Assembly (NCBI RefSeq): GCF_033547095.1
Contig: NZ_CP137852.1
Location: forward strand, 3,341,501 to 3,405,500
Origin: Sediminicoccus rosea
Lineage (GTDB): Bacteria > Pseudomonadota > Alphaproteobacteria > Acetobacterales > Acetobacteraceae
Length of the DNA stretch: 64,000 nt
Reading direction: 5' to 3'
Notes under the pieces: model-generated
Seen by the model: the letters and a program-made list of their open reading frames with translations, nothing else
The model's database searches: none
What the model was told of the DNA's origin: nothing
Part shown: piece by piece, positions 1 to 64,000 of the stretch
How the letters are laid out: every line of letters starts with the position of its first letter
Numbering within the stretch: the stretch's first letter is position 1
Translations under genes and position numbers: made by a program

Positions 1-209
1 GCCAGCTGGTCGAGAAGGCGCGCGCGCTGATGCTGGTGCACCGCCTGGCGAAGGAGGAGCGCGATGCCATTCTCGCCTGGCCAGCCCGTGTCGCCGCGGA
101 ACTGGCGGCCGAACTCGGCGTCGACGCGCATCGGCTGCAGACACTGATGGACGCCCGACTGCGCCAGCACCTGGCAGAACGCAATGATGTCCGCGTGGCG
201 GTCGCATGA
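1..209 (+). CDS. Terminase small subunit, C-terminal part (prophage A)
   Basis: The gene starts before the window; the reading frame begins at base 3 and ends at TGA 207-209. The visible 68 codons match almost residue for residue the C-terminus of the complete small terminase gene at 61,841-62,443 (shared stretches such as KARALMLVHRLAKEERDAIL). In lambda-like phages this subunit recognises the packaging site and hands DNA to the large subunit. Its stop overlaps the start of the large subunit gene (ATGA, 206-209), as in the second copy. The family is inferred from position and from the N-terminal helix-turn-helix of the second copy. Confidence 0.85.
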   Translation, partial: QLVEKARALMLVHRLAKEERDAILAWPARVAAELAAELGVDAHRLQTLMDARLRQHLAERNDVRVAVA

Positions 210-2179
210 TCAGCGGCGAGCAGATTGTCGCTGAGCTCGGCAACTTCGACGGCGCCGCCGAGATCCTCCAGGCCTGGCGCGACGGCATGGCGCCCGAGCC
301 CGCCCTGCTGGTCTCGGACTGGGCCGACAAGCACCGCATGCTCGGCTCTCGCGGCAGCGCCGAGCCAGGGCCGTGGCGGACCGCGCGCACGCCCTATTTG
401 CGCGACGTGATGGATGCCCTCTCGCCCGCTCACCCGGCGCGGCGGGTCGTGTTCATGAAGGGGGCGCAGGTCGGCGGCACCGAGTGCGGCAATAACTGGA
501 TTGGCTATGTCATCCATCACGCGCCCGGCCCCATGCTGGCGGTGCAACCCACCACCGAACTGGCCAAGCGCTTCTCCGACCAGCGCATCGACCCGCTGGT
601 GGAGGAGACGCCCGCCATCCGGCAGCGGGTCGCGCCCGCGCGCTCGCGGGACAGTGGCAATCGTCAGCTCAGCAAGGAGTTCCCCGGCGGCCAGCTGGTG
701 ATGACGGGCGCCAACAGCGCGGTGGGCCTGCGCTCCATGTCGGCGCGCTTCCTGTTTCTGGACGAGGTGGACGCCTATCCCGGCGATGTCGAGGGCGAAG
801 GCGATCCAGTCGCGCTGGCCGAGGCCCGCGCCCGCACCTTCGGCTGGCGGCGCAAGACGCTGCTGGTTTCCACGCCCACCATCTCGGGCCTGTCGCGCAT
901 CGAGCGGGAATACCTCGCCTCCGACCAGCGGCGGTTCTTCCTGCCGTGCCCGCATTGCGCCGCGATGCAGTGGCTGCGCTTTGAGCGGTTAGTCTGGGAG
1001 AAGGGCGAACCGGACAGCGCCCGCTATCTCTGCGAGGCCTGCGACGGCGCCATCGGCGAGCAGCATAAGACCACCATGCTGGCCGGCGGCGAATGGCGGC
1101 CCACCGCCATCCCGCAGGATCCGCACGCAATCGGCTTTCACATCTCGGCGCTCTACTCGCCGGTCGGCTGGTTCTCCTGGTCGCAGGCGGTGCGCGATTG
1201 GGAGGCCGCGCAGGGCGACGATCGCGCCATCAAGACATTTCGGAACACCGTCCTGGGCGAGACCTGGCAGGAGAGCGGCGAGGCACCGGACTGGCAGCGC
1301 CTCTACGATCGGCGGGAGGAATGGGCGCCGGGCACCGTCGCGGCCGAGGGGCTGCTGCTGACGGCTGGCGTCGACGTCCAGCGCGACCGCCTCGAGGCCA
1401 GCATCTGGGCCTGGGCGCAGGATCGCCAATCCTGGCTGATCGAGCACCGCATCCTGGTGGGCAATCCCTTCGAGGCGGCGGTCTGGGACGAGCTGCGCGG
1501 CCTGCTGGGCGAGACCTGGCGGCATGCTTCCGGCCACCGGCTCGGCCTCGCCATGACGGCGATCGACAGCGGCGACGGCATGACCACAGCGGAGGTCTAT
1601 GCGTTCGTGCGCCGCGCCGGCGCCGGTCGGGCCATTGCCGTGAAGGGTCAGGACGGGTTGCGGGCGGCGATCGGCCAGCCCTCGGCCACCGAGGTGCGGC
1701 GAAACGGCCGCAAGCTGGGCGGGCTGAAACTCTGGCCGGTCGGCTCGTCCTTTCTGAAGGGTGAGACTTACGGTTGGCTGAAGCTGGAGCGGCCGACCGC
1801 GGAGAGCGGCGATCCGTTCCCGCCAGGCTTTGTCCACCTGCCGCTGCATGCGGCCGGCGAGGAATTCTGCCGCCAGCTGACCGCCGAGCAGTTCGTCGCC
1901 CGCGCCGGCCGCAACGGCTTTCGCCGGCTCGAGTGGGTCAAAACCAGGGAACGGAACGAGGCGCTGGACTGCCGGGTCTATGCGCGTGCTGCCGCGGCGG
2001 CCCTCGGCATGGACGGCTGGGGTGACGGACGTTGGGCGCGGATGGCGGATTCGCTGTCGCTGCCGGCAGGCGAGATTCCCACCGGCGGGAATGTCGCTCC
2101 TCCATCGCCGCCGCAGGTCGCGAATAACACCCAACGCCCACGCGGCTGGCTCGCGCCCCGCAACGGCTGGCTTCGCTGA
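206..2179 (+). CDS. Phage terminase large subunit (GpA family)
   Basis: The 657-residue product is a packaging motor ATPase/nuclease that pumps DNA into the procapsid and cuts it. A Walker A-like loop GAQVGGTE is at about residues 86-93, following VVFMK. The Walker B strand FLFLDEVDAY places D186-E187 at the catalytic position. A zinc-ribbon-like cluster of CPHC and CEAC lies near residues 250-280. A nuclease-domain acidic motif, AIDSGDG, is near residue 454. Length is typical for lambda gpA relatives (about 640). The start ATG overlaps the small-subunit stop. A collinear second copy begins at 62,440. Confidence 0.95.
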   Translation: MISGEQIVAELGNFDGAAEILQAWRDGMAPEPALLVSDWADKHRMLGSRGSAEPGPWRTARTPYLRDVMDALSPAHPARRVVFMKGAQVGGTECGNNWIGYVIHHAPGPMLAVQPTTELAKRFSDQRIDPLVEETPAIRQRVAPARSRDSGNRQLSKEFPGGQLVMTGANSAVGLRSMSARFLFLDEVDAYPGDVEGEGDPVALAEARARTFGWRRKTLLVSTPTISGLSRIEREYLASDQRRFFLPCPHCAAMQWLRFERLVWEKGEPDSARYLCEACDGAIGEQHKTTMLAGGEWRPTAIPQDPHAIGFHISALYSPVGWFSWSQAVRDWEAAQGDDRAIKTFRNTVLGETWQESGEAPDWQRLYDRREEWAPGTVAAEGLLLTAGVDVQRDRLEASIWAWAQDRQSWLIEHRILVGNPFEAAVWDELRGLLGETWRHASGHRLGLAMTAIDSGDGMTTAEVYAFVRRAGAGRAIAVKGQDGLRAAIGQPSATEVRRNGRKLGGLKLWPVGSSFLKGETYGWLKLERPTAESGDPFPPGFVHLPLHAAGEEFCRQLTAEQFVARAGRNGFRRLEWVKTRERNEALDCRVYARAAAAALGMDGWGDGRWARMADSLSLPAGEIPTGGNVAPPSPPQVANNTQRPRGWLAPRNGWLR

Positions 2180-2190
2180 GGGAGGACGTG

Positions 2191-2427
2191 ATGAACCCAA
2201 CCGTCCTCTCCTGGGCGCTGGCGCAGCCCACCGGCACCCGCGCCGCCGTGCTGGCCGCGGCCTTCACCGGCGGCACCACCCGCGTGACCTTCGACGGCCG
2301 CACGGTCGAGTACCGCTCGCTGGATGAACTGGGCCGCGCGCTGTCGGTGCTGCACGCCGCCGAGAACACCGCCGCGCGCCGCCCCAGCGTCACCTTCGCC
2401 AGCTTCTCGCGCGAGGGCAGCGGGTGA
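2191..2427 (+). CDS. gpW-like head-tail joining protein
   Basis: This 78-residue protein sits exactly between the large terminase and portal genes, the position of lambda gene W, whose product seals the filled head and makes the tail-binding site. It contains the short pattern TRVTFDGRTVEYRSLDEL followed by a helix, typical of this small family. ATG 2191 is preceded by GGAGG (2181-2185) at 5 bases, so it is preferred over the in-frame GTG at 2188. Its TGA shares a base with the portal start ATG (2427). Function is assigned from synteny and the short motif. Confidence 0.75.
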   Translation: MNPTVLSWALAQPTGTRAAVLAAAFTGGTTRVTFDGRTVEYRSLDELGRALSVLHAAENTAARRPSVTFASFSREGSG

Positions 2428-3920
2428 TGGGCCGCCTCAGGGATGCCTGGCACGCGCTGCGCGGCTATGCCGCCGCGCAGGACAGCCGCGCCTCCAGCTG
2501 GGCGGCCTCTGGCAGCAGCGCCACGGCCGAGGTTGGCGCCACCGCACCCACGGTGGCGCGCCGCGCCCGCGATGCGGTGCGTAACGATCCCTACGCCGCC
2601 CGCATCGTCGATCTCTGGACCGGCAATGCCGTCGGCGCAGGCATCACCACCCGCTGGCCGGACAAGCCCCACGCCGAGGCCTGGCGCCGCTGGTCCGACA
2701 GCACCGCCTGCGACGCCGAGGGCCGCCTCGACCTTTACGGCCTCCAAGCGCTGGTCATGCGCGCCGTCGTGGAGAGCGGCGAATGCTTCGTGCGCCTGCT
2801 GCCCGCCGACATCACGCCGGCGAACCCGATCGGCCTGCGGCTGCAGGTGCTGGAAAGCGACCATCTCGACACAGCGCGGCAGGGCGTCATCGAGGGCGTC
2901 CCCACCCTGCAGGGCATCGGCCTCGGTGAGGCCGGTGAGCCGGTCGGCTATTGGCTGCACCGCGTCCATCCCGGCGCATCCTGGGTGCTGCCGGGCGGTG
3001 CGACCTGGCTGAGCAGCCAGCGCGTGCCCGCCCGTGACGTGCTGCACATCTATCGCAAGCGTCGGCCCGGCCAGCTGCGCGACGTCTCCTGGCTGGCGCC
3101 GGTGCTGACCCGGCTGCGCGACCTTGGGGACTATGAAGCCGCGCTGCTGATGAAGGCCAAGATCGAGGCCTGCCTGGCTGCCGTGGTGTCCGAGGATGGC
3201 GACGATGCCATGACCGGTCCGGCCTCCGGTCTGCTGCGCGATGCCCAGGGCCGCACGGTCGAGAGCTTCGAGCCGGGGATGATCCTGTATCGCCGCGGCA
3301 TGGGATCCGTGGAGGTGGTGAATCCGTCTGGCGGTGGCAGCCATGCCGCCTTCGCCCGCCGCGCCCTGGAAGCCTCCGCCGTCGGAACGGGCCTGACCTA
3401 CGACCAGGTGGCCGGCGACCTCACCCAGGCGAACTACTCCAGCCTCCGCGCTGGCAAGATCGAGTTCCGCCGCCTCTGCGAGCAGGTGCAGTACGGCATG
3501 CTGATCCCGATGCTGGTGCGGCCCATCGCCGATCGCTTCCACGCGCAGGGCGCGCTGCTCGGCCTATGGGGTGCCGATGTGCCAGACGGCCTGTCGCACG
3601 TCCCGCCGGCGCACGAGATGATCGACCCGCTCAAGGATACCACCGCGCTGATCGCGCAGGTCCGCGCCGGCTTTGTGCCGCAGCCCGAGGCGGTCGGCGC
3701 GTTCGGCTACGACTTCCGCCAGGTAGTCGAGATGATCCGCGAGGCCAATGCCCTGCTCGATGAGGCAGGGCTGTCGCTCGACAGCGATCCGCGCCGGGTC
3801 GCGAAGTCGGGCGCTGCCCAGGACGCCGCTCAGCTCGCCGCCATCGAGATCGCCGCCACCGGCGCTGCTTCGCCGCGTGCGGATGCTGGCGCTGCCCCCA
3901 ATCCAGGAGCATCCCAATGA
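2427..3920 (+). CDS. Phage portal protein (lambda family)
   Basis: The 497-residue product would form the dodecameric DNA entry/exit ring at the capsid vertex and dock the terminase. Visible portal features include the N-terminal ARRARDAVRNDPYAARIVDL segment, an ITTRWPDK stretch and a C-terminal segment with YDQVAGDLTQANYSSLRAG, which is characteristic of lambda portal relatives. ATG 2427 is translationally coupled to the gpW-like stop; GTG 2424 is an alternative start one codon earlier. The C-terminus is Ala-rich and overlaps the next gene by ATGA. Confidence 0.93.
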   Translation: MGRLRDAWHALRGYAAAQDSRASSWAASGSSATAEVGATAPTVARRARDAVRNDPYAARIVDLWTGNAVGAGITTRWPDKPHAEAWRRWSDSTACDAEGRLDLYGLQALVMRAVVESGECFVRLLPADITPANPIGLRLQVLESDHLDTARQGVIEGVPTLQGIGLGEAGEPVGYWLHRVHPGASWVLPGGATWLSSQRVPARDVLHIYRKRRPGQLRDVSWLAPVLTRLRDLGDYEAALLMKAKIEACLAAVVSEDGDDAMTGPASGLLRDAQGRTVESFEPGMILYRRGMGSVEVVNPSGGGSHAAFARRALEASAVGTGLTYDQVAGDLTQANYSSLRAGKIEFRRLCEQVQYGMLIPMLVRPIADRFHAQGALLGLWGADVPDGLSHVPPAHEMIDPLKDTTALIAQVRAGFVPQPEAVGAFGYDFRQVVEMIREANALLDEAGLSLDSDPRRVAKSGAAQDAAQLAAIEIAATGAASPRADAGAAPNPGASQ

Positions 3921-5410
3921 TCGCAGGCGCCTACGACTGGACCGACGACATGCTCAAGATCAAGAGCATGCAGAAGAAGTTCCGCGACAGCTTCAACGGC
4001 ACCGAGATCAACCCGGCGCGGTGGGAGATCGCGGCCACCGGCGGCGGCATCACCCACACCGTCGCCGACGGCGCGGTGACCATCTCCACCGGCACCACGC
4101 TCGACGATGAGCTGACGCTCACCAGCCGCACCACCTTCACCATCCCGCTCCGGGTCATGGTGGCGGTGAATATGAGCCAGCGCATCGTCGGCCAATCCGT
4201 CTGGCTCGAGCTCGTCAGCATCGATCCCACCACCGCCCAGCCGGACGGGCGCAGCGCCGCGGCCTGGCGGCTGGACGGCGCCAGCCCGACGCTCGCCAAC
4301 TACGAGGTGGGGAGCGAGGGCGCGCCCCGCCTCGGCAGCGCCTCGGGCAGCACCATCCCGACCACGGCGCCCGCGGGCTGGTCCGTGCTGGAGATCGAGC
4401 CGACCAACGACGAGTGCTACTTCCACGGGCGGCTGCTCGACACCACGGCGGCGCGCTCGAACTCCTATGTCCGCCACCAGCAGATCCCGGAGCCGAATGC
4501 GCTCTACCGCTTTCGGATCCGGGTGCGGAACCGGCAGGTCATCAACGGCATCTCGGCGGTGGCCAACAACGGCAGTGGCGCAGTGCGCATCACCCGCGCG
4601 GCGCATGGCTTCGCGACGAACGATGTGGTCACGGTGGCGGACGCGTCGGGCGTGCCCGGGGCGAACGGCAGCTTCACCATCACGGTGATCGACGCGAACA
4701 GCTTCGATCTGGTGGGCTCGACCTTCACCGGCGCCTATCTGAACACCGGCTGGGCCTCGGTCTCGCGCAACCTCGCGCCGGCCTCGAACACCGACATCAA
4801 GGTCCAGTTCGTCACCATCGCGGACTATGCCGAGCTGACGACGGAGATCACGGCCGGCCGCGGCCAGTCCGTCGCGGGCCAGGGGCTGGGCGTGAACGTG
4901 CTCAGCACCATCCCGCCGACGGTCACGCCGGTGGGCGGCCAGGCCCGCAACACCAGCGGCGCCGTGCCGGTGCTGGCCGCCACCGGCTACTCGGCCAACC
5001 CGATCGCCGTCACGACGGCGCGTGGTGTGGATCTGCTGGCGACGCTGATCGGCGCGCTGGTCACCAAGCCCTACGCCATCCCCGAGGCCGACTGGCAGAC
5101 CGCGGCCGCGGCGGGCGGGATCATCACTACCACCGACGTGGTGCTCCGGGCGGCGGCTGCGGCCGGCATCCGCAACTACGTGACCTCGATCGACCTCCGC
5201 AACGCGCATCCGACGGTGGCGACCGAGGTGGTGATCAAGGATGGGGCGACGGTGATCTGGCGGCAGTTGCTGGCGGCGGCGATGCCGGCGCCGGTCGAGA
5301 TCACCTTCCCGACGCCGCTGCGCGGCACCGCGGCCACGGCGATGAACGTCGCCTGCATCACCACCGGCGCGCAGGTCTACGTCAACGCGCAGGGCTTCGC
5401 CGCGCCGTAA
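3917..5410 (+). CDS. Virion structural protein with FCCH-like repeat
   Basis: This 497-residue protein has no obvious enzyme motif. Residues about 215-275 show the pattern AAHGFATNDVVTVAD, then GSFTITVIDANSFDLVG, resembling the beta-barrel FCCH module that recurs in phage structural proteins. The N-terminus (FRDSFNGTEINPARWEI) resembles a concanavalin-like capsid-associated or fibre domain, and the C-terminal 100 residues are beta-rich. An AGGAG site precedes ATG 3917, which overlaps the portal stop. Its place between portal and protease is not occupied in lambda, so it may be an added head fibre or decoration protein. Role is inferred. Confidence 0.6.
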   Translation: MIAGAYDWTDDMLKIKSMQKKFRDSFNGTEINPARWEIAATGGGITHTVADGAVTISTGTTLDDELTLTSRTTFTIPLRVMVAVNMSQRIVGQSVWLELVSIDPTTAQPDGRSAAAWRLDGASPTLANYEVGSEGAPRLGSASGSTIPTTAPAGWSVLEIEPTNDECYFHGRLLDTTAARSNSYVRHQQIPEPNALYRFRIRVRNRQVINGISAVANNGSGAVRITRAAHGFATNDVVTVADASGVPGANGSFTITVIDANSFDLVGSTFTGAYLNTGWASVSRNLAPASNTDIKVQFVTIADYAELTTEITAGRGQSVAGQGLGVNVLSTIPPTVTPVGGQARNTSGAVPVLAATGYSANPIAVTTARGVDLLATLIGALVTKPYAIPEADWQTAAAAGGIITTTDVVLRAAAAAGIRNYVTSIDLRNAHPTVATEVVIKDGATVIWRQLLAAAMPAPVEITFPTPLRGTAATAMNVACITTGAQVYVNAQGFAAP

Positions 5411-5432
5411 GGCGCCGCCCCAGGAGCATCCC

Positions 5433-7538
5433 ATGACAGAGCCGATCGACCCGGGCGGGGGCTCCCCCGCGCCGGAGGCCACGCCATTGCCCGATCGACT
5501 GCCCATCGCTGGGCAGTCGATCGCCGCCTGCCGCGCCCTGGCCGCGCCCGTTACCGTCAATCGCGCCGCGCGCACCGTCGAGGTGGTGTGGTCCACCGGC
5601 GCTCGCGCGCGGAACTTCGTGCCCCCGCTCGGTCCCATCATCGAGGAGCTCGACATGCGGCCGGAGGCGGTGCGCATGGACGCGCTGCGCTCGGGCCGCG
5701 CGCCCGTCCTCGACACGCACCGCCGCGCCGGGACGCGGGATGTGCTCGGTCGCGTCACCGCCGCGCGCCTCGAGGCTGGCCGCGGCTACGCCACGCTGCA
5801 ATTCAGCGGCGCGGACGACGTCGAGCCGGTCTGGCAGCGCGTCGCGGACGGCACGCTGCAGTCCGTCAGCGTCGGCTATCGCGTTCATCGCTACGAGCCC
5901 CGGCCCGACGCCACCACCGGCCAGACCATCCACCGCGCGGTGGATTGGGAGCCCTACGAGATCTCGATCGTGCCCGTCCCGGTGGACGCAGCCGCTGTCG
6001 TCCGTGGCGAGGGGGATCAGGGCACCCCCGCCACCGCCATCGAACCCGCCCTGACCATCCCCGAGGAACCACCCATGCCCGAAACGACGCCGGCTTCGCC
6101 GGATCCCGCGCCGGCGCCGCCCGCGCCGCCCACCATCCCGCCCCAGGAGATCCCCGTGACCACCACCGCCCCGCCCGAGCCCACGCGCGCCGCGCCGCCG
6201 GCGCCCGACCTGGACGCCATCCGCGCCGAGGCGGACCGCGCCGCCGTCGAGCGCATCGCCGCCTATGAGCCGGTGCTGGCCGCTGCCCGCGGCCTGGTGA
6301 CCCCCGACATGCTCGACGCCATGCGCGAGGCCGCCATCCGCGACCGCATCTCGCCCGAGGTGCTGCGTGGCCGCCTGTGGGACGCCTTCGCCCAGAGCGC
6401 GCCGCGCCCCTCCCTGCCGGCGCGCCCAGAGACCGGCCCCGGCCAGGACGACCCGGCCAGCCTGCTCGACGCCATGGCCGAGGCGCTCGCCGCCCGCTCC
6501 ATGCCCGGCTACCAGGCGCCCAGCACGGGCCCCGGCGCCGGCCGCCACGTCGAGTTCATGGGCTGGCGCCCCTCCGACATGATGGGCGAACTGCTCCGCG
6601 CCCGCGGCGAGCGCAACATCCCCCGCAACCCGACGGTCCTGGCCGAGCGCGCATTCCACACCACCAGCGACTTCCCGGCCCTGCTCTCGGCCGCGGCCAA
6701 CAAGATGCTGCTGGCGGCCTATGCGCCGGCGCAGCCGACCTACCGCACGCTGTTCCTCCGCCGCGACTTCCGGGACTTCAAGCCGCACCGCCATCTGCGC
6801 GTCGGCGACTTCCCGAACCTCGTGGCGCTCTCCGAGAACGGGGAGATCCAGGCCGGCACCATGTCCGAGAGCCAGGAGCTCGTGTTCCTGCAGACCTTCG
6901 CCCGCCGCATCCGCGTGACGCGGCAGATGCTGGTGAATGACGATCTCGGGGCCTTCACGGACTTCGCCAGCATGATCGGCCGGCGCGTCGCCGACTTCGA
7001 GAACGCCACGGCCTACGCCCTGGTGAACAGCGCCACCGGTGACGGCCCGACGCTGGTCACCGGCGCCGCACCGGTCTTTGCCACCGGCGCCGCGCGGCTG
7101 AACAAGGCCACCGCCGGCACGCTGCTCGACCTGGGCAATCTCGCGCTGGGGCGGGCGGCGGTGATGCGCCAGCGGACGCTTGATGGGCTGCCGATCGCGG
7201 TGGGTTCCCAGATGCGCCTGCTGGTCGGGCCGAACCAGGAACTCGCCGCCCGGCAGCTCACCGTCTCGGTGCAGGCGACGCAGACCAGCAACGCCAACGT
7301 CTACGCCGGCTTCGTGCAGCCGCTGGTCGAGCCGCTGATCCCGGCGAACCGCTGGTACCTGTTCTCCGATCCCTTCGCGGCGCCCGTCTATGTCTACGGC
7401 TACCTCAATGGCGCCGAGGGCCCGCAGGTCACCACCGGCAATGTCCAGGGCGTGGATGGTGTGGAGGTCAGCGTGATCTTCGACTTCGGCGTCGGCGCCA
7501 TCGATTGGCGCGGCGCCTGGTTCAATCCGGGGCTCTGA
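5433..7538 (+). CDS. Prohead protease-major capsid protein fusion
   Basis: The 701-residue polyprotein joins two HK97-type morphogenesis functions. Residues about 20-195 resemble a Caudovirales prohead protease (S78): candidate catalytic His96 in LDTHRRAG, Ser144/146 in LQSVSVGY, and a following EISIVPVPVD strand. Residues about 200-260 are a Pro/Ala-rich linker that could act as the scaffold. Residues about 275-701 look like a major capsid subunit, with RRIRVTRQMLVNDDLGAFTD and a terminal VIFDFGVGAIDWRGAW. The protease presumably cleaves itself off during head maturation. RBS AGGAG precedes ATG 5433. Catalytic residue assignment is provisional. Confidence 0.9.
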   Translation: MTEPIDPGGGSPAPEATPLPDRLPIAGQSIAACRALAAPVTVNRAARTVEVVWSTGARARNFVPPLGPIIEELDMRPEAVRMDALRSGRAPVLDTHRRAGTRDVLGRVTAARLEAGRGYATLQFSGADDVEPVWQRVADGTLQSVSVGYRVHRYEPRPDATTGQTIHRAVDWEPYEISIVPVPVDAAAVVRGEGDQGTPATAIEPALTIPEEPPMPETTPASPDPAPAPPAPPTIPPQEIPVTTTAPPEPTRAAPPAPDLDAIRAEADRAAVERIAAYEPVLAAARGLVTPDMLDAMREAAIRDRISPEVLRGRLWDAFAQSAPRPSLPARPETGPGQDDPASLLDAMAEALAARSMPGYQAPSTGPGAGRHVEFMGWRPSDMMGELLRARGERNIPRNPTVLAERAFHTTSDFPALLSAAANKMLLAAYAPAQPTYRTLFLRRDFRDFKPHRHLRVGDFPNLVALSENGEIQAGTMSESQELVFLQTFARRIRVTRQMLVNDDLGAFTDFASMIGRRVADFENATAYALVNSATGDGPTLVTGAAPVFATGAARLNKATAGTLLDLGNLALGRAAVMRQRTLDGLPIAVGSQMRLLVGPNQELAARQLTVSVQATQTSNANVYAGFVQPLVEPLIPANRWYLFSDPFAAPVYVYGYLNGAEGPQVTTGNVQGVDGVEVSVIFDFGVGAIDWRGAWFNPGL

Positions 7539-7566
7539 TCCCGGCTTCCTTCCCACAACCATGACG

Positions 7567-7603
7567 ACACGCGGGGCGCCCCATCGGGCGCCCTTCGTGT
7601 TTC
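7567..7603 (+). terminator. GC-rich hairpin between capsid and decoration genes
   Basis: GGGCGCCC at 7574-7581 pairs with the same sequence at 7586-7593 around a CATC loop. The stem is continued by ACACG (7567-7571) pairing with CGTGT (7596-7600), and three bases TTC follow. The structure sits between the capsid stop and the next ribosome binding site (GAGGAG, 7605-7610). It could be a partial terminator or an RNA-stabilising stem that lets capsid mRNA outnumber downstream mRNA. The U-tract is too short for a confident intrinsic terminator. Confidence 0.5.
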
Positions 7604-7621
7604 TGAGGAGACCTCATCCCC

Positions 7622-7969
7622 ATGCGCAACTACGTCCAGCCCGGCAACAGCCTGGCCATCGCCGTCCCCTATGCGGGCGGCATTCTCTCCGGCCAGGGCG
7701 TCCTGGTCGGCGCGCTGTTCGGTGTCGCCGCCGTCGATGGTGCGCAGAACGCCATCATCGAGGCCGCCACCCAGGGCGTCTTCGACATCACGAAGGAACC
7801 GGCGCTCGCCATCACCGCCGGCGCCCGCGTCTTCTGGGACAACACCAACCGGCGTATCACCAGCACCGCAGCCGGCAATTTCCAGGTGGGCATCGCCAGC
7901 CTGGCGGCACTGGCCGCGGACACCACCGTGCGGGTGTGGCTCAACCGTGTGCCGGCCCTCGGCACGTGA
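7622..7969 (+). CDS. DUF2190 family capsid decoration protein
   Basis: The 115-residue product has the DUF2190 layout: an N-terminal YVQPGNSLAIAVPYAGGI segment, GVLVGALFGVAA, a repeated Gly turn pattern, and an ending with VRVWLNR. Members are small beta-rich proteins that cement or decorate HK97-like capsids, the role of lambda gpD. The gene follows the major capsid gene as expected. RBS GAGGAG is at 7605-7610. Its TGA overlaps the next start as GTGA. Confidence 0.85.
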   Translation: MRNYVQPGNSLAIAVPYAGGILSGQGVLVGALFGVAAVDGAQNAIIEAATQGVFDITKEPALAITAGARVFWDNTNRRITSTAAGNFQVGIASLAALAADTTVRVWLNRVPALGT

Positions 7970-8604
7970 GTATCGATCCCAAGGCCACGCGGGGCTATCG
8001 CAACCGCAACCCAGGCAACATCGAGCATGTCCCGGCCAACAAATGGCAGGGGCTGGCCGACCCTCCCTCGGATGGGCGGTTCTGCCGCTTCACCAGCCAT
8101 GAGTTCGGCATCCGCGCGCTGGCGGCGCTGCTGGTCACCTATCAGGACCGGCATAAGCTGCGCACGCCGCGGGCGATCATCGAGCGTTGGGCGCCCAAGG
8201 TGGAGAACGACACCGCCGCATACATCGCGGTGGTGGCGCGGCGGATCGGTGTCGGTCCGGATGATGCGATCGACCTGCATCGGCACGACCACCTGCGCCC
8301 GCTGGTGGAGGCCATCATCCACCATGAATGCGCCGGGCTGAGCTATCCGGCCGCGGTGATTGACCGCGCGCTCACCCTGGCCGGTGTACCGCCGGCGCAG
8401 CCCGCGACGCTGCGGGAGGTGGCGGCCGTCACCGGCACCGGGCGTGGTGCGATCCTCGTGGGCGCGGCGGGCATCGCCACCGCCGTGGCGCAGGCCGCCC
8501 CCGCGATCCAGGCGCTGGGCACGCTGGCGCCGGCCGTCGCCATCGCCGTCATCGTCGCCGCGGTGGTGGGCGTCCTCGCCTGGCGGCTGCGGCGGCCGGC
8601 GTGA
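7966..8604 (+). CDS. Virion lysozyme/endolysin-like protein with C-terminal membrane anchor
   Basis: The 212-residue product starts at GTG 7966, which overlaps the previous stop; the longer upstream frame lacks a start signal. The N-terminal RGYRNRNPGNIEH motif and the following FTSHEFGIRALAALLVTYQDRH resemble phage structural proteins with a lysozyme/transglycosylase-like fold. HHECAGLSYPAAVIDRAL closes the domain. Residues about 150-207 form two hydrophobic segments ending in WRLRRPA, suggesting membrane anchoring. It may be the endolysin or a virion muralytic protein. The three-TM gene at 8920 could be its holin. No catalytic Glu was assigned. Confidence 0.6.
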   Translation: MSIDPKATRGYRNRNPGNIEHVPANKWQGLADPPSDGRFCRFTSHEFGIRALAALLVTYQDRHKLRTPRAIIERWAPKVENDTAAYIAVVARRIGVGPDDAIDLHRHDHLRPLVEAIIHHECAGLSYPAAVIDRALTLAGVPPAQPATLREVAAVTGTGRGAILVGAAGIATAVAQAAPAIQALGTLAPAVAIAVIVAAVVGVLAWRLRRPA

Positions 8605-8909
8605 ACGCCTTTGCCGCGGCGATGGACGCGCTGGCCGCGGATCCGAACATCGGTGCGGATGCGAGCTATCGCGTGGGTGGGACCGGGGTTCCGGTCCTGC
8701 TCCGCGTGGTCCGCTCGGCACCGGACCGGCTTGGAGATGCCTTCGGCACCAGCGTGATCCAGGCCAGCGACGTCCTGACCGTCGCCATCGCCGTGCTGCC
8801 CGCGGTCGAGGCGGACGACACCTTCACCCTCGGTGCCGACACCCTGACCGTTCAGCATGCCGAGCGTGACGCCGCCGGCATCGCCTGGCGCGTCTTCTGC
8901 CGCCGATAG
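8601..8909 (+). CDS. FII-like head-tail attachment protein
   Basis: This 102-residue protein starts at GTG 8601, overlapping the previous TGA. The core around DRLGDAFGTSVIQASDVLTVAIAV resembles small lambda FII-type connectors, in which an RxGDAFG-like turn is followed by an oligomerising beta strand. It would join the completed head to the tail tube. The ending TLTVQHAERDAAGIAWRVFC is consistent with a beta-sandwich. The call relies on this short motif and on location in the head-tail junction block. Confidence 0.6.
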   Translation: MNAFAAAMDALAADPNIGADASYRVGGTGVPVLLRVVRSAPDRLGDAFGTSVIQASDVLTVAIAVLPAVEADDTFTLGADTLTVQHAERDAAGIAWRVFCRR

Positions 8910-8919
8910 GAGCACCGCC

Positions 8920-9219
8920 ATGATCGACCCGGAGCGCATCGGCGGCATCGTTGGCGAGGCATTGCTCGCTGGCGCCCTGGGTGCGCTCGGGGCGATGGCG
9001 CGCTTCTCCTCCACCGACCGACCGCTGCTGACCCGCGCCTATCTGCTGCACGCGCTGGCGGGCGGTAGCCTCGGCACCGGCGCCTGGCTCATCGGCCATG
9101 CCTTCGAACTCGATGGCTGGTGGCTCTTCGCGGTGGCCTGGCTGGCCGGGACCCTCGGCTATGCGGCGCTGCACGACCTGTTGCTGCGCGTCCTCAGCCG
9201 CAAGTTCGGCGGGCGCTGA
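8920..9219 (+). CDS. Three-TM membrane protein, candidate holin
   Basis: The 99-residue product starts at ATG 8920 (AGGAGC upstream); a longer frame from 8857 has no such site. Three hydrophobic segments are visible at residues about 6-26, 38-62 and 66-90, with a basic C-terminus LLRVLSRKFGGR. This is the topology of class I holins. A muralytic-type gene lies 0.3 kb upstream, which supports a lysis role, although one membrane protein in a virion block could have another function. Confidence 0.5.
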   Translation: MIDPERIGGIVGEALLAGALGALGAMARFSSTDRPLLTRAYLLHALAGGSLGTGAWLIGHAFELDGWWLFAVAWLAGTLGYAALHDLLLRVLSRKFGGR

Positions 9220-9222
9220 TCC

Positions 9223-9948
9223 ATGCGGCTCGGCGCCAGCATCGTGGGCGATCTGCGCCAGGTGCTGGCGGACGAGGTGCGCGCCGGCGAGCGCGCCGCC
9301 ATGACCGCGATCCGCGCCGAGACCGAGCAGGTGAAGGCCGAGCTGCGCCGGCAGGTGACCACCGCCTTCTCGGGCAACGCGCGCGGGATCGCCAATGCCT
9401 GGCGATCGATGGTCTTCCCGCGGAGCGGGCAGTCGCTGCGGCCGGCGGGGTTGGTTTTCACCAAGGTGCCGAATGTCATCGACGCCTTCGAGCGCGGCGC
9501 GCTGATCCGCGCCAAGGGCGGCAGGAAGTTTCTCGCCATTCCGACCGGCTTCAATGCGGCGCGCGGTCGGCGTGGCCGCGGTGAGAAGGGCATGCGCGTG
9601 ACGCCGGCCCAGATGGTCGCCTCCGGGCAGGCCTTCCTGCGGCCGTTCAAGTCGGGCCGTGGCTTCGTTTGGTGCCTGCCCCTGCGGCAGGGCGAGCAGA
9701 CCGGGCGGCGGCGGCGCACGCGATTGGTGGCGGGGGGTGTGACCGAGGTCGGCACCGCCAACCGCAAGGGCCGCGAGGCCTGGGCGCGCGGCCTGCTGGA
9801 ACAGGGGATGGTGCCGATGTTCCTTCTCCTGCCGCAGGTGAAGCTCGCCAAGCGGCTGGATGTGCGCGGTGCCGCCGAGCGGGGCCTGCGCCGCCTGCCA
9901 GGGCGGTTTGTCGCGGCATGGGAACGCCAAAGCGGGAGGGCCGCATGA
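9223..9948 (+). CDS. DUF6441-like minor tail/head-tail protein
   Basis: The 241-residue protein begins three bases after the previous stop. It has a helical N-terminus (LADEVRAGERAAMTAIRAET), a basic centre with RGRRGRGEKGMRVTPAQM, and a C-terminal FLLLPQVKLAKRLDV strand typical of the DUF6441 family found in alphaproteobacterial prophages. Position between the connector and tail-terminator genes matches HK97 gp10-like components. Biochemical role is unknown. It overlaps the next small gene by ATGA (9945-9948). Confidence 0.65.
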   Translation: MRLGASIVGDLRQVLADEVRAGERAAMTAIRAETEQVKAELRRQVTTAFSGNARGIANAWRSMVFPRSGQSLRPAGLVFTKVPNVIDAFERGALIRAKGGRKFLAIPTGFNAARGRRGRGEKGMRVTPAQMVASGQAFLRPFKSGRGFVWCLPLRQGEQTGRRRRTRLVAGGVTEVGTANRKGREAWARGLLEQGMVPMFLLLPQVKLAKRLDVRGAAERGLRRLPGRFVAAWERQSGRAA

Positions 9949-10073
9949 CCATGCGCGCGCGCTTCCTCCTGCTGCTCGGGCTCGTCGTTCTGTCCTGGGC
10001 CGCCGTGCCCATCGGCCTGGCGCTCACCTGGGTCACGGGCCGCTTCTTCGCATCGATGCTGGGGTGGGCATGA
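9945..10073 (+). CDS. Small single-span membrane protein
   Basis: This 42-residue ORF (MTMRARF..., ending MLGWA) is linked by ATGA overlaps to both neighbours, which argues that it is translated. One hydrophobic span covers residues about 7-30, preceded by two Arg residues. It might assist the candidate holin or endolysin, for example as an antiholin or spanin-like piece, but no family signature is seen. No lipobox is present. Confidence 0.55.
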   Translation: MTMRARFLLLLGLVVLSWAAVPIGLALTWVTGRFFASMLGWA

Positions 10074-10516
10074 GTGCGCGCGAGACGGCCATCGCCGCGC
10101 TGCACAGCCGGTTGGTCGCGTCGCTCGCAGCCCGGAACCCGGCGCCCATCGTGCTGCGTGGCGAGACCATCCCGCAACGCATCCCGGCTGGCGGCCTGGT
10201 GGTCGTTCGCGACGGCGAAGCGGTGGAGGAGACGCCCATCCTCTCCCCGCTCGCATGGCAGATCGAGTATCGCGCCGAGGTCGAGATCACCGTCGCCGGC
10301 GCCACACCCGCCGCGCGCAATATAATGCTCGACGCGCTGCTGGTGGATGTCGCTGCGGCGATCGCCGCCAATCGCACCCTGGGCGGCGCCGTCGAATGGG
10401 CACAGCCCGGCAGCGCGTCCTTCGAGGATGTCGAGTTCGAGGGGGCCGCAGCGGCCCGCGCTGCCGCCATCCCCATCACCCTCTGGTTCACCGTCGCCGG
10501 CTCGCCGCTGGCCTGA
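10070..10516 (+). CDS. Probable tail terminator/completion protein
   Basis: The 148-residue protein starts at ATG 10,070, coupled to the previous stop. Its alternating pattern (helix ETAIAALHSRLVASLAA, strand WQIEYRAEVEITVAG, helix NIMLDALLVDVAAAIA, strand AAIPITLWFTVAGSP) resembles phage tail-terminator folds such as lambda gpU, which cap the tail tube. The gene lies directly upstream of the major tail tube gene, the expected place. Assignment is from pattern and synteny. Confidence 0.55.
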   Translation: MSARETAIAALHSRLVASLAARNPAPIVLRGETIPQRIPAGGLVVVRDGEAVEETPILSPLAWQIEYRAEVEITVAGATPAARNIMLDALLVDVAAAIAANRTLGGAVEWAQPGSASFEDVEFEGAAAARAAAIPITLWFTVAGSPLA

Positions 10517-10537
10517 TCCCGCTCCAGGAGAAAGCCC

Positions 10538-11491
10538 ATGCCCCGTGCCATCGGCGCGAATTGTCGCCTGCTCATGCTGCCCGAAACCGTCTACGGCACC
10601 GCACCCGGCAGCAACTGGCGGCGCATGCCGTTCCTCTCCTGCGACCTCGGCGCTGAGCAGCCGCTACTGGATGCCGACGTGATCGGCGTCGGCAGCAACC
10701 GGGATCCGGCGGCACCCTTCCTCGACACGGTGACGGTCGCCGGCCAGGCGGTCGTGCCGGTCGATCTGATCAACATCGGCCATTGGCTGCGGCTGCTGCT
10801 CGGCGCGCCCACCACCACCGGCACGACGAACTTCATCCACACCTTCGGCTCTGGCGCGGCGTCGCTGCCCAGCAACGCGATGGAGATCGGCTATCCGGAC
10901 GTGCCGTCCTTCGACGTCTGCACGGGCGTGCGCGCAGACACGCTGGAGCTGGACTTCACGCCGACCGGCGCGGCGACGGCGACCTTCGGGCTGCTCGGCC
11001 AGGGCTCAGTGCGCACCGGCGCGACGTCAGGCGGCACGCCGACGAGCGCCGCCTACACGGCGTTCAACAAGGCGCAGGGGTCGATCACCCGCAGCGGCTC
11101 TGCACTGGCGCAGGTCACCGGCGCGCGGCTCACCTATGCGAACGGCATGGAGGCGGTGCGCACCATCCGCGCCGATCGCCGGGTCGAGGGCGTGGACCCC
11201 GGGATCGCGCGCTGCACCGGCCAGATCACCGTGCGCTTCGAGAACACGGCGCTGCTCGCGCAGGCGCAGGCTGGTACCTCGGCGGAATTCGCCATGGCCT
11301 TCACCATCGACGCCAACCGCAGCCTGACCATCACGCTGCACGAGGTCTACCTGGCGCTGGCCAAGACGCCGATTGAGGGGCCGGCCGGGGTGGAGGCCAG
11401 CTTCGACTTCCGCGCCGCGTTCAACGCGACGGCGACGCGGATGATGACCGCGGTGCTGCGGAACCAGCAGGCCGGGACGGAATACGCGTGA
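10538..11491 (+). CDS. Major tail tube protein
   Basis: The 317-residue product carries the tail tube pattern of large siphovirus tubes: N-terminal MLPETVYGTAPGSNWRRMPF, DTVTVAGQAVVPVDLINIGHWLRLLLG, and a second half with GARLTYANGMEAVRTIRAD and HEVYLAL. Subunits stack as hexameric rings forming the DNA channel. AGGAG precedes ATG 10,538. An inverted repeat and a minus-strand cargo gene follow, and tail genes resume at 12,912. Confidence 0.85.
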   Translation: MPRAIGANCRLLMLPETVYGTAPGSNWRRMPFLSCDLGAEQPLLDADVIGVGSNRDPAAPFLDTVTVAGQAVVPVDLINIGHWLRLLLGAPTTTGTTNFIHTFGSGAASLPSNAMEIGYPDVPSFDVCTGVRADTLELDFTPTGAATATFGLLGQGSVRTGATSGGTPTSAAYTAFNKAQGSITRSGSALAQVTGARLTYANGMEAVRTIRADRRVEGVDPGIARCTGQITVRFENTALLAQAQAGTSAEFAMAFTIDANRSLTITLHEVYLALAKTPIEGPAGVEASFDFRAAFNATATRMMTAVLRNQQAGTEYA

Positions 11492-11516
11492 CGCTCGTGG
11501 CGCTGAAATAGCGAGG

Positions 11517-11564
11517 GTGCAAGCCTTGCCTCCTATCCGGCAACCATCGGCAAGGCTTCTGCAC
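11517..11564. terminator. Long inverted repeat between convergent genes
   Basis: AAGCCTTGCC at 11,521-11,530 is perfectly complementary to GGCAAGGCTT at 11,549-11,558, with an 18-base spacer. The stem extends by GTGC (11,517-11,520) and GCAC (11,561-11,564) with a two-base bulge. It lies where the tail tube gene (+) and the DUF3800 gene (-) converge, partly inside the end of the latter, so a bidirectional terminator-like role is plausible. There is no long U-tract. Confidence 0.5.
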
Positions 11565-12552
11565 GGATTGTCCGCAGGGGAGAGATATAGGGCGAACGAG
11601 CCCACGAACGTGGCTGATTCGTTAGTGCGATCATGTGGACCACCTCGCTACCGCGCTCGGGTTGAACCATGACGCGGGCGAGACGGCGCCAGCCAGATTG
11701 CTGCAAGTTGCCCACCAGCATCCGACGAATGGCGTTCGTGGCGATGTCGGCCATCTGCAGGCCCGGTTCATTCTGCGAGGCGGCGAAATTGAGGTCCGCG
11801 AGAAGACGGTTGATGTCGAGCACGCTTTTGCGCGTGCGCGGCGAAGGGCGCGCGTGCGCAGCCAGGTAATCTGGCAGGCCTTCGCGGTCGCTCTGGAATG
11901 CACGGTCGAATGCCGAGTAGTCACACCAGTCGAGATGCGCCATCGGGTTCTGAAGCGACGAAGACTGAAGGAAGGGTTTGACCAGAAAGCTCCACAGGCT
12001 TTCCATTTCGGTTATCGGCTGGCCTTTCGCGTCCAGTGTCCAGGCCAGCGTACCCAGATCATCCGGACGTCGTTGCACGACGTACATCGTCTTCTCGCGA
12101 AGAATCGCTTCTAACAGCGCTGAGTATGAGACGAGTTGCACATAGCCTGGCACGCTAAGGCGACTAAGCCTCGAAGCCAAAGCGCGGGCCCCTGCCCAAA
12201 CGTTGGGATGGTGCTCGGAAGTCAAGTTGGCTGTGATCTTCCGCGCTTGGATTTCTTGATGGTGGCGAATTTCCGATACGCGGTGGAGAGCCAAGTCGAT
12301 TGCCGTGCATTCCACCAGTCCACCACAGTCAGCGAGGAAACCAAGGAAACGATCGACCTGCGCCTCGTCCAGTAGCCGTCCCTTGACCTCGCCGTTTTCG
12401 CTTGCCCAGGCGCTCGAAAGTCTCTTGAACTCAGCCAAAATCTGCGGAGTCTGAAGGCTCGGCAGAAGGACTGCGCCGACGGCAGAAACCGCAGGCTTTT
12501 TCGCTTCGCTGGGAACGGTGAAGGAGCCGCTTTCGTCTATAAATATATGCAA
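11533..12552 (-). CDS. DUF3800 protein, prophage cargo gene
   Basis: The 339-residue product begins HIFIDESGSF, the acidic signature of DUF3800 (RNase H-like fold), and ends with a conserved-type EPGLQMADIATNAIRRML segment carrying a second acidic residue. The start is TTG at 12,552 with GGAG six bases upstream; there is no nearby ATG. It opposes the tail operon, and its DNA is visibly less GC-rich than its neighbours, both hallmarks of a later-acquired cargo gene. DUF3800 proteins are predicted nucleases found near defence and mobile genes; activity here is untested. Confidence 0.85.
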   Translation of the reverse strand: MHIFIDESGSFTVPSEAKKPAVSAVGAVLLPSLQTPQILAEFKRLSSAWASENGEVKGRLLDEAQVDRFLGFLADCGGLVECTAIDLALHRVSEIRHHQEIQARKITANLTSEHHPNVWAGARALASRLSRLSVPGYVQLVSYSALLEAILREKTMYVVQRRPDDLGTLAWTLDAKGQPITEMESLWSFLVKPFLQSSSLQNPMAHLDWCDYSAFDRAFQSDREGLPDYLAAHARPSPRTRKSVLDINRLLADLNFAASQNEPGLQMADIATNAIRRMLVGNLQQSGWRRLARVMVQPERGSEVVHMIALTNQPRSWARSPYISPLRTIRAEALPMVAG

Positions 12553-12911
12553 GGCTCGCTCCGTCCCTCAGGCAGCGCCTAATAGCTGGGCCATGAGGAT
12601 GTCGAAATCTGCATTTTACTCGCCGGCCGACAACTTGATGGCGAGTGTCCGCCGGGTCGAAGCTTTCCGGTAAAGTCGAGCATGCAAACCCGCCATCCGG
12701 GCGACTTTTCTCGCATGAGCGACAAGCTGTCCAGGCAGGTCTTCTTGGGACGCTAAACGGAATTTCCCCGCGTTTGGCGCCGCGCCTTTGATCTGGGCGC
12801 GCCGGGGTGTTGGGCAGGCCCCGGTGTTGACGCTGTGCCTTGTGTTGCGCGCTTCCCTGGCCTGTGCCGACTCAGATCATTCCCCCAGACTCAGCCAAAG
12901 CGGAGAACCCA
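12553..12911. other. Intergenic region flanking the cargo gene
   Basis: No supported gene is seen in these 359 bases. The first part is the likely promoter region of the minus-strand DUF3800 gene (AT-rich TATAAATATAT occurs at its start codon). The last part holds the GGAG (12,902-12,905) serving the tail chaperone start at 12,912. Any promoter restarting + strand tail transcription after the cargo insertion should lie here, but no convincing -35/-10 pair is visible. Confidence 0.5.
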
Positions 12912-13289
12912 ATGCTCACCCTCGACCTCCCGGTCGAGCCGTACTGGCTCGACCTGCCCCGCGGCGTCCGCGTGGAAATCCGCCCCGTCACCACCGCCGT
13001 CATGGCCGCCGCCCAGGCCGGCTCCGCCCGCCGCCTTGGCGCGCTGCGGGCCGCGGAGGCGGACCTCGACCCCGACATGGCCCGCGGCTTGGCCTTCGCG
13101 TTCCTGGTGAAAGCGTTGGCCCGCCACGCCGTCACCGCCTGGGAGGGCGTCGGCGACGCTGCCGGCAGGCCGCTGCCGCTCTCGCCCGAGGCGGTCGAGC
13201 GCCTGATGGACATGGACGAGATGGCTGCCGCCTTCTGGGACCGCGCCACCGGCCCCGTCGCCGCCGTGGCCCTGGAGGGAAACGGCTGA
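12912..13289 (+). CDS. Tail assembly chaperone (gpG analogue)
   Basis: The 125-residue product starts at ATG 12,912. It is largely helical with a SLD-like early strand (EPYWLDLPRGVRVEIRPVTT) and lies between the tail tube and tape measure genes, where siphoviruses encode gpG/gpGT chaperones that coat the tape measure during tail assembly. The final codons GAG GGA AAC GGC TGA contain a G GGA AAC slippery heptamer, so some ribosomes should shift to -1 and make the longer protein. Sequence similarity to lambda gpG is not evident; the call rests on position and frameshift architecture. Confidence 0.75.
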   Translation: MLTLDLPVEPYWLDLPRGVRVEIRPVTTAVMAAAQAGSARRLGALRAAEADLDPDMARGLAFAFLVKALARHAVTAWEGVGDAAGRPLPLSPEAVERLMDMDEMAAAFWDRATGPVAAVALEGNG

Positions 13290-13606
13290 GGGCTCGGGCC
13301 GAATGGCATTTCGGCCAGGGCCCTGACTATTGCCGCGGCTGCGCGGCCCTCGATCGCGACTGTGGCCTCGCCTGTCCCTACGCCGCCCACGCGCCGGCCA
13401 GCGTCGAGGGCGCCGCAGCCTGGGCCGCCGGCACCACCTGCGCCACGGTGACCATGGCGGGCCTCGATCTCGATATGCCGGCCGCACTCGGCACCGCTCG
13501 CGAGATGGGCGCCACCGGCTGGGCGACGGCGGAACTGCTGCTCGCCATGCGCGTGGGCCTCGCCGCTGGCAGCGCCGCGCGGCGCACTGATCCGCCCGGG
13601 CCCTGA
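12912..13606 (+). CDS. Frameshifted tail chaperone (gpGT analogue)
   Basis: A -1 shift at 13,277-13,283 gives 124 codons of frame 0 followed by 107 codons from 13,283 (CGG CTG AGG ...), about 231 residues ending at TGA 13,604-13,606. The extension contains a Cys-rich patch (PDYCRGCAALDRDCGLACPY) and the helix AREMGATGWATAELLLAM. The extension has no plausible ATG or GTG start with RBS of its own near 13,290, which favours frameshifting. In lambda, the T domain of GT binds the tail tube subunit while G binds the tape measure. Confidence 0.7.
13277..13316 (+). promoter_or_regulatory. Programmed -1 frameshift signal
   Basis: GGGAAAC at 13,277-13,283 is in the correct phase (G GGA AAC relative to the upstream gene) for -1 slippage, three codons before its stop. 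A possible stimulatory hairpin follows after 13 bases: GGCCGAA (13,297-13,303) and TTCGGCC (13,310-13,316) with a six-base loop. The new frame is open to 13,606. All three elements match known siphovirus frameshift sites. Confidence 0.75.
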
Positions 13607-13635
13607 CCACCCGACCAACGCAGGAGGCGTGACCC

Positions 13636-15792
13636 ATGGCGGATAGCACGCGCCGCGTCTCGGTCCGGCTGTCGCTGGACGATGCCGCCCGGGTCAAGCA
13701 GGAACTGCGCGAAGTCGGCGAGACCGGCCAGCGCAGCTTGGAACGCATCCAGGGCGGCGCCGATCGCGCCTCCCGCGCGCTCGACCTGCTCGACGTCGCG
13801 GTGCGTGGCGTGCAGATCGCAGGCCTCGCCGCGGGCCTGCGCGCCGTGGTGGTGGCCGGCGACGCGCTCACCCAGTCCATGGGCCGGCTCAACACGGCCC
13901 TCGGCTCCGTCGAGCGTGCCGGCGAGATCTACGATCGGCTGTACCGCGACAGCCTGCAGACCGGCGTCGCCGTCCGCGAGAGCGTGGACGCCTTCGCCCG
14001 CTTTTCGATCGCGGCCCGCGAGATCGGCGCCACCTCCGACCAGGTCGCCACCCTGGTGGGTGGCCTGCAGCGCATCGCCATCGCATCGGGCGCTTCGCAG
14101 CAGGAGATCGCCTCCAGCACCCAGCAGCTCGCCCAAGCCCTGGCGTCGGGCACGCTCCAGGGCGACGAGCTCCGCTCCATCCTGGAAGGCCTGCCCACGC
14201 TGGCGCAGGCGCTGGCCCGCGAGCTCGGCGTCTCCATCGGCGAGCTGCGCAAGCTCGGCTCCGAGGGCAAGCTCACCGCCGACAAGGTCTTCCCCGCGCT
14301 GCTGCGCGCCGTCGAACGGCTGAATGGTGAGTTCGAGCGCGCGCCGCTCTCGGTCGGCCGCGCCTTCGGGCAGCTCACCGCCGCCGCCGACCAGTTCCTC
14401 GCCCGGCTCGACCAGGCGATCGGCCTGTCCAACGCGCTGGCGCGTGCGCTGTCCGGCGCCGCCCGCGTGCTGGACGGCGTGCGTCGCGGTTCCGGCCTGC
14501 TGCTCCCCTCCGAGCAGGAGGCCGACCGTCGCGCCCAGGCCGAGGCGCTGCGCGCCCAGATCGCCCGTCTCGAGGCCGAGAGTGACGGCCGCGACAGCCT
14601 GCGCTCGCAGCCCCGTCGTGGTTCGATCCAGGGCGGCCTGGTCGGGACCGGCCAGCAGCAGGCCGGCGTGGATCGCGCTGCCCGGCTGGAGGAACTGCGC
14701 CGCCAGTACGCCGAACTGCAGGATGAGATCACCCGCGGGGAGGCGGCGGCCGGCGAGCGCCAGCGCACCGAGCAGGAGAGCGCCGCTGCCCAGGCCGCAG
14801 AGGCGCGTCGCCGCCGCACCGCCGCCGATGCCGAGGAACTCCGCAAGGCGCTCGACGACCGCTTCCGGATCAACAGCGAATATGAGGACCGCGTCCGCCG
14901 CCTGCGCGAGGCCGAGGCCGCCGGCGGGATCACCACTGCCGACCGCACGCGCCTCGAAACCCTGGCGCTGCGTGAACGCGACGAGGCGCTGCGCCGCATC
15001 GAGGGCACCACCCGCCGTGTGGCCGCAATCCCGCGCCCCGACCGCGAGGCCGAGCGCGAGATCAACGACATCATCCGCGAACGCGAGCGGCTGATCCAGA
15101 ACAACGAGAACGCCCAGGAGCGGTACACCCGGCGCCTGGAAACCCTCGGCCGGCTGGTGGAGCGCTCCGAGCGCATCGGCCAGCCCATCCCCGACGAGAC
15201 TGTCTCGCGCGAGGCCAATGCCGCGCTGGAGGAGCTTGAGCGCAGCCAGCAGCGCGTTCAGCAGGCCACGGAGCGCACGAGCAACACGGCGCGCGAGCTG
15301 GGCCTGACCTTCTCCTCCGCCTTCGAGGACGCGATCATCAAGGGCGAGAGTTTTTCCAAGGTGCTGCAGGGCATCCTGCAGGACATCGCCCGCATCGTCG
15401 TCCGCCGCACCATCACCGAGCCGCTCGGCACGGCGGTGACCTCCAGCCTCAGCGGCTTTGACTTCGGCTCGATCTTCTCGGGGATCGGCTCGGCGCTGGG
15501 TGGGCTGTTCCGCGCCGAGGGCGGGCCGGTGGCGGGCGGCCAGCCCTATATCGTCGGCGAACGCGGCCCCGAATGGTTCGTGCCGAACCGCAGCGGCACG
15601 GTGCTGCCCAACGGCATGGCGCCAGGTGGCCCGGTGATCAACCAGAGCATCACCATCGACGCGCGCGGCGCCGATGCCGGCGTCGAGGCGCGGCTGCGCG
15701 TGCTCTCGGCGCAAATCGTCCGCCAGGCGAGTGCCGCCACGCTCGACGCCATCCGCCGCGGCGGCAGCGCCACCTCCATCGTGCGGGGATAG
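13636..15792 (+). CDS. Tail tape measure protein
   Basis: The 718-residue product sets tail length. Residues about 60-260 match the tape-measure domain pattern (ARSVGRAFGQLTAAADQFLARLDQ region follows). Residues about 300-540 are Arg/Glu/Gln-rich with coiled-coil character (RLEAESDGRDSLR, EREINDIIRERERL). The C-terminus carries the tail-tip type GGPVAGGQPYIVGERGPEWF segment common in gpH-like proteins. AGGAGG precedes ATG 13,636. Directly follows the frameshifted chaperone genes as in lambda. Confidence 0.93.
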   Translation: MADSTRRVSVRLSLDDAARVKQELREVGETGQRSLERIQGGADRASRALDLLDVAVRGVQIAGLAAGLRAVVVAGDALTQSMGRLNTALGSVERAGEIYDRLYRDSLQTGVAVRESVDAFARFSIAAREIGATSDQVATLVGGLQRIAIASGASQQEIASSTQQLAQALASGTLQGDELRSILEGLPTLAQALARELGVSIGELRKLGSEGKLTADKVFPALLRAVERLNGEFERAPLSVGRAFGQLTAAADQFLARLDQAIGLSNALARALSGAARVLDGVRRGSGLLLPSEQEADRRAQAEALRAQIARLEAESDGRDSLRSQPRRGSIQGGLVGTGQQQAGVDRAARLEELRRQYAELQDEITRGEAAAGERQRTEQESAAAQAAEARRRRTAADAEELRKALDDRFRINSEYEDRVRRLREAEAAGGITTADRTRLETLALRERDEALRRIEGTTRRVAAIPRPDREAEREINDIIRERERLIQNNENAQERYTRRLETLGRLVERSERIGQPIPDETVSREANAALEELERSQQRVQQATERTSNTARELGLTFSSAFEDAIIKGESFSKVLQGILQDIARIVVRRTITEPLGTAVTSSLSGFDFGSIFSGIGSALGGLFRAEGGPVAGGQPYIVGERGPEWFVPNRSGTVLPNGMAPGGPVINQSITIDARGADAGVEARLRVLSAQIVRQASAATLDAIRRGGSATSIVRG

Positions 15793-15796
15793 GGCC

Positions 15797-16483
15797 ATGA
15801 CGGAATACGCCTGGCCCGCCGTGCTGCGGCCGTCGCGGCTGAGCTTCTACCTGCAGCACAACACGCTGCGCTTTGTCTCCCCCGTCACCCGCGCCACGCA
15901 GGTGCTGCGGCGTGAGGGCGCGCGCTGGGTCGCCGAGGCGAGCTTCGAGCCGCTGGGGCGCGTCCAGGCCGGGGTGATGGACGGGCTGCTGGCGGCACTC
16001 GCCGGCTCGGCCAACACCGTCCGCATCTGGGACTGGCGGCGCGAATACCGCACCGGCGATCCGCGCAGCCAGGGCGATGTGCCGACCGGGCCCTACAGCT
16101 TCTCGGATGCGACCATCTTTACGGATGGGACGGGGCTGGTCGTCGGCTCTGGCAATCCGTCCCTGGCGGCCGGCGCGCCACGCGGGGCGCTGTCCATCGT
16201 CACTCAGGGCTGGTGGCCCAGTACCGTGGCGGTCGGCGCCGGCGACTACATCGGGCTTGGCGGGCGGCTCTACATCGCCACCGCTGCGGTCGCCGCCTCC
16301 GGGGCTGGGACCGCCACCGTTGCCATCGCACCGCCACTGCGCGCCGCAATGGTGGTGGGCGAGCCGATCATCCTGTCGCTGCCGAGCGTGCCAATGCGGC
16401 TGGTGTCCGACGACGAGGCGGCCAACCCGACGCGGCCTGGCCCCTTTGCCGCCGTCACCATCCGCCTCGAGGAAGCCCTCTGA
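15797..16483 (+). CDS. Minor tail protein (distal tail-like)
   Basis: This 228-residue protein starts at ATG 15,797, five bases after the tape measure stop. It has a beta-rich composition (PSRLSFYLQHNTLRFVSP, GRVQAGVMDGLLAALAG, TVRIWDWRREYRTG) seen in minor tail proteins that follow the tape measure in alphaproteobacterial siphoviruses. It likely forms part of the distal tail ring. No catalytic motif is present. It overlaps the next start (TGATG). Confidence 0.55.
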   Translation: MTEYAWPAVLRPSRLSFYLQHNTLRFVSPVTRATQVLRREGARWVAEASFEPLGRVQAGVMDGLLAALAGSANTVRIWDWRREYRTGDPRSQGDVPTGPYSFSDATIFTDGTGLVVGSGNPSLAAGAPRGALSIVTQGWWPSTVAVGAGDYIGLGGRLYIATAAVAASGAGTATVAIAPPLRAAMVVGEPIILSLPSVPMRLVSDDEAANPTRPGPFAAVTIRLEEAL

Positions 16484-17049
16484 TGTTCGGCACCCCACGC
16501 CTCAGCAATCAGGCGGCCGCCGCCGCGACCGCGCCGATCGCCACGCCGGTGGTGCTGGTCGAGCTCGACTTCGCCACCGGCCCCTTTCGCGTCTGGACCG
16601 GGCTCGGGCCGCTGGACTGGGCCGGGAAGGTGTTCGAGGGCGCCGGCAGCATCGGCGCCATCTCCGATGTGGAGGAGACGGTGGAGCTGCGCGCCGTCCG
16701 GCTGACCCTGGCGCTGTCGCCCGTGCCGCAGGAGGTGGTGGATATCGCACTGGCCGAGCGGAGCTATCGCCTGCGGCCGGTGACGCTATGGGGCGCACTG
16801 CTCGATGCGCAGGGGGCCTTCGTGGCGGACCCGTTCCCGCTCTGGGCGGGGCTGATGGACACGATGGAGGTGACGGACGGCGCGGAGCCCTCCGTCGCAC
16901 TGGCCTGCGAGAGCCGGCTGGTGGACCTCGAGCGGGCCGAGGTGCGGCGCTACACCGACGCCGACCAGCAGGCAGAATACCCCGGCGATCGGTTCTTCGA
17001 GTTCGTCCCGGCTCTGCAGGAGGCGGAGATCCGGCTGCCGATCCAGTGA
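16483..17049 (+). CDS. Minor tail/tail hub protein
   Basis: The 188-residue product contains TPVVLVELDFATGPFRVW, then ISDVEETVELRAVRLTLALS and a final ADQQAEYPGDRFFEFVPAL. The latter resembles the tail hub family related to GTA or DUF2163-like baseplate components, where the last segment packs onto a peptidase. The gene is coupled at both ends (TGATG start, GTGA to the next gene), consistent with a tail-tip complex made with the neighbouring peptidase. Confidence 0.6.
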   Translation: MFGTPRLSNQAAAAATAPIATPVVLVELDFATGPFRVWTGLGPLDWAGKVFEGAGSIGAISDVEETVELRAVRLTLALSPVPQEVVDIALAERSYRLRPVTLWGALLDAQGAFVADPFPLWAGLMDTMEVTDGAEPSVALACESRLVDLERAEVRRYTDADQQAEYPGDRFFEFVPALQEAEIRLPIQ

Positions 17050-17402
17050 CCCGGCTGCCCGACTGGCCGGAGCGGCTGGCGGCGCTGATCATCGCGGCTG
17101 AGCATCGGCCCTTCGACGCGGCGTGCTGGAACTGCGGGCGCTTCGCCATGGCGGCGGTAGTGGCCTGCACTGGGCAGCGGCCGTCCTGGCAGCACCGCCC
17201 GACCCTCGCCGCGATGGCCGACACAGCGGGCTACCCGCGCGTCCCGGTGCCCTTCGCTCGCGCGGGGGACGTGGTGCTGGCCAGCGACCCCGATCGCCTC
17301 GGCGTCGTGCTCGACGCCGGCCGCGTCGCCTTCGTCGGGCCCGTGGGGCTGCTGCGCGCGCCGATCACGACCTGCGCCGTGGCGTGGCGCATCGGCTGGT
17401 GA
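17046..17402 (+). CDS. DUF6950/NlpC-P60-like tail peptidase
   Basis: The 118-residue protein starts at GTG 17,046 overlapping the previous stop. RPFDAACWNCGRFAMAAVVA places a Cys pair where the NlpC/P60 nucleophile would be. RAGDVVLASDPDRLGVVLDAGRVAFVG is the strand pair that normally carries the catalytic His, but no His is seen there. C-terminal PVGLLRAPITTCAVAWRIG fits DUF6950. Family members occupy the lambda gpK position and are thought to help the phage cross peptidoglycan. The missing His leaves enzymatic activity uncertain. Confidence 0.65.
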   Translation: MTRLPDWPERLAALIIAAEHRPFDAACWNCGRFAMAAVVACTGQRPSWQHRPTLAAMADTAGYPRVPVPFARAGDVVLASDPDRLGVVLDAGRVAFVGPVGLLRAPITTCAVAWRIGW

Positions 17403-17416
17403 GGGACTGATAGACC

Positions 17417-19438
17417 ATGCCCGTCGCCATCCCCTTCATCGCCGCCGCGGCGGGAGCCGCTGCCTCCGCCGTCATTGGCGGCGGCGTTCTGGGCGCCGTG
17501 GCGGCCGCCGGCGCCGCCCTGGTGGTTTCCGCCGTGGGTGCCGCGGTCTTCCGCCCCAAGTCGCCCTCCGCCGCCCGCAGCGCCAACGTCACGCCAGGGA
17601 CCGACACCGGGCCGGGCTCGGGCTTCGATCCGCGCACGCCCGGCGCCGGCCGAACCCAATCCTTCCGCCAGCCCATCACCGAGCACCAGATCGTCTTCGG
17701 GCGCTGCCGCACCTCCGGCCCCGTGGTGTTCCTGCATTCCGCCACCGATGATGAGGGCCGCGCCGACGGCTTTCTCCACGTCGTCGTGGTGCTCGCCGCG
17801 CATCGCGTGCGCGCCATCGGCGAGGTGTTCCTCAACGGCACCGCCTCCACCGACGCGAAGTTTGCCGGCCTGCTGCGGATCGACCGCGCGCTGGGCGATC
17901 CCGGCCAGGCGGCCAATGCCAACCTCGTGGCGGACACCGGCGGCCAATGGACGGCGGCCCATCGCGGCCAGGGCCGGGCCTATCTCGCCGTACGACTCAA
18001 GCTGCGGCCCGAGGCCTTTCCCTCCGGCGCGCCCAGCCTCTCCGCCATCGTCGAGGGTGCGGACACCATTCTCGATCCGCGCACCGGCGCCACCGGCTGG
18101 TCCGACAATCCGGCGCTGTGCCTGGCCTGGTACCTGACCTCGCCCTTCGGGTGGCGCGCCGCCTGGGCCGACATCGACCTGCCGGCGCTCATGGCCGCGG
18201 CCAACATCTGCGACGAGATCATGGGCCGGCGCGATGGCACCGCCGAGCGGCGCTACACCGTGAACGGCGCCGTCACGCTCGGCGAGGGCAAGATCGCCAT
18301 CACCCGCAAGCTGGTGGCCGCCATGGCGGGCGCCTTGGTGGTTTCGGGCGGGCGCTTCTACATCCATGCCGGGGCGCCCGCGCTGCCGGCGGCGACACTC
18401 ACCTCCGACGATCTGCGCGGCGACGTCACCATCGTGGGCTCGCGCCCGCGGCGGGATCTCTTCAACGGGGTGCGTGCTGTCTATGTCGAGCCGGCCGCCG
18501 CCTGGCAGCCCACCGACGCCCCGCCGCTGCTCGCCAGCAACTACGTCACCGAGGATGGCGGCGAGGCGATCTACCGGGACATGGAATTCCCGCTCACCAC
18601 CTCGGCAGCGACGGTCCAGCGCCTCATGAAAATCGAACTGGAGCGCAACCGCCGCCAGCGCGAGGTGGCGATGCAGGCCAACCTCTCGGCGCTGCGCCTG
18701 CGGCCCTGGGATGGGGTAACGGTGGCTCTCGAACGCCTGACGCCTTTCCCGGCGCGGGTGACGGGCTGGGCGCTGGCGTCCGATGGCGGGGTGAACCTGC
18801 AACTGGCCGAGGAGGATCCGGCCGTCTGGGCGTGGAACCCGGCGACGGACGAGCGCGCAACGGGGCAGAACCCGTCCGTCGTGCTGCCGAACCCGGGCGT
18901 TATCGCAGCACCCGCCGCCATCCTGGTGGAGACGCCGCTCGGCACGACCTTCACGGCGATCGCGGTCTCGTGGTCCGCAGTGGGCTCGGCCTATCTCGCC
19001 GGCTACGAGATCGAGTTCCGGCCTGCCTCGGTGGCGGTCTGGCAGGGCTATGCAGGCGGCTTCGGCGCCACGGCGGTGGCCATCCCCACCGCGGAGCCCA
19101 CCGCATTCCGGGTGCGGGCGCAGGCGCGCAGCGGAGCAGTGTCGGGCTGGCGCGAGGCGCTGGTGCCGGCAGCGGCCTCGGGTCTGGCCGCAACGGGCAT
19201 CGCCGGCGGCGTGCGACTGTCGGGCGGCTTTCCCGCAGATGCTGTGCGCCTGCAGGTCTTCGAGGCCAGCAGCGCCAGTCTCACCGCCGCCACCAAGCTG
19301 GCCAGCGAGCCGACCGCGCTGCCGTGGGACCGCACCGGCCTCACCACCGTCCAGACCCGCTGGTACTGGCTCCGCAGCGTCTCGGCCGAAGGCAACGTCT
19401 CCGCCTTCGCCGGCCCGGTCACCGCCACCGCCCTCTGA
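17417..19438 (+). CDS. Tail tip (host-specificity, gpJ-like) protein
   Basis: The 673-residue protein begins with two long hydrophobic segments (residues about 5-50, PFIAAAAGAAASAVIGGG), like lambda gpI fused to a gpJ-like body. Residues about 85-120 contain QPITEHQIVFGRCRTSGPVVF, a signature of tail-tip attachment proteins. Residues about 500-673 show fibronectin type III-like spacing (AIAVSWSAVGSAYLAGYEIEF, later TRWYWLRSVSAEGNVSAFAG). It likely forms the central tail tip and interacts with the receptor or spike. Confidence 0.85.
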   Translation: MPVAIPFIAAAAGAAASAVIGGGVLGAVAAAGAALVVSAVGAAVFRPKSPSAARSANVTPGTDTGPGSGFDPRTPGAGRTQSFRQPITEHQIVFGRCRTSGPVVFLHSATDDEGRADGFLHVVVVLAAHRVRAIGEVFLNGTASTDAKFAGLLRIDRALGDPGQAANANLVADTGGQWTAAHRGQGRAYLAVRLKLRPEAFPSGAPSLSAIVEGADTILDPRTGATGWSDNPALCLAWYLTSPFGWRAAWADIDLPALMAAANICDEIMGRRDGTAERRYTVNGAVTLGEGKIAITRKLVAAMAGALVVSGGRFYIHAGAPALPAATLTSDDLRGDVTIVGSRPRRDLFNGVRAVYVEPAAAWQPTDAPPLLASNYVTEDGGEAIYRDMEFPLTTSAATVQRLMKIELERNRRQREVAMQANLSALRLRPWDGVTVALERLTPFPARVTGWALASDGGVNLQLAEEDPAVWAWNPATDERATGQNPSVVLPNPGVIAAPAAILVETPLGTTFTAIAVSWSAVGSAYLAGYEIEFRPASVAVWQGYAGGFGATAVAIPTAEPTAFRVRAQARSGAVSGWREALVPAAASGLAATGIAGGVRLSGGFPADAVRLQVFEASSASLTAATKLASEPTALPWDRTGLTTVQTRWYWLRSVSAEGNVSAFAGPVTATAL

Positions 19439-19450
19439 TCGGAGAACGCC

Positions 19451-21292
19451 ATGCCGGCCCGCATCGATGACCTGCTGGTCCTCAACGCCAACCTCAACAA
19501 GAGCGATTTCGCCAAGTATCTGCGCGACCGCGAGGCCGTGCTGCCCAATGACTTCGGCGGGCTCGGCGATGGCGTGGCCGATGATCGCAACGCCATCCAG
19601 GCCGCCTTCGATCGCGCCGGCGCGGACCAGAAGTTCGCGATGATCCCGCCCGGCACCTGGAACGTCTCCGGCACCGTGACGCTGCCAGGCGGGGCGCGCG
19701 GCCTGATCATGCAGGGCACCATCCGCTACACAGGCACGGCGCCGACCAGCGTCCTCGTGCTCGGCGATGGCGGGACCATCCGCAACGCGGAGAAGCTCTA
19801 CACCGGGCTAAACGTCATTCGGCAGACGATCTCCGATTGGTCCTCCGAGGCGGACATCGGCATCACCGTGCGCAACGTCGATGCCAGCCAGATCGAGCTG
19901 CGCCGCGTCGAGGGTTTCACCATCGGCATGCGCACGCTGGGCGATGGCCGCGGCGTCGAGGACAGCACCTTCACGCTGGGCCGCATCGTCAACAACCGCA
20001 TCGGGCTCGATATCTGGTGCGCGACGGCCACCGCCTGGAACACTTCGGTCCGCTACTACGGTGGCCACTTCGCCCAGGCGACCGGGGTGAATGCGAGCCA
20101 GGATCGCTTCGGCGTGCGGTTCGGCAACGAGGCGGGCGCCTATTCCAACCACAATCGCCACGTCTTCGACGCGCCGAACTTCGAGCTGCGCCAGGCCGGC
20201 AGCAACTTCGCCATCCCCTTCCTGAACCAGACCTCGGGCTCCGCCGTCATCGCGCGCAACATGCGCATGGAGGCCTGCTCGCCACTGGCGGCGCGGCACA
20301 CGGCGGGTGCGCAGGATTGCGAGTATGACATCGCCTGGACCAACACCTACCTGGTCGGCATCGACTACACCGCGACCGCGAACCGCTGCGGCAATGCGGT
20401 GATCAACCGGCATCGCGCGCCAGCATCGCGGTTTCAGCGCTTCCTGGCCGGCGTACCGAACACCCGCGCGGCGGCGTTCCGGCAGTCGGCGACGGAGGTC
20501 GGGGTGGAGGGGCTGATCACCATCGCCACCTCGACCACCACCGCGACCTTCATGGCGGATTTCTGCTTCAACGGGCTGACGGATGTGACGCCCACGGACC
20601 GTGCCGTGACGCTGGCGGCGAACCGTGGGCTCGGGTGGATGCTGGACACCTCGCAGGCGAAGGAATTCGCACTGGCGCATTGGCTGACGAGCGGCGCTTC
20701 GGGCGGGCGGTTGTTCGTGCGGGTGTTCGACGGGGCGGGGAATGTCCGCGAGGATATCGCGGGCGATGTGCTGGCCTCGATCACCACCATGCAATGGAAC
20801 GGCCCGGCCAAGGGGTGGAACGCCGGCGCGCCGATGGACGATGCCAACTTCAATCGCCGGCAGACCATCCGCGTCGGTGCGTCCGTGGCCTATGCCCAGG
20901 TGGGCGTGATCGGCTTTGACGGGCCGATCGATTTGCAGTCGCTGCGGCTCTACGGGCTGCCGGAGGCGGCGCCTGCGGTGCTGAACGGCACGCCGCTGTT
21001 GACCGGGGCGCTGTTCGGCTCGGGGCGGCGGGAGTTTGCCGCGGAAGTGTCCTGGGATCTGCCGAGCATGGCGCCGGGGGCGACGGCGCTGATCGATGTC
21101 ACGGTGAACGGCGCGCGGGCCGGCGATCTCGCGCAGGCGTCGCTGGTGTCGTCGACGCGGTTCATCGAGCTCGACGCAGCCGTGTGGTCGAACAACACGG
21201 TCAGGGTGATGGCGCGGAACATCTCGGGCGCGACGTTCGACCTGGCTGCGGCAACTCTGTCGGTGGAGGTTACCAAGCGGCGCATGGCATGA
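19451..21292 (+). CDS. Tail spike with pectate-lyase-like beta-helix
   Basis: The 613-residue product has the pattern NDFGGLGDGVADDRNAIQAA near residue 35, the classic start of a right-handed beta-helix (pectate lyase 3) in tail spikes. Successive short strands and Asn/Gly turns continue to about residue 330. The C-terminal half has jelly-roll-like beta segments. It is the last late gene on the + strand and probably determines host-surface binding or polysaccharide cleavage. RBS GGAG at 19,441. No active-site residues were assigned. Confidence 0.8.
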   Translation: MPARIDDLLVLNANLNKSDFAKYLRDREAVLPNDFGGLGDGVADDRNAIQAAFDRAGADQKFAMIPPGTWNVSGTVTLPGGARGLIMQGTIRYTGTAPTSVLVLGDGGTIRNAEKLYTGLNVIRQTISDWSSEADIGITVRNVDASQIELRRVEGFTIGMRTLGDGRGVEDSTFTLGRIVNNRIGLDIWCATATAWNTSVRYYGGHFAQATGVNASQDRFGVRFGNEAGAYSNHNRHVFDAPNFELRQAGSNFAIPFLNQTSGSAVIARNMRMEACSPLAARHTAGAQDCEYDIAWTNTYLVGIDYTATANRCGNAVINRHRAPASRFQRFLAGVPNTRAAAFRQSATEVGVEGLITIATSTTTATFMADFCFNGLTDVTPTDRAVTLAANRGLGWMLDTSQAKEFALAHWLTSGASGGRLFVRVFDGAGNVREDIAGDVLASITTMQWNGPAKGWNAGAPMDDANFNRRQTIRVGASVAYAQVGVIGFDGPIDLQSLRLYGLPEAAPAVLNGTPLLTGALFGSGRREFAAEVSWDLPSMAPGATALIDVTVNGARAGDLAQASLVSSTRFIELDAAVWSNNTVRVMARNISGATFDLAAATLSVEVTKRRMA

Positions 21293-21602
21293 CCTGACCT
21301 GCCGACGATGGATGGGATGCGCGTGCCCAGCCGCAACATCATTCTGGGCACGGACCATACCTCTTGCCCGGCCCCATGACCGCCGGCCTGGTAGCCACCG
21401 ACGGGTTCGCCGCCATCCCCACCACGGTCCTCGGTCTGCCCCTCGTGCGGCGCCTGCGGCGATCCCCGCGTTTTCGGGTCCGGTTCCCCAGCGATGCGCA
21501 ACATACGCCAGGGCGGCGCGCGAGGATGAAGCCAGCGGGCCACCGATCCACACGTCGGCAACGGCTGCGGTGGGCAACGCCCCCGCATCGCAGATCGCAG
21601 CG
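21293..21602. other. Right-end boundary region of prophage A
   Basis: No supported gene is present in these 310 bases. All six frames give short or compositionally poor ORFs. The stretch separates the last phage gene from the chromosomal-type haloacid dehalogenase gene, so the right attachment site is expected in or near it. No tRNA gene and no direct repeat with another part of the window was recognised by eye. Confidence 0.4.
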
Positions 21603-22286
21603 CTATGCCTGTGGCGCAAGCAACGCCGGCAACTCGGCAAGGCTGCGGATTTCGTAATCCGGGGCGCCGGGCAGCCGTTCGCGCCGCTGGCCATAGCGAT
21701 TGCACCACACCACGCGCATGCCGAAGGCTGAGGCGGCATGCGCATCCCACGCGTTGGACGATTGGAAGGCAATCGCCTCCGCCGGCACACCGAGCCGTTC
21801 GACCGCGCGTTGATAGACGCGGGGATCGGGCTTGAAGTTGCCGACCTCATCCACCGAAATCGCCGCATCGAAGGCCCCGTCGAGCCCGGCGCTCTCGACT
21901 ACACTCGCCAGCATGTCTGGCGAACCGTTCGACAGGATGGCTGTTGCAAAGCCCGCCTCGCGCAGCGCGCGGAGCACGCCGGGCACTTCGGGGAAGGTAC
22001 CGAGCGTGCGGTACAGGTCCATCAGACGCTCGCGCAGTGGCCCTTTCGCCGGCAGGTCAAGTGTCTCCAGCGAGAAGTCCAGGGCGTCGCCCGTGACCTG
22101 CCAGAACGGTACGTAGCGCCCCTGCAGCCCGCGCAGCCAGGAATATTGAAGCTGCTTGTCGCGCCAAAGGGCGGTCAATGCACCGGCCTTGTCACCCAGC
22201 ACATCGGCACAGCCGGCTGCCGCCGTAGCGAAGTCGAAGAGCGTGCCATAAGCATCGAAGACGCAGGCGCGGATACCGGTCAGCAT
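21603..22286 (-). CDS. Haloacid dehalogenase, type II
   Basis: The 227-residue HAD hydrolase would release halide from L-2-haloalkanoic acids by an aspartyl-ester mechanism. The nucleophile Asp is in ACVFDAYGTLFD (residues about 7-18). Motif II is ILSNGSPDM and the Lys motif is GNFKPDPRVYQ. FQSSNAWDAHAASAFGM is the SSNxWD signature that separates dehalogenases from generic HAD phosphatases. It ends a five-gene minus-strand operon headed by TetR and two GSTs. Seven bases separate it from the peroxiredoxin gene. Confidence 0.9.
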   Translation of the reverse strand: MLTGIRACVFDAYGTLFDFATAAAGCADVLGDKAGALTALWRDKQLQYSWLRGLQGRYVPFWQVTGDALDFSLETLDLPAKGPLRERLMDLYRTLGTFPEVPGVLRALREAGFATAILSNGSPDMLASVVESAGLDGAFDAAISVDEVGNFKPDPRVYQRAVERLGVPAEAIAFQSSNAWDAHAASAFGMRVVWCNRYGQRRERLPGAPDYEIRSLAELPALLAPQA

Positions 22287-22293
22287 GGCGCGA

Positions 22294-22815
22294 TCAGACC
22301 AGCGTGCCGCGGATCGGATAATTCATCTCCTGGATGCGCTTCGCGCCGCGGGCGATGCCGGCAAGGTCGGGACGCGCGAAGGGTGCGTTCGAGATGTCGA
22401 TCAGTTGCACCTGCCCGGCAGGGTTGATCAGGAACAGGCCAGGCTCCGCGAAGGGCCGGTCGGTCTCCTGCGGCGAGCGTGGATTCGAGACATAAAGCCC
22501 CAACGCCTGCATCTGCGCGATGGTCAGCCCGAAGCCGAGCGGAAAGCGCCAGCCGAATTCGGCATGATCGGCCGCGGCCTTGTCCTCCGGGTCGGCGGAT
22601 ACCGCCAAAACCGCGACACCGGCCGCCGCGAACTCCTCGGTGAGCTTATCGAGAGTGCCGAGATAGGGCTTACAAAGCGGGCAGTGCTTGCCGCGGTAGA
22701 CGACCAGCAGGCGCCAGCCTTCCATCGCGGCGGGAGCGATCTCACCGCCGCCCAGGCGCGGCACGGTGATGGCGGGAAAGGACGCGCCGGCGGCGAGTTT
22801 CATGGTCTGGGTCAC
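22294..22815 (-). CDS. AhpC/TSA-family peroxiredoxin
   Basis: The 173-residue protein reduces peroxides through a peroxidatic Cys. The thioredoxin-fold motif VVYRGKHCPLCKPYL (near residue 45) replaces the usual PxxxTxxC by a CPLC pair, as in peroxiredoxin-like family members. Start GTG 22,815 is chosen because AAGGAG lies eight bases upstream; ATG 22,803 is an alternative. It lies between a GST and the dehalogenase gene, suggesting coordinated defence against oxidant or halogenated compounds. Confidence 0.85.
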   Translation of the reverse strand: MTQTMKLAAGASFPAITVPRLGGGEIAPAAMEGWRLLVVYRGKHCPLCKPYLGTLDKLTEEFAAAGVAVLAVSADPEDKAAADHAEFGWRFPLGFGLTIAQMQALGLYVSNPRSPQETDRPFAEPGLFLINPAGQVQLIDISNAPFARPDLAGIARGAKRIQEMNYPIRGTLV

Positions 22816-22843
22816 GATGCGGTCTCCTTGCGGGTGATGGCGT

Positions 22844-23545
22844 TCAGGCGGCAGCGTAGTTGGACGGGTACATCGCGCGCTTCGCTGCCTCGTCCGCATC
22901 CTTCTTGAAGGCGTGGTCCTTGCCCACGGCGCGCGCACGGGCCACCGCAGGTCGTGCATCGATGCCCTGGAACCAGCGCTTGATTTCTGGGAAACCAGCC
23001 AGTGGATCGGCTTCGCCCTTCATCACGCGCGATGCGCGGTCGATCCAGCCCCAGGCCGACATGTCGGCGATTGTGTAGCCGCCGCCCACAATGAATTCCC
23101 GTCCGCCGAGGTGATCTTCCAGCACCTGGTAGTGCCGCTCCGCCTCGCGCCGGTAGCGGTTGCGCGCATAGTCGAGCCCCTCGGGCGCGGCCCATTGGAA
23201 GTGCACGGCCTGGCCGGAGAAGGGACCGAGACCTGAGGCGATGAAGAACAGCCAGGAGAGCAACTCCGGCCGGTCCGCGGGCGTACCGAGGAACTGCCCG
23301 GTCTTGTCGCCGAGGTAGAGCAGGATGGCGCTGCTGTCGAAGACGCGCGCCTCGGTCCCGCCCGGCCCTTCCGTATCGACAATGGCCGGCACCTTGCCGT
23401 TGGGGTTGATGGCGCGGAAGGCAGCCTCGTGCTGTTCGCCCTTCATCGTGTCCACCGGCACGGTCTCGTAGACGAGGCCGGCCTCTTCCAGGAACAGCGC
23501 AATCTTGGCGGGGTTCGGCGTCGGGTGGAAATAGAAGCGGATCAT
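22844..23545 (-). CDS. Glutathione S-transferase family protein
   Basis: The 233-residue product has an N-terminal thioredoxin-like domain (FYFHPTPNPAKIALFLEEAG; AINPNGKVPAIVD with cis-Pro; FDSSAILLYLGDKTG glutathione-binding Ser pattern) and an all-helical C-terminal domain with YTIADMSAWGWIDRA. This is the Nu/Ure2-like layout, with Thr/Asn rather than a clear catalytic Tyr. It would conjugate glutathione or reduce disulfides. It is 16 bases downstream of another GST in the same operon. Confidence 0.92.
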   Translation of the reverse strand: MIRFYFHPTPNPAKIALFLEEAGLVYETVPVDTMKGEQHEAAFRAINPNGKVPAIVDTEGPGGTEARVFDSSAILLYLGDKTGQFLGTPADRPELLSWLFFIASGLGPFSGQAVHFQWAAPEGLDYARNRYRREAERHYQVLEDHLGGREFIVGGGYTIADMSAWGWIDRASRVMKGEADPLAGFPEIKRWFQGIDARPAVARARAVGKDHAFKKDADEAAKRAMYPSNYAAA

Positions 23546-23561
23546 GAGTGCGTCTCCGGCG

Positions 23562-24272
23562 TCAGGTCTTGGCGATGGTCGCGGCGGTCTGCCCGAACAG
23601 CAGGGCTGCCGAAGCGGCGCTGACCGTGGGAGCGGTGTTCACCTCGGCCGCGCGGGCATAGGCGCGCTCGGTCGCGGGGCGCGTCTTGATGGCGGCGAAC
23701 CAGCGCGCCAGATGCGGGAAATCGTCGAGGCTCTGGCCCTGGCGCGCATGCGGCACGATCCAAGGGTAGCTCGCCATATCGGCGATCGAGTAATCGGCGC
23801 CCGCCATGAATGCGCGATCGGCCAGCCGCTTGTTGAGCACGCCATAGAGCCGCCCCGTCTCGTTGACGTAGCGGTTGATGGCATAGGGGATCTTCTCCGG
23901 CGCGTATTGGCTGAAGTGATGGTTCTGGCCGGCCATCGGGCCGAGCCCGCCCATCTGCCAGAACAACCATTGCAGTACCTCGGCGCGGCCGCGAACGTCG
24001 CTGGCGGGCGGCACGAAGTGGCCGATCTTGTCCGCCAGATACAGCAGGATGGCACCGCTTTCGAACAGTGACACCGGCGCGCCACCATCGGCGGGCGCAT
24101 GGTCGACGATGGCAGGGATACGGTTGTTCGGCGCGATCGCCAGGAAGTCGGGCTTGAGTTGGTCGCCGGCCGAGATATTCACCGGGACGATGCGGTAGGG
24201 CAGGCCCGCTTCCTCCAGGAACATCGTAATCTTGTGGCCGTTCGGCGTGGTCCAGTAGTGCAGGTCGATCAT
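23562..24272 (-). CDS. Glutathione S-transferase (YfcG/Nu-like)
   Basis: The 236-residue protein contains LHYWTTPNGHKITMFLEEAG, AIAPNNRIPAIVDH, LFESGAILLYLADKIGHF and a C-terminal ADYSIADMASYPWI helix pair. These match Nu-class GSTs such as YfcG, which act as disulfide-bond reductases with glutathione. It begins at ATG 24,272, overlapping the TetR stop by ATGA, so it is the first enzyme of the operon. Confidence 0.92.
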   Translation of the reverse strand: MIDLHYWTTPNGHKITMFLEEAGLPYRIVPVNISAGDQLKPDFLAIAPNNRIPAIVDHAPADGGAPVSLFESGAILLYLADKIGHFVPPASDVRGRAEVLQWLFWQMGGLGPMAGQNHHFSQYAPEKIPYAINRYVNETGRLYGVLNKRLADRAFMAGADYSIADMASYPWIVPHARQGQSLDDFPHLARWFAAIKTRPATERAYARAAEVNTAPTVSAASAALLFGQTAATIAKT

Positions 24273-24868
24273 TTGGTTTGCTCCGTGACAGGGGGATCGA
24301 GGAGGGCCAGCACCTGGCGAGCGGCGCCTCGCAGCAGGGCCGGTTCCGGCTTGCTGCGCGCCAGCACGCGCAGGCCCATCACGGTGGTCAGCAGCAGCCG
24401 CGCGAGGTCGCGCGCGCGCGGTGCCGCGGCAATGCTCCCATTGCGCTGCCCTGCGAGGACGCAGCGGTGGAAGAATCCTTCCAGCTCATCAAGCCGCGCG
24501 GCGATGACGGCACCGACCTCCGCATCATGCGGCGCGACTTCCAGCGCGGAATTGACCAGCAGGCAGCCGCGCGGATCGGCGAGCGAACGTGCCACGATCT
24601 CATTCAGGAAGGTTTCGATGGCCACGCGCGGTGTCTGCCTCGCTTCCAGGCGCTCGATCCGCTCGCGCATGTTCCGGTCGAGGTAACGGTCGAGACACAA
24701 CGCGAACAGCGCGTGCTTGCTGCCGAAGGCGTTGTAGATGCTCGCCGGCACAAGCCCCATGGCCTCACCGAGGTCCCGTACCGAGGTCGCGGCGTAGCCC
24801 TGCCGCCAGAAGAGGTCGGTGGCAGCGTCGAGGACCTTGGTGTCGTCAAACTCACGGGCGCGCGCCAT
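24269..24868 (-). CDS. TetR/AcrR family repressor
   Basis: The 199-residue regulator has an N-terminal helix-turn-helix: KVLDAATDLFWRQGYAATSV, then DLGEAMGLVPASIYNAFGSK. The C-terminal ligand domain resembles the TetR_C group seen in NemR-like regulators (GCLLVNSALEVAPHD). Start ATG 24,868; an in-frame GTG at 24,880 is possible. It heads the GST-GST-peroxiredoxin-dehalogenase operon and very likely represses it and itself through the palindrome at 24,885-24,908. The inducer is presumably an electrophile; this is inference. Confidence 0.9.
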   Translation of the reverse strand: MARAREFDDTKVLDAATDLFWRQGYAATSVRDLGEAMGLVPASIYNAFGSKHALFALCLDRYLDRNMRERIERLEARQTPRVAIETFLNEIVARSLADPRGCLLVNSALEVAPHDAEVGAVIAARLDELEGFFHRCVLAGQRNGSIAAAPRARDLARLLLTTVMGLRVLARSKPEPALLRGAARQVLALLDPPVTEQTK

Positions 24869-24884
24869 AGCGAGCGGCACTCCT

Positions 24885-24908
24885 ATTCTGGAGCGGTCGT
24901 TCTAGAAT
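24885..24908. promoter_or_regulatory. Operator-like palindrome upstream of TetR
   Basis: Twenty-four bases starting ATTCTGGAG and ending TTCTAGAAT form an imperfect dyad with 9 of 12 positions paired. It lies 16 bases upstream of the TetR start, where an autoregulatory operator would be. Confidence 0.6.
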
Positions 24909-25371
24909 ATTTCTGATCGCCCGCAAGCGCCGAAATTTCTGCCTAGCCTGCGTAACCTTCCGTCAATTCCCGCCGAACGATCGACCCGCGAACGCGCTGG
25001 TGCCGCCAAGGAAAAGGCTGACATGTCGCAGCTGCTTCGCCCCTTCTCGCTGCGGAGTGCGCGCCCCGGTCCGACGCCGCCTTCTCCGCGGCGCAGGCCG
25101 CCGGTGGGCCATGGCACGCGAGAGCGCGGCCGCATCATCGGCGTGACTGCCGCGACGCAGATCCGCCACGTGATCTGACCCGGCGGCCATGATGGCGAGA
25201 AACATCGCCGCGCCGATGCTATCCGTGGGTGTCGCAAAGCGGCGGGTGCCATAAGCGCACGGTCGGTGTCGCTGTCACACCGCAGGGATCGTGCAAGCGC
25301 CCCCTTACCCAGGAATAGACTCGCCTGAAACGCACATGAATAAGGGCTCCCAGATCACCATCTTGCGCTTC
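24909..25371. other. Intergenic region between divergent TetR genes
   Basis: No well-supported gene is seen. A 51-codon + frame at 25,023-25,178 begins MSQLLRPFSLRSARPG with AAGGAA upstream; the opening resembles the N-terminus of old yellow enzyme-type oxidoreductases, so it could be a decayed remnant. A minus frame at 24,963-25,205 is Arg-rich and looks like a shadow. Promoters of both flanking regulators should lie in this stretch. Confidence 0.35.
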
Positions 25372-25387
25372 TACCAACTAGTCGGTA
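25372..25387. promoter_or_regulatory. TetR operator, copy 1
   Basis: TACCAACTAGTCGGTA is a 16-bp dyad with 7 of 8 pairs matched, centred on ACTAGT. It sits 10 bases before the TetR start at 25,398. A near-identical site (13 of 16 bases, first 11 identical) occurs upstream of the SDR gene at 26,002. Confidence 0.7.
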
Positions 25388-25397
25388 TATATCCAGC

Positions 25398-25970
25398 ATG
25401 ACGACCGCCACGCGCGACCATCTGCTCACCGCCGCCGAAGCCTTGGTCCGGAGCCGCGGCTACGCCGCCTTCTCCTATGCCGACCTCGCGGGCATCGTCG
25501 GCGTCAGCAAACCCACCATCCACCACCACTTCTCCACGAAGGAGGATCTCGGCGTCGCCCTGGTTGCCTCCTACACGGAGCGCTTCGACACGCGCCTCGC
25601 CGCCATCGCCGAGGCGATGCCCGCTGCCTCCGACCGTCTGCGTGCCTACGCCGATCTCTATCTTGCAGGCCTGCGGGATGAGCGCGCCTGCCTCTGCGCG
25701 ATGCTCGCCTCCGACCATGCAGCCGTGCCTGAACGGGTCCGGATCGGGGTTGCAGCCTTCATGGAGCGCAACCTGCGCTGGCTCGACCAGGTGATCAGGG
25801 ACGGCGTGGACGACGGCCAGCTTGTCGCTGACCTGAACTCGCGCACCGAGGCGGAGGCGTTCTACGCCGCCCTTGTCGGCGCGATGTTCGCGGCCCGCTC
25901 GCTTGGTCGCCTCGACACTTTCGAGGTGGTTGCGGCGCGGTCGATCGATCGGCTGGGAGCTGCTGCTTAG
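25398..25970 (+). CDS. TetR/AcrR family regulator
   Basis: The 190-residue protein has a TetR N-terminal HTH (HLLTAAEALVRSRGYAAFSY, then DLAGIVGVSKPTIHHHFSTK) and a C-terminal domain with ACLCAMLASDHAAVPERV. Operator-like dyads occur before this gene and before the downstream SDR gene, indicating control of both itself and the SDR-cupin-amine oxidase cluster. Ligand unknown. Confidence 0.9.
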   Translation: MTTATRDHLLTAAEALVRSRGYAAFSYADLAGIVGVSKPTIHHHFSTKEDLGVALVASYTERFDTRLAAIAEAMPAASDRLRAYADLYLAGLRDERACLCAMLASDHAAVPERVRIGVAAFMERNLRWLDQVIRDGVDDGQLVADLNSRTEAEAFYAALVGAMFAARSLGRLDTFEVVAARSIDRLGAAA

Positions 25971-26001
25971 CCGCCTGCCCCCCTTTTTTTGCCCAACCAG
26001 C

Positions 26002-26017
26002 TACCAACTAGTAGGGA
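26002..26017. promoter_or_regulatory. TetR operator, copy 2
   Basis: TACCAACTAGTAGGGA repeats the core of the site at 25,372. It overlaps the GGGAG ribosome binding site (26,013-26,017) of the SDR gene, so a bound repressor would block transcription or translation initiation of that gene. Confidence 0.65.
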
Positions 26018-26026
26018 GTTAATCCG

Positions 26027-26797
26027 ATGACATCAGACTTCGCAGGCAAGACCGCTCTCATCGTCGGCGGCAGCACCGGCATCGGCCAAGCGACGGCCAG
26101 GCTCATTCTCGAACGAGGCGGCACGGCCGTCCTCGTCGGTCGCGACGAGGCCAAGCTCAGCACCGCCGTGGCCGCGCTCTCCGGCACCGGCCGCGTAGGT
26201 GGCGAGCGTGCCGACATCACGGACCGCAGCGACCTGGAGCGTCTGATCGCGGCCACTGGCCAGGTGGACCTGCTCGTCAATGCCGCTGGCGTCTTCCTGC
26301 CCAAGCCCTTCCTCGATCATGACGAAGCCGATTACGAGCGCTACTTCGCCATCAACAAGGGGCTGTTCTTCCTTACCCAGGCCGTGGCCCGCGGCATGGT
26401 GGCGCGCGGGAGTGGCGGCGCTATCGTCAACATCGGCTCCATGTGGGCGAAGCAGGCGGTGCAGGCCACGCCATCCTCCGCATACTCGATGGCCAAGGCC
26501 GGGCTGCACGCGCTGACCCAGCACCTGGCGATGGAGCTTGCCGAGCACAACATCCGCGTCAACGCGGTCTCGCCCGCCGTGGTGGAGACGCCCATCTACG
26601 AAGCCTTCATCCCGAAGGCCGACGTGCATGGCGCGCTGCAGGGGTTCAACGGCTTCCACCCGATCGGCCGTGTCGGCCAGCCGCACGACGTCGCCGAAGC
26701 CATCGCCTTCCTCCTCTCGCCGCGTGCCGGCTGGGTGACCGGCGCCGTGTGGGACGTGGATGGCGGCGTGATGGCCGGCCGCAACGCCTACGCCTGA
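26027..26797 (+). CDS. SDR family oxidoreductase
   Basis: The 256-residue classical short-chain dehydrogenase has a nucleotide-binding [11 protein letters not shown] loop (residues about 14-24), a VNAAG strand (near residue 85), catalytic Ser in IVNIGSMWA, the YSMAK catalytic Tyr/Lys motif, and [13 protein letters not shown]. The C-terminal [13 protein letters not shown] completes the fold. It would use NAD(P)H to oxidise or reduce an alcohol/ketone. It is likely repressed by the adjacent TetR. Substrate not predictable. Confidence 0.95.
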
Positions 26798-26876
26798 CCG
26801 CAAGCGACAAGCGGCGAGGCCCCGACGCATCGCCGCTTCCCGCGACACATTCCCGCCCTGCCCTGAGGAGAACACC

Positions 26877-27557
26877 ATGCGACTGCACGCCGAGTTCGCC
26901 CGTCGCGCCGCCGTCCATGCCGCGCCCGATGCCTGGGTTGCCTCACCGATGCCCGGCGTGGAGCGCCTGATGCTCGACCGCATCGGCGGCGAGGTGGCGC
27001 GCGCCACCTCGCTGGTCCGCTACGCGCCTGGCAGCGCCTTCGCAGGCCACACCCATGCATGCGGGGAGGAGTATCTCGTGCTGGAAGGTGTGTTCCAGGA
27101 CGAGTCCGGCGACCATCCGGTCGGCACCTATGTGCGCAATCCACCGGGCAGCGCGCATGTCCCGGCCTCCGCGCCGGGCTGCACCATCTTCGTCAAGCTT
27201 TGGCAATTCGACCCGGAGGACCTGGCGCCGCTACGGATCGAAACCGGCGCGCTCCCGCGCGTCGATGACCCGCTGCGGCCAGGCGTGCGGCTTGCGCCGC
27301 TCCTGACGCGACGCGACGAGGCCGTGCGCATCGAGGAGTGGGCGCCCGGAACGCGCGCACCGCTTCCCGCGCCGCGTGGGCTCGAACTGCTCGTGCTGGC
27401 AGGCTCGCTCACCGAGGGCGGGGCGACCTTCGGCCTGCACGACTGGCTGCGCCTGCCGCCCGGCCATAGCGGCATCGCCGAGGCGGGGCCCGCGGGCGCG
27501 ACGCTCTGGGTCAAGGCCGGACACCTGGCCGCCATCCGCCTGCCGCCCGGCGCATGA
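26877..27557 (+). CDS. Two-cupin protein (ChrR-like)
   Basis: The 226-residue protein has a cupin motif: ARATSLVRYAPGSAFAGHTH, then CGEEYLVLEGVFQDESG, with His/His/Glu metal ligand candidates. A second cupin half at residues about 125-220 appears to lack the full His set. Proteins of this type resemble the C-terminal domain of anti-sigma factor ChrR, or act as small-molecule dioxygenases. No anti-sigma zinc domain is present here. ATG 26,877 follows GAGGAG. Coupled by ATGA to the amine oxidase gene. Confidence 0.85.
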   Translation: MRLHAEFARRAAVHAAPDAWVASPMPGVERLMLDRIGGEVARATSLVRYAPGSAFAGHTHACGEEYLVLEGVFQDESGDHPVGTYVRNPPGSAHVPASAPGCTIFVKLWQFDPEDLAPLRIETGALPRVDDPLRPGVRLAPLLTRRDEAVRIEEWAPGTRAPLPAPRGLELLVLAGSLTEGGATFGLHDWLRLPPGHSGIAEAGPAGATLWVKAGHLAAIRLPPGA

Positions 27558-28630
27558 GCCTGCCCGTTCCGATCCCGCCCGTCCTCGTCGTTGGCGCAGG
27601 CCTCTCCGGCCTCGCCGCCGCGGCCACGCTGAGCGCGGCGGGGATCGCCGTGCGGGTGGTGGAGGCACGCCCGCGCATCGGTGGGCGGGTGCTGACCGAA
27701 CGGCGCGGGACGGGCGGGCTCGACCTCGGCGCCGCCTGGGTCTGGCCGGACCATCAACCGCTGCTGGCGCGCCGCCTGCGGGAGCTCGGCCTCGCCACGC
27801 TGCCGCAATTCGAGGAAGGCGCCTTCCTGCTGGAGGAACGGTCCGCTGTCCGCCGCCTGGGCTACCCGCGCCGCTACGACGATGCGCGCCGCCTCGCGGG
27901 CGGCATGGCTGCGCTGGCCGAGGCGCTCGCGGCCCGCCTGCCCGATGGCGCCCTCCGGCTCGGCAGCCCGGTGGTGGGCGTCACGCTCGACCCGACGCCG
28001 ACCCTGCTGCTTGCCGACGGGCAACGCCTTGCCGGCCTGGCCGTCATCCTGACGCTGCCGCCGCGCCTGACCGCGCGCCTGACCTTCGCCCCCGCCTTGC
28101 CCGACGACCTGCGGCGGACCCTGCTTGCGCATCCGACCTGGATGGCGCCGCACGCCAAGGCGATCGCGGTCTATGACCGTGCGTTCTGGCGCGAGGCGGG
28201 CCTCGCCGGCACCGCGATGAGCCGGCGTGGTCCGCTGGCGGAAACCGTGGATCTCGGCGCCGGCGGGCTGCACGCGCTCGCGGGCTTCATCGGCTGGCCG
28301 GCGGCGCGGCGTGCCACGGACGCCACCGGGCTTGGGGCGGCGCTGCGCGAGCAACTCGTCCGCCTGTTCGGCCCGGCCGCGGCCATGCCGCGCGAGCTGC
28401 TCATCGAGGATTGGAGTGCCTCGCCCTTCACAGCCGCCCCCGAGGACCTGGCGGGTCCCGCGGGCCATCCCGCGCCCGGGGATCCGCGGCTCGCCCAGGC
28501 GTGGCATGATGGGCGGATCGCCTTCGCCGGCGCCGAGACCTCCGCCGCCAGCCCAGGCCTGGTGGAGGGCGCCCTCGCCGCCGGGGAGCGCGCGGCCAAG
28601 GTGATCGCGCGGTTCCTGGCATCGTCCTGA
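27554..28630 (+). CDS. Flavin-containing amine oxidase
   Basis: The 358-residue protein has an N-terminal FAD site: LVVGAGLSGLAAAATL, then VVEARPRIGGRVLTE, the GG doublet motif of monoamine oxidases. DLGAAWVWPDHQPLL follows. Its C-terminal RIAFAGAETSAASPGLVEGAL is the second FAD motif. It is somewhat shorter than typical monoamine oxidases (about 430-450). Overlaps the cupin gene by ATGA and ends the + strand cluster. Confidence 0.9.
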   Translation: MSLPVPIPPVLVVGAGLSGLAAAATLSAAGIAVRVVEARPRIGGRVLTERRGTGGLDLGAAWVWPDHQPLLARRLRELGLATLPQFEEGAFLLEERSAVRRLGYPRRYDDARRLAGGMAALAEALAARLPDGALRLGSPVVGVTLDPTPTLLLADGQRLAGLAVILTLPPRLTARLTFAPALPDDLRRTLLAHPTWMAPHAKAIAVYDRAFWREAGLAGTAMSRRGPLAETVDLGAGGLHALAGFIGWPAARRATDATGLGAALREQLVRLFGPAAAMPRELLIEDWSASPFTAAPEDLAGPAGHPAPGDPRLAQAWHDGRIAFAGAETSAASPGLVEGALAAGERAAKVIARFLASS

Positions 28631-28660
28631 TCAACAGCCGATGCCGCCGGCCCATGGGCA

Positions 28661-28677
28661 TCCGGGCGAGGCCCGGA
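28661..28677. terminator. Hairpin between convergent genes
   Basis: TCCGGGC-GAG-GCCCGGA forms a perfect 7-bp stem between the amine oxidase stop and the end of the minus-strand GST gene. Symmetric and GC-rich, it could terminate both transcripts; no U-tract is present. Confidence 0.4.
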
Positions 28678-28691
28678 CGTGCGAGCATGGT

Positions 28692-29309
28692 TCAGCCGAT
28701 CGCGGCCAAGCCGCGCCGCACCGCCGGCCTCGCCGCGATGCGGGCCGTCCACTCGGCCAGGCGCGGCATGCCATCCAGCGTCAGCCCGGCGTAGCTGGCC
28801 GAGCGGACCCAGCAGAAATGCGCGATATCGGCCACCGAATAGCCGTGGCCGTCGAGCCACTCCTGCGATGCGAGCCGTGTGTCCAGGACCTGGAGATGGC
28901 GCCGCGCCTCGCCCTGGAAGCGCATGATGGCATGGGGATTGGCCTCCGGCGCGCCGCTCAGGAAGTGCCCGGCATTGCCGAAGTTGGGGCCGAGCCCGCC
29001 CACCTGGAGGAACAGCCAGCCCATGGTGGCCGCCCGTCCCGCGATGCCCGGCCCGATCAGCCCGCCGCGCGTCTCGGCCAGGTGCAGCAGGATCGCGCCG
29101 GACTCGAAGACCGGCACGGGACCATCCGGCACGTCGTGGTCCACGACCGCGGGGATGCGCCCGTTCGGATTGATGGCGAGATACTCCGGGCGCCGCTGGT
29201 CCCCCTGCGCCAGATGCAGGCGGATGACGCGGTAGGGGATGCCGAGCTCCTCTGCCGCGATCGGGATCTTGATGCCGTTGGGCGTCGGCGCGGTATGGAT
29301 GTCCAGCAT
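28692..29309 (-). CDS. Glutathione S-transferase (Nu-like)
   Basis: The 205-residue GST has LDIHTAPTPNGIKIPIAAEE, AINPNGRIPAVVDHDVPDG, VFESGAILLHLAETRGG and C-terminal GHGYSVADIAHFCWVRSA. It is a third member of the same class in this region. ATG 29,309 is chosen with AAGAG seven bases upstream; a TTG at 29,324 would add five residues. It precedes no obvious partner on the same strand except the AhpD-like gene 0.2 kb upstream. Confidence 0.92.
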   Translation of the reverse strand: MLDIHTAPTPNGIKIPIAAEELGIPYRVIRLHLAQGDQRRPEYLAINPNGRIPAVVDHDVPDGPVPVFESGAILLHLAETRGGLIGPGIAGRAATMGWLFLQVGGLGPNFGNAGHFLSGAPEANPHAIMRFQGEARRHLQVLDTRLASQEWLDGHGYSVADIAHFCWVRSASYAGLTLDGMPRLAEWTARIAARPAVRRGLAAIG

Positions 29310-29320
29310 GTCGGGTCTCT

Positions 29321-29443
29321 TCAATGCCCCAGGGGCGTTGCTGCGATGGACGCGCAGACCAACCCGGCCACGCGCCGCTCCAGGGCGAGGATACGCATCT
29401 GCAGCGCGAGGATGGCGCGTGCCGCTTCCTCGACGGGGATCAT
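29321..29443 (-). CDS. Possible small protein (40 residues)
   Basis: A minus-strand frame encodes MIPVEEAARAILALQMRILA... ending TPLGH, an amphipathic helix-like peptide. It fills the gap between the AhpD-like and GST genes, ending just upstream of the GST start. No clear ribosome binding site is seen, and high-GC DNA often yields such frames by chance. Confidence 0.25.
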   Translation of the reverse strand: MIPVEEAARAILALQMRILALERRVAGLVCASIAATPLGH

Positions 29444-29531
29444 CGCGGTGATCGGGCTGTCTTCGTTCTATGGAGGCTCGTCCTTGTCGGGAGGATGCGC
29501 CCCGGCGCGGCGGCCGGGGCGCCGGGATGGC

Positions 29532-30080
29532 TCAGGCGGCGTGCACCTGGACCACGGGGAAGTCGATCTCCGTGCCGCCCACCTCGTTGATGTAGTTGGT
29601 CAGGGTGTTCAGCGCGACATGCAGGACGATCTCGACGATCTGCGCGTCGGAGTAGCCGGCCATCCGCACCGCCGCGAGATCGCTGTCGGCGACATGGCCG
29701 CGCTGCTCCACGACCTTCACCGCGAAGCGCACCGCGGCATCGGCGCGCGGATCGGTGGAGCCGCCGGCGCGGTTCGCGGCGATCTCGGCATCGCTCAGCT
29801 TCGCCATGTTCTTGCCGATGTAGCTGTGCGCCGAGAGGCAGTAGCCGCATCCATTGACCTGCGCGACGGCCAGCGCGATGCGCTCGCGCGTGCTGTGGTC
29901 CAGGATGCCCTTCGCCAGCGCGCCATTCAGGCCGAGATAACCCTCCAGCGCGGCGGGCGAGTTCGCGACCAGGCGGAACAGGTTGGGCACCACGCCGAGC
30001 TGCTTCTGCACGGCATTGAGCAGCGGCTGCGCGGCCTCGGGGGCGGCGGCGACGCTGGCGGGGATGGAAATGCGGGACAT
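29532..30080 (-). CDS. Carboxymuconolactone decarboxylase/AhpD-like protein
   Basis: The 182-residue protein has the AhpD-type motif REIALAV-like segment RERIALAVAQVNGCGYCLSA, with the CxxC pair and a following His (CGYCLSAH). Such proteins act as peroxidase reductants or decarboxylases and are usually trimeric and all-helical. The C-terminal VEIVLHVALNTLTNYINEV supports the family. ATG 30,080 follows GGAGAG. It belongs to the same detoxification neighbourhood as the GSTs and the OsmC fusion. Confidence 0.88.
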   Translation of the reverse strand: MSRISIPASVAAAPEAAQPLLNAVQKQLGVVPNLFRLVANSPAALEGYLGLNGALAKGILDHSTRERIALAVAQVNGCGYCLSAHSYIGKNMAKLSDAEIAANRAGGSTDPRADAAVRFAVKVVEQRGHVADSDLAAVRMAGYSDAQIVEIVLHVALNTLTNYINEVGGTEIDFPVVQVHAA

Positions 30081-30209
30081 GATGGTCTCTCCGTCGTTAG
30101 GTTGACGCGCCAGGCGTGGCGCCCGGCGGTGTGGATTAGCTAGGCCCGGCCGCGTCCCGCCGGAACGCGTATCCGCGGCAAGACACAGTTCCACACGCCG
30201 CAACGGTCC

Positions 30210-31403
30210 TCAGACCGGCAGCGCATGGGTTCGCATCCGCACATCGCCTTCGAGCGTGCGGTGCACCGGGCATTGGTCGGCGATCTCGAGCAGCCGCGCG
30301 CGCTGCGCCGCGTCGAGCGGTCCGATGAGCCGAACGCCGATGCCGATGTGGTCCGCCGTCCCAGTGCCGCCCGTGACCCGTGCCTTGGCGTGATCGAGCT
30401 CGACCTCGACCCCCTCCAGCGGCCACCCCTTGCGGTCGGCGTACATGCGCAGCGTCATCGAGGTGCAGGCGCCGAGCGAAGCGAGCAGTAGGTCGTAGGG
30501 GCCAGGCCCGGTGCCACCGCCGCCGAGCCGCTCCGGCTCGTCAGCCAGGAAGCGGTGTGTGCCGCTTCGGACCTCGTTGCGGAAAGCGCCCGCGCCGGTC
30601 TCGCGCACGAGCACGCCCTCGACCGGCGCAGGGCGTGCGGGCACCGGCAGGTAGGGCTCCGCCCAGGCAAGGATAAGCCGCGCCGCCCGCGCCGCATCGC
30701 CGGGACCGGAGAGGAAGTGATCGGCGCCGTCGAGCGCGACGAGCGTCTTCGGATGCCGGGCCGCAGCCAGGATGCGCTCCGCCTCGTCGGCCTCTACGAC
30801 GGCGTCGGTGGGCGCGTGCAGCACGGCAAGCGGCCGTCCGAGCGCGGCGATGCGCTCAGCCTGGCGGTGCCGTGCGAGGTCCACGACGAAGTCGTGTCCG
30901 ATGGCTAAGCGGCGGCCGCCCAGCACGACCTCGGCGCGGCCCGTAGCCTGGATAGCCGGCAGGGCGCTTTCAAAATGCCGCGTGATGCGCGCGATGTCGA
31001 AGGGCGCGCCAATGGTGACCACCGCACGGATCTCCAACAGGCGCGCCGCCACGGCCAGCACGGCGGCGCCGCCGAAGCTGTGGCCGACCAGCAGCGCGAC
31101 CGGCGCAACGCGTTGCGACAGCGCTGCCGCGGCGGCGGCGATGTCGTCGAGGTTGGAGGTAAAGCTTGTCTCCACGAACTCGCCCTCGCTGCCGCCGATG
31201 CCGGTCATGTCGAAGCGCAGCACGGCCAGCCCGTCCGCCGCCAATGCGCGTGCCAGCCTGATGGCCGCAGTGGAATCCTTCCCGCAGGTGAAGCAGTGCA
31301 CGAGCAGCACGACCGCGCGGGCCGGGCCGGCCAACCGCTCAAGGCGGCCGGACAGGCGCTGCCCGCGCGGGTTGTCGAAGTCGAAGCGCTCGGTGGTTGG
31401 CAT
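30210..31403 (-). CDS. Alpha/beta hydrolase-OsmC fusion protein
   Basis: The 397-residue protein joins two domains. Residues about 1-250 are an alpha/beta hydrolase: VVLLVHCFTCGKDS oxyanion region, nucleophile Ser in LVGHSFGGAA, Asp near APTDAVVEADE and His in LDGADHFLSG. Residues about 265-397 are OsmC-like, with DLLLASLGACTSMTLRMYADRK (first Cys) and ADQCPVHRTL (second Cys), the peroxidase pair that reduces organic hydroperoxides. ATG 31,403 follows GGGAGA. This bifunctional arrangement is known in bacteria. Confidence 0.92.
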   Translation of the reverse strand: MPTTERFDFDNPRGQRLSGRLERLAGPARAVVLLVHCFTCGKDSTAAIRLARALAADGLAVLRFDMTGIGGSEGEFVETSFTSNLDDIAAAAAALSQRVAPVALLVGHSFGGAAVLAVAARLLEIRAVVTIGAPFDIARITRHFESALPAIQATGRAEVVLGGRRLAIGHDFVVDLARHRQAERIAALGRPLAVLHAPTDAVVEADEAERILAAARHPKTLVALDGADHFLSGPGDAARAARLILAWAEPYLPVPARPAPVEGVLVRETGAGAFRNEVRSGTHRFLADEPERLGGGGTGPGPYDLLLASLGACTSMTLRMYADRKGWPLEGVEVELDHAKARVTGGTGTADHIGIGVRLIGPLDAAQRARLLEIADQCPVHRTLEGDVRMRTHALPV

Positions 31404-31504
31404 GGTGTGTTCTCCCTGCGGCGAGATGGTCACGACGCGCCGCTGCGACGCTTGCGTGCCTTGGCGGCACGGGAACAGCGTGGCCGCGGCGCCCGATTGC
31501 CACG

Positions 31505-31870
31505 TCAGCTGCGGAGGCGGCGCAGCAGCGTGATGGGGGACAGGTCCGAGGACGGGGTCGGTGTGACGTAGACCACCGAGGAGCGCTCACCCGTGCCCAC
31601 GGCCAGCGGCACACGGCCGTCCGTGCGATGCTGTGCGTATTGCGCGTTGAGGTGCGTCAGCTCGAGGTTTTCCGAGTGGAGGTTGCGAACGCGGACGGCA
31701 CCGCCGCCCACGATGTTGCCGTGGGGGCCTGGGCCGTATGCGATGGAGAGGCCTTCGCCGCTGCCGGTCAGGTGGGGATAGGAGGCGGCCTCCTGCGAGA
31801 AGGCGGCCTGGCTGATGGCCGTGCATGCTGCGAGGGCGCCGGCGAGAGCGAGGTTGCGTAGGGTGCGCAT
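31505..31870 (-). CDS. Exported small protein of unknown function
   Basis: The 121-residue product has a signal peptide: MRTLRNLALAGALAACTAIS, with a possible lipobox LAAC at residues 13-16, or cleavage after SQA near residue 22. The mature part is polar with Gly-rich turns (GPGPHGNIVGGGAVRVRN) and no Cys pairs. It is transcribed divergently from the LysR gene, which may regulate it. No family was recognised. Confidence 0.65.
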   Translation of the reverse strand: MRTLRNLALAGALAACTAISQAAFSQEAASYPHLTGSGEGLSIAYGPGPHGNIVGGGAVRVRNLHSENLELTHLNAQYAQHRTDGRVPLAVGTGERSSVVYVTPTPSSDLSPITLLRRLRS

Positions 31871-32016
31871 GGTATTGTCCGTTCCGTGTCTGCTTCGGAG
31901 GTCAAGAGCGCCCTCTGGTAGTACAGAGATGGACCTATCGCGTCGCCGCGATAATCTGCGGTTTCGGCAAGAGTGCCTTTCCGGTCGCACAAGCTACGCC
32001 AAACCAGGAGACGGGG

Positions 32017-32979
32017 ATGGATCGCCTACAGACGCTGGGAGTCTTCGTCGCCGTCGCAGAGGCCGGAAGCTTTACTCGCGCCGCGGCCAGGCTCCAGCTG
32101 TCGCCGCCCGTCGTCACGCGCGCGGTGGCCGCTTTGGAGGAGCGGCTCGGCGTACGGCTGTTGAACAGAACGACGCGCAGCGTCGTGCCGACTGATGCCG
32201 GCCTGCGACTGCTGGAGAGCGCGCGCGTGTTGCTGCAACAGGTCGACGCCGCCGAGAGGGAAGCCGTTGGTGAGACGGCTGCCCCCAGCGGCAAGCTGAC
32301 GGTCAGTGCATCCGTCACGTTTGGGCGGCGCGCAGTTGCCCCCATCGTCATGGAATTCCTGCGGGACCATCCCCGCGTCTCGGCATCGCTCATCCTCGTC
32401 GACCGAACCGTCAGCCTGGTCGAGGAAGGCGTGGACGTCGCCGTGCGGATTGGCGAGCTGCCGGATTCAAGCTTGATCGCAAGGCAGATCGGCCGTGTGC
32501 AGCGGCTGCTCGTGGCGAGCCCTGCCTACCTTGCGCGACGCGGTGTGCCGAAGGATCCCGCGGACCTACGTGCGCATGACGTGATCGCCTTCACGGGGCT
32601 CATGCCGAACCGTGAGTGGCGCTTCGTGCGCGACGGCCGCAGCGCGGCTGTGCGGTTCGCGCCGCGCATAGAAGTGAATGACGAGGCAGCCGCCATCGCG
32701 GCGGCCGAGGCGGGAGACGGGATCACTGTTTCCCTCTGCTACATGGTGGCCGAGGCGCTCAACAGCGGCCGGCTCGTTCCGGTGCTCCACGAGGTAACGC
32801 CGCCACCACTGCCGGTGCAGTTGGTCTATCCGCAGGCTCGCCTTGTTACGCCAAAAGTCCGCGCTTTCGTGGACCTCGCCGCACGGCGACTGCGGGAGCG
32901 CCTCTCAGTCGACCTCGCCATCCATAACGGCGCCGTCGGCGAGGGCGACAAAGTGGCTGAAGCCGGGGCGAATGACTGA
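32017..32979 (+). CDS. LysR family transcriptional regulator
   Basis: The 320-residue protein has a typical LysR HTH (LGVFVAVAEAGSFTRAAARL, then VTRAVAALEERLGVRLLNRT) and a two-lobed effector domain beginning about residue 90 (GKLTVSASVTFGRRAVAPIV). The RIGELPDSSLIARQIG segment is common in regulators of oxidoreductase genes. ATG 32,017 is preceded by AGGAG at six bases. It is divergent from the exported protein gene at 31,870; the 146-bp intergenic region would hold its binding site. Confidence 0.93.
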   Translation: MDRLQTLGVFVAVAEAGSFTRAAARLQLSPPVVTRAVAALEERLGVRLLNRTTRSVVPTDAGLRLLESARVLLQQVDAAEREAVGETAAPSGKLTVSASVTFGRRAVAPIVMEFLRDHPRVSASLILVDRTVSLVEEGVDVAVRIGELPDSSLIARQIGRVQRLLVASPAYLARRGVPKDPADLRAHDVIAFTGLMPNREWRFVRDGRSAAVRFAPRIEVNDEAAAIAAAEAGDGITVSLCYMVAEALNSGRLVPVLHEVTPPPLPVQLVYPQARLVTPKVRAFVDLAARRLRERLSVDLAIHNGAVGEGDKVAEAGAND

Positions 32980-33545
32980 CGCGAACAAGCAGTGTTCAGG
33001 TGACGGCGTTCATCGCGGGCCTGGTAGCCAGCCTGGGCAGCACCTGATTTACGTCGCACTGTGTCGTGCCGACACGCCCTGTGCGAAGCACCGCATCTTC
33101 CGTGTACGGCGGGATGCCCTCAGAGAAGGTTGGATCCCGGTTCCCACCGCTGCTCCAGTCGGTTTCCCAACCTCACATTTCCCTTCCTTTATTTTCGATG
33201 TGAACCGCAGGTTTCCTGGGGTTTTGCCGCGATGGCTTGAGGGTTGGAGAACGCAACGACCGGCCTTTGCGTCTCCCCAGGGCCATTCTCTCTCCGAAGC
33301 TCGGGACTTGGGCGATTCAGTCTACAAGCTCCAACCCGCTGTAAACGCTATAATTTGGTGCCGCCGCGCCGGCCTTTGGTTGGGGGTGAGACCGCTCGGG
33401 CGAAGGCCACCCGGCTCCAACTTCACGGGAACAGGCCCGAGCTTGCCGAGGTGCCGTCGAAATTCCTCGCCGTCACGTCTTCGATCACTGCGCAATCCGC
33501 TTTCGTTTCTGTATTCTCCCGCCTGAGTTGCAGGGGGAATCGAGT
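32980..33545. other. AT-richer intergenic stretch before the restriction operon
   Basis: No gene is supported in these 566 bases; frames crossing it lack starts and family-like sequence. The DNA is visibly less GC-rich than its surroundings. A TATAAT at 33,349-33,354 could be a -10 element about 190 bases before the Mod gene, but no good -35 is found at the right distance. AGGGGGA (33,531-33,537) is the likely RBS of Mod. The change in composition may mark the edge of an acquired island. Confidence 0.45.
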
Positions 33546-36500
33546 ATGGCGGGTCGGCGGCGGGCACAGCCCTCAGGACAACAGGGCGCGCTGCCGGTCG
33601 AGGACTATCGCCATGCTGGCGCCACCCGCCCCAACAACCCGCCCGCCGCCATGGCCGCCGAGGGGCGCACGCCGCCGGCGCCGCGGACCAGCTATGCCTA
33701 TTCTCCCCGCCTCGATCCGGCGCTGCGGGCCGACCCCTCCGGCCGGGCGGACGCACTGCCGCCGCTGCTGGAGAAGGCGACGCGGGAGAAGCTGACCCCC
33801 GAGGAGGCCGCCCTGCTGGCCGAAGCACTTCGGCGGCATGAGCCCTGGCTGGAATGGGCAGGTAAGCGGGAGACACCTGGCTTCGCAGTGGACCCGGTGG
33901 CGCTGCACATCCATGAGCGCGTGAGCACCCAGGCCATCCTACGAGCGGCGGCCCGGCAGGATGTGACGCGCGACCTATTCGCCGACCCAACACTGTCCTA
34001 TGCGCAGGCGGTCAAGTTCTATCAGCACGACGTGGACTGGGCGAACCGGTTGATCCTGGGCGACAGCCTGCAGGTGATGGCCAGCTTAGGGCAGCGCGAA
34101 AATCTCGCCGGCAAGGTCCAGATGATCTACCTGGACCCGCCCTACGGCATTCGCTTTGGCAGCAATTTCCAGCCGGAAACAGGCAAACGGACAGTTTCGG
34201 ACCGTGAGTCCGACTTGACCCGCGAGCCCGAGATGGTGCGCGCCTATCGCGACACTTGGCGCCTTGGGGTGCACTCCTACCTCGCGTACCTGCGCGATCG
34301 GCTTGTCGTGGCACGATCCCTACTGGCTGATACCGGGAGTATCTTTGTCCAAATCGGCGATGAAAATGTGCATAGAGTACGGGCGTTGCTCGACGAGATT
34401 TTTGGGTCTGAGAACTTTATCAGCCTAATAACAGTTAAGAAAACCGGAGGCCAAACCTCTGAAACACTTTCGGCAGTATCGGATTACATAATATTTTACT
34501 GCAAGGACAGGCGCAATTTCTTCTTCAAGCCCCCACTGCTGGAGTTGAAAGCCGGTCAGGGGGCAACCACGGGCGAACGATACGACCAAGTGCAGCTGCC
34601 AGATGGACAAGAACGCCGAGCAACAGAAAGCGACCTCGACGCCACTGATGTTCGGTTTTTCCAGCTTACATCCACGTCGTCTAACCGTCCCGCACGTGAG
34701 CACGAGCGGATTGAAATACCGTTTGAGGGGCGCGCATTTCCGCCTCCTGATGGACGGACGTGGTCAACGACCCCAACGGGCATGGAAAGGCTCATTCGTG
34801 CTGGCCGAATAACCGGTGGGGGCAAGACCCTGAGGTTTCGCCGATACCTTCAAGATTTTGCCGCAACGACTATCGGGAACTTCTGGTCTGATGTGGCAGG
34901 CGCAACCGATAAAAGTTATGTAGTAGAAACTAATCCACGAGTGATTGAGCGATGCATGCTCATGACGACTAGGCCCGGCGACATTGTTCTTGATGCAACT
35001 TGCGGTTCAGGAACTACGGCCTTCGTTGCTGAACAGTGGGGCCGCCGCTGGATCACGATCGACACTTCGCGCGTTGCGGTGGCAATCGCACGTCAGCGCC
35101 TTCTGACGGCCAAGTTCGATCACTACCGGCTCAAGGACGAAGCCAAGGGGTTGGCCGAAGGTTTCGTCTGCAAGACAGTGCCGCACATCATGCTGCGATC
35201 CATCGCGCAGAACGCCGCCCTCGACCCGATCTTCACCAAGCACGACCCCATCCTCGACGCGCGCCTCAACGACCTGAACACGGCCCTCGCCACCGTTGGC
35301 AGCAACCAGCGCAGCCACCTGGCAGGTAAGCTGATCACTAAACAGAAGGCGGAGGGCAAACGCGCCATCACCGAGGCCGACCGCCGCCGCTGGGACCTGC
35401 CGAAGGCCCCGGATGGCTTCCAGCACTGGACCGCTCCCTTCGACACCGACCCGGATCATCCGGAAAACCTGGCCCAGGCGATCACCGCCTACCGCGCGGC
35501 GTGGCGCGCAAAGCAGGAGGAGGTGGACAAGGCTATCGCCGACGCGGCCGAACCGGAGGATCTGCTGGATCAGCCGCAGGTGGTCCGAGGCATCACGCGC
35601 GTCTCAGGCCCCTTCACGGTGGAAGCCGTGCAACCCGCGGAAACCAGCCTCGACGAAGCGGCGCACGAAAGCCCGATCGACGGCGCGCCGGAAAGCCTCG
35701 ACGAGACTTTCGCCGGCGATGCCGCGGGCCGTGCCGCCGCGGAGCCGCAGAACGCCGAAGCCTATCTCGACCAGATGTTGCGCCTGCTGAAAATGGACGG
35801 GGTGCGCTTTCTCGACAATCGCGTGATGAAGTTCTCCCGCCTCGAGCCACTCGGCGCTCGCTCCCAGGCCATTCACGCCGAAGGGCGCTGGGCACTGGAA
35901 GGCGAGACGGACGCGGACCCTGAGGGACGCGCCACGGTCGCCATCGCCTTCGGGCCGCAATACGGACCGGTCACCGCCAAGCAGGTGGAGCAACTGATCC
36001 GCGCCACGTCGCGCCGCGGCTATGACGAGCTGGTCATTGCCGGCTTCGCTTTCGATGGCGCCGCGCAGGCGGCGATCGAGGAGGCCGAGCACCCCGAGCT
36101 TCGTGTCCACATGGCCAATATCCGGCCCGACGTGAATCCGGGCATGGCCGGCCTGCTGAAGGATGCCCCGGCCGCGCAGCTCTTCACCGTCTTCGGCAAG
36201 CCGCGTTCGACCCTGGAATCGATCGGCAAGGATGAATGGCGCGTGGTGATGGAGGGCGTGGACATCTACGACCCCGTCTCCAACACGGTCACGCCCAGCC
36301 GCGCCGACAAGGTGGCCGCCTGGTTCGTGGACAGCGACTACGACGGCCGCAGCTTCTGCATCACCCAGGCCTTCTTCCCGGACAAGGACGCATGGTCGAA
36401 GCTGAGCGCCGCGCTGAAGGGCGTGGTGGATGAGGAAGCCTTCGCCGCCCTCTCCGGCACCGTCAGCCTGCCCTTCCCGAAGGGGCAGCACGCCTGCGTC

Positions 36501-36563
36501 GCGGTGAAGGTGATCGACCCGCGCGGCAATGAGGTGATGCGCCTGCATCGGCTGGAGGGCTGA
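33546..36563 (+). CDS. Type III-like DNA adenine methyltransferase (Mod)
   Basis: The 1005-residue protein contains a beta-class N6-adenine methyltransferase: catalytic DPPY in QMIYLDPPYGIRFG (residues about 196-202), followed much later by the AdoMet motif DATCGSGTTAF near residue 482. The region between them is the target recognition domain and is distinctly AT-richer than the rest. The C-terminal 350 residues (about 730-1005) are an unassigned extension. Mod marks host DNA and provides sequence recognition for Res, encoded five bases downstream. ATG 33,546 is preferred over TTG 33,528. Confidence 0.92.
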   Translation: MAGRRRAQPSGQQGALPVEDYRHAGATRPNNPPAAMAAEGRTPPAPRTSYAYSPRLDPALRADPSGRADALPPLLEKATREKLTPEEAALLAEALRRHEPWLEWAGKRETPGFAVDPVALHIHERVSTQAILRAAARQDVTRDLFADPTLSYAQAVKFYQHDVDWANRLILGDSLQVMASLGQRENLAGKVQMIYLDPPYGIRFGSNFQPETGKRTVSDRESDLTREPEMVRAYRDTWRLGVHSYLAYLRDRLVVARSLLADTGSIFVQIGDENVHRVRALLDEIFGSENFISLITVKKTGGQTSETLSAVSDYIIFYCKDRRNFFFKPPLLELKAGQGATTGERYDQVQLPDGQERRATESDLDATDVRFFQLTSTSSNRPAREHERIEIPFEGRAFPPPDGRTWSTTPTGMERLIRAGRITGGGKTLRFRRYLQDFAATTIGNFWSDVAGATDKSYVVETNPRVIERCMLMTTRPGDIVLDATCGSGTTAFVAEQWGRRWITIDTSRVAVAIARQRLLTAKFDHYRLKDEAKGLAEGFVCKTVPHIMLRSIAQNAALDPIFTKHDPILDARLNDLNTALATVGSNQRSHLAGKLITKQKAEGKRAITEADRRRWDLPKAPDGFQHWTAPFDTDPDHPENLAQAITAYRAAWRAKQEEVDKAIADAAEPEDLLDQPQVVRGITRVSGPFTVEAVQPAETSLDEAAHESPIDGAPESLDETFAGDAAGRAAAEPQNAEAYLDQMLRLLKMDGVRFLDNRVMKFSRLEPLGARSQAIHAEGRWALEGETDADPEGRATVAIAFGPQYGPVTAKQVEQLIRATSRRGYDELVIAGFAFDGAAQAAIEEAEHPELRVHMANIRPDVNPGMAGLLKDAPAAQLFTVFGKPRSTLESIGKDEWRVVMEGVDIYDPVSNTVTPSRADKVAAWFVDSDYDGRSFCITQAFFPDKDAWSKLSAALKGVVDEEAFAALSGTVSLPFPKGQHACVAVKVIDPRGNEVMRLHRLEG

Positions 36564-36567
36564 GCCT

Positions 36568-39500
36568 ATGGCGAAAGCCCCTCCGCAGCAGCAGGACATC
36601 CCGATCCAGCCGGTCGAGCGGCCCATCCTGTGCTCGCCCTACAAGGAGCCGGACCAGCACTGGAAATACGACACCGTCACCGGCGCCGCGCACAAAGAGC
36701 CGGGCCGTCGCCCCGCCTCCTACTGGTACAAGACGGAGCGCACCGGCAGCGCCCAGATGTCGCTGCTGGCGCAGGAACAACAGGACGACCTGCCACTGCC
36801 AAACCTGCTGCGCGATGACGTGCGCCGCTGGCGGGAGGCCGACTACCGCGGCGCCACGCTTGCGACGCGCGAGTTGCTCCGCCACTGGAGCCGCGAGGAT
36901 CGCGAGCGCCGCCTGTTCTTCGGCCAGCGCGAGGCCGTGGAGACGATCATCTACCTGGCGGAGATGCGCTTCACCGGCCGCACCAGCCGCCTGCGCTTCG
37001 CGCCGAAGGTGACGGAGGAGGATCTCGGTCGGCTGCTGACCGGTGTGCGCCCCGGTCCGGCCTTCCAATTGGCGCAGGGCGCGGAGTTCTTCCCGACCCT
37101 GGTGGACAAGCCCGCCGATCCATCGCTGAAGCCGCTGCGCCGCGTCGGCACGAAGCTGGCGACGGGCAGCGGCAAGACGCTGGTCGCGGCGATGGTGATC
37201 ACTTGGGCCTTCGTGAACCGCGGCATCAGCCCGGAGAGCCGGGAGTACCCGGACGTCGCCCTGCTCTGCGCGCCGAACCTGACAGTGAAGGAGCGGCTGG
37301 GTGTGCTGAAGCCCGACGCGCCGGACAACTACTACGATGCCTTTAACCTCGTGCCGGCGAAGTGGCGGCCGCTGCTCCAGCGCGGCACCGTCATCGTCGA
37401 GAACTGGCACCGCTTCGCGCCGGAAAGCCCGCACAAGGATGGCGACAAGACCTATGCCGTCGTGGACAAGGGCGAGGAGACGCCGACGGATTTCCTGCGC
37501 CGCATCCTAGGCAGTGCCGCGGACCGCCTGCCGATCCTTGTCATCAACGACGAAGGCCACCATTGCTGGCGGCCGGCGCCGGGCGTGGCGATCGGCTCAG
37601 GCCTGACCGGCGACGACAAGGCGGCATTCGAAGATGAAGCGCAGGAGGCGACCGTCTGGGTGGACGGGCTCGACCGGCTGAACGCGGCGGGTGGCGACGT
37701 GCCAGGGATATCCATGGTGGTGGATCTTTCGGCCACGCCCTTCCGTATCAAGGGCAGCGGCTATCCCGAGGGCCAGCCCTTCCCCTGGATCGTCTCCGAC
37801 TTCGGGCTGGTGGACGCGATCGAGAGCGGCATCACCAAGATCCCGCGCCTGCCGGTGCAAGACACTACGGGGCGGCCTGACCCGCGATACTTTCGCCTGT
37901 GGGAGGCGATCCGTGACGGGCTGCAGCCTGGCGAGAAGCTGCCTGGCCGTTCCGGCAAGCCAAAGCCGGAGGTGGTCTGGCGTGAGGCGCAGGGCGCGCT
38001 GGTCCAGATCATGGGTCAGTGGAAGGAGCGCTTTGACCTTATCCGTGCTGGACAGCCCGGCGTGGATCGGACGCCTCCTTGCGTCATCATCGTCTGCGAC
38101 AACACCGACATCGCCGAGGAATTCTACCGACGGATCAGCGGCGAGCAGGTAATCGAGACAGTCACAGAGGCCGAGGTGCAGGAAGTCCTGGAGGAGGATG
38201 AGAGCGAGGACGAGGCGCCCACCACTAAGCGCGGGAAGAAGCCGAAGCCGCGCATCGTCTATGGGCAGGGCGAGGTGTTTTCCGACCTCTTCAGCAACAC
38301 CGCTGAGCGGAAGGTCACCATCCGCATCGACAGCAAGCTGCTGGCGCAGGCCGAGGCCGGCGGCACAGGCCCGGGCAAGAAGAAGGCCGATGCGGCGGAG
38401 GAGCTGCGGCGCGTTGTCGCCACCGTCGGCAAGGCCGGCGAACCCGGCGAGCATGTCCGTTGCGTCGTCTCGGTGGCCATGCTGACCGAAGGCTGGGACG
38501 CCAACACCGTCACACAGATCCTCGGGCTGCGCGCCTTCACGAGCCAGCTGCTGTGCGAGCAGGTCGTGGGCCGCGGTCTGCGGCGGATGGATTACAAGCC
38601 GGACCCCGCCACCGGGCTGCTGACCGAGGAATACTGCGACGTCTACGGCGTGCCGTTCTCCGTCATCCCGTTCCGCGGGAGGCCCGTAAACAAGCCCGAG
38701 CCGGACGACACGCCTCCCAACCTGGTGAAGGCGTTGCCCGAGAGAGCCGCGATGGAAATCCGCTTCCCGGTGGTTGAGGGCTATGCCTTCGCGCTTCGCC
38801 GCAACCTGATCCGCTGCGATGTCGGCGCGATGGAGCCGCTGCGCATCGAGCCGAACCGCGAGCCCACCGGCACCTTCGTGCGGCCGCAGGTGGGTGTGCA
38901 GGTCGGTGGCGGCATGGCGGAGACGCAGTCGCCCTTCGGCTTCCACCAGCAGGACCGTGAGGCCTACTACGCGTCGGTCCACCTGCAGACGATCCTGTTC
39001 CAGGCGGCACAGCGCATCGTCGAGGAGCTGACGCAGGCGGGTACGTCCGGTGCCGAAGGGCGCAAGCGACGCGTGTTCGCGCTGCAGTCTCGCCACGCGC
39101 TGTTCCCGCAGGTGTTCCGCGTCGTCGAGGAATACGTGCGCCGGAAGGTAGACTTCAACGGCGCACCGGAGCCCGAGCTTGGCCTCGAGAAATATGCGCG
39201 TCAGGTGGTGGAGCGGGTGCGCGATGCCATCCAGCCAGACGACTCATCGGGCGAGCCGCCGCTGCTGCCCTTGCTGAACCGTACACAGGAGATCGGCAGT
39301 ACCACGGGCGTGGAGTTCCGCACGAAGCGGCCGGTCTTTGCGACGATGGCGAGCCACATCGGACATGTCGTAGCCGACACGGCGGCGTGGGAGCAAAGCG
39401 CGGCGTTCCGTCTGGAGCAGGCCGCGCAGCAGGGGCTGATTCGCTTCTACGCGCGGAATGAGGGGATGGACCTCAGCATCCCGTATGAGTTCCTCGGGGT

Positions 39501-39759
39501 CGACCACGGTTACGAGCCCGACTTCCTCGTGCGCATGGCGACGCCAGATGGGGAGCCGGACCTGACGCTGGTGCTGGAGGTGAAGGGCTTCGAGGATAAC
39601 CAGACGACCGCCAAGCACGAAGGCGCAAGACGCTGGGTGCGGGCGGTGAACAACTGGGGAAAACTTGGGCGCTGGGCGTTCCATGTGTGTCGGAACCCGC
39701 AGATGCTGGAGCGGGAGCTGGCCTACCTCGTTCAGCAGACAGCGGCATCAGCCGCATGA
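36568..39759 (+). CDS. Type III-like restriction endonuclease (Res)
   Basis: The 1063-residue protein is a superfamily 2 helicase-nuclease. Walker A ATGSGKTLVAAM is near residue 200, motif II is NDEGHHCW (DEGH, near 324), motif III is VVDLSATPF, and motif VI is QVVGRGLRRMDY. The C-terminal PD-(D/E)xK-type nuclease is visible as GYEPDFLVRM and LTLVLEVKGF (about residues 980-1005). It would cut unmethylated DNA after ATP-driven signalling between sites. The next gene overlaps by ATGA, making a three-gene operon. Confidence 0.93.
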   Translation: MAKAPPQQQDIPIQPVERPILCSPYKEPDQHWKYDTVTGAAHKEPGRRPASYWYKTERTGSAQMSLLAQEQQDDLPLPNLLRDDVRRWREADYRGATLATRELLRHWSREDRERRLFFGQREAVETIIYLAEMRFTGRTSRLRFAPKVTEEDLGRLLTGVRPGPAFQLAQGAEFFPTLVDKPADPSLKPLRRVGTKLATGSGKTLVAAMVITWAFVNRGISPESREYPDVALLCAPNLTVKERLGVLKPDAPDNYYDAFNLVPAKWRPLLQRGTVIVENWHRFAPESPHKDGDKTYAVVDKGEETPTDFLRRILGSAADRLPILVINDEGHHCWRPAPGVAIGSGLTGDDKAAFEDEAQEATVWVDGLDRLNAAGGDVPGISMVVDLSATPFRIKGSGYPEGQPFPWIVSDFGLVDAIESGITKIPRLPVQDTTGRPDPRYFRLWEAIRDGLQPGEKLPGRSGKPKPEVVWREAQGALVQIMGQWKERFDLIRAGQPGVDRTPPCVIIVCDNTDIAEEFYRRISGEQVIETVTEAEVQEVLEEDESEDEAPTTKRGKKPKPRIVYGQGEVFSDLFSNTAERKVTIRIDSKLLAQAEAGGTGPGKKKADAAEELRRVVATVGKAGEPGEHVRCVVSVAMLTEGWDANTVTQILGLRAFTSQLLCEQVVGRGLRRMDYKPDPATGLLTEEYCDVYGVPFSVIPFRGRPVNKPEPDDTPPNLVKALPERAAMEIRFPVVEGYAFALRRNLIRCDVGAMEPLRIEPNREPTGTFVRPQVGVQVGGGMAETQSPFGFHQQDREAYYASVHLQTILFQAAQRIVEELTQAGTSGAEGRKRRVFALQSRHALFPQVFRVVEEYVRRKVDFNGAPEPELGLEKYARQVVERVRDAIQPDDSSGEPPLLPLLNRTQEIGSTTGVEFRTKRPVFATMASHIGHVVADTAAWEQSAAFRLEQAAQQGLIRFYARNEGMDLSIPYEFLGVDHGYEPDFLVRMATPDGEPDLTLVLEVKGFEDNQTTAKHEGARRWVRAVNNWGKLGRWAFHVCRNPQMLERELAYLVQQTAASAA

Positions 39760-40730
39760 GCATGACAACCTCGGCTGGTTCATCGTCTCCGTTCGAGTAC
39801 GCGGTCGACGACTGTGATGTAGAAGATCGCACGGCGCTCGTCGCTTACCGCGATAAGCGACGTGAATGGCTGGAGTGGCTGCAGGGCGACCCGAGGAACA
39901 GCATCAACCGCCAGCTCTATGGCATGATGTGGGATGATGCTGCCTTCCGCGCACTGAACGAGGCACGCCGATTTTCCTCGCCGACGCACCCCACCGGCGC
40001 CACCGCACCGCTGCTGGCGGGCCTCATCGACCAGGGCTTTGTGGCGACGCAGATTCTAACCATCGCTCGCCTGGTGGACCATCGGCGAGATGTCATCAGC
40101 CTGCGCCGGCTGCTCGATGACATCGCCGCCCATGCGCACCTGATCACCCGGGAGATCTTCGTTTGCCACGACGGCCTGCCGTTCGATCCCGTCGCAGCGG
40201 AGCGCTACTACTGGGAGCGCGAGGGATGGCCGGCTTCGGGCGAGGTGATCGGTCTCCCCACCGAAGGTCCTGACGCGTTCGACATTTCACGCATGGCGCA
40301 TGAGGCGTTCGACAAGGTCGCAGCGTCGGGTCCCGGGCCGCGCGCCCGCGGCGACTGCATCGACCCCGCCGTCTTCGTCCATCTGCGCGACGCCTTGGCG
40401 ACGTCGGACGTGGCCGCAATCCTCCAGCTTCGGCATAAATTCGTCGCCCACGCCGCCGACGCCTCATCCCGCGGCAAGGCAGGCATTGAGCGCTTCGGCA
40501 TCACCTTGAATCAACTGGAGGCGGCCCAGCGTACCTTAATTCAAGTTGCGCAGCGGATTGAGCTTGACCTGCTCTGGGGCAGTAGTCGTGGCGTAGTGCC
40601 GGTGCCGCAGTACGACCAGTTTGCCAAACTCGACCTCCCGATTGTGCCGCCCGAACGGATCGGGGAACTAGGCGAGTGGTGGCATGCGCACTGCGACGCC
40701 CGTGAGGCCTGGACCCGGTCGACTAGCTAG
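39756..40730 (+). CDS. HEPN/AbiU2-like protein in restriction operon
   Basis: The 324-residue protein starts at ATG 39,756, overlapping the Res stop. It is mostly helical. Near residues 226-232, LRHKFVAHA carries R-x5-H, the catalytic pattern of HEPN ribonucleases, in a context like AbiU2 proteins. The earlier segment ILTIARLVDHRRDVISLRRLLDD fits the same fold. A tight operon with Type III Mod/Res suggests an auxiliary antiviral RNase that could shut down the cell if restriction fails. Fold assignment is from motif only. Confidence 0.65.
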   Translation: MSMTTSAGSSSPFEYAVDDCDVEDRTALVAYRDKRREWLEWLQGDPRNSINRQLYGMMWDDAAFRALNEARRFSSPTHPTGATAPLLAGLIDQGFVATQILTIARLVDHRRDVISLRRLLDDIAAHAHLITREIFVCHDGLPFDPVAAERYYWEREGWPASGEVIGLPTEGPDAFDISRMAHEAFDKVAASGPGPRARGDCIDPAVFVHLRDALATSDVAAILQLRHKFVAHAADASSRGKAGIERFGITLNQLEAAQRTLIQVAQRIELDLLWGSSRGVVPVPQYDQFAKLDLPIVPPERIGELGEWWHAHCDAREAWTRSTS

Positions 40731-40992
40731 GTGCCGCGATTGGCTGAGCGGTTTCAGACCCAAATCGCATAGCAAGGATCTCGGCCAGCCTTACTGCCGC
40801 ATCTGCGGACGCCAATTTCGCCAAGACTTGTATGCCGGCAGAACGTGGACGCTCGTCCATTTCATAAACGAAATACCCAAAATCATCACCAAGTCCTTGA
40901 ATTTCGGCTTCCTGAAGGATGCTTTGCGATAAAGTAGAAACACACAGGGTCCGATTCGCGCCTAGCGTTGCAAACCAGCAGAGGTCATCCAT
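40723..40992 (-). CDS. Small protein of unknown function (89 residues)
   Basis: ATG 40,992 is preceded by GGAG at eight bases on the minus strand. The protein reads MDDLCWFATLGANR..., with a middle DDFGYFVYEMDERPRSAGIQ and a helix LASADAAVRLAEILAMR. The hydrophobic pattern is protein-like and the DNA is less GC-rich than shadows usually are. Its start codon overlaps that of the divergent gene at 40,991 within CCATGG, and its stop overlaps the HEPN-like gene end. Function unknown. Confidence 0.6.
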   Translation of the reverse strand: MDDLCWFATLGANRTLCVSTLSQSILQEAEIQGLGDDFGYFVYEMDERPRSAGIQVLAKLASADAAVRLAEILAMRFGSETAQPIAAPS

Positions 40993-41740
40993 GGCCAGAT
41001 CTCCGATACGGGAGCGGAGCAGCCCCACGATTTCCGCGAACGAGCTCGCTGCCTTTATGGTTGCGAGCGAGGTTGGCCGCGAGGGAATCATTCAGCGAGC
41101 GCGCTGGCAAGGGGCTGCAGCAGTGATCCGCTACCGAGATGCAAGGCGCGCCATGGTGCGCTTCCTCGCGGATGCCTATCGGAGCCCGCAAATCCTGCTC
41201 GATACGCGGGAACGGCTGGAGGCCCAAGCGGATGATCCGGCCGCCCGCCCCTTCACCCGCGAGGACGCTCGCGCGTCAGTAGCGGCTTTGGATGCATTCC
41301 GGGCGGGGCTGAACGAGTTCGGCTTCGGCGGCTTGCGCTTTGAGGCTCCTCCGAGCGGCCTCAGTCCGCTGGATATCGAGGCCGTTGCGGTGACGGTGTC
41401 ACTCGATCTCGTCGTCCGGGCAACGGACCGACGGCGTGGTGATCTTGTCGGCGGTGTCCTTTTCAGACTCTCCAAAGGTTCGGACGGCGAAACCGACGCG
41501 GCTGCCGCACGACGGCGGGAGGTCGGAATGTATGCGGCGACACTGGTTCACATGGCCTGCGCTGAGCAGCTATCGGGCTTCGGGGCGCCATCGCCGTCTC
41601 ACTGCTTTTCGGTCGACGTTCAACGGCGGGAGCGCCATCGGGCATCCAGCCAGTACCTCACCAGAGAGGCGAACCTCCGGGCCGCGTGTCGCAGCATTCG
41701 TCGTGCATGGAATGACGCGACGCCCCCTCCTGGTGCTTAG
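40991..41740 (+). CDS. Uncharacterised island-type protein (249 residues)
   Basis: The protein begins MARSPIRERSS and contains MVASEVGREGIIQRARWQGA, VSLDLVVRATDRRRGDLVGG and REVGMYAATLVHMACAEQL. I do not recognise a characterised domain; similar-looking proteins occur beside recombinases in alphaproteobacterial islands (recollection, not checked). AGAGG lies five to nine bases upstream. It converges with the recombinase cluster, with stop codons overlapping (41,737-41,740). Confidence 0.6.
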   Translation: MARSPIRERSSPTISANELAAFMVASEVGREGIIQRARWQGAAAVIRYRDARRAMVRFLADAYRSPQILLDTRERLEAQADDPAARPFTREDARASVAALDAFRAGLNEFGFGGLRFEAPPSGLSPLDIEAVAVTVSLDLVVRATDRRRGDLVGGVLFRLSKGSDGETDAAAARRREVGMYAATLVHMACAEQLSGFGAPSPSHCFSVDVQRRERHRASSQYLTREANLRAACRSIRRAWNDATPPPGA

Positions 41741-42138
41741 CCATCTCGGGCCGGTGCGAACAGTTTCGCAACAACGATGCGTTGCTTCGTCCACTCGGAT
41801 GGAACTTCGACACGCATCAAATGCAGACTGAGCGGTAGCCCACCGTTCAGCATCTCCTCGACGATGTCCGGCGCCAGCAGGGTGAGTTGAAGCAGGCGCC
41901 CGAGGTAGCCGCGGTCAATCTTCTCGGCGGCCGCCATGTCGGTGACAGACCCGTAGACCCCATTATCGAGCATCCGCTGATACCGGAACGCACGTGCCAG
42001 CGCCTTCACCAGCGCGGGATCGGCCCGCGTCGTGACTGGCGCCACGCCGTCGGTCATCGGTGTCACGACGGTCTTCCTGCCGGGCTGGTGTCGGATGGCC
42101 AACGGCACCCGGACCGTGATGCTCGTCGCGGTGGTCAT
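41737..42138 (-). CDS. Recombinase-associated accessory protein
   Basis: The 133-residue protein starts at ATG 42,138, overlapping the recombinase stop (ATGA). The middle segment ALARAFRYQRMLDNGVYGSV and then DMAAAEKIDRGYLGRLLQLT is a helix-turn-helix-like pattern, followed by LAPDIVEEMLNGG. It may be a DNA-binding partner of the recombinase, for example influencing directionality. That role is inferred from tight coupling only. Confidence 0.6.
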   Translation of the reverse strand: MTTATSITVRVPLAIRHQPGRKTVVTPMTDGVAPVTTRADPALVKALARAFRYQRMLDNGVYGSVTDMAAAEKIDRGYLGRLLQLTLLAPDIVEEMLNGGLPLSLHLMRVEVPSEWTKQRIVVAKLFAPARDG

Positions 42139-43487
42139 GCTGCCGGTCTCAGGGCATCGGGCGCGATGGCCCCGAGGTCGCGGACCAGGCCGCCAAGCCC
42201 GTCCAGCCGCAGCCAAATGTCCGCCCCGGCCGGCCCGACCACCACCCGCTCCACCAGCGACCGCACGATCCGCGCCTGCTCCGCCGGAAACAGATGCTCC
42301 CAAAGCGGGTCGAGCCGGTGCAGTGCGTCGTGGGTTTCGGCCTCAGTCAGGTCCGGCGCCTCCCGACGCGCCGCGCGCCACGTGCCGACCACGATCTCGG
42401 GCTGCCGCAGCAGCGCGCGGACCTGGTCCACCACCGCCGCCTCGATCTCCGCAGCCGACACCCGCCGCACGATGCTGGCGTCGCCGTCGGCGTCCCCCTT
42501 CAGTACCCGCTGCGCCACATAGTAGCGGTAGAGGCGCCCATTCTTCCGAGCGTGCGTCGGCGACAGCGCCCGGCCATCGACCCCAAAGATCAGCCCCTTT
42601 AGCAGCGCCGGCGTCTGCGCCCGGTTCTGGTTGGCGCGCACCCGCGGGCTGACCTGGAGGACGGCATGCGCCCGATCCCAGAGTTCCCGCGGCACGATGC
42701 CCTGGTGCTCGCCGGGATAGACCTGCCCCTTGTGCGCGGCCTCGCCGACATAGGTCCGGTTGTTCAGAAGCTTGTAGACGTCACCCTTATCCAGCGGCCG
42801 ACCCACCTTGCTGGTGAGGCCCTCCTCACGAACGCGCTTTACTGTCTCCATGCCCGACCCGGTTTCGGCGAAGATCTCGAACACGCGACGCACGCGCGGT
42901 GCCTCGTCCTCGTTCACCACCAGCTTCCTGGCCACGACGTCGTAGCCGAGCGGCACCTTGCCCCCCATCCACATGCCGCGGGCGCGGGAGGCGGCGAATT
43001 TATCCCGAATTCGCTCGCCGATGACCTCTCTTTCGAACTGGGCGAAGCTCAGCAGGATGTTCAGCGTCAGCCGACCCATGCTGGTCGTCGTGTTGAAGCT
43101 CTGCGTCACGGACACGAACGTCACGCCATGCGCGTCCATCACCTCCACCAGCTTGGCGAAGTCCATCAGCGAGCGGGACAGCCGGTCGATCTTGTAGACC
43201 ACGATCACGTCGACCAGATCGGCCTGAATGTCGCGCAGCAGGCGCTGCAGCGCGGGTCGCTCCAGCGTGCCGCCGGAGAACCCGCCATCGTCGTAGCGGT
43301 CCCGGACCAGCACCCACCCTTCGGCACGCTGGCTCGTGATGTACGCCTCGCAGGCGTCGCGCTGCGCATCGAGCGTGTTAAACTCCTTCTCCAGCCCTTC
43401 GTCGGTGGATTTGCGCGTGTAGACGGCGCAGCGCAGCTTCTTGGTCGTCGCCGGCATGACCGGCTCGACGCGAGTGCGGCGGGTCAT
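42135..43487 (-). CDS. Large serine recombinase (probable integrase of prophage B)
   Basis: The 450-residue protein has a resolvase-type catalytic domain: nucleophile Ser in AVYTRKSTDEG (about residue 26), the DDGGFSGGTLERPALQRLL segment, YKIDRLSRSL, and QFEREVIGERIRDK. A recombinase domain (KVPLGYDVVARKLVVNEDEA) and C-terminal DNA-binding region follow, though a clear zinc ribbon is not seen. Such enzymes integrate and excise phage DNA between short att sites. Overlapping the DUF2924 gene upstream (GTGA/ATGA) is a known arrangement. Confidence 0.93.
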   Translation of the reverse strand: MTRRTRVEPVMPATTKKLRCAVYTRKSTDEGLEKEFNTLDAQRDACEAYITSQRAEGWVLVRDRYDDGGFSGGTLERPALQRLLRDIQADLVDVIVVYKIDRLSRSLMDFAKLVEVMDAHGVTFVSVTQSFNTTTSMGRLTLNILLSFAQFEREVIGERIRDKFAASRARGMWMGGKVPLGYDVVARKLVVNEDEAPRVRRVFEIFAETGSGMETVKRVREEGLTSKVGRPLDKGDVYKLLNNRTYVGEAAHKGQVYPGEHQGIVPRELWDRAHAVLQVSPRVRANQNRAQTPALLKGLIFGVDGRALSPTHARKNGRLYRYYVAQRVLKGDADGDASIVRRVSAAEIEAAVVDQVRALLRQPEIVVGTWRAARREAPDLTEAETHDALHRLDPLWEHLFPAEQARIVRSLVERVVVGPAGADIWLRLDGLGGLVRDLGAIAPDALRPAA

Positions 43488-43981
43488 GCGTCACCCCGTG
43501 CGCGCAGCCCGAAGAACGTCCAGCCGTTCCAGCGCGTGCCGGTGATGTGGCGCGCGATGGCGGACAGGGACTGGTAGGGCCGCCCTTCGAATTCGAAGTC
43601 GTTGATGCGCACCGTGACCACATGCTGCACGCCCTGCCATTCGCGGAGCAGGCGCGTGCCGGCCAGCGGCCGGCTGTCGGCACGAATACGGCGCAGGACG
43701 ACGTTGCCGCCATCCAATTGCTCGCCCAGCGCCACCAGCCGCTCGACGGTCTCGGGCTTCAGCCCGCCATAGGCCAGTTCCTGGATGCGATAGGCCAGCC
43801 GGCTCTGGATATAGGCCCGATTCCAGGGCGGCGGCTCCTTGCCGAACAATTCCCGCCACTGCTGCTTCAGCGTGGCGGTGGGCGCCGCTTGCAGCGCAGC
43901 GAGCCGCGAAAGTACTTGCGTCGGCGGGATCTCCGGGATGGTGGGCGCCGGCGCGGGCGCGGCGGATGATCGTCTGGTCAT
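43484..43981 (-). CDS. DUF2924 family protein
   Basis: The 165-residue product has the DUF2924 core: ATLKQQWRELFGKEPPPWNR, then LAYRIQELAYGGL and a C-terminal ISAIARHITG-like stretch, QSLSAIARHITGTRWNGWTF. Such genes are repeatedly coupled to serine recombinases in alphaproteobacterial prophages, suggesting an accessory function in recombination. Biochemical role unknown. Confidence 0.85.
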   Translation of the reverse strand: MTRRSSAAPAPAPTIPEIPPTQVLSRLAALQAAPTATLKQQWRELFGKEPPPWNRAYIQSRLAYRIQELAYGGLKPETVERLVALGEQLDGGNVVLRRIRADSRPLAGTRLLREWQGVQHVVTVRINDFEFEGRPYQSLSAIARHITGTRWNGWTFFGLRARGDA

Positions 43982-44196
43982 GCGGGTCCCTTCCTGTTGG
44001 GGTTCGCATGCAGGCGCTGCCTGGCGGTGGAGTGTAGGGGAACCTCTCCCGCCCCCCGAGCTATCTCCTCATCCCTCGCACCATCCTCGGCAGCGCGGCT
44101 GCGCAGCCGCACCAGGCCAGCGGCCAGGATGGCGCAGACCTCGCGGAGGTGCGGCGGGAGGTGGAGGTTGGTGGGGTTGAGCGCGGAGCGTGTCAC
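43978..44196 (-). CDS. Small prophage protein (72 residues)
   Basis: The protein reads VTRSALNPTNLHLPPHLREV... and continues with a helix CAILAAGLVRLRSRAAED. It starts at GTG 44,196 and overlaps the DUF2924 gene. GGGAGG lies immediately upstream, unusually close to the start. Its position at the head of the DUF2924-recombinase operon and the conserved upstream motif (44,205-44,233) support it as a real gene. Function unknown. Confidence 0.6.
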   Translation of the reverse strand: MTRSALNPTNLHLPPHLREVCAILAAGLVRLRSRAAEDGARDEEIARGAGEVPLHSTARQRLHANPNRKGPA

Positions 44197-44204
44197 CCTC
44201 TCCC

Positions 44205-44233
44205 ATTACTCACTGAACCGGCAATCCGTATCA
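44205..44233 (-). promoter_or_regulatory. Bipartite motif, copy 1 (inverted relative to copy 2)
   Basis: On the minus strand this reads TGATACGGATT, 11 bases, GAGTAAT, ending eight bases before the start of the small gene at 44,196. The same two blocks with the same 11-base spacing occur on the + strand at 47,185-47,213. It may be an operator, promoter element or recombination site. Confidence 0.5.
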
Positions 44234-44315
44234 CGCTGGAGACGCAGATTGGATTCGACTTTCACCCGCTCTGGTTGATAGAACGGAGAGTGAACTGCAG
44301 CCAGGCCGTTACGTA

Positions 44316-45551
44316 ATGAGCAAGGACGATTTCCAGCGCTTCGCCAGCCTGCGGTTCCTTCGAACCGTCGAGCCTGGTCTCCTGCGCGCCTTCTTTGATC
44401 GTTATGGCATTACGCCGGAACGGCTCGACTTGTCGCTGCTGGAAACGTCACCCGATCAGGGACGGACGGCGGTGAACGCCTATCTCCTCCAGACGCCCAA
44501 GGAGGAAATTCCGGAAAGTCTGACGGCGGACCTGCACCGAATCGAGCGCCTCGGGAAGCCGGTCGGCCAGGAAGCCCTCCTGCAGGAGGCCCGGCGCCGC
44601 GGCGTCGAACTGGTGCCGCCCGCCCTCCTGGCGAAGACCGGCACGCGCAGCCTCGCCCTCCGCGCCTTCATCCACCAACCAGAGGTCTTTGAGGACGCCG
44701 AGAACGGCCTGGCCTTTCTCCAGCCGCAGGCGGTCATGGAATTTGTGGCGCCGGAGGAGGGCATTCCGGCCGATCTCAGCGATGGTCGTCTGCGCACTCT
44801 CGAGGCGCATGCCCGCGCGATCTTCCAGGCCGAGCTCCGCGATGAGTTCTGCGAAGCGCTCGCGTATCACGATGGAGATGACGTGAAGGTCTCCATCCGC
44901 CATGGCGCTGTACTGACGATCACCGAGGTTCTGGAAGGCCGGCTCAAGCGGATACGCAGCTTCCGGGAGATTGACAACGCCGTCCTGGCCTATTCTGCCA
45001 TGGACGGTCGCCTGCGGATTTGGGGCTGCAGCAAGGCCAGCCGGACCGCCCTGGCCAAGGCCTTCGCAGAAGTCATCCTCGATAGCCCGGGTCTGTTCAG
45101 CGCGGCAGCGTCGCGGCGTCTCTACACGTTGCAGGCCGTCGAGCGGGCTGGGGCTGCATTCCAGTTCCGGCACGGGCACGACGCCGGCATTGCCGGAATC
45201 CAGATCTATGAAGCGCAGGCCAACAAGGTGGCGGTTGGCAAGGGTGGCCGCGAAAAGGTCATGCGCTCGCTGATCGCGCGTGAGGCCGATGGCAATGCGT
45301 TGCAGGTGCTGCACGAAACCCGCCCGGAGATCAGCTTCCAGTCCGGCAGCTGGCGTCTCGCCCACCTGATCTTCAAGATCACGCTAAAGGTGGAAGGCCC
45401 GCGGCCTCCCGTTATCACCGTCAAGATCAAGCCCAGCGACATGCTGAGCTTTCCGAGAGAACGCCACCAGCGGCGCGTCATGACGCTGCTCGCCATGAAC
45501 GAGATGCTGTGTGAACGAGAGCCTGCCCGTACTGCTCTTGCGGCAGAGTGA
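44316..45551 (+). CDS. Uncharacterised protein (411 residues), paired with wHTH regulator
   Basis: No known domain is recognised. The protein is mixed alpha/beta, without membrane segments or signal peptide. Visible blocks are RFLRTVEPGLLRAFFDRYGI at the N-terminus, DVKVSIRHGAVLTITEVLEG, LAYSAMDGRLRIWGCSKASR, and C-terminal LIFKITLKVEGPRPPVITVK. Short hydrophobic strands alternate with helices from about residue 190. It overlaps the next gene by 41 bases, so the two are probably co-translated and act together. Confidence 0.6.
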   Translation: MSKDDFQRFASLRFLRTVEPGLLRAFFDRYGITPERLDLSLLETSPDQGRTAVNAYLLQTPKEEIPESLTADLHRIERLGKPVGQEALLQEARRRGVELVPPALLAKTGTRSLALRAFIHQPEVFEDAENGLAFLQPQAVMEFVAPEEGIPADLSDGRLRTLEAHARAIFQAELRDEFCEALAYHDGDDVKVSIRHGAVLTITEVLEGRLKRIRSFREIDNAVLAYSAMDGRLRIWGCSKASRTALAKAFAEVILDSPGLFSAAASRRLYTLQAVERAGAAFQFRHGHDAGIAGIQIYEAQANKVAVGKGGREKVMRSLIAREADGNALQVLHETRPEISFQSGSWRLAHLIFKITLKVEGPRPPVITVKIKPSDMLSFPRERHQRRVMTLLAMNEMLCEREPARTALAAE

Positions 45552-46506
45552 AGGCGGCGATCCGGCCTATCTGCTGGGCGTCCCCGACCTCTCGCCTGCT
45601 GCTGCCAGCGCTTTCCAGCAGTTGCTGGCGCTCGGCGTGGTCCTGCATCGAAGAGTGCTCGACACCTGGGATCCCTGTGCCACCTGCAGTTGCGGCGCGG
45701 AGGAGCGCCGCGTCCGATGGATCGACAGCGCACCATTCGCCATTTGCCCCCTCTCCCGCGAGGACGACGAGGCCCTCGATCCAGGCGACCTTCAGCTTTT
45801 CCAGATCTCGCTGTCCCGCTTGACCGAATTGGTGGGTCGTGCCGCCGCGCTGGATGACCGGCCTGAACAGGTCGCGCCTTGCCTTTGGCGTTTGGGGCGC
45901 CTGGCGGGCGGCCGGGTGCTGCTGCTGGCGACTTCATCCTCGGCTGTGCGCGGCGCTGGCGTCTTCGATCGGCTGAAGGCCTTGGACAGATCGGCGCACA
46001 TGACGCTGATCGCCAACATGAAATCGGCCGTCGACACCGCCGCGCTCGCGGAGCGCGGCATCGATGTCGTGCCCCCCGACGAAGCGTTCATGCCGAGCGA
46101 GCCGACCAGGCCGGTGCGGGTGGATCTGAACCGGCTGCTGATGGTCACGGTTACGTCCGACCCCGACGTGCTCGAGGTGAGTCCGCTGGCGTTCACCTCT
46201 GCGTATGGCGGCCGGGCACTGCAGTTGGAACCACGAGACGCTCGGGTACTGAACATCCTGGCCCGCGAAGCCGATGATGGCGGATCCCTGGCGACCCGGG
46301 ACGATCTGTATCGCGCGCTCGTGGGCAGGGACGATGCCGATGCACCAGTTGGCGACGAGCAGCTGGAGAAGTCCGTCAGCCGCATCCGTGGCGCCCTCTG
46401 CGATGCGAGGGGCATGCCTCGTGCCGAGGGAAAGCGGCTGATCGCCGCAGTCCGAGGCCACGGATATCGCCTTGTAACACCGACCATCCGGGTTCTGATC
46501 AGGTAG
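45511..46506 (+). CDS. Winged-helix (OmpR/PhoB-type) protein with Cys-rich N-terminus
   Basis: The 331-residue protein starts at GTG 45,511. Its C-terminal 90 residues match a transcriptional-regulator winged helix: LQLEPRDARVLNILAREADD, DLYRALVG, QLEKSVSRIRGAL, and RGHGYRLVTP. No receiver (phospho-Asp) domain is evident. The N-terminal half has a possible zinc cluster CATCSCGAEERR...C (residues about 56-80) and LLLATSSSAVRGAG. It lies just upstream of four tandem 11-bp repeats at 46,517-46,556, a plausible binding site. Target and signal unknown. Confidence 0.7.
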   Translation: MNESLPVLLLRQSEGGDPAYLLGVPDLSPAAASAFQQLLALGVVLHRRVLDTWDPCATCSCGAEERRVRWIDSAPFAICPLSREDDEALDPGDLQLFQISLSRLTELVGRAAALDDRPEQVAPCLWRLGRLAGGRVLLLATSSSAVRGAGVFDRLKALDRSAHMTLIANMKSAVDTAALAERGIDVVPPDEAFMPSEPTRPVRVDLNRLLMVTVTSDPDVLEVSPLAFTSAYGGRALQLEPRDARVLNILAREADDGGSLATRDDLYRALVGRDDADAPVGDEQLEKSVSRIRGALCDARGMPRAEGKRLIAAVRGHGYRLVTPTIRVLIR

Positions 46507-46516
46507 GCGCCAGCCG

Positions 46517-46556
46517 CCGAGAGGAAGCCGAGAGGTTTCGGGAGGAAGCCGAGAGG
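46517..46556 (+). repeat. Four tandem CCGAGAGG repeats, 10-11 bp period
   Basis: CCGAGAGG occurs at 46,517, 46,528 and 46,549, and a degenerate copy (TCGGGAGG) at 46,538, separated by three-base spacers (AAG, TTT, AAG). Spacing of one helical turn per unit is the layout of PhoB/OmpR-type operator arrays. It lies between the wHTH gene stop (46,506) and the sigma-like gene start (46,603). Confidence 0.65.
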
Positions 46557-46602
46557 CCCGCCCCGGCCATCGGCGCGAAGGTCCGCCATCGCAACACGAT
46601 GG

Positions 46603-47187
46603 ATGGACCCACCCATGGCCCAATCGCCTCGCCTTCCCGATCTCACCCCGATTCATTGCCTGGCCGCGAAGGAGGCGAAGCGCCTCTGCCGCACCCTGCA
46701 TCTGCCCGACCACGAGCGGGAGGATCTGCGCCAGGACCTCCTGCTGGATTTTCTGGCGCGGCTGCCAGCGTTCGATCCGAGCAAAGCTGACCTCCCGGCC
46801 TTCGCCATGGTGTGCTTTCGCCATGCCGGGACCCGCATCGCTCGCCGCGTCACGGCTGAGCGCGCCGCCCGCCATCCCCGCTCCCTCGACGATGCGCTGC
46901 CGAACACCGAGGGGCTGACGCTCGGCGACACCATCGGCGAGGCCGATGGCTACGCCGCGTGGTGCGGTCAATCCACGGATGCCATCGCCGCGCTGGAGCG
47001 CCGCCTCGACTTGGAGCGCGCGGCCAGCGCGATTGCCCCCGAGGACTATCCCCTCTGTGCCGCCCTCAGCGAGCACACGCCGCACGAATTCGGCGAGCAG
47101 AAGACGATGCCGCGCATGCGCATCTATCGCCGCATCCGGGAAACGCGCCTGCGGCTGCTCGCCGCCGGCATCCCCTCTGCCGCCTGA
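46603..47187 (+). CDS. Phage-encoded sigma-70-like factor
   Basis: The 194-residue protein contains a region 2-like segment: HEREDLRQDLLLDFLARLPA, then AFAMVCFRHAGTRIARRVTA. The C-terminal EFGEQKTMPRMRIYRRIRET could be a short region 4-like helix-turn-helix. It resembles small ECF-type sigma factors but is divergent, so it may steer host RNA polymerase to phage promoters. ATG 46,603 is assumed; ATG 46,615 is possible. Preceded by the tandem repeat operator-like array. Confidence 0.65.
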   Translation: MDPPMAQSPRLPDLTPIHCLAAKEAKRLCRTLHLPDHEREDLRQDLLLDFLARLPAFDPSKADLPAFAMVCFRHAGTRIARRVTAERAARHPRSLDDALPNTEGLTLGDTIGEADGYAAWCGQSTDAIAALERRLDLERAASAIAPEDYPLCAALSEHTPHEFGEQKTMPRMRIYRRIRETRLRLLAAGIPSAA

Positions 47188-47213
47188 TACGGATTTCGAG
47201 GTGGCTGAGTAAT
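47185..47213 (+). promoter_or_regulatory. Bipartite motif, copy 2
   Basis: TGATACGGATT (47,185-47,195), 11 bases, then GAGTAAT (47,207-47,213), ending seven bases before ATG 47,221. The first three bases are the stop codon of the sigma-like gene. Mirrors copy 1 at 44,205-44,233 with identical spacing and opposite orientation. Confidence 0.5.
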
Positions 47214-47220
47214 AGTGGTC

Positions 47221-47562
47221 ATGGAAAAACCCATCCCCGACATCCGCGCAGTGGCGAAGCCTCTCACTGAGGCGTCGCTCTGCACCTGGCTGGGCGCCGC
47301 GGCACCTGGCGACAGCATCACCTACCACCGCGGCGCACTCGCCCGGCAGGTCTGCCCGCAGTTGCAGTGCCTGCCCGAAGACGAGCGCACCGCGCTGCAG
47401 CGCCTGGCGGCCCGCGCCTGGAAACTGGCTGAGCTCGGCCTGGCCGACATCGTGCAGCGCCGCCACGGCTACGAGGACTACGCCTACATCCTCGTCGCCC
47501 GCCGCCGCCCGCGCCGCGCTGCCTCCGCCATCCTGCCGATGCTGCTCGCGGAGGCCGCGTGA
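47221..47562 (+). CDS. Small early phage protein (113 residues)
   Basis: The protein reads MEKPIPDIRAVAKPLTEASL... and contains LAARAWKLAELGLADIVQRR, a helical stretch, and a basic ARRRPRRAA tail. ATG 47,221 is preferred over GTG 47,215. Its end overlaps the next start. No family recognised; the basic tail and early position suggest nucleic acid binding, which is speculation. Confidence 0.6.
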   Translation: MEKPIPDIRAVAKPLTEASLCTWLGAAAPGDSITYHRGALARQVCPQLQCLPEDERTALQRLAARAWKLAELGLADIVQRRHGYEDYAYILVARRRPRRAASAILPMLLAEAA

Positions 47563-48104
47563 TGGACGCGCTCCGCACCAATCGCCCCACCCTCGACGCG
47601 CTGCGCCACATGCCGGTGAGCGACGTCATCGCGCTCCCCGCCGAGCATCTGGCGCTGCTGCAGACCGATGCGCGCGAGGCGCTGGATGCCGCCAAGCGCA
47701 TGCAGGACTGGATCGAGGCCGCGATCGCGCTCCGCTACGAGCAGCGCGCCGTCGGCGCCCGTGCCGCGGCCGGCAAGGACACGGGCACGGTCCGCTTCCA
47801 GGACGGCACCGTGGAGATCGCAGTCGATCTGCCGAAGAAGGTGGAATGGGACCAGACGCGTCTCGCCGCGCTGTCCGAGCAGATCCGCGCTGGCGGCGAG
47901 GATCCCGGCCAGTATGTCGAGGTCACCTTCAAGGTCTCGGAGCGGGCCTACACCGCTTGGCCGGAGCGCATCCGCCAGGCCTTCGAGCCGGCCCGCACGG
48001 TTCGCACCGGCCGCGCCACATATCGCCTCGCCATCATGTCCGAGACGGCGCTGCGCGACAGCCCGCATGGCGCCGCCGTCATCCCGCTGCGGGGAGGCCA
48101 CTGA
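47562..48104 (+). CDS. Early phage protein (180 residues), upstream of ATPase
   Basis: The protein starts at ATG 47,562 with GGAGG seven bases upstream. It has a long helix (TDAREALDAAKRMQDWIEAA) and a middle DTGTVRFQDGTVEIAVDLPK, followed by EQIRAGGEDPGQYVEVTFKV. I recognise no characterised domain. Its stop overlaps the start of the RecA-like ATPase gene, indicating one operon for replication or recombination. Confidence 0.65.
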   Translation: MDALRTNRPTLDALRHMPVSDVIALPAEHLALLQTDAREALDAAKRMQDWIEAAIALRYEQRAVGARAAAGKDTGTVRFQDGTVEIAVDLPKKVEWDQTRLAALSEQIRAGGEDPGQYVEVTFKVSERAYTAWPERIRQAFEPARTVRTGRATYRLAIMSETALRDSPHGAAVIPLRGGH

Positions 48105-48970
48105 TGGCGCTGCGCATTATCACCGCCGACGAGCGGCAGGCCGAGGAGCGCGGCGTCAAGGCCGCCATTCTTGGCAAGCCCGGCATGGGCAAGACCTGGC
48201 TTCTGAACACGACCTGCGCCGTGACCACTCTCTTCATGGATCTCGAGGCGGGTGATCTCGCCGTGCAGGGCTGGCGGGGCGCTTCGATCCGCCCGCGGAC
48301 TTGGGAGGAATGCCGCGACTTGGCGCTGTTCCTGGCCGGCCCGAACCCCGCCCTGCGCGACGACCAGCCCTATTCCGCGGCCCAGCATGCGCGGGTGGTC
48401 CGCGAATACGGTGATCCGGCGCGCTTGGACCACTACGTCACGCTGTTCATCGACAGCATCACCGTTGCCGGCAGGCTCTGCTTCCAGTGGTGCCGCGGCC
48501 AGCCCGAGGCCTTCGCGGAGCGCACCGGAAAGCCAGACGTGCGCGGCGCCTATGGGCTGCATGGGCGCGAGATGATCGCCTGGCTCACGCATCTGCAGCA
48601 CGCCCGCGGCCGCAACGTGATCTTCGTCGGCATCCTCGATGAAAAGCTCGACGACTTCAATCGTCGCGTCTTCAGCCTGCAGATCGAGGGCAGCAAAACC
48701 AGCCTCGAACTGCCCGGCATCGTCGATGAGGTGCTGACGCTGGCGGAGATCAAGGACCAGGGCGGGCAGCCGTTCCGCGCGCTGGTCTGCCAGACGCTGA
48801 ACCCCTGGGGCTATCCGGCGAAGGACCGCAGCGGCCGGCTTGACCTGCTGGAGCCACCGGACCTGGGCCGCCTTTTCGCGAAGATCCGCGGCACCGCAGC
48901 ACCCCCCGCGGCGGCACCCGCGCTGCCGGCCTCGCTCGTCACCGCCGCCACCGACACCCCCACCACCTGA
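48104..48970 (+). CDS. RecA-like ATP-binding phage protein (AAA_24/Sak4-like)
   Basis: The 288-residue protein has Walker A AILGKPGMGKTWLLN (residues about 21-35), a Walker B-like strand HYVTLFIDSITVAGRL (near residue 115), and NVIFVGILDEKLD. Phage proteins of this type include Sak4-like single-strand annealing recombinases, usually encoded next to an SSB-like gene, as here. It ends in a Pro/Ala-rich tail. Family membership is from motifs and context. Confidence 0.8.
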   Translation: MALRIITADERQAEERGVKAAILGKPGMGKTWLLNTTCAVTTLFMDLEAGDLAVQGWRGASIRPRTWEECRDLALFLAGPNPALRDDQPYSAAQHARVVREYGDPARLDHYVTLFIDSITVAGRLCFQWCRGQPEAFAERTGKPDVRGAYGLHGREMIAWLTHLQHARGRNVIFVGILDEKLDDFNRRVFSLQIEGSKTSLELPGIVDEVLTLAEIKDQGGQPFRALVCQTLNPWGYPAKDRSGRLDLLEPPDLGRLFAKIRGTAAPPAAAPALPASLVTAATDTPTT

Positions 48971-48986
48971 CCCGAGGAGAAGCATC

Positions 48987-49601
48987 ATGGCTACCTGGAA
49001 CGACTACAACGACGCCCAGTCCAACCCGAACCTGCTTCCCAAGGGGACGCTCGCTAAGGTCCGCCTCACCATCCGCCCCGGCGGCTTCGACGATCCGAGC
49101 CAGGGCTGGACCGGTGGCTACGCCACGCGCGGCAGCACCGGCGCCGTCTATCTCAATGGCGAGTTCACCGTGGTGGAGGGGTCCTACGCGAAGCGGAAGA
49201 TCTTCACGCTGATCGGGCTCTACAGCCCGAAGGGGCCGGAATGGGCGGGGATGGGCCGCAGCTTCCTGCGTGGGATGCTGAACTCCGCCCGCGGCATCTC
49301 CGACAAGGATGTCTCGCCCCAGGCGCAGGCCGCGCGCCGCATCGGCGGCTTCGCGGATCTCGACGGCCTTGAGTTCGTGGCGAAGATCGAGCACGGCACG
49401 GATGCGGGCGGCGAGACCAAGAACGAAATCCGCATGGCGGTGACGCCGGACCATCGGGACTACGCCCAGGTGATGGGGCGGCAGGTGGCGCCGGCGGGTT
49501 ATGCGCCGCCCGCCGCACCGGCCATCCACCAGGGCGCCTTCCCGGCCGCTGCGCCGCAGCCCACCGCTGGGGCCGATCCTCGCCCGGCCTGGGCGCGCTG
49601 A
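48987..49601 (+). CDS. Single-strand DNA-binding-like phage protein
   Basis: The 204-residue protein has an OB-fold-like strand pattern: TLAKVRLTIRPGGFD, GAVYLNGEFTVVEGSYAKRK, KIFTLIGLYSPKG and GLEFVAKIEHGTDAG, then a Pro/Ala-rich acidic-poor tail. This is the layout of DUF669-like SSB substitutes encoded beside Sak4-type ATPases. GAGGAG precedes ATG 48,987. Function is inferred from pairing with the ATPase. Confidence 0.6.
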   Translation: MATWNDYNDAQSNPNLLPKGTLAKVRLTIRPGGFDDPSQGWTGGYATRGSTGAVYLNGEFTVVEGSYAKRKIFTLIGLYSPKGPEWAGMGRSFLRGMLNSARGISDKDVSPQAQAARRIGGFADLDGLEFVAKIEHGTDAGGETKNEIRMAVTPDHRDYAQVMGRQVAPAGYAPPAAPAIHQGAFPAAAPQPTAGADPRPAWAR

Positions 49602-49618
49602 GGGAGGCGCGCACCAGC

Positions 49619-51295
49619 ATGATGCTCCGCCCCCGCCAGAAGCTCTTCGTCGAGCGCAGCCTTCGTGCGCTCGGTCAGCACGGCAACACCCTCGGCGTCG
49701 CACCGACCGGCGCCGGCAAAACGATCATGCTGTCGGCGGCGGTGGGCGAGCATATCGGCAGCAGCGCCGCCAAGGCTGCCGTCCTCGCCCATCGGGATGA
49801 GCTCACGGCGCAGAACCTGGCGAAGTTCCGCCGCGTAAACCCGGGCGTCTCCACCTCGGTGGTGGATGCCGGCGAGAAGTCCTGGGGCGGCCAGGTCACC
49901 TTCGCCATGGTGCCGACCCTGACCCGCCAGGCGAACCTCGAGGCGATGCCGGCGCTGGACCTGCTGGTGATCGACGAGGCACATCACGCCGTCGCCGACA
50001 GCTATCGCCGGATCATCGATCGCGCCCTCAACCGCAACCCAGACTGCCGGATCTATGGCGTCACTGCCACGCCGAACCGCGGCGACAAGGTCGGGCTGCG
50101 GCAGGTCTTCTCCAACGTCGCCGACCAGATCCGGCTCGGCGAGCTGATCGCCTCCGGCCACCTGGTGCCGCCGCGCACCTTCATCATCGATGTCGGTGTG
50201 CAGGACGAGCTGCGGGCGGTGCGCCGCAGCGGTGATGACTTCGACATGGGCGAGGTCGCCCGTGTCATGGACACGGTGCCGGTCACGGACGCCGTGGTGA
50301 AGCACTGGCAGGAGAAGGCCGGCGGTCGCCAGACGGTGGCCTTCTGCTCGACGGTCGCCCACGCCGAGCATGTCGCCGCCGCCTTCAACACTGCCGGCGT
50401 CCCTACCGTCATGGTCACCGGTGACATGCCGGAGGGGGAGCGACGCTCCGTCCTCGCGGCTTACGCAAGGGGCGAGGCGCGCATCGTCGTCAATGTCGCG
50501 GTGCTGACCGAGGGCTGGGACCACCCGCCAACCTCCTGCGTCGTGCTGCTGCGGCCGAGCTCCTTCAAATGCACCATGATCCAGATGGTCGGCCGCGGAC
50601 TGCGCACCGTCGATCCGGTTGAGCATCCCGGCATCGTCAAGCGCGACTGCATCGTGCTCGACTTCGGCACTTCCTCGCAGATTCACGGCTGCCTGGAGCA
50701 GGACGTCGATCTCGACAGCCAGCCCGGCGAAGGTGAGCCGCCCACAAAGACCTGCCCCTCCTGCGAGGCCGAAGTGCCGATCGCAGTGATGGAGTGCCCC
50801 ATCTGCGGCCACGCCTTCGAGCCCCGCGGGCGCGAGACGGCGCCGCTTACCGACTTCATCATGACGGAGATCGATCTTCTCCGGCGCTCCGCCTTCCAGT
50901 GGTGCGACCTGTTCGGCGATGACGCGGCGCTGCTGGCGAATGGCTTCAACGGCTGGGCGGGCATCTTCTTCCTGAACGGGGCCTGGCACGCGGTCGGCGG
51001 CGCCAAGGAGGAGCGGCCGCGCCTGCTGTCCATCGGGGAGCGGCTGGTGGCGCTGGCCGCGGCGGACGACTGGCTGAACGCCTACGAGACGGACGAGAGC
51101 GCCCATAAGAGCCGGCGCTGGCTGCGCGAGCCGCCGACCGAGCGCCAGCTGATCCACCTGCCGCCCGAGGCACGCGCTGATCTCAGCATGACCCGCTACC
51201 AGGCATCAGCGCTGCTGACCTTCAAGTTCAACAAGCAGTTGATCCGCAGCCTGGTGCGCAACGCCCAGCCCGCCGCGCTAGGCCAGGCCGCATGA
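49619..51295 (+). CDS. DEAD/DEAH-box superfamily 2 helicase
   Basis: The 558-residue protein has motif I GVAPTGAGKTIMLS, motif II LLVIDEAHHAV (DEAH), motif III YGVTATPNR, and motif VI MVGRGLRTV. A zinc ribbon (CPSCEAEVPIAVMECPICG, about residues 378-397) follows the helicase core. Likely remodels phage replication forks or branched DNA. It lies between the SSB-like gene and a DUF6511-like gene. GGAGG is upstream. Confidence 0.92.
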   Translation: MMLRPRQKLFVERSLRALGQHGNTLGVAPTGAGKTIMLSAAVGEHIGSSAAKAAVLAHRDELTAQNLAKFRRVNPGVSTSVVDAGEKSWGGQVTFAMVPTLTRQANLEAMPALDLLVIDEAHHAVADSYRRIIDRALNRNPDCRIYGVTATPNRGDKVGLRQVFSNVADQIRLGELIASGHLVPPRTFIIDVGVQDELRAVRRSGDDFDMGEVARVMDTVPVTDAVVKHWQEKAGGRQTVAFCSTVAHAEHVAAAFNTAGVPTVMVTGDMPEGERRSVLAAYARGEARIVVNVAVLTEGWDHPPTSCVVLLRPSSFKCTMIQMVGRGLRTVDPVEHPGIVKRDCIVLDFGTSSQIHGCLEQDVDLDSQPGEGEPPTKTCPSCEAEVPIAVMECPICGHAFEPRGRETAPLTDFIMTEIDLLRRSAFQWCDLFGDDAALLANGFNGWAGIFFLNGAWHAVGGAKEERPRLLSIGERLVALAAADDWLNAYETDESAHKSRRWLREPPTERQLIHLPPEARADLSMTRYQASALLTFKFNKQLIRSLVRNAQPAALGQAA

Positions 51296-51301
51296 CCGGC
51301 C

Positions 51302-51694
51302 ATGCGAAATCCCGTCCCGCCCTGCGCCATCTGCCGCCGCTCCACGCGCGGCTTTGGCTGGTTCGATCCGACACGGCGTCGGCCGCCACGCCCCACCGCT
51401 TCCTTCTGCAGCATGGCCTGCCAGGCGCTGTGGACCACCCTTGCCGCGAGGAGCGCGCCCGCCGTGGTTGATCTCACTGAACAGGAACAGGCCGCCATCC
51501 GCGCCACCATGCGCCCACTCGGCGAATGCCTGGGGGAGATCGGTTGGCAGACGCGGCTGATCGACCTGACCGAGCCGCAGGTGCTGACGCTGATCGAGGT
51601 GGCCGTCGGCGGCTTTCAGGGCGCGATGCAGGAAGCTGCCCGGCAGGCGAATGCCCCCCACCGACCGCTCACCGCCGCGGACGCGCCCTATTGA
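51302..51694 (+). CDS. Zinc-finger phage protein (DUF6511-like)
   Basis: The 130-residue protein opens with a treble-clef-like pattern: CAICRRSTRGFGWFDP, then FCSMACQALW, four Cys. The remainder is helical (EQAAIRATMRPLGECLGEIG). Similar proteins are seen in alphaproteobacterial phages near helicase genes. It is coupled to the next gene (TGATG at 51,692). Function unknown, probably nucleic acid or protein binding. Confidence 0.7.
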   Translation: MRNPVPPCAICRRSTRGFGWFDPTRRRPPRPTASFCSMACQALWTTLAARSAPAVVDLTEQEQAAIRATMRPLGECLGEIGWQTRLIDLTEPQVLTLIEVAVGGFQGAMQEAARQANAPHRPLTAADAPY

Positions 51695-52461
51695 TGCTGG
51701 ACCTCAACAGTCGCAGCCAGACGTCGGGGCACGTCAACGCCGCCATCGACGCCGCGCTGGTCGCCACCAACGCGGCCACACCGCCGCGCAGCTACCTGGG
51801 CGGCTCCCGCTTGGGCCACGCCTGCGAGCGGGCGCTGCAATTCGAGTTCGTGAAGGCCCCGAAGGATGAGGGCGCCGATTTCGACGGACGGCTGCTGCGC
51901 ATCTTCGGGATTGGGCACGCGCTGGAGGATGTGGCCGTCGCCTGGCTGCGCGCCGCCGGCTTCGACCTCTACACCCGCCGTGGCGGTAGCGAGCATGGCG
52001 AGCAGTTCGGCTTCTCCGTCGCCGGCGGGCGAATCCGCGGCCATGTCGATGGCGTCTTCGCTGGCGGCCCGACCATCCCCGGCATGGCGTTCCCAGCGCT
52101 GTGGGAATGCAAGACCATGAACGCGAAGTCCTGGCGCGAGACATCCAGCAAGGGCGTGGCGGTCAGCAAGCCGATCTACGCGGCGCAGATCGCCGTCTAT
52201 CAGGCCTACATGGATGCAATCGTGCCGGGGGTGGCGGACAACGCGGCGCTGTTCACCGCCATCAACAAGGACACCGCCGAGCTGCACCACGAGCTAGTGC
52301 CGTTCAACGCTGAGCTGGCGCAGCGCATGTCGGACCGCGGTGTCCGCATCCTGGCTGCGACCGACGCGGGCGACCTGCTCCCGCGGATCGCGGCCCAGCC
52401 CGATCATTTCGAGTGCCGCTTCTGTCCCTGGGCCAAGCGCTGCTGGGCACAGCCTGCATGA
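51694..52461 (+). CDS. PD-(D/E)xK exonuclease, Cas4/RecB-like
   Basis: The 255-residue protein has the nuclease core RIRGHVDGVFAGG (Asp near residue 118), ALWECKTMNAKSW (E-x-K near residue 139), and KPIYAAQIAVYQAYMDAI with the QxxxY motif. The C-terminal CRFCPWAKRCW carries three Cys, which with an upstream Cys (ACER) could hold a 4Fe-4S cluster as in Cas4/AddB-like nucleases. Together with the Sak4-like ATPase and SSB-like protein it forms a recombination module. Confidence 0.88.
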   Translation: MLDLNSRSQTSGHVNAAIDAALVATNAATPPRSYLGGSRLGHACERALQFEFVKAPKDEGADFDGRLLRIFGIGHALEDVAVAWLRAAGFDLYTRRGGSEHGEQFGFSVAGGRIRGHVDGVFAGGPTIPGMAFPALWECKTMNAKSWRETSSKGVAVSKPIYAAQIAVYQAYMDAIVPGVADNAALFTAINKDTAELHHELVPFNAELAQRMSDRGVRILAATDAGDLLPRIAAQPDHFECRFCPWAKRCWAQPA

Positions 52462-54809
52462 ACGCATGGGGCGACTTCAACGATGCGGCGCCGCTGGCGG
52501 ATGATGGCGCGACCGATATTCCCGCCAGCGGGAATGTCGAGATGGATCGACTTCCCGCCGATGGGAAGTCGATGCCGCACGCTGGCGGACACGTCGCGCC
52601 GGACATCGAGCAGATCGCCGCCTTCCTCGATGTGGTCTTCGGCTATTGCGATGGGCTGATCCCGGTCCGCGGCTTCGTCGACCAGGGCCAGGGGCTCGAC
52701 ACCAAGCCGCATAACATCTGGATGTCGGCCGATCGGCACGCCGCCGCATCCCTCAGCGCCTATGCCGCCTGGGCCGCGCGCGAGGGCAGCGCCGTCTATG
52801 TCATCCCCGGCACTGTCGCCGAGCAGGGCCAAGCCCGCGCCGAGCATGTGCTGCAAATGCAGACCGTGGTGGTGGACCTCGACGCCGGCGACATCGCCGC
52901 CAAGCTGGCGCACCTCGTCCATCACCTTGGCGCGCCCACCCTCCTGGTTGAAAGCGGCGGCCGCACCGCCGAGGGGGCCGCCAAGCTCCATGCCTGGTGG
53001 CGGCTCAGCGAGCCGGCCGAGGGTAAGGATCTGGCGCGGGTCTGCGCGCTGCGGGGCGAGATCGCCGAGAAGGTCGGTGGCGACCTGCACTTCCGATCGG
53101 CCCACCAGCCGATCCGGGTGCCCGGCACGGTCCACCAGAAGCATGGCGTCCAGCGCCGCGTCACCATCCGGGAGCACCACCCCAGAGTCGAGTTGGAGCT
53201 GCCCGACTTCGCCGCGGCGGTCGCCGCCATGCCCACCTTGCCGGGTCTGGAGGCGCCCACCGCCGCCGCTGGTGCCAATCGGCCAGGACTCGATGCCGTC
53301 CTCACCACCCCAGTGCGGGAAGGCGCTCAGGACGCCTGGACCCGCTTCCAGGGCGCCAGCGCCGCGATCGGCCACTTCGTCCGCATGGTCCACGAGGGGC
53401 GCATGACCGGGGACGAGGGCTGGGAGGCCATCTGCCAGTACAACGCCGCGTGCCTTCGCCCGGTCTGGCCGCTGGACCGCCTCAAGGTCGAGGCTGACAG
53501 CATCTGGGCGCTGCATGTCGACCGCAACGGGCCACCCCTTCTTCGTGCCGCCGCGGCCTCACCCAGCGCCATCCCCGCGCAGACGCTCGGCGCGCTGCTC
53601 GACGACACCTCTCCGATGCCCGACGACCTCATCGGGCCGCGCCTGCTGACCCCGGGTGGAATGCTGGTCCTCGGCGGCGCGCCGAAGGTTGGCAAATCCG
53701 ACTTCCTGATCAGCCTGCTGGTGCACGCCGCGGCCGGTGCGCCATTCCTGCGCTTCACGGCCCCGCGCCCGCTGCGGGTGTTCTATCTCCAGGCCGAGAT
53801 CCAGTACCACTACCTGCGCGAGCGGCTGCAGCAGCTCCGGCTCGACGCCGCGATCGTGGCCCGCGCCCGCGACACCCTCGTCGTCACCCCCAAGCTGCGC
53901 ATGTTGCTCGACGACCAGGGCGTACCCCTCGTGGCCGCGGCCATCCGTGCCGCATTCCCCGACGCGCCGCCCGACATCATCTGCATCGACCCGATCCGGA
54001 ACCTGTTCGACGGCGGGCCCGCAGGCGAAGGCGAGAACGACAACGCCGCGATGATGTTCTTCCTGCAGAGCCGGGTCGAGGCGCTGCGCGACATGGTCGC
54101 CCCCGAGGCCGGCATCATCCTCGCCCACCACACGAAGAAGCTCAGCAAGCAGCAGGTCAAGGACGATCCCTTCCTGTCGCTCTCCGGCGCCAGCGCACTG
54201 CGTGGCTACTACACCTCGGGCGCTATCCTGTTTCGCCCCGACGAGGAACAGACCGAACGCGAGCTGCATGTCGAGCTGCGCAACGGGCCCGGCCTGGAGC
54301 CCATGCTGGTCGATAAACGTGGTGGCGCCTGGGTCGAGCTCGATCGGACCGGCCAGCGCCTGGTGCGGAAGGACATCGGCGGCAAGCTCGATGCCGAGCG
54401 CAGCCGGCGCCACGACGTCATCCTGCAAATCATCGCCAACGAGGCCCGCGAGGGGAAGGTCTTCACTGGCAGCGCCTTCGCCGCGCAGTTCGAGAACACA
54501 CACGGCCTGGGCGGTGACGACACCATCGCCCGCCGCATCAACGTCCTCGCCAACAAGGGCTACATCAAGTTCATCCGCGACGCGCCCGAGCTCGGCATTC
54601 CGGTGAGCAAATCCACCAAGGGCTACCTCCTGGTGCAGGACATGCTCTTCGGGACGGACGGCGAGACGGTCGATCCCGAGACCGGCGAAATCACCCGCAC
54701 CCTCGTCCCGCTGCTGCCGACGCACTTCCAATCGGAGACCAACAACGCGGTTTTGCCCGTCGAGAATCCGGAAATCTGGGTGCTGAATGACCCGGAGGCT
54801 CAGGCATGA
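52458..54809 (+). CDS. Primase-helicase (RepA-like) replication protein
   Basis: The 783-residue protein combines an N-terminal archaeo-eukaryotic primase-like domain (QTVVVDLDAGD near residue 137; GAPTLLVESGGRT; HQPIRVPGTVHQKHG) with a RepA-type hexameric ATPase. Walker A is LVLGGAPKVGKSDFL (near residue 410) and Walker B IICIDPIRNLFDGG. ILAHHTKKLSKQQ is a RecA-like sensor segment. A C-terminal winged-helix-like region (IARRINVLANKGYIKF) may bind origin DNA. Directly downstream is an iteron array, fitting a replication initiator. Confidence 0.85.
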   Translation: MNAWGDFNDAAPLADDGATDIPASGNVEMDRLPADGKSMPHAGGHVAPDIEQIAAFLDVVFGYCDGLIPVRGFVDQGQGLDTKPHNIWMSADRHAAASLSAYAAWAAREGSAVYVIPGTVAEQGQARAEHVLQMQTVVVDLDAGDIAAKLAHLVHHLGAPTLLVESGGRTAEGAAKLHAWWRLSEPAEGKDLARVCALRGEIAEKVGGDLHFRSAHQPIRVPGTVHQKHGVQRRVTIREHHPRVELELPDFAAAVAAMPTLPGLEAPTAAAGANRPGLDAVLTTPVREGAQDAWTRFQGASAAIGHFVRMVHEGRMTGDEGWEAICQYNAACLRPVWPLDRLKVEADSIWALHVDRNGPPLLRAAAASPSAIPAQTLGALLDDTSPMPDDLIGPRLLTPGGMLVLGGAPKVGKSDFLISLLVHAAAGAPFLRFTAPRPLRVFYLQAEIQYHYLRERLQQLRLDAAIVARARDTLVVTPKLRMLLDDQGVPLVAAAIRAAFPDAPPDIICIDPIRNLFDGGPAGEGENDNAAMMFFLQSRVEALRDMVAPEAGIILAHHTKKLSKQQVKDDPFLSLSGASALRGYYTSGAILFRPDEEQTERELHVELRNGPGLEPMLVDKRGGAWVELDRTGQRLVRKDIGGKLDAERSRRHDVILQIIANEAREGKVFTGSAFAAQFENTHGLGGDDTIARRINVLANKGYIKFIRDAPELGIPVSKSTKGYLLVQDMLFGTDGETVDPETGEITRTLVPLLPTHFQSETNNAVLPVENPEIWVLNDPEAQA

Positions 54810-54838
54810 GGCGCTCCTTCGATACGAGATCGCACTGT

Positions 54839-55037
54839 GCGGAACTTGCTGCGGAACTTCCATGTTCCGCAAGTTCCGCAAGCCTGCGGAACATACCTGC
54901 GGAACTTGAATCATCCAGCGATCTCAGTGGGTTGACCAAGTTCCGCAAGTTCCGCAGCGAGGCTTTGCGGAACTTGCTTGCGGAACTTCAGAATAATTCA
55001 CGGAATCAATGGCTTAGGCAAGTTCCGCAAGTTCCGC
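54839..55037. repeat. Iteron-like array: 10 GCGGAACTT/AAGTTCCGC copies
   Basis: Forward GCGGAACTT at 54,839, 54,851, 54,899, 54,967 and 54,980; reverse AAGTTCCGC at 54,871, 54,938, 54,947, 55,020 and 55,029. Two one- or two-mismatch copies are at 54,862 and 54,886. Several copies are head-to-tail with 9-bp period (54,938/54,947; 55,020/55,029). No real gene crosses the array. The position after a primase-helicase gene suggests a replication origin or a multi-site operator. Confidence 0.85.
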
Positions 55038-55046
55038 AAAATGCCT

Positions 55047-55093
55047 CCCCCCTACGGGGGGTGTGCGTGCGCGTCCAAAAGACGCGCGCACAC
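55047..55093. repeat. Two adjacent strong hairpins downstream of iterons
   Basis: CCCCCC (55,047-55,052), TAC, GGGGGG (55,056-55,061) forms the first stem. The second pairs GTGTGC (55,061-55,066) and GCGCGTC (55,069-55,075) with 55,081-55,093 around a CAAAA loop, with a GT bulge. They share G55,061, so they may be alternative or stacked. No T-tract follows. The rest of the stretch to 55,234 holds no gene apart from the RBS (GGAG near 55,225) for the RuvC-like gene. Confidence 0.7.
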
Positions 55094-55234
55094 CACACCC
55101 GGGGACGCCTGGTTCGGGTCCGGGGACCACCCCCAATGAGGCCACATCCCTCCAAGCCGGGCAGCGACGGCGAGCTCCGCCAAGAACCGCGCCGTCGCCG
55201 CCCTCACCAGGACGATCCCCTCTCGGAGACCATC

Positions 55235-55783
55235 ATGGCATTTGCGACTCTCACCATGCCCGCCGCGCATGCAAGCGGCCCGCCCATCGCCCTCCCGCCC
55301 GCGAACAGCCTGGCGCACCACGCCGTGCTTGCCCTGGATCTGGGAACCACCACCGGCTGGGCACTGCGTCGCCAGGACGGTGGCATCACCTCGGGCACCA
55401 TGACATTCCGCCCCAGCCGCTTCGAAGGCGGCGGGATGCGCTTCCTGCGCTTCCGCGGATGGCTGGCCGAGATCGCCGGTCTGTCCGGCGGTGTGGCGCG
55501 GATCGTATTCGAGGAAGTGCGCGCCCATGCCGGCACCGACGCGGCTCACATCTACGGCGGCTTCCTCGGCACGCTGACCGCCTGGTGCGAGGAACGCGAG
55601 GTCCCCTACGAGGGCGTACCCGTCGCCACGATCAAGCGCTTCGCCACCGGCAAGGGCAATGCCGACAAGGCGAAGATGGTTGCGGCAATCCAGGCCCGCG
55701 GCTTCGCGCCGGCCGACGACAACGAGGCGGATGCCATCGCCCTGCTGCTCTGGGCGACCGATCCCACCGGAGGCCGCGCATGA
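55235..55783 (+). CDS. RuvC-like Holliday junction endonuclease
   Basis: The 182-residue protein has an RNase H-like fold: first catalytic Asp in AVLALDLGTTTGWALRR, Glu in RIVFEEVRAHAG, and Asp pair in PADDNEADAIALLLWA. GVPVATIKRFATGKGNADKA is the RuvC-type lysine-rich segment. It would resolve branched phage DNA before packaging. ATG 55,235 with GGAG upstream is chosen; a longer frame from 54,806 is only translated repeat DNA. Confidence 0.9.
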   Translation: MAFATLTMPAAHASGPPIALPPANSLAHHAVLALDLGTTTGWALRRQDGGITSGTMTFRPSRFEGGGMRFLRFRGWLAEIAGLSGGVARIVFEEVRAHAGTDAAHIYGGFLGTLTAWCEEREVPYEGVPVATIKRFATGKGNADKAKMVAAIQARGFAPADDNEADAIALLLWATDPTGGRA

Positions 55784-56010
55784 GCATGCACGGCGCACCA
55801 CTCCCGCCTCGGTCCTGCCTCGACCGCGGAACGCGTAGCCCGACCAACGACAGCGAGGTCAACGCCATGCGCGCTGCCGCCTGGCATCGCCATGGCGTCG
55901 TGGCTCTGCCCATCGCCGAGATCACGGACGACTGGCTGCGTCAGGCCATCACCAACGAAGCCAACCGGCGCTGGGGGCGTCGCAACGGGGAGAACCACCA
56001 TGGCCGGTAA
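55780..56010 (+). CDS. Small phage protein (76 residues)
   Basis: Starts at ATG 55,780 overlapping the RuvC-like gene stop. The C-terminal half IAEITDDWLRQAITNEANRR is helical and ends WGRRNGENHHGR. It overlaps the next gene by 11 bases. No family recognised. Confidence 0.55.
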   Translation: MSMHGAPLPPRSCLDRGTRSPTNDSEVNAMRAAAWHRHGVVALPIAEITDDWLRQAITNEANRRWGRRNGENHHGR

Positions 56011-56554
56011 GCGCAAGACCAAGCCGGCGAAGCCGTATCACGACGATCTGGCGAAGCCGTCGAAGTGGCGGCTGCAGCATGGTGGCTTCTCAGAACCGAT
56101 CCGCGAGGCGGATCCCGAGACCGGCAGTCCGGTCCAGCATCGCCGCGCTGTGGACACGCTGGGCATGATGCTGGCCAGTGGCAGCATCACGCCGCAGATG
56201 CACGAAGCGGGTGAGATCTTCCGCGGGTTGTTCCGCGCCGCCTGCTTCGACAGCATGTCGACGTCGCAGCTCCTACGCATCCATGGCTCGCGCGTCGATA
56301 CGCTCTCCACCATGCAGGTCGAGGCCCGGCGCCGTGTTGCGGCGGCGTTGGATCTGCTCGGTGGGCACGAAAGCCCCTGCGGCTCCTGCGCATGGTTCGT
56401 CGTCGGCCTGGAGTTCTCGGTGCGCGAATGGTCGATGCGCCAGGGCTGGGCAGGACGGACGATGCATGGCCCTGTCGGCCAGGGCATCCTGGTCGGCACG
56501 CTCGGTACGCTGGCCATGCACTTCGGCCTGATGCCGCGGGCTAAGGCAGCGTGA
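56000..56554 (+). CDS. DUF6456-like phage protein
   Basis: The 184-residue protein has a basic N-terminus (MAGKRKTKPAKPYHD), RVDTLSTMQVEARRRVAAAL in the middle, and a C-terminal GLEFSVREWSMRQGWAGRT helix with GILVGTLGTLAMHFGL. The last part resembles DUF6456, found in alphaproteobacterial phage proteins near late-gene control regions. It may be a DNA-binding regulator; this is inference. Start ATG 56,000 is preceded by GGGGAG. Confidence 0.65.
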   Translation: MAGKRKTKPAKPYHDDLAKPSKWRLQHGGFSEPIREADPETGSPVQHRRAVDTLGMMLASGSITPQMHEAGEIFRGLFRAACFDSMSTSQLLRIHGSRVDTLSTMQVEARRRVAAALDLLGGHESPCGSCAWFVVGLEFSVREWSMRQGWAGRTMHGPVGQGILVGTLGTLAMHFGLMPRAKAA

Positions 56555-56871
56555 TGCAGCGTGGCCGGGGCGCTCTGCATCGCCTCGGTCACGCTGTTAC
56601 AATTGACCCCATGGCGGCACCGAAATCGATAAGGGTAGAGTCAGGACACGTAGAGAAGGTGCGAGAGCGCCGCGGCTGAGCAGCCACGCTGCGGCTCAAT
56701 CGAGACAGTGGCTTTCGAGCCGCAGGGTCCTTCCTGGCCCCGCTGTATGCGGGGGGCGGAAGCGCGCAACATTCCTAGCGCCAGGCTGTTTTTCCAGGTT
56801 GCCACGGCGCCGCGTTGCCAGCCTCGTCAGGCGGCACCTTTCACCACCACCATCAATTCCAGCAGGTGCGC
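56555..56871. other. Gap between DUF6456-like and ParB-methyltransferase genes
   Basis: No well-supported gene in about 317 bases. A 41-codon frame at 56,554-56,679 (starting ATG overlapping the previous stop, ending in KVRERRG) is possible but lacks an RBS. Frames at 56,696-56,887 and 56,708-57,124 look like chance. A promoter for the methyltransferase pair should be here; none is convincing. Confidence 0.4.
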
Positions 56872-58329
56872 ATGCCCCAGGCCCCATGGTCTGCGAGCGC
56901 CGTCGAGGCGCGCGCGGTCGCCTCGCTGCTGCCCTATGCCGGCAATGCGCGCACGCATTCCGCCGAACAGGTGGCGCAGATCGCGGCCAGCATTCTCGAG
57001 TTCGGCTTCGTGGCGCCGGTGCTCGTCGACGAGCGCGGCGAGGTCATCGCCGGCCATGGCCGGCTGCAGGCCGCCAAATCCCTGGGCCTGGAGACTGTTC
57101 CCACCATCACTCGCGCCGGCCTGACCGAGGCGCAGAAGGCTGCGTACCGCCTGGCGGACAATCGCATCGCCCTGAACGCCGGGTGGGACGAGGCGCTGCT
57201 CGCCGCCGAGGTGGCGAAGCTGCAGGAGATGGGCGGCCTCGATCTGGCGCTCACCGGTTTCGATGCCGGTGAGCTCGATCGGCTGCTGGCCGGCATGGAG
57301 CCGGTGGCAACGGACCCTGGCAACGGGACCCTTGCCAGCCCGGCCGTTGCCAGCGCCGACGCCCCTGGCAACGAGGCGCCGGCGGACGATCCCGCGGACG
57401 CCGAACCGGAGCTGTCGCGCGTTGCCGTCACCCGCCCGGGCGATCTCTGGCTGCTCGGCGACCATCGCCTGCTCTGCGGCGACAGCACCGACGCCACCAC
57501 CGTAGCGCGCGTGATGGGCGACGACCGCGCCGCACTGCTGTTCACCTCGCCGCCCTATGGAAACCAGCGCGACTACACCACCGGTGGCGGCACGGATTGG
57601 GATGCGCTTATGCAGGGCGTCTTCCAGCATCTCGACGTGGCGATGCGGCCGGACGGCCAGGTGCTGGTGAACCTCGGCCTGATCCACCGCGACAGCGAAT
57701 GGATCCCGTATTGGTCGGGCTGGCTCGACTGGATGCGCGCCCGCGGTTGGCGCCGCTTCGGCCTCTACACCTGGGACCAGGGCCCCGGCTTGCCCGGGGA
57801 CTGGAACGGTCGCCTCGCGCCGGCCTTCGAGTTTGTCTTCCACTTCAACCGCCAGGCCCGACAGGCGAATAAGATCGTCCCCTGCAAATGGGCTGGGACG
57901 CCGAACAAGGGAAGCGGGCTGCGCGCCGCAGATGGGACCATCTCGGAATACCAGCATGCCGGGCTGCCGGTGCAGGACTTCCGGATCCCGGACAACGTGC
58001 TGCGCCTCACCCGCCACAAGGGCCGCGGCATCGAGACGGAGCACCCCGCGGTGTTCCCGGTGGTGCTGCCGGAATTCCTGATGCGCACCTACACCGACGA
58101 GGGCGACGTCGGCTTCGAGCCCTTCGGCGGCTCCGGCACCACGATCCTGGCGGGCCAGCGCACCGGGCGCCGTGTGTGCGCCATCGAGCTGGCGTCCGCC
58201 TATGTCGACTTGGCGATCGCCCGCTGGCGGATGCTGCACCCCGACCTGCCGGTCACGCTGTCCGATGACGGCCGCGATTACGATGCTGTCGCCGCGGCAC
58301 GGATGGAGGTCACTGCCGATGCGGCCTGA
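56872..58329 (+). CDS. ParB-domain DNA methyltransferase 1
   Basis: The 485-residue protein has a ParB/Srx-like N-terminal domain: NARTHSAEQVAQIAASILEF, then VIAGHGRLQAAKSLG and ADNRIALNAGWDEALL. The methyltransferase follows with catalytic LFTSPPYGNQRDY (SPPY, residues about 225-228) and AdoMet motif GFEPFGGSGTTILAGQRTGR (near residue 420). SPPY suggests N4-cytosine or N6-adenine modification. Phage solitary methyltransferases protect DNA from host restriction. ATG 56,872 is preferred over an upstream 56,815 start. Paralogue of the next gene. Confidence 0.9.
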   Translation: MPQAPWSASAVEARAVASLLPYAGNARTHSAEQVAQIAASILEFGFVAPVLVDERGEVIAGHGRLQAAKSLGLETVPTITRAGLTEAQKAAYRLADNRIALNAGWDEALLAAEVAKLQEMGGLDLALTGFDAGELDRLLAGMEPVATDPGNGTLASPAVASADAPGNEAPADDPADAEPELSRVAVTRPGDLWLLGDHRLLCGDSTDATTVARVMGDDRAALLFTSPPYGNQRDYTTGGGTDWDALMQGVFQHLDVAMRPDGQVLVNLGLIHRDSEWIPYWSGWLDWMRARGWRRFGLYTWDQGPGLPGDWNGRLAPAFEFVFHFNRQARQANKIVPCKWAGTPNKGSGLRAADGTISEYQHAGLPVQDFRIPDNVLRLTRHKGRGIETEHPAVFPVVLPEFLMRTYTDEGDVGFEPFGGSGTTILAGQRTGRRVCAIELASAYVDLAIARWRMLHPDLPVTLSDDGRDYDAVAAARMEVTADAA

Positions 58330-59599
58330 CCTTCAGATGGAGATGATGCCGGTGGCATCGCTCGCGGCCTACGCCGCCAATGCGCGCATGCACCCCACCG
58401 AGCAGGTGGCGCAGCTGGCAGCCTCTATCGCCGAGTTCGGCTTCAACGTGCCGGTGCTGGTGGATGATGCCGGCGTGCTGATCGCGGGCCATGGTCGCGT
58501 CCTGGCGGCCAAGGCCCTCGGGCTCGACGCGGTGCCCGCCATCCGGCTCGGCCATCTGAGCGAGGCGCAGGCGCGGGCCTTCCGGCTGGCAGACAACCAA
58601 CTGGCGCTGAACTCGACCTGGGATGAGAGCCTGCTCGCCGCGGAACTGAATGAGCTGCGCGCCGACGAATTCGACCTCGGTGTCATCGGCTTTGACCAGG
58701 CTGTGCTGGATCGACTGCTGGCGGACGCCGCCGGCGACGAGGCGGGGGGCGCCGCCGGTGATCCCGATGCGCCGGCGCCCGAGCCACCAACCATCCCCGT
58801 CACACGCCCCGGTGATCTCTGGCAGCTGGGGCCGCATCGGCTGCTGTGCGGCGATGCCACCTCCGCCGCCGATGTCACGCGCGTACTGGACGGTGCGTCA
58901 CCGCATCTGATGATCACCGACCCGCCCTATGGCGTGAACTATGATCCGGAGTGGCGGAACGAGGCCGGGGTGTCGGCCACCATGCGCACCGGCAAGGTGG
59001 CAAATGACGATCGCGCCGACTGGCGCCAGGCCTGGGCGCTGTTCCCCGGTGATGTCGCTTATGTCTGGCACGCTGGCGTGCACAGCCGCACGGTGATCGA
59101 GAGCCTCGAAGCTTCCGGCTTCGTGATCCGCAGCCAGATCGTCTGGGCGAAGTCGCGATTCGTTCTGGGGCGCGGCGATTATCATTGGCAGCACGAGCCC
59201 TGCCTCTATGCGGTCCGCAAGGGCGCGACCGGCCACTGGCAGGGCGCGCGGGACCAGGCGACCCTATGGGCCATCTCGAATGGTGGTGACGAGGACGCCG
59301 CCACGGTGCACGGCACGCAGAAGCCGGTGGAGTGCATGCGCCGGCCGATCATCAACAACAGCGCCGCCGGCGAGGGGATCTACGATCCCTTCCTCGGCAG
59401 CGGCACCACGCTGATCGCCGCCGAGACGACGGGGCGGGTCTGCCACACGGTGGATATCGATCCCCGCTATGTCGATGTGGCGATCCAACGTTGGCAGAAC
59501 CTCACAGGCAAGGCGGCGATGCTCGCGGGTGAGGATCGGGTATTCCGGGATGTGGCCGCAGCGCGTGGGGTGCAGGGGAACGCGCAGGGCGTCGCCTGA
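58319..59599 (+). CDS. ParB-domain DNA methyltransferase 2
   Basis: The 426-residue protein has the same ParB-like front (NARMHPTEQVAQLAASIAEF; VLIAGHGRVLAAKALG; ADNQLALNSTWDESLL) and a methyltransferase with catalytic MITDPPYGVNYD (DPPY, about residue 203) and the AdoMet loop YDPFLGSGTTLIAAETTGR. DPPY suggests an N6-adenine enzyme. Overlaps the first methyltransferase gene by 11 bases. Tandem paralogues with different catalytic tetrapeptides imply different target bases or sequences. Confidence 0.9.
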   Translation: MRPDLQMEMMPVASLAAYAANARMHPTEQVAQLAASIAEFGFNVPVLVDDAGVLIAGHGRVLAAKALGLDAVPAIRLGHLSEAQARAFRLADNQLALNSTWDESLLAAELNELRADEFDLGVIGFDQAVLDRLLADAAGDEAGGAAGDPDAPAPEPPTIPVTRPGDLWQLGPHRLLCGDATSAADVTRVLDGASPHLMITDPPYGVNYDPEWRNEAGVSATMRTGKVANDDRADWRQAWALFPGDVAYVWHAGVHSRTVIESLEASGFVIRSQIVWAKSRFVLGRGDYHWQHEPCLYAVRKGATGHWQGARDQATLWAISNGGDEDAATVHGTQKPVECMRRPIINNSAAGEGIYDPFLGSGTTLIAAETTGRVCHTVDIDPRYVDVAIQRWQNLTGKAAMLAGEDRVFRDVAAARGVQGNAQGVA

Positions 59600-59606
59600 T
59601 GCCTTG

Positions 59607-60383
59607 CTAACCGGTGCTGTCCAAGATCAGTCCCGTCGTCTCGCCCGGCTTGTCCCAATGCGGGAAGTGCCCGCAGCCCTCGAACCAGTGAAGTCGGGCA
59701 TCCGGGAACAGTGCCTTGGCGCGGCCTGCCTGGATCGGCAAGCACACACGGTCCTGTCGGCCCCAACCGATCACCAACCTGCCAGGAAGGGATCCCGGTG
59801 CCGCGCCCTCTTGGGCTGGTCCATAAGCGAGGCTGCGCAGCAACTCGTCGAAGGAGGGCGCCGCTGCGTAGCTGCGCATTTCCTCGAGTGTCACCACTGG
59901 CGAGAGGCGCCATGGCCGCGGCGAGAATTGCGGGAACAGCAGCGTCCGGCCAATCGCGCTGCCGGTGATGGCCGGCATGATCGGCTGCAGCAGCCGGACC
60001 AGCCGTATCGACACCGCGATCGAGGTGTAGAAGAACCGGCGCTCCCATCCCTGCCAAAAGCCGCCGGGGTTGAGCGAAACGGTGGACCCCACCACGCGGC
60101 GCCGCGCGAGCTCCAGCACGAGCCGCGCGCCCATCGAACTACCAACGACATCGACCCCAGTCAGGCCCTCGGCGGCAAGGAACTCGGTGACCGCCCGGGC
60201 GAGCGTGTCGATGGACACCTCACCCTGCAAAGGCGGGCTCTCGCCAAATCCGGGGAGATCGACCGCAATGACCTCTCGCTCGCGGGCAAGGTCATGGAGG
60301 ATTGGGCTCCAGGATCGCCATGAGCCGCCCAGCCCGTGGATCAGCAGCAGGGGCCTTCCCCGGCCAAGCCGGACGGCGTGCAT
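59607..60383 (-). CDS. Alpha/beta hydrolase cargo gene in prophage B
   Basis: The 258-residue protein has LLLIHGLGGSWRSW (oxyanion hole), IAVDLPGFGES, nucleophile elbow DVVGSSMGARL (GSSMG), and the His in WFEGCGHFPHWDKPGE. ATG 60,383 gives the common short N-terminus; a TTG at 60,461 would extend it. It is on the minus strand, opposite to the methyltransferases, and likely acquired cargo or a lysogenic conversion gene. Substrate unknown. Confidence 0.88.
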   Translation of the reverse strand: MHAVRLGRGRPLLLIHGLGGSWRSWSPILHDLAREREVIAVDLPGFGESPPLQGEVSIDTLARAVTEFLAAEGLTGVDVVGSSMGARLVLELARRRVVGSTVSLNPGGFWQGWERRFFYTSIAVSIRLVRLLQPIMPAITGSAIGRTLLFPQFSPRPWRLSPVVTLEEMRSYAAAPSFDELLRSLAYGPAQEGAAPGSLPGRLVIGWGRQDRVCLPIQAGRAKALFPDARLHWFEGCGHFPHWDKPGETTGLILDSTG

Positions 60384-60541
60384 GGCACTCAACTGCTGTA
60401 CGCGATGCGCACAGCGATTACATTCTTGGACGGCATTGAGCGGCTTCCTTGTCGGAGACAAATCTTAACGCCGGCCGGGACCTGAACGTTGCCCGGCCGG
60501 CCAAGATGTTGGCTGCGGCGGCGTGGGGCGCCGCACCCTAC

Positions 60542-61381
60542 TCAGCCTCCGATGCGGTAGACCGTGTAGGATCCGCGGGCGCCTTCCTTGTTCGGGCCGA
60601 CCTGGCGGACCCGCTCCATCACCTCGACCGCGTGGCCCTTCTTCTTCAGCCCGGCGAAGAAGCCGCGGACCGTGTTGCTGTTCCACCCCGTGGCCTCAGC
60701 GATCTGCGCGACGGTGGCACCCTCGGGGCGACGGAGCATCGCCAGCACCTGCTCCTGCTTCGTGCCCTCGCGTGGCTTGCGCGGCGTGTTGGCGTCCCGC
60801 GGGGCGCGGGTGGGCTTGCCCGCGAGCGTGGCGCGCAGGGTCGCGATCGGCGCGTCCAGGGCGCCGATCAGGTCGCCATCATGCGTCCCGAAGCGAGCGG
60901 CCTGGTCGTCCCAGGCCGCGAGGATGGCCGCGGCGGTGTCGCGCAGGTTGGCGCGTGGGGTGGCGACGCGTGCCGCGAGGGCCTGGTCGAGCAGGGCGAT
61001 CTCCTCCGTCAGGGGCGCGGCCTGGGCGGCTTCGGCGACCGTGGCGTCCTGTGCGGCGCGCTCCGCGTGCGGCGCCACCGTCGGCGCCGTGTCGCGCTCG
61101 CCGGCCACCGCGTCGCCCTCATTCGGGTCGATGCCGATGGCGCGCAGCCCCTCGTCGGTGATGCGCGCCACGATCCAGGTGCCGTCGTCATCCTGCCGCC
61201 AGCCCAGCCCGACATGCTCGCGCGGGGCGTTGATCTCGGTGAGCAGGTTGTTCTTGATCAGGCTGCGGAACACCGCGTTGCGGGCCGCGGCCGGCAGGGT
61301 CTTCGGCGCGCGGGCCAGGCCCATCTCGTGCTGCGCGGCGGCGCTGAGGATCACGCGCTGGCTGTCGGAAAGCTTGGTCAT
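60542..61381 (-). CDS. DUF3489-containing phage protein
   Basis: The 279-residue protein has an N-terminal TKLSDSQRVILSAAAQHEMG helix-turn-helix-like region and a C-terminal DUF3489 module: KQEQVLAMLRRPEGATVAQI, then TGWNSNTVRGFFAGLKKKGH. The last segment is a winged-helix-like DNA binding domain. Such proteins are common next to phage terminase genes in alphaproteobacteria and may regulate them. Ala/Glu-rich linker between. Confidence 0.85.
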   Translation of the reverse strand: MTKLSDSQRVILSAAAQHEMGLARAPKTLPAAARNAVFRSLIKNNLLTEINAPREHVGLGWRQDDDGTWIVARITDEGLRAIGIDPNEGDAVAGERDTAPTVAPHAERAAQDATVAEAAQAAPLTEEIALLDQALAARVATPRANLRDTAAAILAAWDDQAARFGTHDGDLIGALDAPIATLRATLAGKPTRAPRDANTPRKPREGTKQEQVLAMLRRPEGATVAQIAEATGWNSNTVRGFFAGLKKKGHAVEVMERVRQVGPNKEGARGSYTVYRIGG

Positions 61382-61476
61382 CGTGTTGGTCTCCGGCTCC
61401 GGGTGCCGGTCATCGGCCCCTACTGCCGAGAGCCCCGCCGGCGTCGCCGGTCGGGGCGGTACGGGAGTGGCCCGCG

Positions 61477-61713
61477 TTAGGCGGCGTATTCGCCGCGGCG
61501 GAAATGCTGGTCCGCGATGTCCTTCAGCTTCGCAGTGGCATCGGAAAGCCAGGCTGCTTCGCCCCAAAGCACCGTCTCGGGGTCCGCGCCGAAATGGTCT
61601 TCGCTGGCCTGGGTGAGTTCCGTGAGGAGGGCGTCGAATTCGGCCTTCTTGGCCAGGAAGGCGGCCAGGCTGTTTTCCTGGTTGCGGGCGGCGCGGGCGG
61701 TGCGGTCGGTCAT
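61477..61713 (-). CDS. Small acidic helical phage protein
   Basis: The 78-residue protein (MTDRTARAARNQENSLAAFL...) is predicted helical, with acidic C-terminal half (TQASEDHFGADPETVLWGEA). ATG 61,713 is preceded by GGAG at about nine bases. It precedes the DUF3489 gene on the same strand, separated by 95 bases. Family not recognised. Confidence 0.6.
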   Translation of the reverse strand: MTDRTARAARNQENSLAAFLAKKAEFDALLTELTQASEDHFGADPETVLWGEAAWLSDATAKLKDIADQHFRRGEYAA

Positions 61714-61840
61714 GCTCGTCTCCGTCGTGGTGCAGGGCGTGATGCGCTGCGTGTGACGGACCATTCGCGCTCTGCCGCGCGTGAGCCAAGCGCATCTCGC
61801 GCTCATGGAATTGCTATGATCGGAGGGGTTCGATCACATC

Positions 61841-62443
61841 ATGATCGCAGCCGCTTCCGATGCGCTGGTCCCCTCGCAGCGCGAGGTGGCGCGCCGGCTC
61901 GGCATCTCGCACACCGCGCTGCAGAAGGCCGCCCAGTCCGGCCGCATTGCGCAGGAGCCGGGTGGCGGCTGGGATGTCGAGAAGGTTCGCGCCAGGCTCG
62001 CGGCCAGCAGCGATCCGGCGCGCAAGACGGCGGCGATGGTGGCGCCGGTGCCGGCACCGCCTTCGCCTTCGCCTTCGCCACCCCCGACCCCGCCTCGGCC
62101 AGCCTTCGTCGCGCCACCCCTGCCAGAGCCGCTGCCAACCCCCTCCGCCGGCGGCAGCAGCTTCCACAATGCGCGCACCGCCAACGAGATGCTCAAGGCG
62201 CAGGAGCGTAAGCTCCGGCTCGATGAGCGTCGCGGCCAGCTGGTCGAAAAGGCTCGCGCGCTCATGCTCGTGCACCGGCTGGCCAAGGAGGAGCGCGATG
62301 CCATCCTCGCCTGGCCGGCCCGGATCGCCGCTGAACTGGCGGCGGAACTCGGCGTCGATGCCCACCGGCTGCAGACACTGATGGATGCCAGGCTCCGGCA
62401 ATACCTGGCCGAGCGCAACGACGTCCGCGTGGCGGTCGCATGA
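61841..62443 (+). CDS. Terminase small subunit (prophage B)
   Basis: The 200-residue protein has a helix-turn-helix at the N-terminus (VPSQREVARRLGISHTALQK, like Nu1/MerR-type HTH), a Pro/Ala/Ser-rich linker (residues about 65-105), and a conserved C-terminal helical part nearly identical to the partial gene at 1-209. It would bind the packaging initiation site. CGGAGGGG lies at 61,821-61,828 and TATGAT at 61,815-61,820 could be a late promoter -10. Overlaps the large-subunit start (ATGA). Confidence 0.88.
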   Translation: MIAAASDALVPSQREVARRLGISHTALQKAAQSGRIAQEPGGGWDVEKVRARLAASSDPARKTAAMVAPVPAPPSPSPSPPPTPPRPAFVAPPLPEPLPTPSAGGSSFHNARTANEMLKAQERKLRLDERRGQLVEKARALMLVHRLAKEERDAILAWPARIAAELAAELGVDAHRLQTLMDARLRQYLAERNDVRVAVA

Positions 62444-64000
62444 TGACCGGCGAACAGATCATCGGCGAGCTCGGCAACTTCGACGGTGCCGCCGAGATCC
62501 TGCAGGCGTGGCGCGATGGTATGGCGCCCGAGCCTGCACTGCTGGTCTCGGACTGGGCCGACAAGCACCGCATGCTCGGCTCCCGCGGCAGCGCCGAACC
62601 GGGACCATGGCGCACCAACCGCACGCCCTATCTGCGCGACGTCATGGACGCGCTTTCGCCGGCACATCCGGCACGACGCGTGGTCTTCATGAAAGGGGCG
62701 CAGGTCGGCGGCACGGAATGCGGCAATAACTGGATCGGCTACGTCATCCACCACGCGCCGGGCCCCATGCTCGCGGTGCAGCCGACCACCGAACTGGCCA
62801 AGCGCTTCTCCGATCAGCGCATTGACCCGCTGGTGGAGGAGACGCCGGCCATCCGGCAGCGCGTCGCGCCAGCGCGCTCCAGGGATAGCGGCAATCGCCA
62901 GCTATCGAAGGAGTTCCCCGGTGGCCAGTTGGTGATGACCGGCGCCAACAGCGCGGTGGGCCTGCGCTCCATGTCGGCGCGCTTCCTATTCCTGGACGAG
63001 GTCGACGCCTACCCCGGCGACGTCGAGGGCGAGGGCGATCCCGTCGCCCTGGCCGAGGCACGGGCGCGGACCTTCGGCTGGCGCCGCAAGACGCTGCTGG
63101 TCTCGACGCCCACCATCTCGGGCCTGTCGCGCATCGAGCGCGAGTATCTGGCCAGCGACCAGCGGCGGTTCTTTCTCCCCTGCCCGCACTGCGCCGCGAT
63201 GCAATGGCTGCGCTTCGAGCGGCTGGTCTGGGACAAGGGTGAGCCCGACACCGCCCGCTATCTCTGTGAAGCCTGCGACGGCGCCATCGGCGAGCAGCAT
63301 AAGACGGTGATGCTGGCCGGCGGCGAGTGGCGCCCCACCGCCATCCCGCAGGATCCGCATGCGATCGGCTTCCACATCTCGGCGCTCTACTCCCCGGTCG
63401 GCTGGTTCTCCTGGTCGCAGGCGGTGCGGGATTGGGAGGCGGCGCAGGGCGACGACCGCGCCATCAAGACATTCCGGAACACAGTCCTCGGCGAAACCTG
63501 GCAGGAGAGCGGCGAGGCGCCGGATTGGCAGCGGCTCTATGACCGGCGGGAGGAATGGGACCCCGGCACGGTGGCAGCCGAGGGGCTGCTGCTGACGGCC
63601 GGCGTCGACGTGCAGCGCGATCGCCTCGAGGCCAGCATCTGGGCCTGGGCGCAGGATCGCCAGTCCTGGCTGATCGAGCACCGCATCCTGGTGGGCAATC
63701 CCTTTGAGGCCGCGGTTTGGGACGAGCTGCGCGGCCTGCTTGGCGAAACCTGGCGCCATGCGTCCGGCCATCGGCTCGGCCTCGCCATGACGGCGATCGA
63801 CAGCGGCGACGGCATGACCACCGCCGAGGTGTACAGCTTCGTGCGCCGCGCCGGCGCCGGCCGGGCCATTGCCGTGAAAGGCCAGGACGGGCTGCGGGCC
63901 GCGATCGGCCAGCCTTCGGCCACCGAGGTGCGGCGGAACGGGCGCAAGCTGGGTGGGCTGAAGGTCTGGCCGGTCGGCTCGTCCTTCTTAAAGGGCGAGA
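62440..64000 (+). CDS. Phage terminase large subunit, N-terminal part (prophage B)
   Basis: The gene runs off the window end. About 520 codons are visible. It is collinear with 206-1,766 without indels (offset 62,234); protein differences are few, for example MTGEQIIGELGN versus ISGEQIVAELGN. GAQVGGTE Walker A and FLFLDEVDAY Walker B are retained. ATG 62,440 or 62,443 are both possible starts. Confidence 0.93.
   Translation, partial: MMTGEQIIGELGNFDGAAEILQAWRDGMAPEPALLVSDWADKHRMLGSRGSAEPGPWRTNRTPYLRDVMDALSPAHPARRVVFMKGAQVGGTECGNNWIGYVIHHAPGPMLAVQPTTELAKRFSDQRIDPLVEETPAIRQRVAPARSRDSGNRQLSKEFPGGQLVMTGANSAVGLRSMSARFLFLDEVDAYPGDVEGEGDPVALAEARARTFGWRRKTLLVSTPTISGLSRIEREYLASDQRRFFLPCPHCAAMQWLRFERLVWDKGEPDTARYLCEACDGAIGEQHKTVMLAGGEWRPTAIPQDPHAIGFHISALYSPVGWFSWSQAVRDWEAAQGDDRAIKTFRNTVLGETWQESGEAPDWQRLYDRREEWDPGTVAAEGLLLTAGVDVQRDRLEASIWAWAQDRQSWLIEHRILVGNPFEAAVWDELRGLLGETWRHASGHRLGLAMTAIDSGDGMTTAEVYSFVRRAGAGRAIAVKGQDGLRAAIGQPSATEVRRNGRKLGGLKVWPVGSSFLKGE

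Follow-up and report, generated by a model that had tools for sequence, protein, structure and literature searches.

In the PLE satellites of Vibrio, the RepA_N domain of the initiator co-varies with the iteron origin, and the rest of the protein is conserved (available part of PMC8263062). The PLE modules fall into two groups that were swapped at least twice and whose cognate specificity was shown experimentally, and RepA also has a domain thought to recruit the replisome (same part of PMC8263062). As far as that part describes them, PLE RepA and its origin are the closest precedent for the locus studied here, an iteron array behind the primase-helicase gene of a prophage. As in PLE, the putative DNA-binding domain co-varies with the origin and the rest of the initiator does not (here, AUC of 1.00 versus 0.52 to 0.57 in 67 loci). 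Unlike in the PLE account, a predicted winged helix is fused to a helicase and an archaeo-eukaryotic primase (AEP), and there are nine repeat classes with about 40 changes between them; RepA_N was absent from the five Pfam families matched by relatives of the protein (E up to 1).

Lambdoid O/ori pairs are type-specific; in lambda itself, gene O contains the origin midway along its length, and the host helicase is recruited through P. The lambdoid O initiator binds the iterons of its own origin, which lie beside an AT-rich region at the initiator gene (available part of PMC7466680). The locus studied here differs from lambda O/ori in that the array starts 29 bases after the gene, overlapping the gene end in one repeat class (TA) only, and in that helicase and primase are fused. 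The Pfam phage replication protein O domain was absent from the five families matched by 13 relatives (E up to 1). The array and its initiator would work like the PLE and lambdoid modules and share the full set of defining features with neither.

For RSF1010, the available part of PMC4234260 describes RepC iterons, the RepA helicase and the RepB' primase, which acts at ssi hairpins, on three polypeptides. The present locus resembles that arrangement in its RepB'-like primase fold, RepA-type AAA_25 ATPase, iterons and nearby hairpins; it differs in that one 783-aa polypeptide holds the primase fold, ATPase and winged helix, and its hairpins are only candidate ssi sites. The alpha protein of phage P4 likewise unites primase, helicase and winged helix in one polypeptide, with a Toprim-type primase, unlike the N-terminal domain here, which models as AEP. 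P4 alpha is also described in the available part of PMC4234260, as is pRN1 ORF904, which holds primase, helicase and winged helix in one polypeptide and is followed by an essential region just downstream of its gene. The single polypeptide and the downstream region recur here, whereas pRN1, according to that source, has an SF3 helicase and uses a stem-loop in place of iterons (PMC4234260). PrimPol-PV1 shows the order AEP, helical region, RepA-type ATPase and winged helix, one of several organizations described in the available part of PMC5862659. An AEP fold, a RepA-type helicase and a C-terminal winged helix (modeled) are also joined in the present protein; the PrimPol-PV1 account is a prediction that, in the part available, names no origin, whereas here a candidate origin co-varies with the winged helix (PMC5862659). 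In the literature searched, mostly without subscription papers, we found no description of this array or of origin cassettes in such prophages. The array word and the C-terminal domain (CTD) of the protein behave like lock and key and appear to be exchanged together, so that prophages of Acetobacteraceae, Rhodobacterales and other alphaproteobacteria would change their origin type by replacing a cassette that starts within one gene.

The iteron array and the primase-helicase gene

The window, that is, the whole 64-kb stretch of DNA analyzed, contains 13 exact matches to GCGGAACTT, compared with a mean of 0.38 and a largest count of 5 among 100 shuffles. Ten of the 13 fall at 54839 to 55037, five on each strand (GCGGAACTT/AAGTTCCGC), together with two one-mismatch near copies, GCGGAACAT, at 54862 and 54886. 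The array, to which no strand was assigned, includes head-to-tail 9-bp pairs at 54938/54947 and 55020/55029 as well as inverted pairs, and its first iteron lies 29 bases 3' of the end of the primase-helicase gene at 54809. An earlier note had described ten perfect 9-mers, five of each orientation, with two near copies, in inverted and head-to-tail 9-bp pairs, and the word counts confirmed this. It had also placed a primase-ATPase with a winged-helix-like C-terminus just upstream, with which the gene end, an AAA_25 match and a winged-helix model agree.

The initiator gene (52458 to 54809, + strand) encodes a PrimPol-helicase of 783 aa, matching AAA_25 (E of 7.6e-22) and PHROG 239, DNA primase/helicase; its open reading frame could begin further upstream, at 52413. 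According to a structure model, the N-terminus has an AEP (PrimPol/RepB'-like) fold at about residues 41 to 261 (52578 to 53240, + strand). A RecA-like AAA_25 (RepA-type) ATPase/helicase domain follows at residues 368 to 562 (53559 to 54143, + strand), and AAA_25 was found by Pfam in 13 of 13 relatives. The Walker A motif, GGAPKVGKS, was invariant across 13 aligned rows. So was R220-V221, within our own alignment a candidate counterpart of the conserved Arg-hydrophobic motif IV that comes after motif III in PrimPol-PV1. The CTD spans residues 641 to 783 (54378 to 54806, + strand) and tracks the iteron word; its first half models as a winged helix, a generic fold match, with a predicted recognition helix at residues 687 to 700 (54516 to 54557, + strand). 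Sequence searches of solved structures with both the N- and C-terminal domains returned nothing credible (best E of 0.021 and 0.051).

Searches beyond the family gave few matches. Among the collected phage records, a relative at E of 1e-5 came only from Wolbachia phage WO (9 records), and there only for the ATPase part. Five plasmid records matched the protein, one of them over its whole length, in a 4.6-Mb Shinella record, and no match to the array was found in the plasmid and phage DNA searched. Stand-alone copies of the CTD, such as an origin-directed nuclease might carry, were sought in 299 genomes of the family with at most 11 candidates scored per genome. None was found, as each of the 26 matches fell at the end of a primase-helicase frame or frame fragment. 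All 43 C-terminal domains matched PHROG 38526 (102 positions), a small phage family of unknown function, which, judging from this match, may be a stand-alone winged helix related to the CTD.

Repeat words and the C-terminal domain among related loci

A related prophage in the same 5.14-Mb genome carries the same array at the corresponding place about 61 kb upstream, in a block of 88.4% DNA identity. Four blocks at window coordinates -19112 to 1766 match 41870 to 64000 at 87 to 89% DNA identity. Two related prophages thus lie about 61 kb apart in one genome (the L005 blocks plus window positions 1 to 1766 versus 41.9 to 64 kb), and the match may extend past the window end. A third copy of the gene in this genome (C1:1297310, L026) is followed by another word. 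Most of the closest named relatives of the gene come from Acetobacteraceae (best 80 of 472).

Relatives were collected from a scan of viral contigs (best 80 of at least 592), the genome scan (best 80 of 472), 60 related genomes, of which 12 had matches, and a scan for the second-hairpin word (97 stretches). Of 276 loci, 195 had a readable C-terminus, 181 of these had 230 bases behind the gene, 131 were non-redundant and 113 could be classed. Most of the loci examined carry an array behind the gene, with different words, and the 7-mer repeat count behind the gene exceeded that of all 100 shuffles in 103 of the 131 non-redundant loci. The 113 classed loci fall into nine word classes, the remaining 18 being below threshold: TA (39 loci, GAGTTAGG), TC (28, GCAGTTTCGG), FC, which is the class of the window (24, CAAGTTCCGCA), GG (12, AGTTGGGA), GC (3, CAGTTGCCA), TGG (3, CAGTTTGG), AT (2, CCAGATTCC), CGC (1, AAGCTGCCAG) and CTTT (1, GACTTTGGGAA). 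Classes are also named by the words AAGTTCCGC, CAGTTTCGG and GGAGTTAGG. Six of the nine class words share AGTT, and the words mostly have the form N-AGTT-NNN. In TA loci, the array reaches into the 3' end of the primase-helicase gene with its first iterons. In related prophages, where the earlier note had proposed to look for the same 9-mer, an array recurs behind the same gene but the 9-mer itself differs (nine classes in 113 of 131 loci). At the array position of two further loci, L166 and L167, from Hyphomicrobium and Beijerinckiaceae MAGs, another repeated word (CGACCTC / GGACGAACA) was seen, perhaps a further class.

When loci were compared by residues 641 to 783, 111 of 113 had a nearest neighbor of their own class, and both misses were one-member classes. 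Other regions of the protein gave 66 of 110, 66 of 111, 63 of 113 and 81 of 113. By parsimony, the nine classes required 41 changes on the primase tree and 40 on the ATPase tree, versus 9 on the CTD tree (shuffled, about 62); the RuvC tree, with 104 rows, required 35 (shuffled, 57). We named the word classes with the arrays already inspected, and a label-free correlation over 107 loci served as a check. Its partial correlation between array 7-mer similarity and protein identity was 0.51 to 0.63 for residues 641 to 760 and -0.04 to 0.11 in other windows of the protein; unadjusted values were 0.56 to 0.65 versus 0.15 to 0.27. In sliding windows over 54 loci, the AUC was 0.44 to 0.67 for other proteins and domains, 0.81 at residues 621 to 660 and 0.92 to 0.99 from residue 641 on. 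Individual loci behave accordingly. L009, of another class, is 95% identical to the window protein at residues 46 to 240 and 98% at residues 361 to 600, compared with 58 to 65% in the C-terminus, whereas the same-class loci L051 and L074 are 78% and 66% identical at residues 46 to 240 and 85 to 93% and 72 to 78% in the C-terminus. Across these comparisons, the word co-varies with the CTD and with none of the other protein parts tested.

The extent of the co-varying piece was assessed in 67 of the 131 loci, those of Acetobacteraceae type with the same hairpin-2 type, RuvC and Cas4 found and more than 90% of the protein present. Classes were separated by the CTD with an AUC of 1.00 and by the flanks with 0.52 to 0.57; on either side the value has dropped to 0.57, at residues 501 to 640 before the CTD and at hairpin 2 beyond the array, and RuvC gave 0.58 to 0.65. 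In the same loci, the ATPase correlated with hairpin 2 (0.76) and RuvC (0.53 to 0.56), versus correlations of the CTD with the ATPase of 0.09 to 0.10, with hairpin 2 of 0.12 and with RuvC of 0.16. Because the left and right flanks remain correlated with one another and not with the CTD, we regard CTD and array as an exchanged cassette, which by these correlations extends from about residue 640 roughly to where the array ends. Mutual exclusion of origin types between prophages of one genome received no support: among 25 prophage pairs from 12 genomes, 4 are of one class, compared with a shuffled mean of 5.83 (P of 0.27). This comparison omits G005 and G035, judged to duplicate named genomes, as well as one genome in which only one locus was classed, and it counts L142, otherwise "other", as TC.

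IHF-type sites, hairpins and a stop-free frame

With WATCARNNNNTTR, which we take to be the IHF-type consensus, two sites were called on the + strand within the array. Site 1 (54922 to 54934) has one mismatch and is perfect in the neighboring prophage L019; site 2 (55004 to 55016), AATCAATGGCTTA, is a perfect match. Across the 131 loci, 84 contain perfect sites, and all 101 of these sites are on the + strand. Over 80 loci, related ones included, 60 perfect sites were counted versus 0.68 expected from shuffles. Genes for both IHF subunits are present in the host above curated cut-offs. In the FC-class unit, which is repeated 82 bp apart, an IHF-type site follows two reverse sites and precedes two forward sites; a similar layout occurs in classes with other words, not in GG or TGG (up to 7 loci per class shown).

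The 50-mer at 54984 to 55033 (no strand) has the lowest GC (0.40) of the region from 47.5 to 63.9 kb and is a candidate unwinding element; elsewhere in the window, at 34.0 to 35.0 and 40.5 to 41 kb, 58 50-mers have lower GC. In 69 of 94 loci (5.1 expected), the array holds the lowest-GC 50-mer of the neighborhood. GC skew is higher downstream than upstream of the array in 61 of 61 loci, which are related, and the minimum of cumulative skew lies downstream of the array (median of 1.15 kb in 55 loci, also related). The IHF-type sites, the AT-rich minimum and the skew change fit what would be expected of an iteron origin. A second, unlinked cluster of own-class words was sought as a sign of recognition in trans in six classes, at loci with at least 4 kb outside the array, and none was found; the sole exception to the absence of such words outside the array was the TA iterons overlapping the end of the primase-helicase gene.

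Directly behind the array lies a conserved double hairpin (55047 to 55092, + strand), composed of CCCCCCTACGGGGGG followed by a TGTGCG..CGCACA stem. In 36 sequences, 97.5% of its cells were paired (shuffled, 95.8%), and 4 pairs had changed on both sides versus a shuffled mean of 1.0. A second conserved hairpin with the loop CCGCCAAGAACC (55160 to 55202, + strand) lies just upstream of the RuvC-like gene, and its loop word CCGCCAAG occurs in 82 of 98 loci. In 47 sequences, 87.9% of its cells were paired (shuffled, 80.3%), with 54 both-side cell changes versus 17.4, and one pair was unpaired in 29 of them. Counted by pair, it did not exceed the control in these 47 sequences (5 both-side-changed pairs versus 4.9 shuffled, 9 pair types versus 12.2). 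Hardly any G-U pairs were seen among the changes in either hairpin. Rfam returned four hits on 54700 to 55400, all far below gathering scores. Priming sites, terminators and RNA elements are all conceivable roles for the hairpins. As a site specific to the primase, hairpin 2 gained no support; its identity follows that of the primase (0.62 to 0.65) no more than that of the ATPase (0.76) or the Cas4-like gene (0.69).

An open reading frame on the + strand (54806 to 55783) overlaps the primase-helicase stop codon (ATGA), runs through the array and has the RuvC-like gene, whose own start is probably at 55235, as its final part. In 126 of 131 loci, no stop interrupts the frame over 231 nt, with or without an overlapping start, and summed stops across the array number 22 in this frame versus 274 and 295 in the other two. 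The primase-helicase stop shares bases with an ATG or GTG in 97 of the 131 loci; such a start is absent in 20 of 39 TA, 13 of 18 unclassed and 1 of 28 TC loci. The length from start to hairpin is a multiple of 3 in 24 of 24 FC loci. If each locus took on random substitutions equal in number to its differences from the nearest usable relative, the frame would close in about 10 of 24 FC, 11 of 22 TC and 4 to 5 of 16 TA loci. Substitutions by codon position were flat in FC (86/71/68) and TC (110/104/108), and TA had a third-position excess (53/64/83). The synonymous share in FC and TC was no higher than in other frames, and TA had more synonymous changes. With neither codon-position nor synonymous bias in FC and TC, this is therefore a stop-free frame and not an evident protein gene, and, TA aside, we read it as selection for stop-free passage and not for a protein. 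TC arrays shift phase (16, 7 and 3 loci), and the end of the frame and its relation to RuvC differ between loci. The earlier note had seen no credible gene across the repeats, which holds for FC and TC in that codon-level constraint is absent and falls short in that the frame at 54806 to 55783 is open throughout. A conserved coding frame, which it had named as an argument against its reading, was found in half: the frame is conserved as stop-free, without codon-level constraint in FC and TC.

Readings of the array

It is highly probable, judging from these sequence comparisons, that the array is an iteron-type replication origin with a swappable cognate winged-helix/iteron cassette, recognized by the winged helix of the initiator. 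The computations themselves show the array, its constant position, the co-variation, the extent of the cassette, the IHF-type sites and the AT minimum; binding, melting, priming and origin function are what we infer. The CTD winged helix of the PrimPol-helicase would bind the 9-bp iterons, as the co-variation suggests, and IHF, at two sites spaced by 82 bp and each lying between iterons of opposite orientation, would bend the DNA. From the layout, such bending might bring iteron pairs together. The AT-rich stretch would open, the fused RecA-like helicase would load, and the fused AEP primase would prime, perhaps, more speculatively, at the conserved hairpins downstream. Winged helix and array would be swapped between prophages as a cassette, changing the origin type while helicase, primase and flanking genes stay. 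We are doubtful about the most complete version, in which one polypeptide reads the origin with its winged helix, opens it with its helicase and starts synthesis with its AEP primase at the hairpins, the cassette serving as a swappable "address", exchanged dozens of times (judging from about 40 class changes on the flanking trees versus 9 on the CTD tree) and possibly as an escape from origin-directed interference, and the origin being kept stop-free for ribosomes to cross; that one hairpin does not exceed its control in covariation counts somewhat against it.

The earlier note had left a choice between an origin and a multi-site operator, through which the winged helix of the initiator would regulate its own operon or the RuvC-like gene while replication starts elsewhere. 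The position of the array between two genes of an operon-like run would suit an operator, as would the second hairpin just upstream of the RuvC-like start and the fold list for the CTD, in which winged helices of repressors such as MecI and MarR appear. Yet the array follows the initiator gene, its repeats enclose IHF-type sites and an AT minimum, the putative binding domain is fused to helicase and primase, and 12 sites on both strands around IHF sites are, in our judgment, more than a usual operator has. We consider an operator improbable and favor the origin, with an array that recurs behind the gene, a word that tracks the winged helix, IHF-type sites and an AT minimum. Co-variation could also arise without binding if CTD and array merely sat in a diverged, recombination-proof block. 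The two are adjacent, and CTDs of other classes are 45 to 62% identical to that of the window (80 genome-scan loci), low enough to hinder crossover, so that a homology barrier could keep the cassette together. Linkage alone leaves unexplained, however, the coherent change of the word in up to 12 copies together with the winged-helix domain, the drop in AUC, which is 1.00 for the CTD but 0.57 both at hairpin 2 and at residues 501 to 640, and the roughly 40 class changes on flanking trees versus 9 on the CTD tree, and we regard it as very improbable. Many repeats changing coherently with a winged helix argues for binding.

There is hardly any probability that another phage protein, such as the ParB_N-methylase fusion or the RuvC-like resolvase, reads the array as a partition or recombination site. 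A ParB_N plus N6_N4 DNA methylase is encoded nearby (56815 to 58329), and some centromeres have IHF sites between repeats, which the arrangement here resembles, but the methylase (AUC of 0.44 to 0.67, 24 loci) and RuvC (0.58 to 0.65) hardly follow the word. Just as slight is the chance that the array is a coding feature, with a translationally coupled gene for peptide repeats running through it. Such a gene would account for the overlapping starts (97 of 131), the open frame (126 of 131) with its 22 stops versus 274 and 295, the multiple-of-3 lengths in 24 of 24 FC loci and the third-position excess in TA (53/64/83). Against it, iteron copies occupy all three phases and both strands, codon-position substitutions are flat in FC and TC with no raised synonymous share, TC arrays shift phase (16, 7 and 3 loci), and the frame end and its relation to RuvC vary.

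The open reading frame of the ParB_N-methylase fusion (56815 to 58329) and the one that follows (58172 to 59599) share a 73% identical stretch (56915 to 57206 and 58350 to 58641), suggesting a tandem duplication.
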